A DNA stretch of 33,344 bases, taken from Dokdonia sp. GTDB taxonomy: Bacteria; Bacteroidota; Bacteroidia; Flavobacteriales; Flavobacteriaceae. Below, one piece after another: positions 1 to 33,344 of this stretch. The stretch covers positions 1 to 33,344 of the forward strand of contig JALZVV010000159.1 in NCBI GenBank assembly GCA_023299935.1. The letters run 5' to 3'. A program made the position numbers and the translations under genes. Within the stretch, counting starts at the first letter, position 1. Each line of letters starts with the position of its first letter. The notes below the pieces were generated by a model. That model was not told where the DNA came from, made no database searches, and saw nothing but the letters and a program-made list of their open reading frames with translations.

Positions 1-1347
1 TTATGCTTTTTTCTTAGCGTGCATAGGCACTGGCTTTTCAATAATCTCCAGCGGTTCTGCATACAAATCAAAATCCTCTGCCGCAGTGATTTTTACAGTA
101 GTATATCCTCCTGTTTTTAGGTAATACTTAGTCGCATCTATGCGCACCTCATTATCTACATCTGGGCTATCATACTCCGTACGACCTACAAAATGATTGC
201 CTTCTTTACGATCTACTACAATCCTAAACTCCTGCCCTATCTTTTGTTGATTAAGCTCCCAAGAAATCTGGGATTGGAGTTCCATAATTTCATTAGCACG
301 TTGCATCTTTACTTCTTCTGGCACGTCATCCTCCAGATTATAAGCGTGCGTATTTTCTTCGTGAGAATAGGTAAAACATCCCAGCCTTTCAAAACGCTGG
401 TCTTTCACCCATTGTTTGAGGGTTTGAAAATCTTCTTCTGTCTCTCCGGGATAGCCCACAATAAGCGTGGTGCGTATGGTCATTTCTGGTACGCTTTCGC
501 GAAAGCGTTCTAACAACGCATTAGTCTTTGCCATTGTAGTCCCTCGTCGCATAGATTTCAAGATAGGATCTGCAATATGTTGTAAAGGAATATCAAGATA
601 GTTACACACCTTAGCTTCGCGTTTCATAACCTCCAGCACTTCCATAGGAAAGCCAGTTGGGAAGGCATAGTGCAACCGTATCCACTCGACACCCTCAACC
701 TTTACCAGCGCTTCGAGCAGCTCTGCAAGGTTTCTTTTTTTATAGAGATCAAGACCGTAATAGGTTAAGTCCTGCGCAATTAGTATAAGCTCTGTTACGC
801 CATTTGCCGCCAGTTTTTGTGCTTCGGTAACGAGATGCTCAATGGGTTTAGATTTGTGTTTCCCACGCATTAATGGAATGGCACAAAATGAGCAGGGTCT
901 GTCACAGCCTTCGGCTATTTTGAGATAGGCATAGTTTTTAGGCGTTGTGGTCAAGCGCTCACCTATAAGTTCGTGTTTGTAATCTGCTCCTAAAGCTTTG
1001 AGGAGCCCCGGCAATTCTGTAGTGCCAAAATACTGATCTACATTAGGGATTTCCTTTTGTAAATCTGGCTTATAACGCTCACTCAAACAGCCCGTAACAA
1101 AAACCTTATCAATATCTCCTTCTTCCTTCTGTCTTGCATACTCAAGAATGGTATTTACAGATTCTTCCTTTGCATTATCTATAAACCCACAGGTATTAAT
1201 CACGACAATATTACCCTCTTCTTCGTGCACCACATCCATCTCATTAGCCTTAAGCTGTCCCATAAGGACTTCACTGTCATAAACGTTTTTAGAACAGCCT
1301 AGGGTGACTACGTTTATCTTATTTTTTTTAAGGGTTTTAGTGCGCAT
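1..1347 (-). CDS. rimO: Ribosomal protein S12 methylthiotransferase RimO
   Basis: Radical-SAM enzyme that methylthiolates a conserved Asp of ribosomal protein S12 in the cytoplasm, using two 4Fe-4S clusters. The 448 residues have the full family layout. The N-terminal UPF0004 domain carries cluster cysteines C18 (LGCSKN), C53 (NTCGF) and C87 (TGCLSE). The radical-SAM CxxxCxxC is C148/C152/C155 (EGCDRPCSFC), and a TRAM-like domain fills the last 70 or so residues. The SAM-core motif RTTLIVGYPGE follows a stretch ERFRES that is encoded by a perfect 18-bp palindrome (491-508). The ATG start is directly before the conserved INVVTLGCSKN. It lies 26 bp downstream of ftsY, so the two are probably co-transcribed. 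RimO rather than MiaB is favoured by LGCSKN and the length; family assignment is firm. Confidence 0.95.
   Translation of the reverse strand: MRTKTLKKNKINVVTLGCSKNVYDSEVLMGQLKANEMDVVHEEEGNIVVINTCGFIDNAKEESVNTILEYARQKEEGDIDKVFVTGCLSERYKPDLQKEIPNVDQYFGTTELPGLLKALGADYKHELIGERLTTTPKNYAYLKIAEGCDRPCSFCAIPLMRGKHKSKPIEHLVTEAQKLAANGVTELILIAQDLTYYGLDLYKKRNLAELLEALVKVEGVEWIRLHYAFPTGFPMEVLEVMKREAKVCNYLDIPLQHIADPILKSMRRGTTMAKTNALLERFRESVPEMTIRTTLIVGYPGETEEDFQTLKQWVKDQRFERLGCFTYSHEENTHAYNLEDDVPEEVKMQRANEIMELQSQISWELNQQKIGQEFRIVVDRKEGNHFVGRTEYDSPDVDNEVRIDATKYYLKTGGYTTVKITAAEDFDLYAEPLEIIEKPVPMHAKKKA
491..508. repeat. GCTTTCGCGAAAGC palindrome, copy 1 (inside rimO)
   Basis: Perfect 18-bp palindrome ACGCTTTCGCGAAAGCGT inside the rimO reading frame, read as R-F-R-E-S. 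It shares the 14-bp core GCTTTCGCGAAAGC with five other sites in the window. The flank AC/GT extends the symmetry by two bases on each side. Confidence 0.9.
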
Positions 1348-1373
1348 ATCGTAGGTATAAGGATGGTAAGCTA

Positions 1374-2327
1374 TTACTTAAAAAAACTATCTACAAACTC
1401 AATTTTGTTAAAGACTTGGAGATCTTCTATTCCTTCTCCTACGCCTATGTACTTTACAGGTATTTTAAATTGGTCTGAAATACCAATCACCACACCTCCT
1501 TTTGCAGTCCCATCCAATTTTGTAACGGCTAGTGAACTAACCTCTGTCGCTGCTGTAAACTGTTTTGCCTGCTCAAAAGCATTCTGACCTGTTGATCCAT
1601 CTAATACTAATAAAACATCATGAGGCGCATCGCCTACCACTTTTTGCATCACACGTTTGACCTTAGTCAATTCATTCATCAAGTTCACTTTATTGTGTAG
1701 TCTTCCCGCAGTGTCTATAATAATAACATCTGCACCTTGATTTACACCACTCTCTAGGGCATCAAACGCAACCGAAGCAGGGTCACTTCCCATTTGTTGT
1801 TTTACGATAGGAACCTCTACACGGTCTGCCCACACTTGTAATTGATCTATGGCTGCGGCTCTAAAAGTATCTGCCGCACCTAGTACAACTTTCAATCCTT
1901 GTTTTTTAAACTGGTATGCCAGCTTGCCTATAGTGGTAGTCTTTCCGGCACCATTGACTCCCACTACCATAATCACATGGGGCTTAGTTCCTTCTGGAAT
2001 AGAAAAATCTGTTGCATTACCTGTATTGGTCTCGCTCAGTAAACCCGCGATTTCTTCTCGAAGAATCCGGTTAAGCTCATCTGTACCTAAGTACTTGTCC
2101 TTTGCCACACGAGCCTCTATGCGATCAATGACTTTAATGGTGGTTTTAACTCCCACATCACTGGTTACTAATACTTCTTCTAGATTATCTAAGACATCTT
2201 CATCTACCTTAGATTTTCCAGCGACTGCCTTGCTCATTTTATCTAAGAAACTCGTCTTAGATTTTTCAAGGCCTTTATCTAAAGTCTCCTTCTTTTCTTT
2301 GGAGAATATTTTTTTGAAGAAACTCAT
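1374..2327 (-). CDS. ftsY: Signal recognition particle receptor FtsY
   Basis: SRP receptor GTPase that docks ribosome-nascent-chain/SRP complexes at the inner membrane. I chose the ATG at 2327 (MSFFKKIFSKEKKE, the usual flavobacterial N-terminus); an in-frame ATG 24 bp upstream gives an atypical extension and overlaps the promoter box. The 317-residue product has a short basic N-terminus instead of the long acidic A-domain of E. coli, then an NG domain. G1 is GVNGAGKTTT (123-132), DTFRAAA is at 153-159, DTAGR at 205-209 and TKLDG at 269-273. A TAnnTTTG box lies 21 bp upstream, so ftsY-rimO probably forms one unit. The rpmB-rpmG-DUF4295 genes that I recall preceding ftsY in many Flavobacteriia are not here. 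Confidence 0.95.
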   Translation of the reverse strand: MSFFKKIFSKEKKETLDKGLEKSKTSFLDKMSKAVAGKSKVDEDVLDNLEEVLVTSDVGVKTTIKVIDRIEARVAKDKYLGTDELNRILREEIAGLLSETNTGNATDFSIPEGTKPHVIMVVGVNGAGKTTTIGKLAYQFKKQGLKVVLGAADTFRAAAIDQLQVWADRVEVPIVKQQMGSDPASVAFDALESGVNQGADVIIIDTAGRLHNKVNLMNELTKVKRVMQKVVGDAPHDVLLVLDGSTGQNAFEQAKQFTAATEVSSLAVTKLDGTAKGGVVIGISDQFKIPVKYIGVGEGIEDLQVFNKIEFVDSFFK

Positions 2328-2348
2328 AATTACTTTTGATTGGTGGGG

Positions 2349-2356
2349 CAAAAATA
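2349..2356 (-). promoter_or_regulatory. Putative -7 box of ftsY-rimO promoter
   Basis: On the minus strand this reads TATTTTTG, an exact match to the Bacteroidota -7 consensus TAnnTTTG, 21 bp before the ftsY ATG. I do not see a clear -33 TTG at the usual 19-21 bp spacing. Confidence 0.45.
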
Positions 2357-2538
2357 GTGCCTTTTATGGAGAAAGCCATTATGTCAGGAACCAAGTTGTG
2401 AGCAGTGCGTCCAGAGTTATAAGCTGAAATAGTTTCAGGCTCCTAATTATGGGTTCTGAGTACTTGGTTTTAATAATGATGATAGTAGTCTACATATCAA
2501 AATTTAAACATTTATACGTATCGATGCCTTGAGTGATA

Positions 2539-2556
2539 ACGCTTTCGCGAAAGCGT
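2539..2556. repeat. GCTTTCGCGAAAGC palindrome, copy 2 (ftsY-secDF spacer)
   Basis: Perfect 18-bp palindrome ACGCTTTCGCGAAAGCGT, identical to the copy in rimO, 10 bp beyond the secDF terminator stem. The rest of the 289-bp spacer (2328-2616) holds the ftsY promoter box and no open frame I can support. Confidence 0.9.
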
Positions 2557-2566
2557 GAAAAAAAGA

Positions 2567-2596
2567 AAAACCCGCTACATCACTGCAACGGGTTTT
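2567..2596 (-). terminator. Rho-independent terminator of secDF
   Basis: Stem AAAACCCG/CGGGTTTT with a 14-nt loop, 20 bp after the secDF stop codon. On the minus strand the stem ends in a T-rich run (TTTTTCTTTTTTT). Confidence 0.8.
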
Positions 2597-2616
2597 CAAT
2601 AATCTTATAGGATAGC

Positions 2617-5613
2617 TTATGCCTCCTCTTCTTCTTTCTTTTCTTCTTTTAATCCTTTCTTTTGTACCGTATCAAACATTACTGGTGTCGCTATAAATAG
2701 TGACGAGTAGGTACCTACAAGTACACCTATGATTAAGGCAAACATTAATCCTCTAATTGAATCTGCTCCTAAGAAAAAGATTGCAAGAAGTACAATTAAT
2801 GTAGTCACAGACGTATTTAACGTACGGCTTAATGTACTGTTTAAGGCCTGATTAATGAGATTAAAGAATCCTCGTGTAGAACCGTGCTCCTTGATATACT
2901 CACGTATACGGTCAAATACTACCACGGTATCATTGAGCGAGTATCCAATTACCGTTAGAATTGCCGCAATAAAGTTTTGATCGACTTCCATATCAAACGG
3001 CATGAAATTCTTGGTTAAAGCAAAGATTCCTAATACGATTAATACATCGTGGAATACCGCGGCAACAGCACCCAAAGAGAACTGCCATCTTCTGAATCGT
3101 AATAGTATATATAAAAATACCACAATTAACGAACCGATAACGGCTATTAATGCACCTCTCTTAATATCATCTGCAATGGTAGGTCCTACTTTGTTGTAGC
3201 TCATCTTACCGACTTTTTTACCTTCAAAAGATTTACTAAAATCATCAAAAGTAATTCCTGCAGGAAGATACTCTACAAGTGATTCAAAAAGTTGTTTCTC
3301 TACTTCTGTATCTACGGTAACTCCTGTTTCCTGAATACGGTGCTTGGTAGTAATCTTTAATTGATTATCTGCTCCGTAGGTTTTTACAATGGCACTTCCA
3401 AAAGTTGTGGTTAATTTATCACTTACCTCTGTTGGATTCATAGGCTGATCAAAACGAACTGTGTACGAACGACCTCCTACAAAATCAACACCAGCATCTA
3501 ATCCTCCTGTTACTAGAGAAACAGCACCAATTAACATCAATACGGCCGAAATAGCATAAGCAATCTTACGTTTTCCTAAGAAGTTAATCTTAGTATCTAC
3601 AAATAGGTTCTTTGTAAATCCTGTTGAGAACGCAAGTGACTTTCCATTTTTACCATAGCCATCAATGAATAGACGTGTGATAAAAATTGCACAGAATAAA
3701 GAAGTAGCAATACCCACCATTAAGGTAACCGCAAATCCTTTAACTGGTCCTGTACCAAATAAGAATAGGATTAATGCCGTTAAGAATGTAGTAATGTTTG
3801 CATCAAGAATAGACGATAATGCATTGTTAAATCCATCCTTAATCGAATCTTTTTGTGACTTCCCTTTTCTTATTTCTTCACGGATACGTTCAAAAATAAG
3901 TACGTTAGCATCTACTGCCATACCTATGGTCAATACGATACCGGCAACTCCAGGAAGCGTAAGCACTGCTCCCAATCCAGCAAGTACTCCAAAAATGAAT
4001 AAGATATTTACAATCAAAGCAACATCTGCAAACAGACCTGCTTTTCCGTAATAGAATACCATCCAAATTAATACCAGTACTAAAGCTATTAAGAAAGATA
4101 TGATACCACTATCAATAGCTTCCTTACCTAAAGTTGCTCCAATCTCTTCTGCTTCTATCACCTCTGCAGAAGCAGGAAGTTTACCCGAACGAAGAACAGT
4201 AGCAAGATCTTGTGCCTCTCCTACAGTAAAGTTTCCTGTTATCTCTGTATTACCTCCTTTAATTTCCTGCCTTGCTGTAGCAGCAGAGTATACTGTATTA
4301 TCTAAAGCAATGGCAATTGCATTTCCTTTTCCAGCTACTGTTCTAGTCAGTTTTGCCCACTGACTTACTCCTTGACCTTCAAAAGCAATATCTACTTTAG
4401 CTTGACCTGTAGGCGTAAAATCCTGACCAGAGTCGTTAATCACATCACCGTTCATAGATGGTTCTCCAGATCTATTAGATTCTAAAGCGTATAAAGGGAC
4501 TACTTCACCACCTTCTGCTTCTGGGATTCCCCAAGCAAATTTTGCATAACGTAAGCTTGCTGGACGTGCACGAATAGCGGCAGGGTTACTTAAATAGGCA
4601 TTGATTTTTGCTGTATCAGATACTGCAGCATATCCAGCTGTAGGAGATTGCGGTAACTGAACTACACTTTGGTTAATTTGGAAAACATTAAATATAGGTC
4701 CAAAATCTTGCTCTACCTCTTCTTCCTCTGCATCTGCATCTTTTAAAAGATCTGTTACAGCATCATCTAGTGTAGAATCTTGAGCTACTTCTGTCTCTTC
4801 CTTTTCATTTTTTGAATCAATATTAAGACCCTTCAGTATTTGATTAGCCTGACCTAAGTAATTTACTACATCGCCTGCATAGTGCGTTTCATAGAACTCA
4901 AGTTGCGCCTTTGCCGAAACTAATGCCACTACACGCTCCATATCTTTTGCTCCCGGGAGCTCAATAAGGATACGACCATTATCACCTAAACTTTGAATAT
5001 TAGGCTGAGTAGTACCAAACTTGTCAATACGATTACGTAAGGTTTCAAAAGCAGAAATAATGGTTTCTTTTATCTCTTTCTCTAAAACGGATGCTACCTC
5101 TCCATTACTCATAGAGGAGTCTACCTTATCAGCAAGGATTACATTAGAAAAAATATCTGGGGATGCAAGTTTTGCATCACCTCCTTGAGCTTCAAAAGCA
5201 GTTACAAAATCATCAAAATAGGTGTTCTGACTATTCTTCTGAATTTCATCTGTAGCGTTTAGTGCTGCAATAAATGCAGGGTCATTACTTTCATTAGATA
5301 GACCTCCTAAAATGTCTCTTATAGATACTTGAAGAATTACGTTAATTCCTCCTTTAAGATCCAGTCCCTTTTTTAATTCTTTAGTCTTTGCATCATCATA
5401 AGTGATTCCTGCAAAGATGGGTGATTTCCCTATGCTATCTATATAAGCTCTTTCTTCAATATCTCTTAAATCTGAATTATCTCCAGCTTTAGATATTGCA
5501 TATTCTTTTGCCTGTGCTTCTGTTTTATTTGTGAAATAAGAGAATGACAGTTGGTATAAACATACCAAGCCAAAAATAATCGCAAATACTCTTATGAGTC
5601 CTTTATTTTGCAT
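2617..5613 (-). CDS. secDF: Fused protein translocase SecDF
   Basis: Inner-membrane subunit of the Sec translocon that uses the proton gradient to pull exported proteins outward. SecD and SecF are fused into one 998-residue chain, as usual in Bacteroidota. The SecD half starts with a TM helix (about 8-26) and has GLDLKGG at 83-89, a large periplasmic P1 domain and the TM motif GMAVDANVLIFERI at about 563. The SecF half starts near 690 with GVDFVGG and carries NDTVVVFDRIRE near 893. Both halves keep the TM4 acidic residues tied to proton use. Residues of about 265-305 form an acidic, low-complexity insert (rich in E and D) inside P1, and the C-terminus is a charged KKEEEEA tail. It has its own terminator; a small imperfect stem-loop lies in its leader. 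Confidence 0.96.
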   Translation of the reverse strand: MQNKGLIRVFAIIFGLVCLYQLSFSYFTNKTEAQAKEYAISKAGDNSDLRDIEERAYIDSIGKSPIFAGITYDDAKTKELKKGLDLKGGINVILQVSIRDILGGLSNESNDPAFIAALNATDEIQKNSQNTYFDDFVTAFEAQGGDAKLASPDIFSNVILADKVDSSMSNGEVASVLEKEIKETIISAFETLRNRIDKFGTTQPNIQSLGDNGRILIELPGAKDMERVVALVSAKAQLEFYETHYAGDVVNYLGQANQILKGLNIDSKNEKEETEVAQDSTLDDAVTDLLKDADAEEEEVEQDFGPIFNVFQINQSVVQLPQSPTAGYAAVSDTAKINAYLSNPAAIRARPASLRYAKFAWGIPEAEGGEVVPLYALESNRSGEPSMNGDVINDSGQDFTPTGQAKVDIAFEGQGVSQWAKLTRTVAGKGNAIAIALDNTVYSAATARQEIKGGNTEITGNFTVGEAQDLATVLRSGKLPASAEVIEAEEIGATLGKEAIDSGIISFLIALVLVLIWMVFYYGKAGLFADVALIVNILFIFGVLAGLGAVLTLPGVAGIVLTIGMAVDANVLIFERIREEIRKGKSQKDSIKDGFNNALSSILDANITTFLTALILFLFGTGPVKGFAVTLMVGIATSLFCAIFITRLFIDGYGKNGKSLAFSTGFTKNLFVDTKINFLGKRKIAYAISAVLMLIGAVSLVTGGLDAGVDFVGGRSYTVRFDQPMNPTEVSDKLTTTFGSAIVKTYGADNQLKITTKHRIQETGVTVDTEVEKQLFESLVEYLPAGITFDDFSKSFEGKKVGKMSYNKVGPTIADDIKRGALIAVIGSLIVVFLYILLRFRRWQFSLGAVAAVFHDVLIVLGIFALTKNFMPFDMEVDQNFIAAILTVIGYSLNDTVVVFDRIREYIKEHGSTRGFFNLINQALNSTLSRTLNTSVTTLIVLLAIFFLGADSIRGLMFALIIGVLVGTYSSLFIATPVMFDTVQKKGLKEEKKEEEEA

Positions 5614-5633
5614 TGTAATTGTTTTTATGATCC

Positions 5634-5653
5634 TACATTATCATCATAATGTA
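5634..5653. promoter_or_regulatory. Stem-loop in the secDF leader
   Basis: Inverted repeat TACATTAT / ATAATGTA with a 4-nt loop, 20 bp upstream of the secDF ATG. It could be an RNA stem-loop in the leader or an operator half-site pair. No poly-T follows, so a terminator is unlikely. No TAnnTTTG box is visible in the 104-bp spacer, so secDF may be read from an upstream promoter. Confidence 0.25.
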
Positions 5654-5717
5654 TCTTAGATCGTTATGTATTAAGTAAATTGGTTTTTTGAAATTTTTTG
5701 GTTGTAGACAAGTAGGT

Positions 5718-6326
5718 CTACCCCAAAACAGGCCCTGCGCGAACTTGAGGAACTGTGCAAAAATTATCGCCTATTGCAAGTGCAATAACGTTAAAAGTAT
5801 GATACGCGCGTTGCGTACTTAACTCTTTTTCTTTTATTAAGTGTTCAGAAAAACCATACACATCTGGTGTGAAGAATCGAATGTTTTCTGTCTTAAATTC
5901 AACCACAGTACCCGAAGCACCTGCTATGTCCTTAGATACTTGAATTTCAAACACATCCAATTGGTAGCTAGCCAGATCTAAGTCTTCTGGCAATGGGTTT
6001 CGCTTTTCAGAATCTGATACACCACCTTCTAAAGCAAAACTATTCTTGTTAGAAAGGAGCTCCTTTATTACGGCAACCTCTACATCACTATAATATGTGA
6101 TTTTTAAGGTTCCCTTTTGAGATTGATGTATCTGTATCTCTCCTATAGCAAGCTCTTGTAGCCGAGACTTCACAAAGTGCAGTATCTCTTGTGTCTCTAA
6201 CTCACTTACCTCAAATTCTGTGAATTTTAGAACTATTTCTTGATTAGCACTGGCAGATTTATCTATGCTCATCCCAACAAAAGCTAGAGCAAAAACTAAT
6301 ATTCCTAAATACCAAGTGTTTTTCAT
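5718..6326 (-). CDS. Exported protein of unknown function
   Basis: I do not recognise this 202-residue protein. The first 27 residues look like a Sec signal peptide (N-terminal Lys, hydrophobic core LGILVFALAFVGM, SASA before N28). The mature part is predicted soluble and mixed alpha/beta with many acidic residues; it has one Cys (in DNFCTVP) and ends in VRAGPVLG. No metal-binding or catalytic motif is evident. It has its own well-formed promoter upstream (TTG-N20-TATATTTG) and lies 104 bp upstream of secDF with no convincing terminator between, so read-through into secDF is possible. A conserved Flavobacteriaceae periplasmic protein is my best description; no function is claimed. Confidence 0.75.
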   Translation of the reverse strand: MKNTWYLGILVFALAFVGMSIDKSASANQEIVLKFTEFEVSELETQEILHFVKSRLQELAIGEIQIHQSQKGTLKITYYSDVEVAVIKELLSNKNSFALEGGVSDSEKRNPLPEDLDLASYQLDVFEIQVSKDIAGASGTVVEFKTENIRFFTPDVYGFSEHLIKEKELSTQRAYHTFNVIALAIGDNFCTVPQVRAGPVLG

Positions 6327-6360
6327 AAGTCCTAAGACATAATTTCCTTTAAAGAACGTG

Positions 6361-6391
6361 CAAATATAAAGTATACTTTAGGATTCGACAA
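6361..6391 (-). promoter_or_regulatory. Bacteroidota-type promoter of the 5718-6326 gene
   Basis: On the minus strand: TTG (6391-6389), a 20-bp spacer, then TATATTTG (6368-6361), with the ATG 34 bp further on. This is the only site here with both the -7 TAnnTTTG box and a -33 TTG at proper spacing. Confidence 0.6.
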
Positions 6392-6442
6392 TACTTTTTA
6401 ATGATAAGTAGTACCTCAACGGTTTCGTAAAGGCACCAATAA

Positions 6443-6469
6443 AATAGGCAAGCCTGAGGCTTGCCTATT
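6443..6469 (-). terminator. Terminator of the S8 peptidase gene
   Basis: Perfect 12-bp stem AATAGGCAAGCC / GGCTTGCCTATT around a 3-nt loop, followed on the minus strand by TTTATT. It is 44 bp after the peptidase stop codon; a GCTTTCGCGAAAGC palindrome sits between. Confidence 0.8.
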
Positions 6470-6484
6470 CATTTATGAATGTTG

Positions 6485-6500
6485 CGCTTTCGCGAAAGCG
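6485..6500. repeat. GCTTTCGCGAAAGC palindrome, copy 3 (downstream of the S8 peptidase)
   Basis: Perfect 16-bp palindrome CGCTTTCGCGAAAGCG, 12 bp after the peptidase stop and 15 bp before its terminator stem. Confidence 0.9.
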
Positions 6501-6512
6501 AATTAGATTACC

Positions 6513-9500
6513 TTATCGTACAATCAATTTTTCAATAGTACGCTGATTATTATTTTCAATTGTAATAAAGTAGATTCCTTGTGATAGATTAGAAATATCT
6601 AAGCTTACCTGAGAAGAAGTAAATTCATTTCCAGACTTTAGTACTACCTGACCTAAATTATTTGTGATGTTAAAAGTAGTGATTCCACTAATTGTATTAG
6701 GCAAGACTATATTAACTTGATCGCTAGCAGGGTTTGGAAATACTGAAATATTAGTTAGTTCTGTATCCTCCAAGGCAAGAGCTTCTTCTTCACCAACATT
6801 AATATTATCTACAAAAGTACTATTACCAAAACCTCCTATGTTAACTATTCTAAACATAGCCGTTTGTCCTTGATATGAAATCAAATCTATTATTTCTGTA
6901 CGCCAATCATCGCCAGAAGCTGGAGTCCAGACAGTAGTTTGAAATCCTTCTATAGTTGATAATTCTAGACCATCCTTTTCGTAAATAGATGTGAATGATA
7001 CTCCGCAATCTACCGAAATATCTATTCGCAATCCATCACTAAAAGCAGTTGAGAACTGCGCCTTAGCAAGATCAAAAATCAAAACAGGATCATCTAAATC
7101 TAAGTCGAAAATTAATGTTTGTATCATATCTTCAGAACCGCCAGCGTCGTATGTAAAATTATTCACAAAACCAGTAGTTGTATTTACTCCTTCAATTCCT
7201 AGAACATTTATTTCTTCCCAGGTATCATCATTATCAACATTTATAATACTCCAACCAATTCCAGGGAATCCATTGGTTTCAAAATCTTCTTCAAAAGGAA
7301 TAGTCTCTGCTGATACTTGTACAAAAAATTCAATATTTAAGGCGTCATTATCTGCAAATTCATCTCCCTCTGCGCTAACATTCACTTCAAGACTATAGTC
7401 TCCATTATCAGGAATATCTAGTGTAGTAGTAAATTCATAATCTATGGATTCCCCGGGAGCTAATATTCCCGAAAATGTTTCTTCCACGGTACTCTGTCCC
7501 GAAAGTTGATAGCTAATCAAGAAATCTGTTTGATCCATCATTCCATTATTCTCAATAGTCGCGCTCACAATTCCATCTGCAGCACCACAGGCTCCAGAAA
7601 AATTAGCCGCACCACTCAGGATTTGAGCGATTCTAAGATCATTATTCAACACGCAATTAAGTATACCACCTTCATAAAAGGAAGCTATCGTGCGTTCACT
7701 TGTCCATCCTTCAGCTTCATTACTTGCAGTAATAGCATACCAAATTGGGTCATCTATATTCGTTGTGGGAACGGTAATACTATTTATTGACGAGGTTCCT
7801 GCAATCTCCATTTCTTGGTCTCCCAAAATATATAAATCATAACTAGTAGCTCCATCTACAGGATTCCAAGTATACGTTGTATCATCAGGGCAAGCCTGAT
7901 CTAACGTTAGTCCTGTTACTTGATTAGCAATGGAAAATATTCCATCTGAATTATCTGACGCATTACCACTTGTTACTCTTACTTTACCTTGTCCAGTAAT
8001 TTCTGATGGAACGTTCCATATAAAGAAATCTACTCCTGCATTTACAGTAGCAATATTTGTGTAATTAGATCCTCCATCTGCAGAATATTCCACTATAAAA
8101 TCATCTGTTGTATTAATCGCATCCCAATGTATTACTTCATTAGATCCTGGCACCATACGTTCACCATCATTAGGATGAGTCACCGTAAGTTGATCTTGAA
8201 TAATTTCATATACTACAAAGTATTCTTGAGGCCCTACAGGCACATCAAATCCAGAAACGGAAATCGTATAATCACCAGCTTGCGGGTTATTTATTAAAAC
8301 CTGCTCCATATTATTTAAATGATCTTCGCCATTAGTAGCGGGTTGATTTAAAGCAGTTGGATTAGGAGTAGAATCTAGTATCCACGGCAATAAATTAGTA
8401 GAAGATGGATCTTCTACTACTAAATCTAAGTCATTTACTAATGCGGTTGTTGCTCCAGAGGCTGCTGCTGGGTCTGCCCAATATGCCATAAATCTAACTT
8501 GCGTTGTTCCTGCTGGGACATTTATAGTATGAGTATTTGTTGATCCTTGAGTAGCCGTATCCATTAAAAAACGACCATCCTCTAGTAACTTTCCCGCTCT
8601 AAGTCCATTTACAATACCCCATCCAAATCTAAAATCTGGACCTACATTTCCTGCATCATTTGCTGTGTTTAGTAAGGTAGCTTTTATTAATGCAGATTGA
8701 GGTAATTCTCCATTATTAAATTCTCCATACAACTCATACAATTGTGCAGAAATACCTGCAATACCTGGAGAAGCTCCTGAAGTTCCTCCAAAAGAGAGAT
8801 AAGCATTATTCTCATTAGTTGATATCTGGTTCTGACCATTTGCAGTAATATCTGGTTTTATACGACCATCTGTTGCTGGACCGTGACTACTGGAACCTAC
8901 TAAAGAACCATCAAAAAATACATTTGCCGTAGCAATTACATTCTTCCCTTGTTTATGACCCCCAGTAATATTTCCCCATTGATTTCCAGCACCATAACCA
9001 CAATCAACATTGTTAGAGTTACCACAAGAAAAAACGTGTAATAAACTTGGTATATCATTAATTTGTGAGTCAACAGTGCGAGCCCCAAGAGTATAACCAC
9101 CATTGCAACCATCACCGTAAGAGGAGTTCGTAATTTGTACACTGCCATCATTAATAAGACCTGTGGTAGCAGAATCTAAAAAATTAGGAACGTAATTCAC
9201 TACAAAAATATTTGACCCAGCAGCCATACCCCTATTATTAGGATTTAAGTTTCCGGCACCAGCTAGGATACCTGCTACCCCATCTCCGTGAGTCTGACCC
9301 GTTCCAGAAGTTTGTGAATTATCTATTCTACCTTGAAAATCAATATGCGGGCCTACAATCCCATCATCTCTTACCATGACTCCAATGCCTGCACCTGTAT
9401 AATTTCTACCCGCATCAGTCTGAGTATCTAATCCTGCCGCTCTATGCAGAACCCGTGCAGGAGTGTCTTCCTTAACCGCCGGGGCTACAATTACTTCAAT

Positions 9501-10115
9501 ATATTTTACATAAGGTAAACTAGAAAGTTCTTCAAGACAGTTGTTTGGTATTAATAAATCAATGGCTGTATGTCCTTTGTATTCTTGCTCTACACTAATT
9601 TGTTTTGTAGCTAGATCCTGAATCACATAGTCTGAGTTAAAATTATCATGATACAGAAGTGTAACACGAATATTGTTTCCACGCACAGCCCAATCACCTA
9701 TAACGCCTAGCCTTAAATTCTCCGACAATTTATATTTGCCTTGTACTTGTGCTATCGCCCTGACACCTTGACTCTTTAAATATTCTGGAGTAATATTAGA
9801 CGGGACGTTGGCCAGGTATGCCCTCGACCCAATAAAATCAATCAAGTCTATCCCTTTTGACTTAAATGCATCTTGGATATCTTGTATTGGAGTTTCATAA
9901 AATTGAATCCAAACGTAATACCCATTATTAATCTCTGAGTCTGTTCCCAATTGACTCCATTGAAATGTATCTATATTTTCGGATAAAGAGACATAGTCGT
10001 TCTGAACCCTTATAGCAAAAGGATCATTCTGTGCATAGGAGTTAAACGCTAGTACAAAAGTAAAAATAAATGCCAAAAAAACCCTCTCTAATAGGGATCT
10101 AGTAATTTTTTTCAT
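6513..10115 (-). CDS. Secreted S8 (subtilisin-type) serine peptidase with T9SS sorting domain
   Basis: A 1200-residue exported protease, probably secreted or surface-attached through the type IX system. A signal peptide (hydrophobic core about 11-25, cleavage near YAQ) is followed by a propeptide-like region to about 220. The S8 domain has triad D250 (VRDDGI), H276 (THGDGVAG) and S446 (GGTSGASP), with oxyanion Asn N366 (SCGNSNN). The His motif is HGDG instead of the classical HGTH. After it come beta-sandwich regions: a PPC-like segment near 520-640, an Fn3/Ig-like segment near 645-720, a CARDB-like segment near 830-930 and a MAM/lectin-like region to about 1110. The C-terminal ~80 residues (FPNPASDQVNI to KLIVR) match the type A T9SS domain. 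Single gene with its own terminator. Likely role: degrading extracellular protein; the substrate is unknown. Confidence 0.92.
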   Translation of the reverse strand: MKKITRSLLERVFLAFIFTFVLAFNSYAQNDPFAIRVQNDYVSLSENIDTFQWSQLGTDSEINNGYYVWIQFYETPIQDIQDAFKSKGIDLIDFIGSRAYLANVPSNITPEYLKSQGVRAIAQVQGKYKLSENLRLGVIGDWAVRGNNIRVTLLYHDNFNSDYVIQDLATKQISVEQEYKGHTAIDLLIPNNCLEELSSLPYVKYIEVIVAPAVKEDTPARVLHRAAGLDTQTDAGRNYTGAGIGVMVRDDGIVGPHIDFQGRIDNSQTSGTGQTHGDGVAGILAGAGNLNPNNRGMAAGSNIFVVNYVPNFLDSATTGLINDGSVQITNSSYGDGCNGGYTLGARTVDSQINDIPSLLHVFSCGNSNNVDCGYGAGNQWGNITGGHKQGKNVIATANVFFDGSLVGSSSHGPATDGRIKPDITANGQNQISTNENNAYLSFGGTSGASPGIAGISAQLYELYGEFNNGELPQSALIKATLLNTANDAGNVGPDFRFGWGIVNGLRAGKLLEDGRFLMDTATQGSTNTHTINVPAGTTQVRFMAYWADPAAASGATTALVNDLDLVVEDPSSTNLLPWILDSTPNPTALNQPATNGEDHLNNMEQVLINNPQAGDYTISVSGFDVPVGPQEYFVVYEIIQDQLTVTHPNDGERMVPGSNEVIHWDAINTTDDFIVEYSADGGSNYTNIATVNAGVDFFIWNVPSEITGQGKVRVTSGNASDNSDGIFSIANQVTGLTLDQACPDDTTYTWNPVDGATSYDLYILGDQEMEIAGTSSINSITVPTTNIDDPIWYAITASNEAEGWTSERTIASFYEGGILNCVLNNDLRIAQILSGAANFSGACGAADGIVSATIENNGMMDQTDFLISYQLSGQSTVEETFSGILAPGESIDYEFTTTLDIPDNGDYSLEVNVSAEGDEFADNDALNIEFFVQVSAETIPFEEDFETNGFPGIGWSIINVDNDDTWEEINVLGIEGVNTTTGFVNNFTYDAGGSEDMIQTLIFDLDLDDPVLIFDLAKAQFSTAFSDGLRIDISVDCGVSFTSIYEKDGLELSTIEGFQTTVWTPASGDDWRTEIIDLISYQGQTAMFRIVNIGGFGNSTFVDNINVGEEEALALEDTELTNISVFPNPASDQVNIVLPNTISGITTFNITNNLGQVVLKSGNEFTSSQVSLDISNLSQGIYFITIENNNQRTIEKLIVR

Positions 10116-10258
10116 CTGATATGATTATTAATTAATTGTGTACTAAGTTAACTGGATTTCTTTAAAAAAAAGAATTAAATCGGTCAAGAGCACAATACTT
10201 TAACACTCTCATAGTCAATTAAAACTAAATAGCTTATGAATAATATTTCTTCTTCGGC

Positions 10259-10291
10259 AAAAAAAAGAGCTCTACTAAAATAGTAGAACTC
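10259..10291 (-). terminator. Terminator of mdh
   Basis: An 11-bp stem GAG(T)TCTACTA / TAGTAGA(G)CTC with one G-U pair on the minus-strand RNA and a 3-nt loop, followed by eight T. It lies 44 bp after the mdh stop. Confidence 0.88.
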
Positions 10292-10335
10292 CCTTAAATT
10301 AATGATTGCTTTTTCTAAAACTGTGTCATTTATTA

Positions 10336-11262
10336 TTACGCATTAAGAAGTCCATTGGTCTTCTTAACTCCTGCTGCACTTTCATTAAGATGCGCCTTTT
10401 CTGCGTCAGAGAGTTTGATCTCTACTATTTTTTCTATTCCATTTCTTCCTAAAACAACTGGCACACCTATACACAGGTCATTTAGTCCATACTCACCACT
10501 TAAAAGTGCTGAACAAGGGAATATTTTTTTCTGGTCGCAAGCGATGGCCTGCACTAATCCACTTACAGCAGCTCCTGGAGCGTACCAAGCAGATGTTCCT
10601 AATAACTTTGTAAGTGTAGCCCCACCCACTTTAGTATCTTCTTTTACTTGATTTAATCTTTCTTCAGTTAGGAATTCTGAAACTAACACAGAATTTCTTG
10701 TTGCCATTCTCGTTAAAGGAACCATTCCCTTATCTGAGTGACCGCCTATAACCATCCCATCTACATCTGATATAGGCGCTCCAAGAGCCTCTGCTAATCT
10801 GAATTTAAAACGAGCACTATCTAGAGCTCCACCCATTCCTATAATTCTGTTCTTAGGAAGTCCCGTTACTTGATGTGCTAAATAAGTCATCGTATCCATA
10901 GGATTAGATACTACGATAAGAATCACATTAGGAGAATGCTCTACTAAGCTTGCGGCTACAGACTTTACAATTCCTGCATTAATTCCAATAAGTTCTTCTC
11001 TTGTCATTCCCGGTTTTCTAGGAATACCTGAGGTTATCACAGCGATATCACTATTAGCTGTTTTAGAATAGTCACTGGTAGAACCTGTCAATTTTGTATC
11101 AAATCCATTTAGCGATGCTGTTTGCATAAGGTCCATTGCCTTTCCTTCTGCAAATCCTTCTTTAATGTCTAGTAAAACAACTTCACTAGCAAAATTTTTG
11201 ATAGCAATATACTCTGCGCAACTTGCCCCTACGGCACCTGCTCCTACTACAGTAACTTTCAT
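10336..11262 (-). CDS. mdh: Malate dehydrogenase (LDH-like type)
   Basis: NAD-dependent interconversion of malate and oxaloacetate in the TCA cycle, cytoplasmic. The 308-residue length is usual for the LDH-like MDH group. The Rossmann motif is GAGAVG at 7-12, with D32 ending beta-2 for NAD(H) preference. Malate specificity comes from R82 (PRKPGM), where lactate dehydrogenases have Gln. Also visible are R88, the catalytic pair D148/R151 (LDSARF) and H175 (GGHSD). It is monocistronic: a TAnnTTTG box 33 bp upstream of the ATG and a strong terminator downstream. Confidence 0.96.
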   Translation of the reverse strand: MKVTVVGAGAVGASCAEYIAIKNFASEVVLLDIKEGFAEGKAMDLMQTASLNGFDTKLTGSTSDYSKTANSDIAVITSGIPRKPGMTREELIGINAGIVKSVAASLVEHSPNVILIVVSNPMDTMTYLAHQVTGLPKNRIIGMGGALDSARFKFRLAEALGAPISDVDGMVIGGHSDKGMVPLTRMATRNSVLVSEFLTEERLNQVKEDTKVGGATLTKLLGTSAWYAPGAAVSGLVQAIACDQKKIFPCSALLSGEYGLNDLCIGVPVVLGRNGIEKIVEIKLSDAEKAHLNESAAGVKKTNGLLNA

Positions 11263-11295
11263 ATTTTTTGTATTAGATTATAATTTTATTTCAAA

Positions 11296-11303
11296 CAAAA
11301 ATA
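11296..11303 (-). promoter_or_regulatory. Putative -7 box of mdh
   Basis: Minus strand TATTTTTG matches TAnnTTTG, 33 bp before the mdh ATG. No -33 TTG at the right distance. Confidence 0.4.
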
Positions 11304-11373
11304 CAATATATCGTCATATTTCTGTTAACATTTAACTCGATATATGGAGTTTTAAAACTTCATTAACTATAAA

Positions 11374-11398
11374 ACCCCACCAAAATAAATGATGGGGT
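11374..11398. other. Stem-loop in the mdh-gyrB spacer
   Basis: Stem ACCCCA/TGGGGT with a 13-nt loop, followed on the plus strand by ACATTTTTATT. It could be an orphan terminator from a lost plus-strand gene. The 708-bp spacer 11263-11970 otherwise holds the mdh promoter box, the transposase relic and the gyrB hairpin; I find no intact gene in it. Confidence 0.25.
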
Positions 11399-11707
11399 AC
11401 ATTTTTATTAAAGTCACGCAAAGCGCTACTCTACAAAAACACATAATGTCTAATAAATCACAACTTATAGACATATGTTCAAAAGGAGAAACTCAAAATC
11501 AACATTAACTCATCCTTCTGCCATATGAAAATAGAAAATCTTAAAGAAACAGATTCTCAATTTTTTGTTCTTAAAGTCCCAACAGGATAGACTTGCATTT
11601 CAACCTATTTTAGCTTCTTTTAAACCGGAAAGGACTCTATTAGTTTGGAACAAATATTTTGTACCGAAAACTACCCTAACATAATAAAGTAATTCCTTTT
11701 ACATCAA

Positions 11708-11947
11708 TCATCTAATTTTAGTAATAAGCAACCGTTTCATTAATACATTCAAGTCACATACTCTCTTGAAGAAAGATAGGTTTAGCTCTTTCTATTTTAA
11801 TATCAAGGACACCACTTGCTCCTCTACTTCTAGCATAGGAGGGCGTCCAAACTGATAATTGTATATTCCTATATCCTCATTGTACGCAAGAACTAAAATC
11901 ACAAACCGCTTGACTCCAACGACAAAGGGCACTCCATGAGTGCTCTT
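11708..11947 (-). pseudogene. Remnant of an IS5-type transposase N-terminus
   Basis: A minus-strand frame reads VVGVKRFVILVLAYNED and then GRPPMLEVEEQVVSLILK, a TAG stop at 11794-11792, and KELNLSFFKRVCDLNV before a TGA. From memory, N-termini of IS5-family (IS1031/ISL2-like) transposases read LTGVKR, about 20 residues, GRP.KLS.EDQ, eight residues ending YW, then REYRTYFHI...GV. The fragment keeps GVKR, GRPP.L..EEQ, the spacings and the following [KR]E....F. The TAG falls where the family has Trp (TGG). There is no credible start: the 5' end runs into the gyrB hairpin, and nothing recognisable follows the second stop. I infer a decayed insertion; an accidental open frame remains possible. Confidence 0.42.
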
Positions 11948-11951
11948 TGTC
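11921..11951 (-). terminator. Hairpin after gyrB, probable terminator
   Basis: A 14-bp stem (11921-11934 with 11938-11951, one G-U pair) around a 3-nt loop, 20 bp after the gyrB stop. It has no clear U-run on its distal side (GTTGG), so it is a strong hairpin but a non-classical terminator. Confidence 0.6.
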
Positions 11952-11970
11952 TTAAAATATAGTACTTGAA

Positions 11971-13959
<1,989 letters not shown>

Positions 13960-14001
13960 CTATTCTCAAAGGGCTACAAAGCACTTTAAATACCTTTGAA
14001 G

Positions 14002-14022
14002 TTATCAACAATTTGTGGAAAA
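14002..14022. other. Two DnaA-box-like 9-mers upstream of gyrB
   Basis: TTATCAACA (14002-14010) and, on the other strand, TTTTCCACA (14022-14014) each match the DnaA box TTATCCACA at 8 of 9 bases and face each other 3 bp apart. With only two sites, this could be chance in AT-rich DNA. The 278-bp spacer 13915-14192 holds this, the gyrB promoter box and a decayed palindrome copy (14074-14089); no gene is visible. Confidence 0.2.
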
Positions 14023-14073
14023 ATACAGCTGTTTTTGCATCTCTTTTTTTCCCTTCCTGTCTTTGGTCAGAAC

Positions 14074-14089
14074 AAGTTTTGCGAAAGCG
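14074..14089. repeat. Decayed copy of the GCTTTCGCGAAAGC palindrome
   Basis: AAGTTTTGCGAAAGCG keeps 12 of 16 bases of CGCTTTCGCGAAAGCG; the right half is intact and the left half has drifted. In the gyrB-asnB spacer. Confidence 0.4.
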
Positions 14090-14192
14090 AAAACCTTCAA
14101 AAATCCAGTTTTCTTAAAGCTAGAATATCTAACTTAAAAAACACCAGTAATTTACCGCAGTTTTATAGTGTTGAAGCACTCATTTTTAACAC

Positions 14193-15863
14193 CTATTCAT
14201 ATGCATCTTCATGTACTAAAGCTACTGCTCTTCCTGAGGGATCATTCATATTCTTGAACGCCTCATCCCACTCCAAAGCAATAGGTGTACTGCAAGCCAC
14301 GCTAGGTACAGAGGGTACGCAAAGTGCTGCCGCATCACTTGGAAAATGCTCTTCAAAAATAGATCGATAATGATATTCTTCTTTATTTTGTGGTGTATGG
14401 ATAGGGAAACGATGGTGCGCATTCTCCATTTGAGTATCACTTACTGCTGCACCTACCACTTCTTTAAGGGTATCTATCCAAGAATAGCCTACACCGTCAG
14501 AAAACTGCTCTTTTTGTCTCCAAGCCACACTTTCTGGCAAGTATTTTTCGAAAGCCTTACGCAAAATCCATTTCTCCATAGATTGTTCCTTATTTATCAT
14601 TTTATCTTTAGGATTCAAACGCATCGCTACATCCATAAATTCTTTATCTAAAAAGGGTACGCGTCCTTCTATTCCCCAAGCTGCAAGTGACTTATTGGCT
14701 CGCAAACAATCATACATATGCAGCTTATCTAACTTACGTACCGTTTCCTCATGAAAATCTTGGGCCGTAGGTGCTTTATGGAAATAGAGGTATCCTCCAA
14801 AAATTTCATCTGCGCCTTCTCCAGATAATACCATTTTTACACCCATGGACTTAATAACTCGTGCCATAAGATACATAGGCGTACTCGCCCGTATAGTCGT
14901 GATATCATAGGTTTCTAAATGATAGATTACATCACGTATAGCGTCCAGACCTTCTTGTATGGTGAACTCAATAGGGTGATGAACCGTTCCTATATGGTCT
15001 GCGACCACCTTTGCCGCAGCAAGATCCGGAGAACCTTTAAGTCCTATACTAAAAGAATGTAATTGTGGCCACCAGGCCGCTTGCTCATCTCCAGATTCTA
15101 TGCGTTTTTCTGAATACAACTTTGCTACGGCACTGATAATAGAAGAGTCTAAACCTCCTGATAAAAGAACACCATATGGCACATCACTCATTAGTTGTCT
15201 TTTTACGGCAGCAGCTAAAGCATCGTGTAATTCTTCAATACTACTCTCATTATCTTTTACAGCATCAAACTGCATCCAATCGCGACTATACCATCGTACC
15301 GGAGCCTTATCTCTGCTAGAAAGATAATGCCCTGGAGGAAAGAGTTCGATTTTTGAGCATACCCCTTCTAGTGCTTTGAGTTCAGAACCTACATAAAAAG
15401 TACCGTGTTGGTCCCATCCCATATACAGAGGAATTATTCCCATATGGTCTCTAGAGATAAAGTATTCATCTTTCTCAGCATCGTAAAGAGCAAAACCAAA
15501 AATACCATTAAGCTTATCTATAAAATCAACTCCATATTCTTTATACAAAGCCAGAATGATTTCACAATCCGATTCCGTTTGAAACTCATAATCGCTAGTT
15601 AGTGCTGCTCTTAATTCTTTATGATTGTATATTTCACCATTGGCAGCTAGTATCAGTTTACCATCTTTACTAAACAAAGGTTGTTTTCCAGATGCAGGGT
15701 CTACAATCGCAAGACGCTCGTGAGCCAGAATTGCATTTTCAGTACTGTACACTCCATTCCAATCCGGCCCGCGATGACGTATACTTTTAGACATTTCTAA
15801 TAACTGGGGACGTAACTTGGCTGTTTCTTGCTTTAAATCAAAAGCACATACAATTCCACACAT
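14193..15863 (-). CDS. asnB: Asparagine synthase (glutamine-hydrolysing), AsnB type
   Basis: Makes asparagine from aspartate, glutamine and ATP in the cytoplasm. It starts MCGIV, with Cys2 (exposed after Met removal) as the glutaminase nucleophile. The class II amidotransferase domain spans about 1-190, with RHRGPDWNG near 31, ANGEIYNH and ESDCEI. The synthetase domain carries the PP-loop SGGLDSS near 233-239. The 556 residues match E. coli AsnB (554). Its 5' side faces the divergent DUF2911 gene across a 265-bp region holding a 26-bp palindrome. Do not confuse it with the unrelated exported protein at 17255-18514, whose relatives are sometimes labelled asparagine synthetase B. Confidence 0.95.
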   Translation of the reverse strand: MCGIVCAFDLKQETAKLRPQLLEMSKSIRHRGPDWNGVYSTENAILAHERLAIVDPASGKQPLFSKDGKLILAANGEIYNHKELRAALTSDYEFQTESDCEIILALYKEYGVDFIDKLNGIFGFALYDAEKDEYFISRDHMGIIPLYMGWDQHGTFYVGSELKALEGVCSKIELFPPGHYLSSRDKAPVRWYSRDWMQFDAVKDNESSIEELHDALAAAVKRQLMSDVPYGVLLSGGLDSSIISAVAKLYSEKRIESGDEQAAWWPQLHSFSIGLKGSPDLAAAKVVADHIGTVHHPIEFTIQEGLDAIRDVIYHLETYDITTIRASTPMYLMARVIKSMGVKMVLSGEGADEIFGGYLYFHKAPTAQDFHEETVRKLDKLHMYDCLRANKSLAAWGIEGRVPFLDKEFMDVAMRLNPKDKMINKEQSMEKWILRKAFEKYLPESVAWRQKEQFSDGVGYSWIDTLKEVVGAAVSDTQMENAHHRFPIHTPQNKEEYHYRSIFEEHFPSDAAALCVPSVPSVACSTPIALEWDEAFKNMNDPSGRAVALVHEDAYE

Positions 15864-15986
15864 AATTTTATTTTTGTATTAATTTGAAAGCTTAAATATG
15901 CAATTGTAGTTTCATTATATAAATACAAAGTGATTTAATGCCTCTATTTTAAAACTTTTAATTGATTATTATGGTATAATTATAAG

Positions 15987-16012
15987 TATTATGCTTTCGC
16001 GAAAGCATAATA
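15987..16012. repeat. GCTTTCGCGAAAGC palindrome, copy 4 (26 bp, divergent promoter region)
   Basis: The longest copy: perfect 26-bp symmetry, left half TATTATGCTTTCG and right half CGAAAGCATAATA. The 14-bp core is shared; the extra six bases per side are A/T-rich and unlike those of the other copies. It lies between the divergent asnB and DUF2911 genes, 124 bp and 117 bp from their starts. Confidence 0.9.
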
Positions 16013-16066
16013 ACTAACATCTGCAAGGTTTGCCTTTTTTTAACGACTAATGGGCGTAATAATCTT

Positions 16067-16074
16067 TAAGTTTG
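16067..16074 (+). promoter_or_regulatory. Putative -7 box of the DUF2911 gene
   Basis: TAAGTTTG matches TAnnTTTG, 54 bp before the ATG; no clear -33 TTG. Confidence 0.35.
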
Positions 16075-16128
16075 TATTCATAAACAGACTTAAAACTCAA
16101 ACTTATCTTTAAACAAAATTAAATCACA

Positions 16129-16665
16129 ATGAAAAAATTATTTACAGTAGCTCTTATCGCTTTAGCCTTTATGGTAGCCCCTTCTGTTAACGCACAGTTT
16201 GCTGGTCTTCAAAAAAGCCCAACGGATATTGCTTATGCAAAAGCAGATCGTCGTGCTAAACCAACAATTAAAGTAATCTATAGCCGTCCACAGAAAAAAG
16301 GACGTGACGTTTTTGGAGGATTAGTTGATTATGGTGCAGTGTGGCGTACTGGAGCTGATGAAGCGACTGAAATCAAATTATTCCAAGATTACAATGTTGG
16401 AGGAAAAACGATAAAAGCAGGAACTTACTCTTTATTTACAATCCCAGGAGAAAAAGAATGGACTATCATTTTTAATTCTGACCTTGATGATTGGGGAGCA
16501 TACGCTTATAAAGAAGGAAATGATGTAGCCCGTATCACTGTGCCAGCATCAAAAGGAGAAGAAGTAGTTGAAGCTTTCTCTATAGGTTTTAAAGCTGTAG
16601 ACAAAGGATACCATTTAGTTATGGGATGGGATACTACTTTAGTAGAAGTTCCCTTCTACAACTAG
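16129..16665 (+). CDS. Exported DUF2911 protein
   Basis: A 178-residue protein with a clear Sec signal peptide (MKK, hydrophobic 4-17, cleavage near VNAQ). The mature part shows the DUF2911 pattern: IKVIYSRPQKKGRDVFGGL, the conserved VWRTGADEATEIKL, then GTYSLFTIPGEKEWTIIFN and WG.YAYKEGNDV. DUF2911 is common in Bacteroidota and has no established function; a periplasmic or outer-membrane-associated role is inferred from the signal peptide. One of the two plus-strand genes, with its own promoter box and a perfect bidirectional terminator shared with the convergent DUF922 gene. Hydrophilic, no TM helix after the signal peptide, no obvious catalytic residues. Confidence 0.88.
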   Translation: MKKLFTVALIALAFMVAPSVNAQFAGLQKSPTDIAYAKADRRAKPTIKVIYSRPQKKGRDVFGGLVDYGAVWRTGADEATEIKLFQDYNVGGKTIKAGTYSLFTIPGEKEWTIIFNSDLDDWGAYAYKEGNDVARITVPASKGEEVVEAFSIGFKAVDKGYHLVMGWDTTLVEVPFYN

Positions 16666-16687
16666 AAACATTTTCCAATAAAATTGT

Positions 16688-16717
16688 AAAAAGTGCCTCA
16701 TATGAGGCACTTTTTTT
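16688..16717. terminator. Bidirectional terminator between DUF2911 and DUF922 genes
   Basis: Perfect palindrome built from AAAAAGTGCCTCAT and its complement, with T-runs on both strands. It ends at the stop codon of the minus-strand gene, so it serves both convergent units. Confidence 0.9.
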
Positions 16718-17255
16718 ATGGCGTATACACCCAGTATTTTTCTAATGAATCTTTAATACGTCTTGCCCAGAAACGTTCTTGCTCTTTACTTCTTGAGTGG
16801 CCAGTTTCCTTATCAAATAACCGCTGAGTGTACCTGCGTTCCTGTTCTGTAATATCATATAAACGCTTAATCTCTTCCTTAGAATTTGCAGTAAACTGAA
16901 ATTCTTGAATGCGTTTTCTCAATTTTCGAGCATGAATTTCTGAAATATCAAAATGACTTTGCTCGTGTCTAAGAATGGCAGCAGTCGTATCTGCCGGTTT
17001 ATACCAAGAAAAAGAAGGGTAAAAATGAGCTAACACACTAGAAGTAGATTTATCTAACACCCCATTGCTATCTATTGCATAGGCGTGACTCATCCCACTA
17101 TTAGTCGTGGCCACAAAATCTAATAAGTAATCTGGGTTCCCTTTAAAATCTGACCATCGCAACGGTTTATCTTCCTCCCACTCAATACGCTCTGGTGTTT
17201 CAATAAAAGAAAGGCTCAAAAGTACAAAGACGATATGCCAAGACTTAAAGAACAT
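16716..17255 (-). CDS. DUF922-family exported putative zinc protease
   Basis: A 179-residue protein with a hydrophobic N-terminus (about 5-18) that acts as signal peptide or anchor. It contains RHEQSHFDI: H97-E98-Q99-S100-H101 is an HExxH zinc motif, followed by E106 and HARKLRKR, as in the DUF922 group described as putative secreted Zn-dependent proteases. Upstream, PLRWSDFKG is another conserved DUF922 stretch, and the C-terminal half is charged and helical. The start ATG overlaps the stop of the preceding gene by one base (TAATG), implying translational coupling to the 17255-18514 protein. Substrate unknown; protease activity is inferred from the motif only. Confidence 0.8.
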   Translation of the reverse strand: MFFKSWHIVFVLLSLSFIETPERIEWEEDKPLRWSDFKGNPDYLLDFVATTNSGMSHAYAIDSNGVLDKSTSSVLAHFYPSFSWYKPADTTAAILRHEQSHFDISEIHARKLRKRIQEFQFTANSKEEIKRLYDITEQERRYTQRLFDKETGHSRSKEQERFWARRIKDSLEKYWVYTP

Positions 17256-18514
17256 TAGGTTTTTTGCTTTTTCTTGCGAGCCGCAGGAAATAATACATTG
17301 TTTAAAATCAATCGATATCCCGGGGAGTTAGGGTGTAGTTCTAATTCTGTCTTTGGGTCACCTACACGATGTTGATAGTCTTCTGGGTCGTGCCCTCCAT
17401 AAAAGGTAAAGAAGCCTTTTCCCTTAATACCGTGTATATATCTCGCTTCACCATTCGTTCTATTTTCTCCCATTACTAGTACATTAGACTTTATAGTCTC
17501 TGCATCATAAGAAGTAGTTTGCCCCATAAAACCTTTAACTAAGGCCGTATGATTCTGACAAAGCATAGTAGGAATTGGGTCCCACTTTGCGCTATAATCT
17601 TTAAGGGTGAAATAGTCTGTTTTAAAATTAATATTACGTTTACGGGTCATATCAATACTAGAAAACTCATAAACCATAGGAGAGCGTTCTAAAATAAAAT
17701 CTTTAAATGCAAAAGTCTTTTGATAATCTATTTTACTTTGATAACTACTTTCTGAAGGATCTCCATCAAACATTGGTTCGCAAATATCAACCCCTTCTGC
17801 TGCTAGTGCAATATCAAAACTATCTGTAGCGCTACACATTGCAAACATAAAACCTCCACCTACAACATAATCTCTAATCTTTAGGGACACATCGCGTTTC
17901 TCTTCAGATACTTTAGCGTACCCAAGTTCTTGAGCCAATGCCTCTGCTTCTTGTTTTTCTTTAATATACCAGGGAGCAGACCTATAAGCTCTATAGAATT
18001 TACCATATTGTCCTGTAAAATCTTCGTGATGTAAGTGCAACCAATCATATAAAATAAGCTGATCACTTAACACTTCTTTATCATAAATAGTTTTGTAGGG
18101 TATCTCTGCATAACTCAACACCATCGTTACAGCATCATCCCAAGGCACTTTACTATCTGGAGTATACACCGCAATTTTAGGGGCTTTCTCAAGAATAACC
18201 GCTTCCATATTTTGAGAAGGGCTTTCTATTTCGGTAAGAATCTCAGTTGCTGCACCGTCTGACAATACTTCATAAGAAACTCCACGAATCGTACATTCTT
18301 TTCTAATGTCTTCGGTATCGGGGAGTAAAAAAGATCCGCCTCTATAATTAAGCAGCCATTTTACTTTTAAATTCTGATCTAAGGTCCAATAGGTAATCCC
18401 ATAGGCTTTGAGATGTTCCTTTTGTGTTTCGGCATCCATTGGGATAAGGATGTAGGATGCTTTAGCAAAAGCAAACGACATCACAAACACAATACATAAT
18501 ACTATTTTCTTCAT
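17255..18514 (-). CDS. Conserved exported Bacteroidota protein of unknown function
   Basis: I recognise this 419-residue protein as a conserved Flavobacteriaceae family, but its function is not established. As I recall, relatives are often labelled asparagine synthetase B; it has no N-terminal Cys, no GATase II domain and no SGGLDS PP-loop, so that name is unsupported. ATG 18514 gives a good signal peptide (MKKIVLCIVFVMSFAFAKA); ATGs at 18520 and 18526 only lengthen it. The stretch APKIAVYTPDSKVPWDDAVT followed by LHLHHEDFTGQYGKF and GGGFMFAMCSATD is reminiscent of class I amidotransferase/ThuA-like folds, with the Cys near position 228, a loose resemblance only. The FFTFYGGHDPED and LHPNSPGYRLILNN stretches near the C-terminus look strongly conserved. 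It is coupled to the DUF922 gene by a one-base overlap. Confidence 0.72.
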   Translation of the reverse strand: MKKIVLCIVFVMSFAFAKASYILIPMDAETQKEHLKAYGITYWTLDQNLKVKWLLNYRGGSFLLPDTEDIRKECTIRGVSYEVLSDGAATEILTEIESPSQNMEAVILEKAPKIAVYTPDSKVPWDDAVTMVLSYAEIPYKTIYDKEVLSDQLILYDWLHLHHEDFTGQYGKFYRAYRSAPWYIKEKQEAEALAQELGYAKVSEEKRDVSLKIRDYVVGGGFMFAMCSATDSFDIALAAEGVDICEPMFDGDPSESSYQSKIDYQKTFAFKDFILERSPMVYEFSSIDMTRKRNINFKTDYFTLKDYSAKWDPIPTMLCQNHTALVKGFMGQTTSYDAETIKSNVLVMGENRTNGEARYIHGIKGKGFFTFYGGHDPEDYQHRVGDPKTELELHPNSPGYRLILNNVLFPAARKKKQKT

Positions 18515-18649
18515 TGTCATATACAACGTACAAATTACGGTTTTCTTATGACAAAATCAGTGCCAGTATAAGCTAGAATAAAGATTTTAACGAAGCTTTC
18601 TGATAAGATAGTAGCCTAAGGTCCCCAGAAGCATTAAAATGCTATCCTT

Positions 18650-20176
18650 TTAAAACGGCACCCCGTCATCTTCCCCTCCAAAAGCTTCATCTGGAGATGG
18701 TAAATTATCGGGTTTAAAGGTATCATCATTTGCCGCGGCATTCATACTACTAGCAAATTCATAAGGAGTGCTAAAATCGTCTAGATTATCAAACTTACCA
18801 AGATGTCCAATAAACTTAAGACGTATATTATCTAAACCTCCATTACGGTGCTTTGCGACAATAAACTCGCCTTGACCTTCTGTTGGGCTGCGCTCTTCAT
18901 CATCCCACTCCTCTATCTTGTAGTATTCTGGACGATAGATAAACGATACAATATCTGCATCTTGCTCAATCGCTCCAGACTCACGTAAATCAGAAAGTAT
19001 AGGGCGCTTGCTACCCCCACGCGTCTCTACTGCACGTGATAATTGCGACAGGGCGATTACGGGTACATTAAGTTCTTTTGCTAGTGCTTTTAGGTTACGA
19101 GATATCATCGAGATTTCTTGCTCACGGTTCCCTCCTTTTTGGGTAGAACCACCTGTCATTAATTGCAAATAATCAATCATGATTATCTTGATTCCATACT
19201 GAGAAGCAAGCCTTCTAGCTTTTGCTCTTAAATCAAAAATGGATAAAGACGGAGTATCATCTATAAAGAGAGGGGCCTTTTCAAGACTTTTTACTTTTAC
19301 GTTAAGCTGCTCCCACTCGTGTTTTTCTAATTTTCCTGTACGCAACTTTTCACTAGACAATCCTGTCTCTGAAGATATTAAACGCGTAATTAATTGTACT
19401 GAGCTCATCTCCAGAGAGAAGAAAGCAACAGGCACATTCTGGTCTACCGCCATATTACGAGCCATAGTAAGTGTCATCGCAGTTTTACCCATACCTGGTC
19501 GTGCAGCCACGATAATCAAATCTGAGGGTTGCCATCCAGAGGTAAGTGCGTCTACTTTATGGAAACCTGTAGGTACTCCTGAAAGTCCATCTTGATTGGC
19601 TATTTCTTCAATTTTCTTTTTGGCTTGAATCACGAGATTCTGCGCCGTTTCTGTACTACGCTTGACATTACCCTGAGTTACCTCATATAATTTAGTTTCG
19701 GCGGTATCTAACAGGTCAAAAACATCTGTCGTATCATCATATGCGTCTTCTATAATCTCGTTAGAGATTTTAATCAAAGAACGTTGGATATGTTTTTGTA
19801 AGATGATGCGTGCATGGTACTCTATATGCGCAGAAGAAGCTACTTTTTGGGTCAATTGTATCAAATAATAATCCCCTCCCGCAGCATCTAACTTAGCCAT
19901 TTTCTTAAGTTGCTCAGAAACAGTTAATAAGTCAATAGGCTGCCCTTCTTCAAAAAGGATTCTAATGGCCTCAAAAATGTACTTATGCTGTTCTTTATAG
20001 AAAACATCTGGAGCTAAAATATCTATCACCTCATCTACTCCTTTTTTATCAATCATCAAGGCTCCTAATACAACTAACTCTAAATCAAGTGCTTGTGGTG
20101 GTATTTTGCCTTTTTCTAAAGGGATTACTTGCCCCTTTGCGATATTAAATGCTGGTGTAGGTTTTGGTTGCTCCAT
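18650..20176 (-). CDS. dnaB: Replicative DNA helicase DnaB
   Basis: Hexameric helicase that unwinds the replication fork. I start at ATG 20176 (MEQPKPTPAFN); an in-frame extension to 20239 would translate the GCTTTCGCGAAAGC palindrome and looks non-coding. The 508 residues have the N-terminal DnaB domain (LDLELVVLGALMID, about 30-140), a linker, and the RecA-like domain with Walker A ARPGMGKTA near 225 and Walker B IIMIDYLQL near 330. Further on are the arginine-finger region (SQLSRAVETR) and DLRESGAIEQDAD. No intein. The C-terminal tail is acidic and ends GGEDDGVPF, very like the SSB C-terminal tip DDDIPF, which is not a feature of E. coli DnaB. It is preceded by accA, with that gene's terminator between. 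Confidence 0.95.
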   Translation of the reverse strand: MEQPKPTPAFNIAKGQVIPLEKGKIPPQALDLELVVLGALMIDKKGVDEVIDILAPDVFYKEQHKYIFEAIRILFEEGQPIDLLTVSEQLKKMAKLDAAGGDYYLIQLTQKVASSAHIEYHARIILQKHIQRSLIKISNEIIEDAYDDTTDVFDLLDTAETKLYEVTQGNVKRSTETAQNLVIQAKKKIEEIANQDGLSGVPTGFHKVDALTSGWQPSDLIIVAARPGMGKTAMTLTMARNMAVDQNVPVAFFSLEMSSVQLITRLISSETGLSSEKLRTGKLEKHEWEQLNVKVKSLEKAPLFIDDTPSLSIFDLRAKARRLASQYGIKIIMIDYLQLMTGGSTQKGGNREQEISMISRNLKALAKELNVPVIALSQLSRAVETRGGSKRPILSDLRESGAIEQDADIVSFIYRPEYYKIEEWDDEERSPTEGQGEFIVAKHRNGGLDNIRLKFIGHLGKFDNLDDFSTPYEFASSMNAAANDDTFKPDNLPSPDEAFGGEDDGVPF

Positions 20177-20212
20177 GCTTGTAAAAATATGAAAAAGGCT
20201 AGGTGATAGTTT

Positions 20213-20226
20213 GCTTTCGCGAAAGC
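20213..20226. repeat. GCTTTCGCGAAAGC palindrome, copy 5 (upstream of dnaB)
   Basis: Perfect 14-bp core, 36 bp upstream of the dnaB ATG, in the accA-dnaB spacer; the symmetry stops at the core (T/G flank). Confidence 0.9.
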
Positions 20227-20287
20227 GTATTACTAACAATCCCTAGTTTATAAATCTTTAATAACTGAAAAATATTGTTTATAAGTG

Positions 20288-20317
20288 TAAAAAAATCCGA
20301 AGCAAAAACTTCGGATT
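20288..20317 (-). terminator. Rho-independent terminator of accA
   Basis: Stem AATCCGAAG / CTTCGGATT with a 6-nt loop, 25 bp after the accA stop, followed on the minus strand by a run of seven or more T. Confidence 0.9.
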
Positions 20318-20342
20318 GTTGTATCAAGTGTAAAAATCACTG

Positions 20343-21296
20343 TTAGTCCTTAAACACTCCTATCTTGGAATACTTATCCATTCTTTTTTCGACCAAATCT
20401 TTTGGTGATAAGTTTTTAAATTCATCATATGCGGCTACAATTGCCTTCTGAACTATTCCAAAAGTTTCTTCTCGATTTGCATGGGCTCCACCTAAAGGTT
20501 CCTTTACAATTTCATCTATAATCTTTTGCTTCTTCATATCTGACGCTGTAAGCTTTAACGCTTCTGCTGCTTGCTCTTTAAATTCCCAGCTTCTCCATAA
20601 GATTGAAGAACAGGATTCTGGAGAAATTACAGAATACCAAGTATTCTCTAGCATCAACACCTTATCGCCTACACCTATACCCAAAGCACCACCGCTTGCT
20701 CCTTCACCTATAATCACTACAATGATAGGTACCTTAAGACGTGTCATCTCAAGAATATTTCGGGCAATAGCTTCACCTTGACCACGTTCTTCGGCTTCTA
20801 GTCCAGGATATGCTCCCGGTGTATCGATAATAGTTACTACAGGTACTCCGAATTTTTCTGCGCTTTTCATAAGACGCAGTGCCTTGCGATAACCTTCTGG
20901 GTTAGCCATCCCAAAATTGCGGTACTGGCGGGTCTTAGTATTGTATCCTTTTTGTTGACCAACGAACATATAACTCTGATCTCCTATCTTGCCCAGACCA
21001 CCTATCATAGCTTTATCGTCTTTTACATTACGGTCTCCGTGCAATTCCAAAAAGGTATCGCCACAAATGGCATTAATATAATCTAAAGTATAGGGTCTGT
21101 TAGGATGACGTGATAGCTGTACTCGCTGCCAAGAGGTTAGATTCTTATAGATATCCTTTTTTGCAGCAGCAAGCTTTTTTTCTATTTGCTTGCAAGTCTG
21201 GCTTACATCTACATCACTTTCCTCTCCTATTATAGCACACTTTTCTAGCTGTTCTTCTAGTTCTTTAATGGGTAATTCAAAATCTAAATATTCCAT
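20343..21296 (-). CDS. accA: Acetyl-CoA carboxylase carboxyltransferase subunit alpha
   Basis: Alpha subunit of the carboxyltransferase that, with AccD, moves CO2 from biotin to acetyl-CoA to give malonyl-CoA for fatty acid synthesis. I start at ATG 21296 ([16 protein letters not shown]), the family's usual N-terminus; an upstream in-frame ATG at 21329 overlaps the leader. The 317 residues keep [27 protein letters not shown], the acyl-CoA-binding region with [11 protein letters not shown], and the oxyanion-hole glycines in [15 protein letters not shown], followed by YSVISPE. accD is not in the window. The promoter box TATATTTG is 44 bp upstream. Confidence 0.96.
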
Positions 21297-21340
21297 CTTT
21301 ATGTTGTTGCCTTTTATTGAAAAAGGCATGTTAGGTTTGA

Positions 21341-21348
21341 CAAATATA
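21341..21348 (-). promoter_or_regulatory. Putative -7 box of accA
   Basis: Minus strand TATATTTG, a perfect TAnnTTTG, 44 bp before the accA ATG and just past the end of the EamA gene stop region. Confidence 0.45.
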
Positions 21349-21356
21349 AGGGATTT

Positions 21357-22271
21357 CTATGCTACTTTTTTTGATTTCTTCTTCCTAAAAAGGTGTCGGT
21401 TTTTAAGAATCCCATTTGCAATTACTACTAACAATATTATCAGGGCTCCATAATAAAATTTGGGATCCATTTTTTCGCTATCGCCTAGAATAAAAAACGC
21501 GAGTAATATACCATATACTGGTTCCAAGTTAATGGTAAGCATAATCGTGTAGGGACTCAAATGTTTCATCACCTTAACCGCCGCGATAAAGGCATAAGCC
21601 GTGCACACAGTGGCTAGAATAAAAATGTATATCCAATCTGAAGAAGATAATGTATAAAAGGACAATGAGAAGAAGGTGTCCGTTTTTGCAAAAGCAAGAT
21701 AGATCACAATAAATCCAGTACCTATAAGGAGTTCGTAAAAAGAGATTTTAGTAGGGTTATGATGAGCAATAAACCGCCCATTAATCAATGTAAAAATAGC
21801 TGATAAGAATGCAGAAATTAATGCCAGTAAAATTCCTAGTTGATATTCTGGTTGCACCTCAAATATCATATACAAAGCGCCAGCAACTATCGCCCCGAAC
21901 AATAATTCATAAAAGATAAATTTCCTTTTATAAAAGAGTGGTTCCAGCAAAGCAGTAAATAAAGCCCCTGTACTCATACAGGCTAATGTAACTGATACGT
22001 TTGCCACTTTAATGGCTCCAAAAAAAGTAAGCCAGTGCAAAGCAATTACCACACCTGCCAAGGCAAAGCCCCAAAAGCTGTTCCTATTGACAGAAATATC
22101 AATCTTTTTGACCTTGATATAAATGAAAATAAAGAAGGATGCAAGTCCCATTCTAAAAAATACTAGCGGTACGGAATCAATAGAAATTAGGGCTCCTATA
22201 ACCGCAGTAAAACCCCATATAAATACAATGAGATGATAATGGAGGTAACTTCCTAGTCTAGCGTTTTGCAT
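21357..22271 (-). CDS. EamA/DMT-family transporter
   Basis: A 304-residue inner-membrane protein with about ten TM helices in two EamA repeats (about 8-130 and 145-290). The first repeat begins HLIVFIWGFTAVIGALIS and has the EamA-typical PLVFFRMGLA; the second ends with a glycine/proline-containing LEPVYGILLAFFILGD, the LEP(V/L) signature of this superfamily. The C-terminus is basic (HLFRKKKSKKVA), consistent with a cytoplasmic end. The substrate cannot be told; family members export amino acids or other small metabolites. It overlaps the LptF/G gene by 14 bp and is probably the last gene of that unit. Confidence 0.85.
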   Translation of the reverse strand: MQNARLGSYLHYHLIVFIWGFTAVIGALISIDSVPLVFFRMGLASFFIFIYIKVKKIDISVNRNSFWGFALAGVVIALHWLTFFGAIKVANVSVTLACMSTGALFTALLEPLFYKRKFIFYELLFGAIVAGALYMIFEVQPEYQLGILLALISAFLSAIFTLINGRFIAHHNPTKISFYELLIGTGFIVIYLAFAKTDTFFSLSFYTLSSSDWIYIFILATVCTAYAFIAAVKVMKHLSPYTIMLTINLEPVYGILLAFFILGDSEKMDPKFYYGALIILLVVIANGILKNRHLFRKKKSKKVA

Positions 22272-23334
22272 TTTGCAATAGATATACCGCTAAAATAGCA
22301 AAGAGAATATTAGGTGTCCAAACTGCCACTAGTGGTGGAAAGTCTGATTGCTCTGCAAGCGTTCCAAATACTTTATCAAAAAAGATAAAAATAAAGGCAA
22401 GCATAATACCAAAAGCAAGATTAATTCCCATTCCGCCGCGGCGTTTCATAGCAGATACAGCAACAGCAATAATTGTAAGAATATAGGCTGCAACTGGCAA
22501 GCTGTATCGTTTTTGAAGTGTGACTTCATATCTACTTATATAGGACGAGCCTCTTGCCCTTTCTTTTGCAATAAATTTATTGAGTTCTGGGGTATTTAGA
22601 GTTTCTGCAATGTACTCTACAGGTGTCAAGTCATCTATATCAAAGGCAAAGGTGGTATCTATTTTTGTTTTACTTACTATAATATCATCGTCTACTCCTA
22701 CTATTCTTTTTTTGAAATTAAATAATGAATACGTCGTATCCTTTGCATTGAAAACAATTCTTGCCGCACTCATTTTATAGGTCAATTTATTATCTTCAAA
22801 ATGTTCCCAGGTAAAATTACGCCCAGTTTTAGAAACAGGACTAAAACTACTTACATAGATATAATCATTATCATTAATCTGCCTATATACTTCTTTTGTT
22901 TCTCTGTCCTTTTTATTTCTGCTCAGATATTCATATTTGAACTCATTGAATCCTTTACTTGCTCTAGGCGCAAGATATGTTCCTAAAATAAAGGCTCCCA
23001 CACAAACTACGGTTGCTCCTATCATATAGGGTCGTAAGAATCTCCAGAAAGAAACCCCACTACTTAAGAAAGCAATAACCTCTGTGTTATTTGCAAGTTT
23101 TGAAGTAAACCATATTACAGACAAAAACAAAAACAGGGGGAAAAGTAGATTTGCAAAGTAAATCGTAAAATTGAGATAATAGATAGCAATCTCTCCAAAA
23201 GGAACTTGGTTTGCTAGCATTTTATCAATCTTCTCTGCAAGGTTTACCGTAATCCCAATAGGGATAAAAAGCAAAAGCATAGTAACAAAAGTCCCTATGT
23301 AGCGCTTAACGATATACCAGTCTAAAATCTTCAC
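22258..23334 (-). CDS. LptF/LptG-family LPS export permease
   Basis: A 358-residue YjgP/YjgQ-family permease, part of the inner-membrane LptBFGC machine that extracts LPS from the membrane. TM helices are at about 12-35, 48-75 and 98-120, a periplasmic jellyroll-like domain spans about 130-260, and three TM helices cover about 270-355, the LptF/G layout. NTEVIAFLSSGVS and the N-terminal ILDWYIVKRYIGTF are family-typical. Whether it is LptF or LptG cannot be settled here. The start codon is GTG (23334), overlapping the tgt stop by one base (TAGTG), so translation is likely coupled to tgt. Confidence 0.85.
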   Translation of the reverse strand: MKILDWYIVKRYIGTFVTMLLLFIPIGITVNLAEKIDKMLANQVPFGEIAIYYLNFTIYFANLLFPLFLFLSVIWFTSKLANNTEVIAFLSSGVSFWRFLRPYMIGATVVCVGAFILGTYLAPRASKGFNEFKYEYLSRNKKDRETKEVYRQINDNDYIYVSSFSPVSKTGRNFTWEHFEDNKLTYKMSAARIVFNAKDTTYSLFNFKKRIVGVDDDIIVSKTKIDTTFAFDIDDLTPVEYIAETLNTPELNKFIAKERARGSSYISRYEVTLQKRYSLPVAAYILTIIAVAVSAMKRRGGMGINLAFGIMLAFIFIFFDKVFGTLAEQSDFPPLVAVWTPNILFAILAVYLLQNAKR

Positions 23335-24464
23335 TATAGTCGTTTATCCATTTGTTTGACCATCATATCCTTCCAAGTAATAAAGGTGCCAGCTAATATT
23401 TGCTTGCGCGCTTCTCGCACTAACCACATATAAAATCCAAGATTATGGATGGTAGCAATTTGCATCCCTAATAATTCGTGGCATTTAAAAAGGTGTTTCA
23501 AATAAGCTTTGCTATATTCTGTATCTACCCAAGTAATGCCCATTTCATCTATGGCAGAAAAATCTTCTTCCCACTTTTTATTCTTAATATTAATGGTACC
23601 ATGAGCCGTAAATAGCATCCCATTTCTTGCATTCCTGGTAGGCATCACACAATCAAACATATCAATACCAAGTGCAATATTCTCTAAAATATTGATAGGT
23701 GTCCCCACACCCATAAGATAGCGTGGCTTCTCTTTGGGAAGGATGGCTGTCACTACTTCTGTCATCGCATACAGCTCCTCTGCAGGCTCTCCTACAGATA
23801 GGCCGCCTATCGCATTCCCAAAGGAATTGGTATTGGCAATATACTCAGCAGATTGTGCTCTCAAATCTTTATACGTACTTCCTTGTACAATAGGAAAAAG
23901 TGTTTGCTCATAATCATATAAGGCGGGCGTTTTATCAAAATGCGCAATACATCTGTCTAACCAGCGATGCGTCATATGCATCGAGCGTTTAGCATATCTA
24001 TAATCGCAAGGATAAGGTGTGCACTCATCAAAAGCCATGATAATATCTGCACCTATTTGCCGCTGTATCTCCATTACATTTTCTGGCGTAAAAAGGTGCA
24101 TAGACCCATCTACATGGGATTTAAACTTTACTCCTTCTTCTTTAATCTTTCTTCGATTGGATAAGGAATAAACTTGATACCCTCCACTATCGGTTAGAAT
24201 AGGGCGTTTCCAGTTCATGAATTTATGTAGACCTCCTGCTTTTTGAAGGATTCCTGTACCTGGCCTTAAGTACAAATGATAGGTGTTTCCTAAAATGATA
24301 TCAGGATTAATATCTTCTCTCAACTCTCTTTGATGCACTCCTTTTACAGAGGCAACTGTCCCTACAGGCATAAATATAGGTGTCTCGATTATACCGTGAT
24401 CTGTAGTAAGTTTCCCTGCTCTCGCCTGAGAAGCATTGTCTGTGGTAAGAAGGTCAAATTGCAT
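23334..24464 (-). CDS. tgt: tRNA-guanine(34) transglycosylase (queuine tRNA-ribosyltransferase)
   Basis: Exchanges guanine-34 in GUN-anticodon tRNAs for preQ1 (queuosine pathway). ATG 24464 gives MQFDLLTTDN, the normal N-terminus; an upstream in-frame TTG is unlikely. Of 376 residues, D92 (TDSGGYQVYS) and nucleophile D271 (FDCVMPTRNARNG) are present, as are GGLSVGEP (220-227) and the TIHNL His, H340. The zinc site is altered: the bacterial CxCxxC before the H is replaced by G309-x-T311-x-x-D314 (GITWVDTEYSKAYLKHL), so all three zinc Cys are lost. I recall this as typical of Bacteroidota enzymes. The -7 promoter box lies 6 bp upstream of the ATG, suggesting a leaderless transcript. Confidence 0.94.
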   Translation of the reverse strand: MQFDLLTTDNASQARAGKLTTDHGIIETPIFMPVGTVASVKGVHQRELREDINPDIILGNTYHLYLRPGTGILQKAGGLHKFMNWKRPILTDSGGYQVYSLSNRRKIKEEGVKFKSHVDGSMHLFTPENVMEIQRQIGADIIMAFDECTPYPCDYRYAKRSMHMTHRWLDRCIAHFDKTPALYDYEQTLFPIVQGSTYKDLRAQSAEYIANTNSFGNAIGGLSVGEPAEELYAMTEVVTAILPKEKPRYLMGVGTPINILENIALGIDMFDCVMPTRNARNGMLFTAHGTINIKNKKWEEDFSAIDEMGITWVDTEYSKAYLKHLFKCHELLGMQIATIHNLGFYMWLVREARKQILAGTFITWKDMMVKQMDKRL

Positions 24465-24470
24465 AGAACG

Positions 24471-24478
24471 CAAATATA
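24471..24478 (-). promoter_or_regulatory. Putative -7 box of tgt, possible leaderless start
   Basis: Minus strand TATATTTG ends 6 bp before the tgt ATG. A -7 box here would put the transcript start at or within a few bases of the ATG. No -33 TTG at ideal spacing. Confidence 0.35.
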
Positions 24479-24522
24479 ATTGTTAATATAGGACAGACCA
24501 CATATCAAATAATAAATTGCTC

Positions 24523-25755
24523 TTAAAACAAGCTAATAATATACCAAACACTAAATCCAACTAATGCAATAATACTTGAGATACTAACCCAATCTAAAGT
24601 TTTAGAAAGCCGTGCTTTTTCTGGAATTGATTTATCCTTAAAAACTAAGTAATTACAAATCGCATAAAAAGGTGCTGTTAGAAAAGACAAGATGGTAGCT
24701 ACTTTTATTAATACTCCCATCTCACTCACAAAAAACAAGAGAATGATACAAGTTCCCGCTATCAATATCCCTAACCAAAACAAATAGCTCGTCGCTTTTC
24801 CGGAAAATCCTAGGAGATTGGCAGCTTTAGACATAGCTCTGGGCGAAGCATCCAAAGTAGTCAAGGTGGTGCTAAACATCGTAGTTAAGGCAGCTATACC
24901 AATAAAAATAGCAGCCCAACTCCCTAAACTAGAAGTATACATTGTAATGAGCTGTCTCGCAAACACACCACCTACATTAGAAAAACTCTCTCCAGTGCCA
25001 AACATTACCAAAGCTCCGAGAATAGCAAAGGCTAAACCTAATATTACGGTACTTATATAACCAATATTAAAATCAAATAAGGCTGTACTTACAGATAGTT
25101 TTTCTGTAGATTTCTTTTCCAAAGTCCATAAAGAATGCCATATAGAAATATCCATAGGCGCTGGCATCCACCCCATAAAAGCAATCATAAAAGCAATACC
25201 GGTAGCGGTTTCAGGAATAACCTGATTGAACGACAACACCTGAGAACTAACGGAGACTATGTTTTCCTGAAAAGCAAAAAAAACGGCAATCAGAGTGCTT
25301 AAAGTGAGGGTGATAATTACGACCTTCATGAGTTTATCTAGCACTTTATAGCGACCAACAATTAATACAAAAGCACAAACCATAGTAATAACCACACTCC
25401 ATATCGCTGCATTTTCTGTAATCCCAAAAAGATGAACGGCCAAGCCAGCCGTAACTATCGTTACCGCTGTTTGTATGGTAAACATGGTGAGTAAGCTGAG
25501 AATAAAGTAAGTTACTAATATGGGCTTCCCAAGCTTGAGATAGCCATCAAGTAAACTCTTCCCCGTTACCGCTGCATATCGCGGACCAAATTGAAAAAAA
25601 GGATACTTAATCACATTAATGAGTACCAGTGCCCATAGTAATCCAAATCCATAATCTGCGCCGGCACGTGTAGATTGCACCAAATGCGACACGCCTATTG
25701 CCGCTCCCGCAAATAACAATCCTGGACCTAATTTCTTAATAGAAAGAGTATTCAT
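24523..25755 (-). CDS. Nramp-like transporter with altered metal-site motifs
   Basis: A 410-residue inner-membrane protein with about eleven TM helices, Nramp/LeuT fold by sequence pattern (LGPGLLFAGAA..., GFGLLWALVL). The Nramp metal site is not conserved: the TM1 DPGN is replaced by GVSH (21-24) and TM6 MPH by M197-P198-A199, so both the metal-binding Asp and Asn and the His are missing. The substrate may not be Mn/Fe. Members of this Bacteroidota subgroup are commonly named Nramp-family transporters without functional proof. Its ATG overlaps the sigma factor stop (ATGA, 4 bp), tying expression to the upstream sigma gene. No terminator follows before tgt. Confidence 0.8.
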   Translation of the reverse strand: MNTLSIKKLGPGLLFAGAAIGVSHLVQSTRAGADYGFGLLWALVLINVIKYPFFQFGPRYAAVTGKSLLDGYLKLGKPILVTYFILSLLTMFTIQTAVTIVTAGLAVHLFGITENAAIWSVVITMVCAFVLIVGRYKVLDKLMKVVIITLTLSTLIAVFFAFQENIVSVSSQVLSFNQVIPETATGIAFMIAFMGWMPAPMDISIWHSLWTLEKKSTEKLSVSTALFDFNIGYISTVILGLAFAILGALVMFGTGESFSNVGGVFARQLITMYTSSLGSWAAIFIGIAALTTMFSTTLTTLDASPRAMSKAANLLGFSGKATSYLFWLGILIAGTCIILLFFVSEMGVLIKVATILSFLTAPFYAICNYLVFKDKSIPEKARLSKTLDWVSISSIIALVGFSVWYIISLF

Positions 25756-26321
25756 TCTTTCCCGTTTTTAATGATATCTGCAAGAAGGCGTCTGGCTCTT
25801 AGTAGTTTTACTTTTACGCTACTCATAGGCTCATTAAGCTCTTCTTCCATTTCCTTATAGCTCATCTCCTGAAAATAACGCAGGTTTATCATTTCTTGAT
25901 AATGCGGCTTTAATTGTTTTATAAAACTCAGTAACTCAGCAAGATTTTGCTTTTTAATAAGTACATCTTCTGGTGTTGGACCTTCATCTGGTACACGATA
26001 TACTTGATCTTCATCTTTTTTTGTGATTTGAGATCGAATAGACGAAGCGCGTTTTCTTAAAATATCAATATGGATATTTTTAGAAATAGTAATTAGCCAA
26101 GTATTGAACCTAAAAGAGTCTTTATAGGTATCTAATTTATCAAAAGCTTTAGAGAAGGTTTGAATAGTTATCTCCTCTGCATCATACTCATCCTTAGTTC
26201 TTTTAAGTTGAAACTTATAGACTTCATTCCAGAAGGTATTGAGCAAAAAATTATAGGCGCTTTGACTGCCTTCTTTTGCTTTAGTAATTTCAGAACTTAT
26301 TTTGTCTTTTGTTATTTCCAA
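25752..26321 (-). CDS. Sigma-70-family (ECF-like) RNA polymerase sigma factor
   Basis: A 189-residue sigma factor of ECF layout. Sigma-2 spans about 18-85 (EEITIQTFSKAFDKLDTYK, FNTWLITISKNIHIDILRK), and sigma-4 is at about 125-180 (LKPHYQEMINLRYFQEMSYKEMEEELN, then SSVKVKLLRARRLL), with a short linker. The only in-frame start is TTG at 26321 (a stop codon lies upstream and there is no ATG for 140 codons). It overlaps the GT2 stop by 10 bp and the transporter start by 4 bp, so all three are probably translated together. No anti-sigma gene is next to it. Regulon unknown. Confidence 0.88.
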   Translation of the reverse strand: MEITKDKISSEITKAKEGSQSAYNFLLNTFWNEVYKFQLKRTKDEYDAEEITIQTFSKAFDKLDTYKDSFRFNTWLITISKNIHIDILRKRASSIRSQITKKDEDQVYRVPDEGPTPEDVLIKKQNLAELLSFIKQLKPHYQEMINLRYFQEMSYKEMEEELNEPMSSVKVKLLRARRLLADIIKNGKE

Positions 26322-27430
26322 CGACGCGGTTTTGCAATCAAGTTTGAGCTAAAGATACTTAATTGAAAAATGATAAGAAACAGTTCGTAAAAAGGATAGA
26401 GAAAGGCCACATCTTTCTCTTTGAGTTTAAAGGCAACTTTACCTACTATTATCCAGTTTATCAAATAACGTACTGCTAGTATCCATAGCACAATAGGCCA
26501 ATGCCATTGCAGGGATAGCAAAACCACAGCAAGCAGCACAAATAGTATCTGGCTTACATAAAACAGTCCCAACAGGAATTGATGCCCTTTTTTATAATGA
26601 TTAGCAATGTGTACGTGTCTTCTCTTCTGTATAATCCATTCAGAAAAAGTTCTTTTGGGTTCTGAAACCGTAAACGCATCTGGGTTAACACATAAAGCAG
26701 TATTTTTTGGGGTAGCGGCTGCATTTACAAATAAATCATCATCGCCACTCTGCACCTCCATATGATTCATAAAGCCGTTTTGCTCATAAAACAAGTCTGA
26801 AGAATAGGCCAAGTTGCGCCCTACACCCATATATGCATTTCCCCATTGCGCATAGCCAAAGTATTGCAGAGCGGTAAAAACGGTTTCATAGCGTATAAGA
26901 CTATTAAGTATAGAGCCTTTTACTTTTTTATAGGCACCATATCCCAAAACTATTTCCTTTTGATTATGAAAAGACAGCACCATATCTCTTAACCAAAAGG
27001 GAGAATTAGGAACACAATCTGCATCTGTAAAAACAAACAGCTTATGCGCTGCACGTTTGATTCCTAGGGTTAGGGCATACTTCTTACTTCCCCAGAAGGC
27101 TTCATTGTTTTCAACATTAACCACCGTAATGCGCTTATCTGCAGCGGCAAAGGTTTCGATAACTTCTTTAGTTTGGTCTATAGAGGCGTCATTAATCAAT
27201 ACGAGCTGATAGTCATCATATTGCTGCGCTAGCCATAATGGTATATTAGTACGAAGGTTTTCGGCTTCGTTTTTAGAACAGACTACAAGGGATACTGGAG
27301 GATTAGCTTTATGGGCTTTGGTAGGTTCCGCTTTCGCGAAAGCAAAACGAGAAAAAAACAAATAGTAAATAAGGTTACAGATTGTCACCCCAATAAATAT
27401 GTAGTAAAGGTATGGGAAGAGTATCTCCAA
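26312..27430 (-). CDS. GT2 glycosyltransferase, membrane-anchored
   Basis: A 372-residue family 2 glycosyltransferase. TM helix at about 8-27, then GT-A domain: VSLVVCSKNEAENL (46-59), LINDASIDQT, the D-x-D at D136/D138 (FTDADC), QSGDDDLF near 230 and QKRRHVH near 270 (the Q..RR motif, lacking the Trp of processive enzymes). Two or three C-terminal TM helices. Likely transfers a sugar to a lipid or envelope glycan on the cytoplasmic face; donor and acceptor unknown. The start codon is TTG, with an in-frame stop just upstream. Residues FAFAKA (29-34) are encoded by a copy of the GCTTTCGCGAAAGC palindrome. Next gene, the sigma factor, overlaps by 10 bp. Confidence 0.86.
   Translation of the reverse strand: MEILFPYLYYIFIGVTICNLIYYLFFSRFAFAKAEPTKAHKANPPVSLVVCSKNEAENLRTNIPLWLAQQYDDYQLVLINDASIDQTKEVIETFAAADKRITVVNVENNEAFWGSKKYALTLGIKRAAHKLFVFTDADCVPNSPFWLRDMVLSFHNQKEIVLGYGAYKKVKGSILNSLIRYETVFTALQYFGYAQWGNAYMGVGRNLAYSSDLFYEQNGFMNHMEVQSGDDDLFVNAAATPKNTALCVNPDAFTVSEPKRTFSEWIIQKRRHVHIANHYKKGHQFLLGLFYVSQILFVLLAVVLLSLQWHWPIVLWILAVRYLINWIIVGKVAFKLKEKDVAFLYPFYELFLIIFQLSIFSSNLIAKPRRWK
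27330..27343. repeat. GCTTTCGCGAAAGC palindrome, copy 6 (inside the GT2 gene)
   Basis: Perfect 14-bp core within the reading frame, read as A-F-A-K-A right after the first TM helix; a different frame from the copy in rimO. Confidence 0.9.
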
Positions 27431-27442
27431 GTGCTGGGACTA

Positions 27443-27637
27443 TTATTCGTTAGAACAGTCTCCCATCTCAGAAGGCAATCTACCACACATCCCGCAAGCC
27501 TCTCCATCTTTATTGAGAAAGGGATTCTGGCTAGCACAAGTACCTGCAAACTTGCCATCTTTTTTTGCCCATATCTTTATGGCAATTCCTGCTACAGCAA
27601 GTGTTAGCAATGCTAATGTTAATAGAAATAATTTCAT
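27443..27637 (-). CDS. Small membrane protein with four cysteines
   Basis: A 64-residue protein: one N-terminal TM helix (4-22), a basic stretch KKDGK, then a Cys-rich tail with C34 (GTCASQNPF), C48 and C51 (ACGMCG) and C61 (GDC). The spacing suggests a bound metal or disulfide pair rather than a classical zinc finger. Short proteins like this occur across Flavobacteriaceae without known function. It lies 12 bp upstream of the GT2 gene and has a promoter box 14 bp upstream of its ATG, so it may lead the GT2-sigma-transporter unit. Confidence 0.75.
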   Translation of the reverse strand: MKLFLLTLALLTLAVAGIAIKIWAKKDGKFAGTCASQNPFLNKDGEACGMCGRLPSEMGDCSNE

Positions 27638-27651
27638 GTCTAAGCTTTGAA

Positions 27652-27659
27652 CAAAGATA
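27652..27659 (-). promoter_or_regulatory. Putative -7 box upstream of the small Cys-rich protein gene
   Basis: Minus strand TATCTTTG matches TAnnTTTG, 14 bp before the ATG; no clear -33 element. Confidence 0.35.
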
Positions 27660-27707
27660 CGAAGATTCTCTTTTTCTAAAAGCTAATAAAAGTACAAAGT
27701 CTTAGCC

Positions 27708-28478
27708 TTATTGATCAAATTTTATATTTGCAACAATATTATCTACGCTAGCTTCTTTACTACCCCCTTTAGGTTCTATGGTAATATTTAAACTCGCCAT
27801 TTGCTCCTCAAAAGGAATTTCGACAAGCTTCTCTTTAGATACCTTTAATATGTTAAGAGGAACTAAATTTCCATCTACCTCTGCCCACATCTGATATACT
27901 TGCTCTTCTGATAATTCCGGCAAGGAAACAACGTTTACATAAGACTTCTTCTCCAATGAATTTACATAGGCAACAGTTTCTAGTTTACGGGCTCTTGTAT
28001 TGCCTCTCAAGACATATTTTTCTGTAGAAGCATTATTTAAAATCATAAACTGCTCTTCTACAGATTGAAGTGACACTTTGTTAGAAACAATATCATCATT
28101 GAGCTGTTCAATAAGCGAAGTGGTAAGTCGTCTATCCTTAAGCAACTCTTGATTTTGCTTAAAAATCATAAAGGTCATTATACCAAAAAAAGCTGCCGCT
28201 ACACAAGCTGTGATTGCCAGAATAGGCAATGGCTTAGGCTTTAAAGATTTAGAGCCTAGTTGGTTTAAAATATCTTTCTTTAAACCTTCTGGGGCTTTTA
28301 CAGCAAAACTGCTGGCATACTCCTCAAGGTTTTCTTGTAATTCACTATAGGTCTCGTTTACCTCAGGATATTTATGGATGTAGTGCTCTACCTCTTGCGA
28401 CTCCATAGGAGAAGTGGACCCCATAAGGTAACGTTCTAGCAAATCGCTTTCTAAAAATAGCTTTACTCTTTCACTCAT
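27708..28478 (-). CDS. Anti-sigma factor (RskA-like)
   Basis: A 256-residue inner-membrane anti-sigma factor: cytoplasmic N-terminal helix bundle (about 1-80, LFLESDLLERYLMGSTSP as in RskA-type sensors), one TM helix (85-106) and a periplasmic RskA C-terminal domain (about 110-256, with YVNSLEKKSYVNVVSLPELS and EQVYQMWAEV). It presumably sequesters the upstream sigma factor; their genes overlap by 4 bp (ATGA), the usual pairing of sigma and anti-sigma. The signal that releases the sigma factor cannot be inferred. Confidence 0.87.
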   Translation of the reverse strand: MSERVKLFLESDLLERYLMGSTSPMESQEVEHYIHKYPEVNETYSELQENLEEYASSFAVKAPEGLKKDILNQLGSKSLKPKPLPILAITACVAAAFFGIMTFMIFKQNQELLKDRRLTTSLIEQLNDDIVSNKVSLQSVEEQFMILNNASTEKYVLRGNTRARKLETVAYVNSLEKKSYVNVVSLPELSEEQVYQMWAEVDGNLVPLNILKVSKEKLVEIPFEEQMASLNITIEPKGGSKEASVDNIVANIKFDQ

Positions 28479-29026
28479 ATATTTAATACTACAATCAAAA
28501 TTCCAAAAAGTTTGCGCAACTCTCTTAATCCGATTTTTAATCGTGATTTTACTGTTCCTAATGGAATATTGAGTTCGTCGCTTGCTTCTTGCTGCGTCAT
28601 CCCTTGAAAGAATAACGCATCTATTACCACTTTATACTTTTCTTCTAGACCACTAGTATGTTTTTTTAGGTCAATATGATCTATCACCAACTCGGTAGTG
28701 GGTATATGATATACGTTAGATTCATTAGTCTGGATTTCTTTTGCTTGTTTTCTTTTTCTGCTGCGTACGGCATCTATGGCTGTATTTTGAACTACCCGAA
28801 ACAACCAAGTAAATAATCGTGCTTTAGAGGCATCATATTGGTTTGCTTTTTTCCAAATCTTAACAAAAGCATTTTGCAATACATCTCGAGCGAGTGCCTC
28901 ATCCTTAGTTACCTTAATAGCAACCCCAAACAAAGCATCGCCATAGTGGTCATACAGCAAACTTATGGCACGCTCATCTTGTGCGGCAAGCAACTCTACA
29001 ATATGTTTTTCTATAAAAGGTTTCAA
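28475..29026 (-). CDS. ECF sigma factor, SigK-like
   Basis: A 183-residue sigma-70 family protein. Sigma-2 is at about 20-95 (ALARDVLQNAFVKIWKKA, LFTWLFRVVQNTAIDAVRSRK), sigma-4 at about 125-175 (LEEKYKVVIDALFFQGMTQQEASDELNIPLGTVKSRLKIGLREL). The start is a TTG at 29026; the in-frame upstream sequence has no ATG before leaving the sigma homology. The C-terminus ends in a hydrophobic stretch ILIVVLNI. Partner anti-sigma gene overlaps its stop. No promoter box with both elements is visible in the 148-bp spacer to murB. Confidence 0.88.
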   Translation of the reverse strand: MKPFIEKHIVELLAAQDERAISLLYDHYGDALFGVAIKVTKDEALARDVLQNAFVKIWKKANQYDASKARLFTWLFRVVQNTAIDAVRSRKRKQAKEIQTNESNVYHIPTTELVIDHIDLKKHTSGLEEKYKVVIDALFFQGMTQQEASDELNIPLGTVKSRLKIGLRELRKLFGILIVVLNI

Positions 29027-29174
29027 AAAAAGATTGGTTGATTTTAGATATACAAGAGCTTGTGACTGATTGAAAATCTGTGCTTTAAAGTTACAACCTC
29101 TTGCTTATAAATGAAAACTTTTTAGTATTAACTCTACAAATTATTGATTAGTATAAAAGTATTTGAGTTAATTT

Positions 29175-30182
29175 TTAAAACACATTGACTTCTGGCACAA
29201 TTTCTAACTTAAAAATTTCTTTTACTTTCTTCTGAATACGTATGGCAAGCTCCCATATTTCGGCGCCAGTAGCCTTCCCGTGATTCACTAAAACCAGTGC
29301 CTGCTTGTCGTGTACACCTGCATCTCCAAACCGCTTCCCTTTAAAACCTGCTTTCTCTATTAACCATCCCGCAGGTACCTTAATCTTATCTGTAGCTACC
29401 GGATAAAAGGGAATATCAGGAAATTGCTTACGTAACTCAGTAAAACGCGCTTGGTTAATGGTTGGGTTTTTAAAGAAGCTTCCGCTATTGCCTATCTGTT
29501 TAGGATCAGGCAACTTGGATTGACGGATTTCTATAACAGCATCAGACACATCTGTAATGGTAGGAGTAGTAATCTTTTTCGCTTTAAGCGTATCTGCAAT
29601 AGCCCCATAAGCAGTATTCACTTTATGAGAATCTTTACTTAATTTAAAAGTTACCGAAGTAATAATATACTTATCCTTAAGCTCGCCCTTAAAAATAGAA
29701 TCTCTGTATCCGAATTTACATTCTTCTAGGTTAAAGCTGCGCAGACTGCCATCTTCTCTCGAGACGGCTTCACAAGAATGGAAAACATCCTTCAATTCTA
29801 CACCATAAGCCCCAATATTTTGAATAGGCGCTGTCCCTACATTTCCTGGAATTAAGGATAGATTTTCTACGCCTCCCAAATTATTTGCAACACAATAGAG
29901 TACAAAATCATGCCAGTTTTCTCCTCCTGCAACCTGAAGCAAAAGTTCATTAGCACCAACAGGACCCTCTACTAATTGAAAGCCCTTTAAAGCGATGTGC
30001 AAAACGGTTTGATTAATATCTTGAGTGAGGAGCATATTACTTCCTCCTCCTAGAATAAAAAAGTCTTGCTCTTTACCTAACAACTCTTGCAATTGAGATA
30101 CTTGGGTTACCGACACAAATCCGGCTGCCTTAACTGCTATCCCAAAAGTGTTATATGCTTGTAAAGAGATTCCCGTTTTCAT
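29175..30182 (-). CDS. murB: UDP-N-acetylenolpyruvoylglucosamine reductase
   Basis: FAD enzyme that reduces enolpyruvyl-UDP-GlcNAc to UDP-MurNAc, second step of peptidoglycan precursor synthesis. The 335 residues match type I MurB (like E. coli, with the extra loop). The FAD domain starts NTFGIAVKAAGF with FILGGGSNMLL; GYRDSIFK holds the substrate Tyr, and GNSGSFFKNP the catalytic Ser. The tail KEIFKLEIVPEVNVF holds the conserved EVN. It follows the aminotransferase with 2 bp between stop and ATG; the shared operon may be circumstantial. Confidence 0.95.
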   Translation of the reverse strand: MKTGISLQAYNTFGIAVKAAGFVSVTQVSQLQELLGKEQDFFILGGGSNMLLTQDINQTVLHIALKGFQLVEGPVGANELLLQVAGGENWHDFVLYCVANNLGGVENLSLIPGNVGTAPIQNIGAYGVELKDVFHSCEAVSREDGSLRSFNLEECKFGYRDSIFKGELKDKYIITSVTFKLSKDSHKVNTAYGAIADTLKAKKITTPTITDVSDAVIEIRQSKLPDPKQIGNSGSFFKNPTINQARFTELRKQFPDIPFYPVATDKIKVPAGWLIEKAGFKGKRFGDAGVHDKQALVLVNHGKATGAEIWELAIRIQKKVKEIFKLEIVPEVNVF

Positions 30183-30184
30183 AC

Positions 30185-31375
30185 TTAATCTTGATATACC
30201 TTAAGCGCTTCTCTAATAATCTCTACAGCCTCCTTAAGCAACTCTTCTTCTAAAACATAAGCAATACGTACTTGGTTAAGTCCTACCCCATCACTAGAGT
30301 AGAATCCAGCTGCTGGAGCTACCATTGCTGTTTTTCCATCTAAATCAAACTCTTCTAATAACCATTGTGCAAAATGGTCGGCATTTTTTACAGGAAGCTC
30401 TGCTATACAATAAAATGCGCCTTTAGGCTTGGCCACTTTAACACCTGGTATACTCTCAAGTCCTGATACTAATGTATCCCTGCGTGAGACATAATCTTCT
30501 ATTACCTGTGTAAAGTAAGTGTCTGGAGTCTCTAATGCTGCTTCTGCTGCTAGCTGTGCAAATGTAGGCGGACTTAAACGTGCTTGAGCAAATTTCATTG
30601 CGGTAGCAATCACTTCTTTATTTCTGCTCACAATACATCCTATCCTAGCACCACACATAGAGTAACGCTTAGATACAGAATCTATCATTATTGTATGCTC
30701 GTCTATATCACGTTGTGTCATCACCGAATGGTGTTGTAAGCCGTCATAGGCAAACTCCCTATACACCTCATCTGCTATGAGGAATAAATCGTGTTTCTTT
30801 ACTAAAACTGCAAGTTGCTCTATTTCTTCTTTAGAATATAAATACCCTGTAGGGTTTCCAGGATTACAAATGACAATGGCTTTGGTACGCTCACTAATTT
30901 GTTTTTCAAAATCTGCTATAGGAGGTAAGGCAAACCCTTGGTCTAAAGTTGATATTACTGGAACTACTTGCAATCCGTTAGCTGTAGCAAATCCATTATA
31001 ATTAGCGTAAAAAGGTTCTGGTATGATGATCTCATCGCCTGGATCGGTAATACTCCCCATCGCAAAGAGCAAGGCTTCAGAACCACCGGTACTTACAATA
31101 ATATCAGAAGAGGTAATATCAATATCATTACGCTTATAATACTGCGCAAGTTTATCTCGATAGCTAGAAAAACCAGCGCTATGTGAATAAGCAAGGACAT
31201 CTATATCATTATTCTTAACTGCGTTGAGCGCAGCTTTGGGTGTTTTAATATCAGGCTGCCCGATATTGAGATGATGGATTTGTATTCCTCTCTTTTTGGC
31301 AGCTTCTGCAAAAGGAACTAATTTTCGTATTGGAGATTGGGGCATAGATCGCCCTTTCTTAGATATAAGTGGCAT
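30185..31375 (-). CDS. PLP-dependent aminotransferase, class I (aspartate-aminotransferase-like)
   Basis: Fold-type I aminotransferase of 396 residues from ATG 31375 (MPLISKKGRSMPQSPIRKL, the usual Flavobacteriaceae start); in-frame ATGs up to 31420 add an unlikely leader. It has HHLNIGQPDIKTP, SGGSEALLFAM-like STGGSEALL, NPGNPTGYLY (conserved Asn), DEVYREF, the PLP Lys in SVSKRYSMCGARIG, and the carboxylate-binding Arg near the C-terminus (QVRIAYV). Substrate specificity cannot be told from sequence; aspartate or broad amino-acid use is plausible. Its leader contains an 8-bp inverted repeat with 5-bp spacing (31387-31407). Confidence 0.9.
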   Translation of the reverse strand: MPLISKKGRSMPQSPIRKLVPFAEAAKKRGIQIHHLNIGQPDIKTPKAALNAVKNNDIDVLAYSHSAGFSSYRDKLAQYYKRNDIDITSSDIIVSTGGSEALLFAMGSITDPGDEIIIPEPFYANYNGFATANGLQVVPVISTLDQGFALPPIADFEKQISERTKAIVICNPGNPTGYLYSKEEIEQLAVLVKKHDLFLIADEVYREFAYDGLQHHSVMTQRDIDEHTIMIDSVSKRYSMCGARIGCIVSRNKEVIATAMKFAQARLSPPTFAQLAAEAALETPDTYFTQVIEDYVSRRDTLVSGLESIPGVKVAKPKGAFYCIAELPVKNADHFAQWLLEEFDLDGKTAMVAPAAGFYSSDGVGLNQVRIAYVLEEELLKEAVEIIREALKVYQD

Positions 31376-31386
31376 ATAATGTCTTT

Positions 31387-31407
31387 TTTGCATTACAAAA
31401 ATGCAAA
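31387..31407. promoter_or_regulatory. Inverted repeat upstream of the aminotransferase gene
   Basis: TTTGCATT-N5-AATGCAAA, perfect 8-bp arms, 12 bp before the aminotransferase ATG. It could be an operator or a leader hairpin. Confidence 0.3.
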
Positions 31408-31457
31408 TTAATATTGGCATTTCTTAGACATCTAATTAGAAATCCCTAGCTAGTTAT

Positions 31458-31499
31458 AAACTAAAAAAGCCACCCAAAGGTGGCTCTATTTTTTAGTTT
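31458..31499 (-). terminator. Terminator of the DUF1573 gene
   Basis: Stem AGCCACC / GGTGGCT with a 4-nt loop, inside an outer AAACTAAAAAA / TTTTTTAGTTT pairing. On the minus strand it is followed by a T-run. 8 bp after the stop codon. Confidence 0.8.
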
Positions 31500-31507
31500 A
31501 AAGTAAT

Positions 31508-31903
31508 CTATTTACCGTCTCCCGTAGCTTCTGGCAATACTATTCCCTTAATCTTTAAGGTATGAGGCACTTGAGATGCATTAGAATACACGGTAATAGT
31601 CTTACGTATAGGACCTACACGCTTTGTGTCATACTTTACTTCTATTACTCCTGTTTCACCTGGTTGTATAGGTGCTTCTGGTTTTTTAGGAACCGTACAA
31701 CCACAAGTCGAGTATACTCTTGCTATGATTAGTACATCATCTCCTGTATTTTCAAACTTAAAGGTTCTTACACCATCAGAACCGTGAGCTACTTCTCCGT
31801 AGTCTACAACGTCATTTTCAAATAAGATACCTGCCTTCTTGTCTTGAGCAGTTATGCTTAAAGACATCATTCCGGCAATTAGTAATAAAACTATTTTTTT
31901 CAT
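31508..31903 (-). CDS. Exported DUF1573 protein
   Basis: A 131-residue protein with a signal peptide (MKK, hydrophobic 4-14, cleavage near TAQ). The mature part is one DUF1573 Ig-like beta-sandwich: VDYGEVAHGSDGVRTFKFENTGDDVLII, the STCGCTVPKKP signature (CGC), PIQPGETGVIEVKYDT and TITVYSNA. DUF1573 is a frequent Bacteroidota exported domain without an assigned role. It is monocistronic; its divergent neighbour is valS, with a 14-bp palindrome (31986-31999) between them. Confidence 0.88.
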   Translation of the reverse strand: MKKIVLLLIAGMMSLSITAQDKKAGILFENDVVDYGEVAHGSDGVRTFKFENTGDDVLIIARVYSTCGCTVPKKPEAPIQPGETGVIEVKYDTKRVGPIRKTITVYSNASQVPHTLKIKGIVLPEATGDGK

Positions 31904-31985
31904 AATTAAATATTTTGAGGATGTTAAATGTAGTTAGAAAAGGTGCCACCACCAAAAAATGATATTAACAATCTAACTTAACGCT

Positions 31986-31999
31986 GTTTATCGATAAAC
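31986..31999. promoter_or_regulatory. 14-bp palindrome between DUF1573 and valS
   Basis: Perfect palindrome GTTTATCGATAAAC in the divergent promoter region, 82 bp before the valS ATG. Size and location suit an operator; no regulator can be named. Confidence 0.3.
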
Positions 32000-32043
32000 T
32001 TGAAAAATACACCGTCTTAATTTCTAAATCCTACCGTTATCTT

Positions 32044-32051
32044 TACTTTTG
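32044..32051 (+). promoter_or_regulatory. Putative -7 box of valS
   Basis: TACTTTTG matches TAnnTTTG, 30 bp before the valS ATG; no -33 TTG at ideal spacing. Confidence 0.4.
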
Positions 32052-32081
32052 TACACTTATAGACAATAATCAGACCAAACT

Positions 32082-33344
32082 ATGAGCATTGCTTCAAAAT
32101 ATGACGCTTCACAGGTAGAAAACAAGTGGTATTCTTACTGGATGGAAAATAAATTCTTTCATTCTACACCAGATGAGAGGGAACCATATACCATTGTAAT
32201 CCCACCCCCTAACGTAACAGGTGTTTTGCATATGGGACATATGCTTAACAATACGATACAAGATGTATTAGTACGCCGTGCGCGCCTAACAGGAAAAAAT
32301 GCTTGTTGGGTTCCTGGTACAGACCACGCCTCTATTGCTACTGAAGCTAAGGTTGTTGCCAAGCTTGCTACTCAAGGCATAAAAAAATCGGACCTAACTC
32401 GTGAGGAGTTTTTAAAACACGCTTACGAATGGAAGGATGAGTATGGTGGGGTTATTCTAGAACAACTTAAAAAGCTAGGCGCTTCTTGTGATTGGGATAG
32501 AACAGCCTTTACGATGGACCCACATATGAACGAGTCTGTTATTAAAACCTTTGTAGATCTTTATAACAAAGGTCTTATTTACCGAGGTTACCGTATGGTA
32601 AACTGGGATCCTGAAGCAAAAACCACCCTTTCTGACGAAGAGGTGATACATATAGAAAAACAAGGACTGTTATATTATCTTAACTATAAAATAGAAGGCT
32701 CTGAGGATACACTTACCATAGCAACTACACGTCCAGAAACCATTTTTGGAGATACTGCCATATGTATTAACCCTAATGACGAGCGCTTTACTCATTTAAA
32801 AGGTAAAAAAGCCATTGTACCTATTAGTGGTCGTGTGATTCCTATTATAGAAGATGAGTATGTAGATATTGAGTTTGGGACGGGTTGTCTTAAGGTAACT
32901 CCAGCTCACGATGAGAACGATAAGGTTCTAGGAGACAAACACAAACTAGAGGTTATAGATATCTTTAATGAAGATGCTTCCCTTAACAGTTTTGGACTTC
33001 ATTATAAAGGACAAGACCGTTTTGAGTGTCGTAAAAACATCAAAAAAGAGCTTGAAGAGTTAGGCGTATTAATAAAGACAGAAAACCACCTTAATAAAGT
33101 AGGTACTTCCGAGCGCACAAAGGCAGTTATAGAACCTCGCCTTTCTGACCAGTGGTTCCTAAAAATGGAAGACTTAGTAAAACCTGCAATCAAGTCTGTA
33201 CTTGAGACAGGTGATGTAAAGTTATTTCCTAAAAAGTTTGAAAATACCTACCGTCACTGGATGGAAAACATACGTGACTGGAACATTTCACGTCAATTGT
33301 GGTGGGGACAACAGATTCCTGCTTACTATTTTGGCGATGGAAAA
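32082..33344 (+). CDS. valS: Valyl-tRNA synthetase (5' part, cut by the window edge)
   Basis: Class I aminoacyl-tRNA synthetase charging tRNA-Val. The first 421 codons are present without a stop; the gene runs past the right end (typical length near 880 residues). ATG at 32082 gives [20 protein letters not shown]. The HIGH motif is H50-M-G-H53 in [30 protein letters not shown] follows, and [22 protein letters not shown] leads to the CP1 editing domain ([16 protein letters not shown], about 210-225). The [18 protein letters not shown] stretch near the end is the post-CP1 catalytic core. The KMSKS loop would lie outside the window. Confidence 0.96.

What the first reader, a model, noticed from the sequence alone, without database searches (positions are those of the whole stretch)
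24523..25755. Nramp-family protein lacking the metal-binding DPGN and MPH motifs
TM1 has GVSH instead of DPGN, and TM6 has MPA instead of MPH, so the residues that bind Mn/Fe in Nramp are absent. Its genes are coupled to a sigma factor. A different substrate, or a sensor-like role, is possible.
Basis: partly seen in the sequence, partly recalled or inferred. Interest (0 to 1): 0.5.

Follow-up and report, generated by a model that had tools for sequence, protein, structure and literature searches.

The report
Nramp-like transporter without metal site
A marine flavobacterium carries a well-conserved relative of the manganese and iron importer Nramp that lacks the known metal-binding and proton-pathway residues; it belongs to a little-studied branch of the family that may move organic acids rather than metals, and it merely shares an operon with a sigma factor.

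Summary
The 410-aa ORF 24523-25755(-) is real, conserved, and modelled as a LeuT/Nramp fold. TM1 GVSH occupies the DPGN columns. All 112 BLAST-selected rows share GVSH and D202. A 68-row tree splits PF01566 in two (100/98): canonical Nramp, NRMT, GPGT and GPGF (pxp-linked) on one side; GxSH, GSGE and GxGD on the other. GxSH with NRMT is rejected (p-AU 2.7e-6). MntR-like genes lie near 7 of 20 canonical loci and 0 of 103 GxSH loci. Eight of 22 sister GSGE loci have a co-directional carbohydrate, acid or ester gene beside them. Sigma precedes the transporter in 80 of 80 flavobacterial loci, but persists in 11 genomes without it, one holding a deletion remnant: against a dedicated sensor. Best reading: a carrier of a small organic acid or zwitterion, not Mn/Fe; substrate unproven. 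Nramp-related groups lacking DPGN/MPH are already published as mostly uncharacterised: a variant of a known kind.

The parts
24523..25755 (-). Nramp-related transporter (GxSH clade), 410 aa
   Evidence: ORF; PF01566 51.4 bits; AF2 model pLDDT 81.1, pTM 0.83; best PDB match DraNramp 6d91, Z 39.6, rmsd 3.2 over 378 residues; dN/dS 0.02-0.21 in the 14 homologue pairs listed (the window's own copy is in none of them)
25684..25695 (-). TM1 GVSH, residues 21-24, in the DPGN columns
   Evidence: GVSH in 112 of 112 BLAST-selected rows
25150..25173 (-). TM6 G195-W-M-P-A-P-M-D202; canonical M-P-H aligns with A199-P200-M201
   Evidence: six of six methods; different registers; non-helical break 197-202 in the model
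25159..25167 (-).
25752..26321 (-). ECF sigma factor directly upstream, stop codon overlapping the transporter start (ATGA)
   Evidence: upstream in 80 of 80 loci but present without the transporter in other genomes
26312..27430 (-). family 2 glycosyltransferase upstream of sigma; part of the conserved gene order
   Evidence: PF00535; upstream within 1.2 kb in 65 of 80 loci
23334..24473 (-). tgt-like ORF downstream, where other Flavobacteriaceae mostly have lipA (not part of the transporter; both names recalled from sequence, no family search made)
   Evidence: same strand further downstream in the held stretch: tgt-like in 10 of 80 loci, lipA-like in 61, neither in 9

Best explanation
The gene encodes a functional LeuT-fold secondary transporter of an uncharacterised Nramp-related clade (named GxSH here), in a half of PF01566 that is separate from canonical Nramp and from the magnesium transporters. 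It cannot use the Nramp metal site: Asp56 becomes Gly, Asn59 becomes His, Met230 becomes Ala, His232 becomes Met or Leu, and the TM3 acids become Ala or Val and Ile or Gln. Most likely it moves a small organic anion or zwitterion. The substrate would be held by the opened TM1 (Gly-x-Ser, as in amino-acid carriers of the same superfamily) and by TM6 around the conserved H24 and D/E202, with alternating access by the rocking-bundle mechanism. It is an accessory gene, lost in places, that shares a gene cluster with an ECF sigma gene without being that sigma's dedicated partner. Shown by computation: predicted fold, conservation, lost residues, tree position, gene order, sigma independence. Inferred: organic substrate, coupling ion, roles of H24 and D202.
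For: Lost Nramp residues. Conserved own site: GVSH and D202 in 112 of 112 BLAST-selected rows; D or E at 202 in 140 of 140 distinct GxSH sequences (that set was chosen by the TM1 motif, so its TM1 counts are circular). dN/dS 0.02-0.21 in 14 pairs. Fold: DraNramp Z 39.6, Arg-bound AdiC Z 32.8. Tree: GxSH one clade (100/100), grouped with GSGE, GxGD and GASH and apart from DPGN, NRMT, GPGT and GPGF (100/98; repeated without long branches). No MntR-like or Fur-like gene in 103 GxSH loci, against MntR-like in 7 of 20 canonical loci. Of 22 GSGE loci viewed, 8 have a co-directional neighbour of sugar, acid or ester metabolism: L175 and L259 (aldolase/citrate lyase and phosphoglycerate dehydrogenase; L259 also has a four-carbon acid sugar kinase further off on the other strand), L181 (UxaA), L258 (GH43), L284 (acetyl xylan esterase), L286 (alpha-L-fucosidase), L287 (tannase), L298 (GFO/IDH/MocA). 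Precedent in PF01566: PxpT is needed for growth on 5-oxoproline (PMC13274462, passages).
Against: No GxSH gene itself was seen in a catabolic operon. Its neighbours are sigma, a nitronate monooxygenase cluster in 4 loci, HlyIII, DUF218 or housekeeping genes. One GSGE locus lies beside catechol-siderophore genes (L179). Of the 16 GSGE genome loci only 4 (5 neighbour proteins, picked by eye) were Pfam-tested, and neighbours of canonical loci were not tested for carbohydrate genes, so that count has no control. The PxpT relative YcsG is claimed as a Mn importer (PMC10448178, passages). H24 plus D202 could still bind a metal. The pxp-linked GPGF proteins lie in the other half of the tree, so that precedent is not a close relative. 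One alignment keeps Met in the site.
Confidence: 0.5

Rival explanations
1. It transports a different metal ion (for example Zn, Ni, Cu or hydrated Mg), using H24 and D/E202, possibly with backbone carbonyls, in place of Asp, Asn and Met.
For: H24 and D/E202 are conserved and both are metal-capable; the fold is closest to metal-transporting Nramps; NRMT shows that site changes within the family can go with Mg transport (PMC8806188, passages); the NCBIfam model that fits calls it a divalent metal transporter.
Against: Grouping with NRMT is rejected, p-AU 2.7e-6. The TM1 Asp is gone. No MntR-like or Fur-like gene in 103 loci, and no Rfam match in 13 loci or the window at gathering thresholds. 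Part of the sister GSGE group sits beside carbohydrate genes.
Confidence: 0.3
2. It is a sensor or membrane partner that controls the adjacent ECF sigma factor.
For: Sigma directly upstream in 80 of 80 loci, from a one-base overlap to a gap of 216 bases by BLAST ends; in the window the sigma's two adjacent genes are a glycosyltransferase and this transporter, so no other membrane partner is next to it.
Against: The sigma is retained at 56-64% identity in 11 genomes where no homologue of this protein was found; one (G022) keeps only a 72-codon remnant between sigma and lipA; in G110 the sigma and a 46%-identical homologue lie about 22 kb apart; 20 more distant GxSH loci have no such sigma beside them.
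Confidence: 0.08
3. It is a Mn/Fe importer with an unusual site.
For: Family annotation; YcsG, placed in a G-motif group by PMC12873925 (legend), is reported as a Mn importer (PMC10448178, passages).
Against: Asp56, Asn59, Met230, His232, E134 and D131 are all replaced; Asp56 is strictly required in DraNramp (PMC13060092, passages); no MntR-like gene near 103 GxSH loci against 7 of 20 canonical loci.
Confidence: 0.07

Closest known systems
Nramp-related proteins, G-motif groups (Ray, Berry and Gaudet preprint, PMC12873925)
   Same: PF01566, LeuT fold, no DPGN or MPH, no TM3 proton residues; the legend calls the groups other than NRMT-like and G-motif 3 entirely uncharacterized
   Different: The GxSH signature, the W-M-P-x-x-x-[DE] TM6 and the sigma synteny are not named in the passages read; the figure that would show whether this clade is one of theirs is not held
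EleNRMT, Nramp-related magnesium transporter (PDB 7qia)
   Same: Fold (Z 34.0); Met of TM6 replaced by Ala
   Different: Keeps TM1 Asp (DxxG) and Thr on TM6; the tree puts it beside canonical Nramp, and holding it with GxSH is rejected
PxpT / YcsG (MntG), 5-oxoproline or Mn transporter
   Same: PF01566; the 9a52 YcsG model resembles this model (Z 33.7); the pxp-linked protein read here (L254) has Gly in place of the TM1 Asp
   Different: L254 (GPGF) lies in the other half of the tree; the YcsG and PxpT sequences themselves were not available
Canonical Nramp/MntH (DraNramp, E. coli MntH)
   Same: Closest solved fold
   Different: The metal-site and proton-pathway residues tested all differ; separate clade
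GSGE and GxGD Nramp-related groups, annotated Nramp family divalent metal transporter
   Same: Same half of the tree; NCBIfam model NF037982 also fits the one GSGE and two GxGD members scanned
   Different: TM1 ends in Glu or Asp instead of His; catabolic gene neighbours seen for some, none for GxSH

Membership tests
PF01566 superfamily (Nramp and Nramp-related) | profile match above the curated cut-off | tested here: met
   51.4 bits against 29.8
PF01566 superfamily (Nramp and Nramp-related) | LeuT fold as in solved Nramps | tested here: met
   predicted model: DraNramp 6d91 Z 39.6, rmsd 3.2, 378 aligned; pLDDT 81.1
Canonical Nramp / Slc11 | DxxN in TM1 | tested here: not met
   GVSH in those columns
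Canonical Nramp / Slc11 | A/CxxM and His in TM6 (MPH) | tested here: not met
   Met aligns with A199 and His with M201 in six of six methods; one search gives P200 and D202; the narrow-profile keeps the Met but not the His
Canonical Nramp / Slc11 | TM3 acidic proton-pathway residues (E134, D131) | tested here: not met
   A97 and I94 or V98 and Q95
Canonical Nramp / Slc11 | falls in the DPGN clade | tested here: not met
   separate, GxSH 100/100 and DPGN 100/100; the AU test holding GxSH with DPGN was not finished
Canonical Nramp / Slc11 | Mn/Fe transport | not testable with these tools
   needs an assay
NRMT magnesium transporters | DxxG in TM1 | tested here: not met
   GxxH
NRMT magnesium transporters | TxxA/T in TM6 | tested here: not met
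   WxxA; Ala shared, Trp in place of Thr
NRMT magnesium transporters | common clade | tested here: not met
   p-AU 2.7e-6 against it
NRMT magnesium transporters | magnesium (M-box) riboswitch, present upstream of some members only | tested here: not met
   no Rfam match at gathering thresholds in the window or in 13 GxSH loci
Nramp-related G-motif groups (PMC12873925) | Gly in place of TM1 Asp, no MPH, no TM3 proton residues | tested here: met
   the meaning of 'G-motif' is my reading, as the figure was not seen
Nramp-related G-motif groups (PMC12873925) | membership of one named group of that tree | tested here: inconclusive
   figure and sequence list not held; only legend and passages read
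Sigma-factor sensor partner | obligate co-occurrence with the sigma gene | tested here: not met
   sigma without the transporter in 11 genomes at 56-64% identity
EIN2-like proteins | Nramp domain with a C-terminal signalling domain (recalled) | tested here: not met
   410 aa with no further Pfam domain; no EIN2 sequence was put in the tree

The most novel reading that the evidence does not exclude
The half of PF01566 that holds GxSH, GSGE and GxGD, whose members NCBIfam names 'Nramp family divalent metal transporter', is in truth a family of organic-acid (including sugar-acid) carriers. The Nramp metal site then arose from, or beside, an organic-substrate carrier by gaining an Asp at the TM1 Gly, and the flavobacterial GVSH protein is one of these organic carriers.
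Probability: 0.35. Interest if true: 0.7.

Novelty: new variant of a known kind. Interest (0 to 1): 0.45.

Why it matters
Genome annotation calls these proteins divalent metal transporters, and metal budgets of bacteria are inferred from such calls. If this half of the family carries organic acids, many annotations would be wrong, and the origin of the Nramp metal site becomes testable by comparing sister clades that differ at the TM1 Asp/Gly position.

Tried and rejected
Sensor of the sigma factor: tested by asking whether sigma occurs without the transporter; it does. Magnesium transporter: tested by motif, tree and AU test; rejected as membership, not as function. Riboswitch clue to the substrate: no Rfam match. 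Substrate from gene neighbours of GxSH itself: no common catabolic gene; of 20 more distant loci, a nitronate monooxygenase cluster lies next to it in 4, HlyIII in 5, a DUF218 protein in 4 (Pfam names from one member each). hhalign with narrow profiles put gaps inside TM1 and aligned MPA with MPH; it was set aside, and hhalign with broad profiles (E 2.9e-41) later gave a gapless TM1 and the A199-P200-M201 register. The solved-structure search with the pxp-linked protein found nothing at E 0.001, so the YcsG sequence could not be brought in. Paper searches: listings for Nramp with sigma factor and Flavobacteria, Dokdonia, NRMT/SLC11, MntG/YcsG, 5-oxoproline, outgroup wording, G-motif wording, YcsG-FabL and acid sugars showed no title or abstract about a GxSH clade. 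Eight papers were opened, in passages only (PMC12873925, PMC10448178, PMC13060092, PMC10606218, PMC13274462, PMC4072509, PMC8806188, PMC9606685). Results against my reading: L179 beside siderophore genes; GSGE loci such as L293 and L297 without any visible catabolic neighbour; no control for the carbohydrate neighbours; the MntR and Fur queries came from the canonical loci, so that control leans towards them.

Full report
What is there. The finding lies on the minus strand of a contig from a flavobacterial assembly (2.62 Mb, 85% complete) whose nearest named relatives are mostly Dokdonia. The ORF of 410 aa matches PF01566 with 51.4 bits and the NCBIfam model NF037982, called a divalent metal transporter, with 54 bits against a cut-off of 50.

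The site. Against human DMT1 the alignment is gapless through TM1 and puts G21-V22-S23-H24 in the DPGN columns. The same comes, from four MAFFT modes and a broad-profile hhalign, and from the first aligned residues of the structural match to DraNramp, if no gap lies between. In one search four MAFFT modes, an HMM built from the other half of the family and hhalign with broad profiles all align M-P-H with A199-P200-M201, anchored by the conserved G195. Three earlier alignments differ: one search gives P200-M201-D202, opens a six-residue gap, and the narrow-profile hhalign does align MPA with MPH but breaks TM1. I take the register, in which the soft Met ligand is gone. TM3 E134 and D131 fall on A97 and I94 or V98 and Q95; none is acidic. 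The published signatures are DxxN-A/CxxM for Nramp and DxxG-TxxA/T for NRMT (PMC8806188, passages); here it is GxxH-WxxA.

Is it a real, selected protein? Among 112 rows chosen by BLAST, some genes twice, all have GVSH and all have Asp at 202. In 140 distinct GxSH sequences residue 202 is Asp (131) or Glu (9), and G195, W196, P198, K50, K144 and D302 never vary (the set was chosen by the TM1 motif, so its TM1 counts are circular). dN/dS lies between 0.02 and 0.21 in the 14 closest pairs listed, none of which includes the window's copy. The AlphaFold2 model, from an alignment of 44 sequences, has mean pLDDT 81.1 and pTM 0.83 with a break in TM6 at 197-202. Its best solved matches are DraNramp structures (Z 39.6, rmsd 3.2, 378 residues); EleNRMT scores 34.0, a YcsG model 33.7 and the arginine carrier AdiC 32.8.

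Where it belongs. A tree of 68 proteins divides PF01566 into two halves with support 100/98: DPGN, NRMT, GPGT, GPGF and GTGS on one side; GxSH, GASH, GSGE and GxGD on the other. GxSH is one clade with 100/100. A second tree without long branches agrees, and holding GxSH with NRMT costs 102.6 log-likelihood units, p-AU 2.7e-6. The names of the groups are mine, after their TM1 letters. A 2026 preprint (PMC12873925; abstract, passages and a figure legend read) describes a paraphyletic set of Nramp-related proteins without DPGN and MPH, with an NRMT-like group, a G-motif 3 group that holds B. subtilis MntG, and other groups that it calls entirely uncharacterized. The present clade very likely falls in that set; which group could not be checked. 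An earlier review (PMC9606685, passages) speaks of three clades in PF01566.

Distribution. The protein was found in 48 of 247 genomes sampled from the phylum at E 1e-15 and in 36 of 59 close relatives at E 1e-10, and at 32-36% identity in Neisseria, Photobacterium and Pseudoalteromonas records.

The sigma factor. In the 80 best of 141 homologous loci the sigma gene lies directly upstream in all, 65 also with the glycosyltransferase; a lipA-like gene follows further downstream in 61, the tgt-like gene in 10, neither in 9. The sigma orthologue was also sought in 31 genomes and found in 30 at E 1e-25. In 11 of these (G019, G020, G022, G024, G030, G031, G078, G114, G141, G226, G253) it has 56-64% identity although searches found no homologue of the transporter; G020 is only 80% complete. 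In G033, also without the transporter, the best sigma match has only 40% identity and may not be the orthologue. In G022 a 72-codon remnant, the first residues joined to the C-terminal part, lies between sigma and lipA. In G110 the sigma and a 46%-identical transporter are about 22 kb apart on one contig. I infer that the older order is glycosyltransferase - sigma - transporter - lipA, with loss of the transporter in places and retention of sigma. The 20 more distant GxSH loci from genomes have no such sigma beside them.

Substrate. Direct evidence is lacking. Three indirect lines point away from Mn and Fe. First, the residues. Second, regulators: MntR-like genes were found in 7 of 20 canonical loci of similar length but in 0 of 103 GxSH, 0 of 22 GSGE and 0 of 9 GxGD loci. 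The queries came from canonical loci of the same phylum, two of the 20 canonical loci gave no transporter ORF, and the loci are not independent of each other. GPGT loci, on the canonical side of the tree, also had 0 of 10, though these stretches are shorter. Third, neighbours of the sister groups. For GSGE, eight of 22 loci viewed have a co-directional neighbour of carbohydrate, sugar-acid or ester metabolism: L175 and L259 with aldolase/citrate lyase and a dehydrogenase (L259 also with a four-carbon acid sugar kinase on the other strand), L181 with UxaA, L258 with GH43, L284 with acetyl xylan esterase, L286 with alpha-L-fucosidase, L287 with tannase and L298 with GFO/IDH/MocA. The four genome loci of these eight were picked by eye for the Pfam scan, and canonical loci were not scanned likewise. 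Among nine GxGD loci, L147 follows CoA-transferase and thiolase genes and L171 overlaps an amidase gene. Not all fit: L179 follows catechol-siderophore genes, and several GSGE loci have no such neighbour. Elsewhere in the family a GPGF protein lies beside pxpA on a Lactiplantibacillus plasmid, in line with the report that PxpT is needed for growth on 5-oxoproline (PMC13274462, passages), while its relative YcsG is reported as a Mn importer (PMC10448178, passages).

Mechanism. The most economical model is a LeuT-fold carrier whose opened TM1 (Gly-x-Ser) binds a carboxylate as the Gly-Ser-Gly of amino-acid carriers does (recalled, not tested), with H24 and D/E202 completing the site. A metal site made of H24 and D202 is the main rival. 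The coupling ion is unknown.

Novelty. The absence of DPGN and MPH in distant Nramp relatives is published. What I did not find in print, by the searches (listings; eight papers opened in passages), is this GxSH clade, its synteny with the ECF sigma, and the carbohydrate context of the GSGE sister group.

Noticed in passing
G000:C108:4102-5154 (locus L001): The second PF01566 protein of the same genome is also non-canonical (TM1 GPGT, TM6 TTVVPYN), so no DPGN protein was found in this 85%-complete assembly. Of 8 other same-family genomes, 4 have one strong match (all four DPGN), 3 have a lower-scoring match beside GxSH (one read: GPGT), 1 has none.
   Followed up: partly
L175, L181, L258, L259, L284, L286, L287, L298: Proteins of the GSGE type, named Nramp family divalent metal transporter in the annotated records, lie beside sugar-acid, GH43, acetyl xylan esterase, fucosidase, tannase or GFO/IDH/MocA genes.
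   Followed up: partly
L254:4766-5965: An NRAMP-named protein with TM1 GPGF lies directly after pxpA in an oxoprolinase-type gene cluster on a Lactiplantibacillus plantarum plasmid.
   Followed up: partly
L173:2998-6210: A haloarchaeal GPGT-type Nramp relative is followed at once by hydantoinase/oxoprolinase genes.
   Followed up: no
L183:2957-3175: Remnant of the transporter gene between sigma and lipA, left by a large internal deletion.
   Followed up: yes
L150, L151, L152, L154: In four loci from other Flavobacteriales families a gene of one cluster (nitronate monooxygenase, PF03060, tested in L154) lies immediately upstream of the GxSH transporter.
   Followed up: partly
27708-29026: A second sigma-like ORF with an overlapping ORF, probably its anti-sigma factor by look, lies further upstream on the same strand; no family search was made.
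   Followed up: no
NZ_CP119140.1 (L143): This record of 2.17 Mb is filed as a Neisseria gonorrhoeae plasmid but by its size looks like a chromosome.
   Followed up: no
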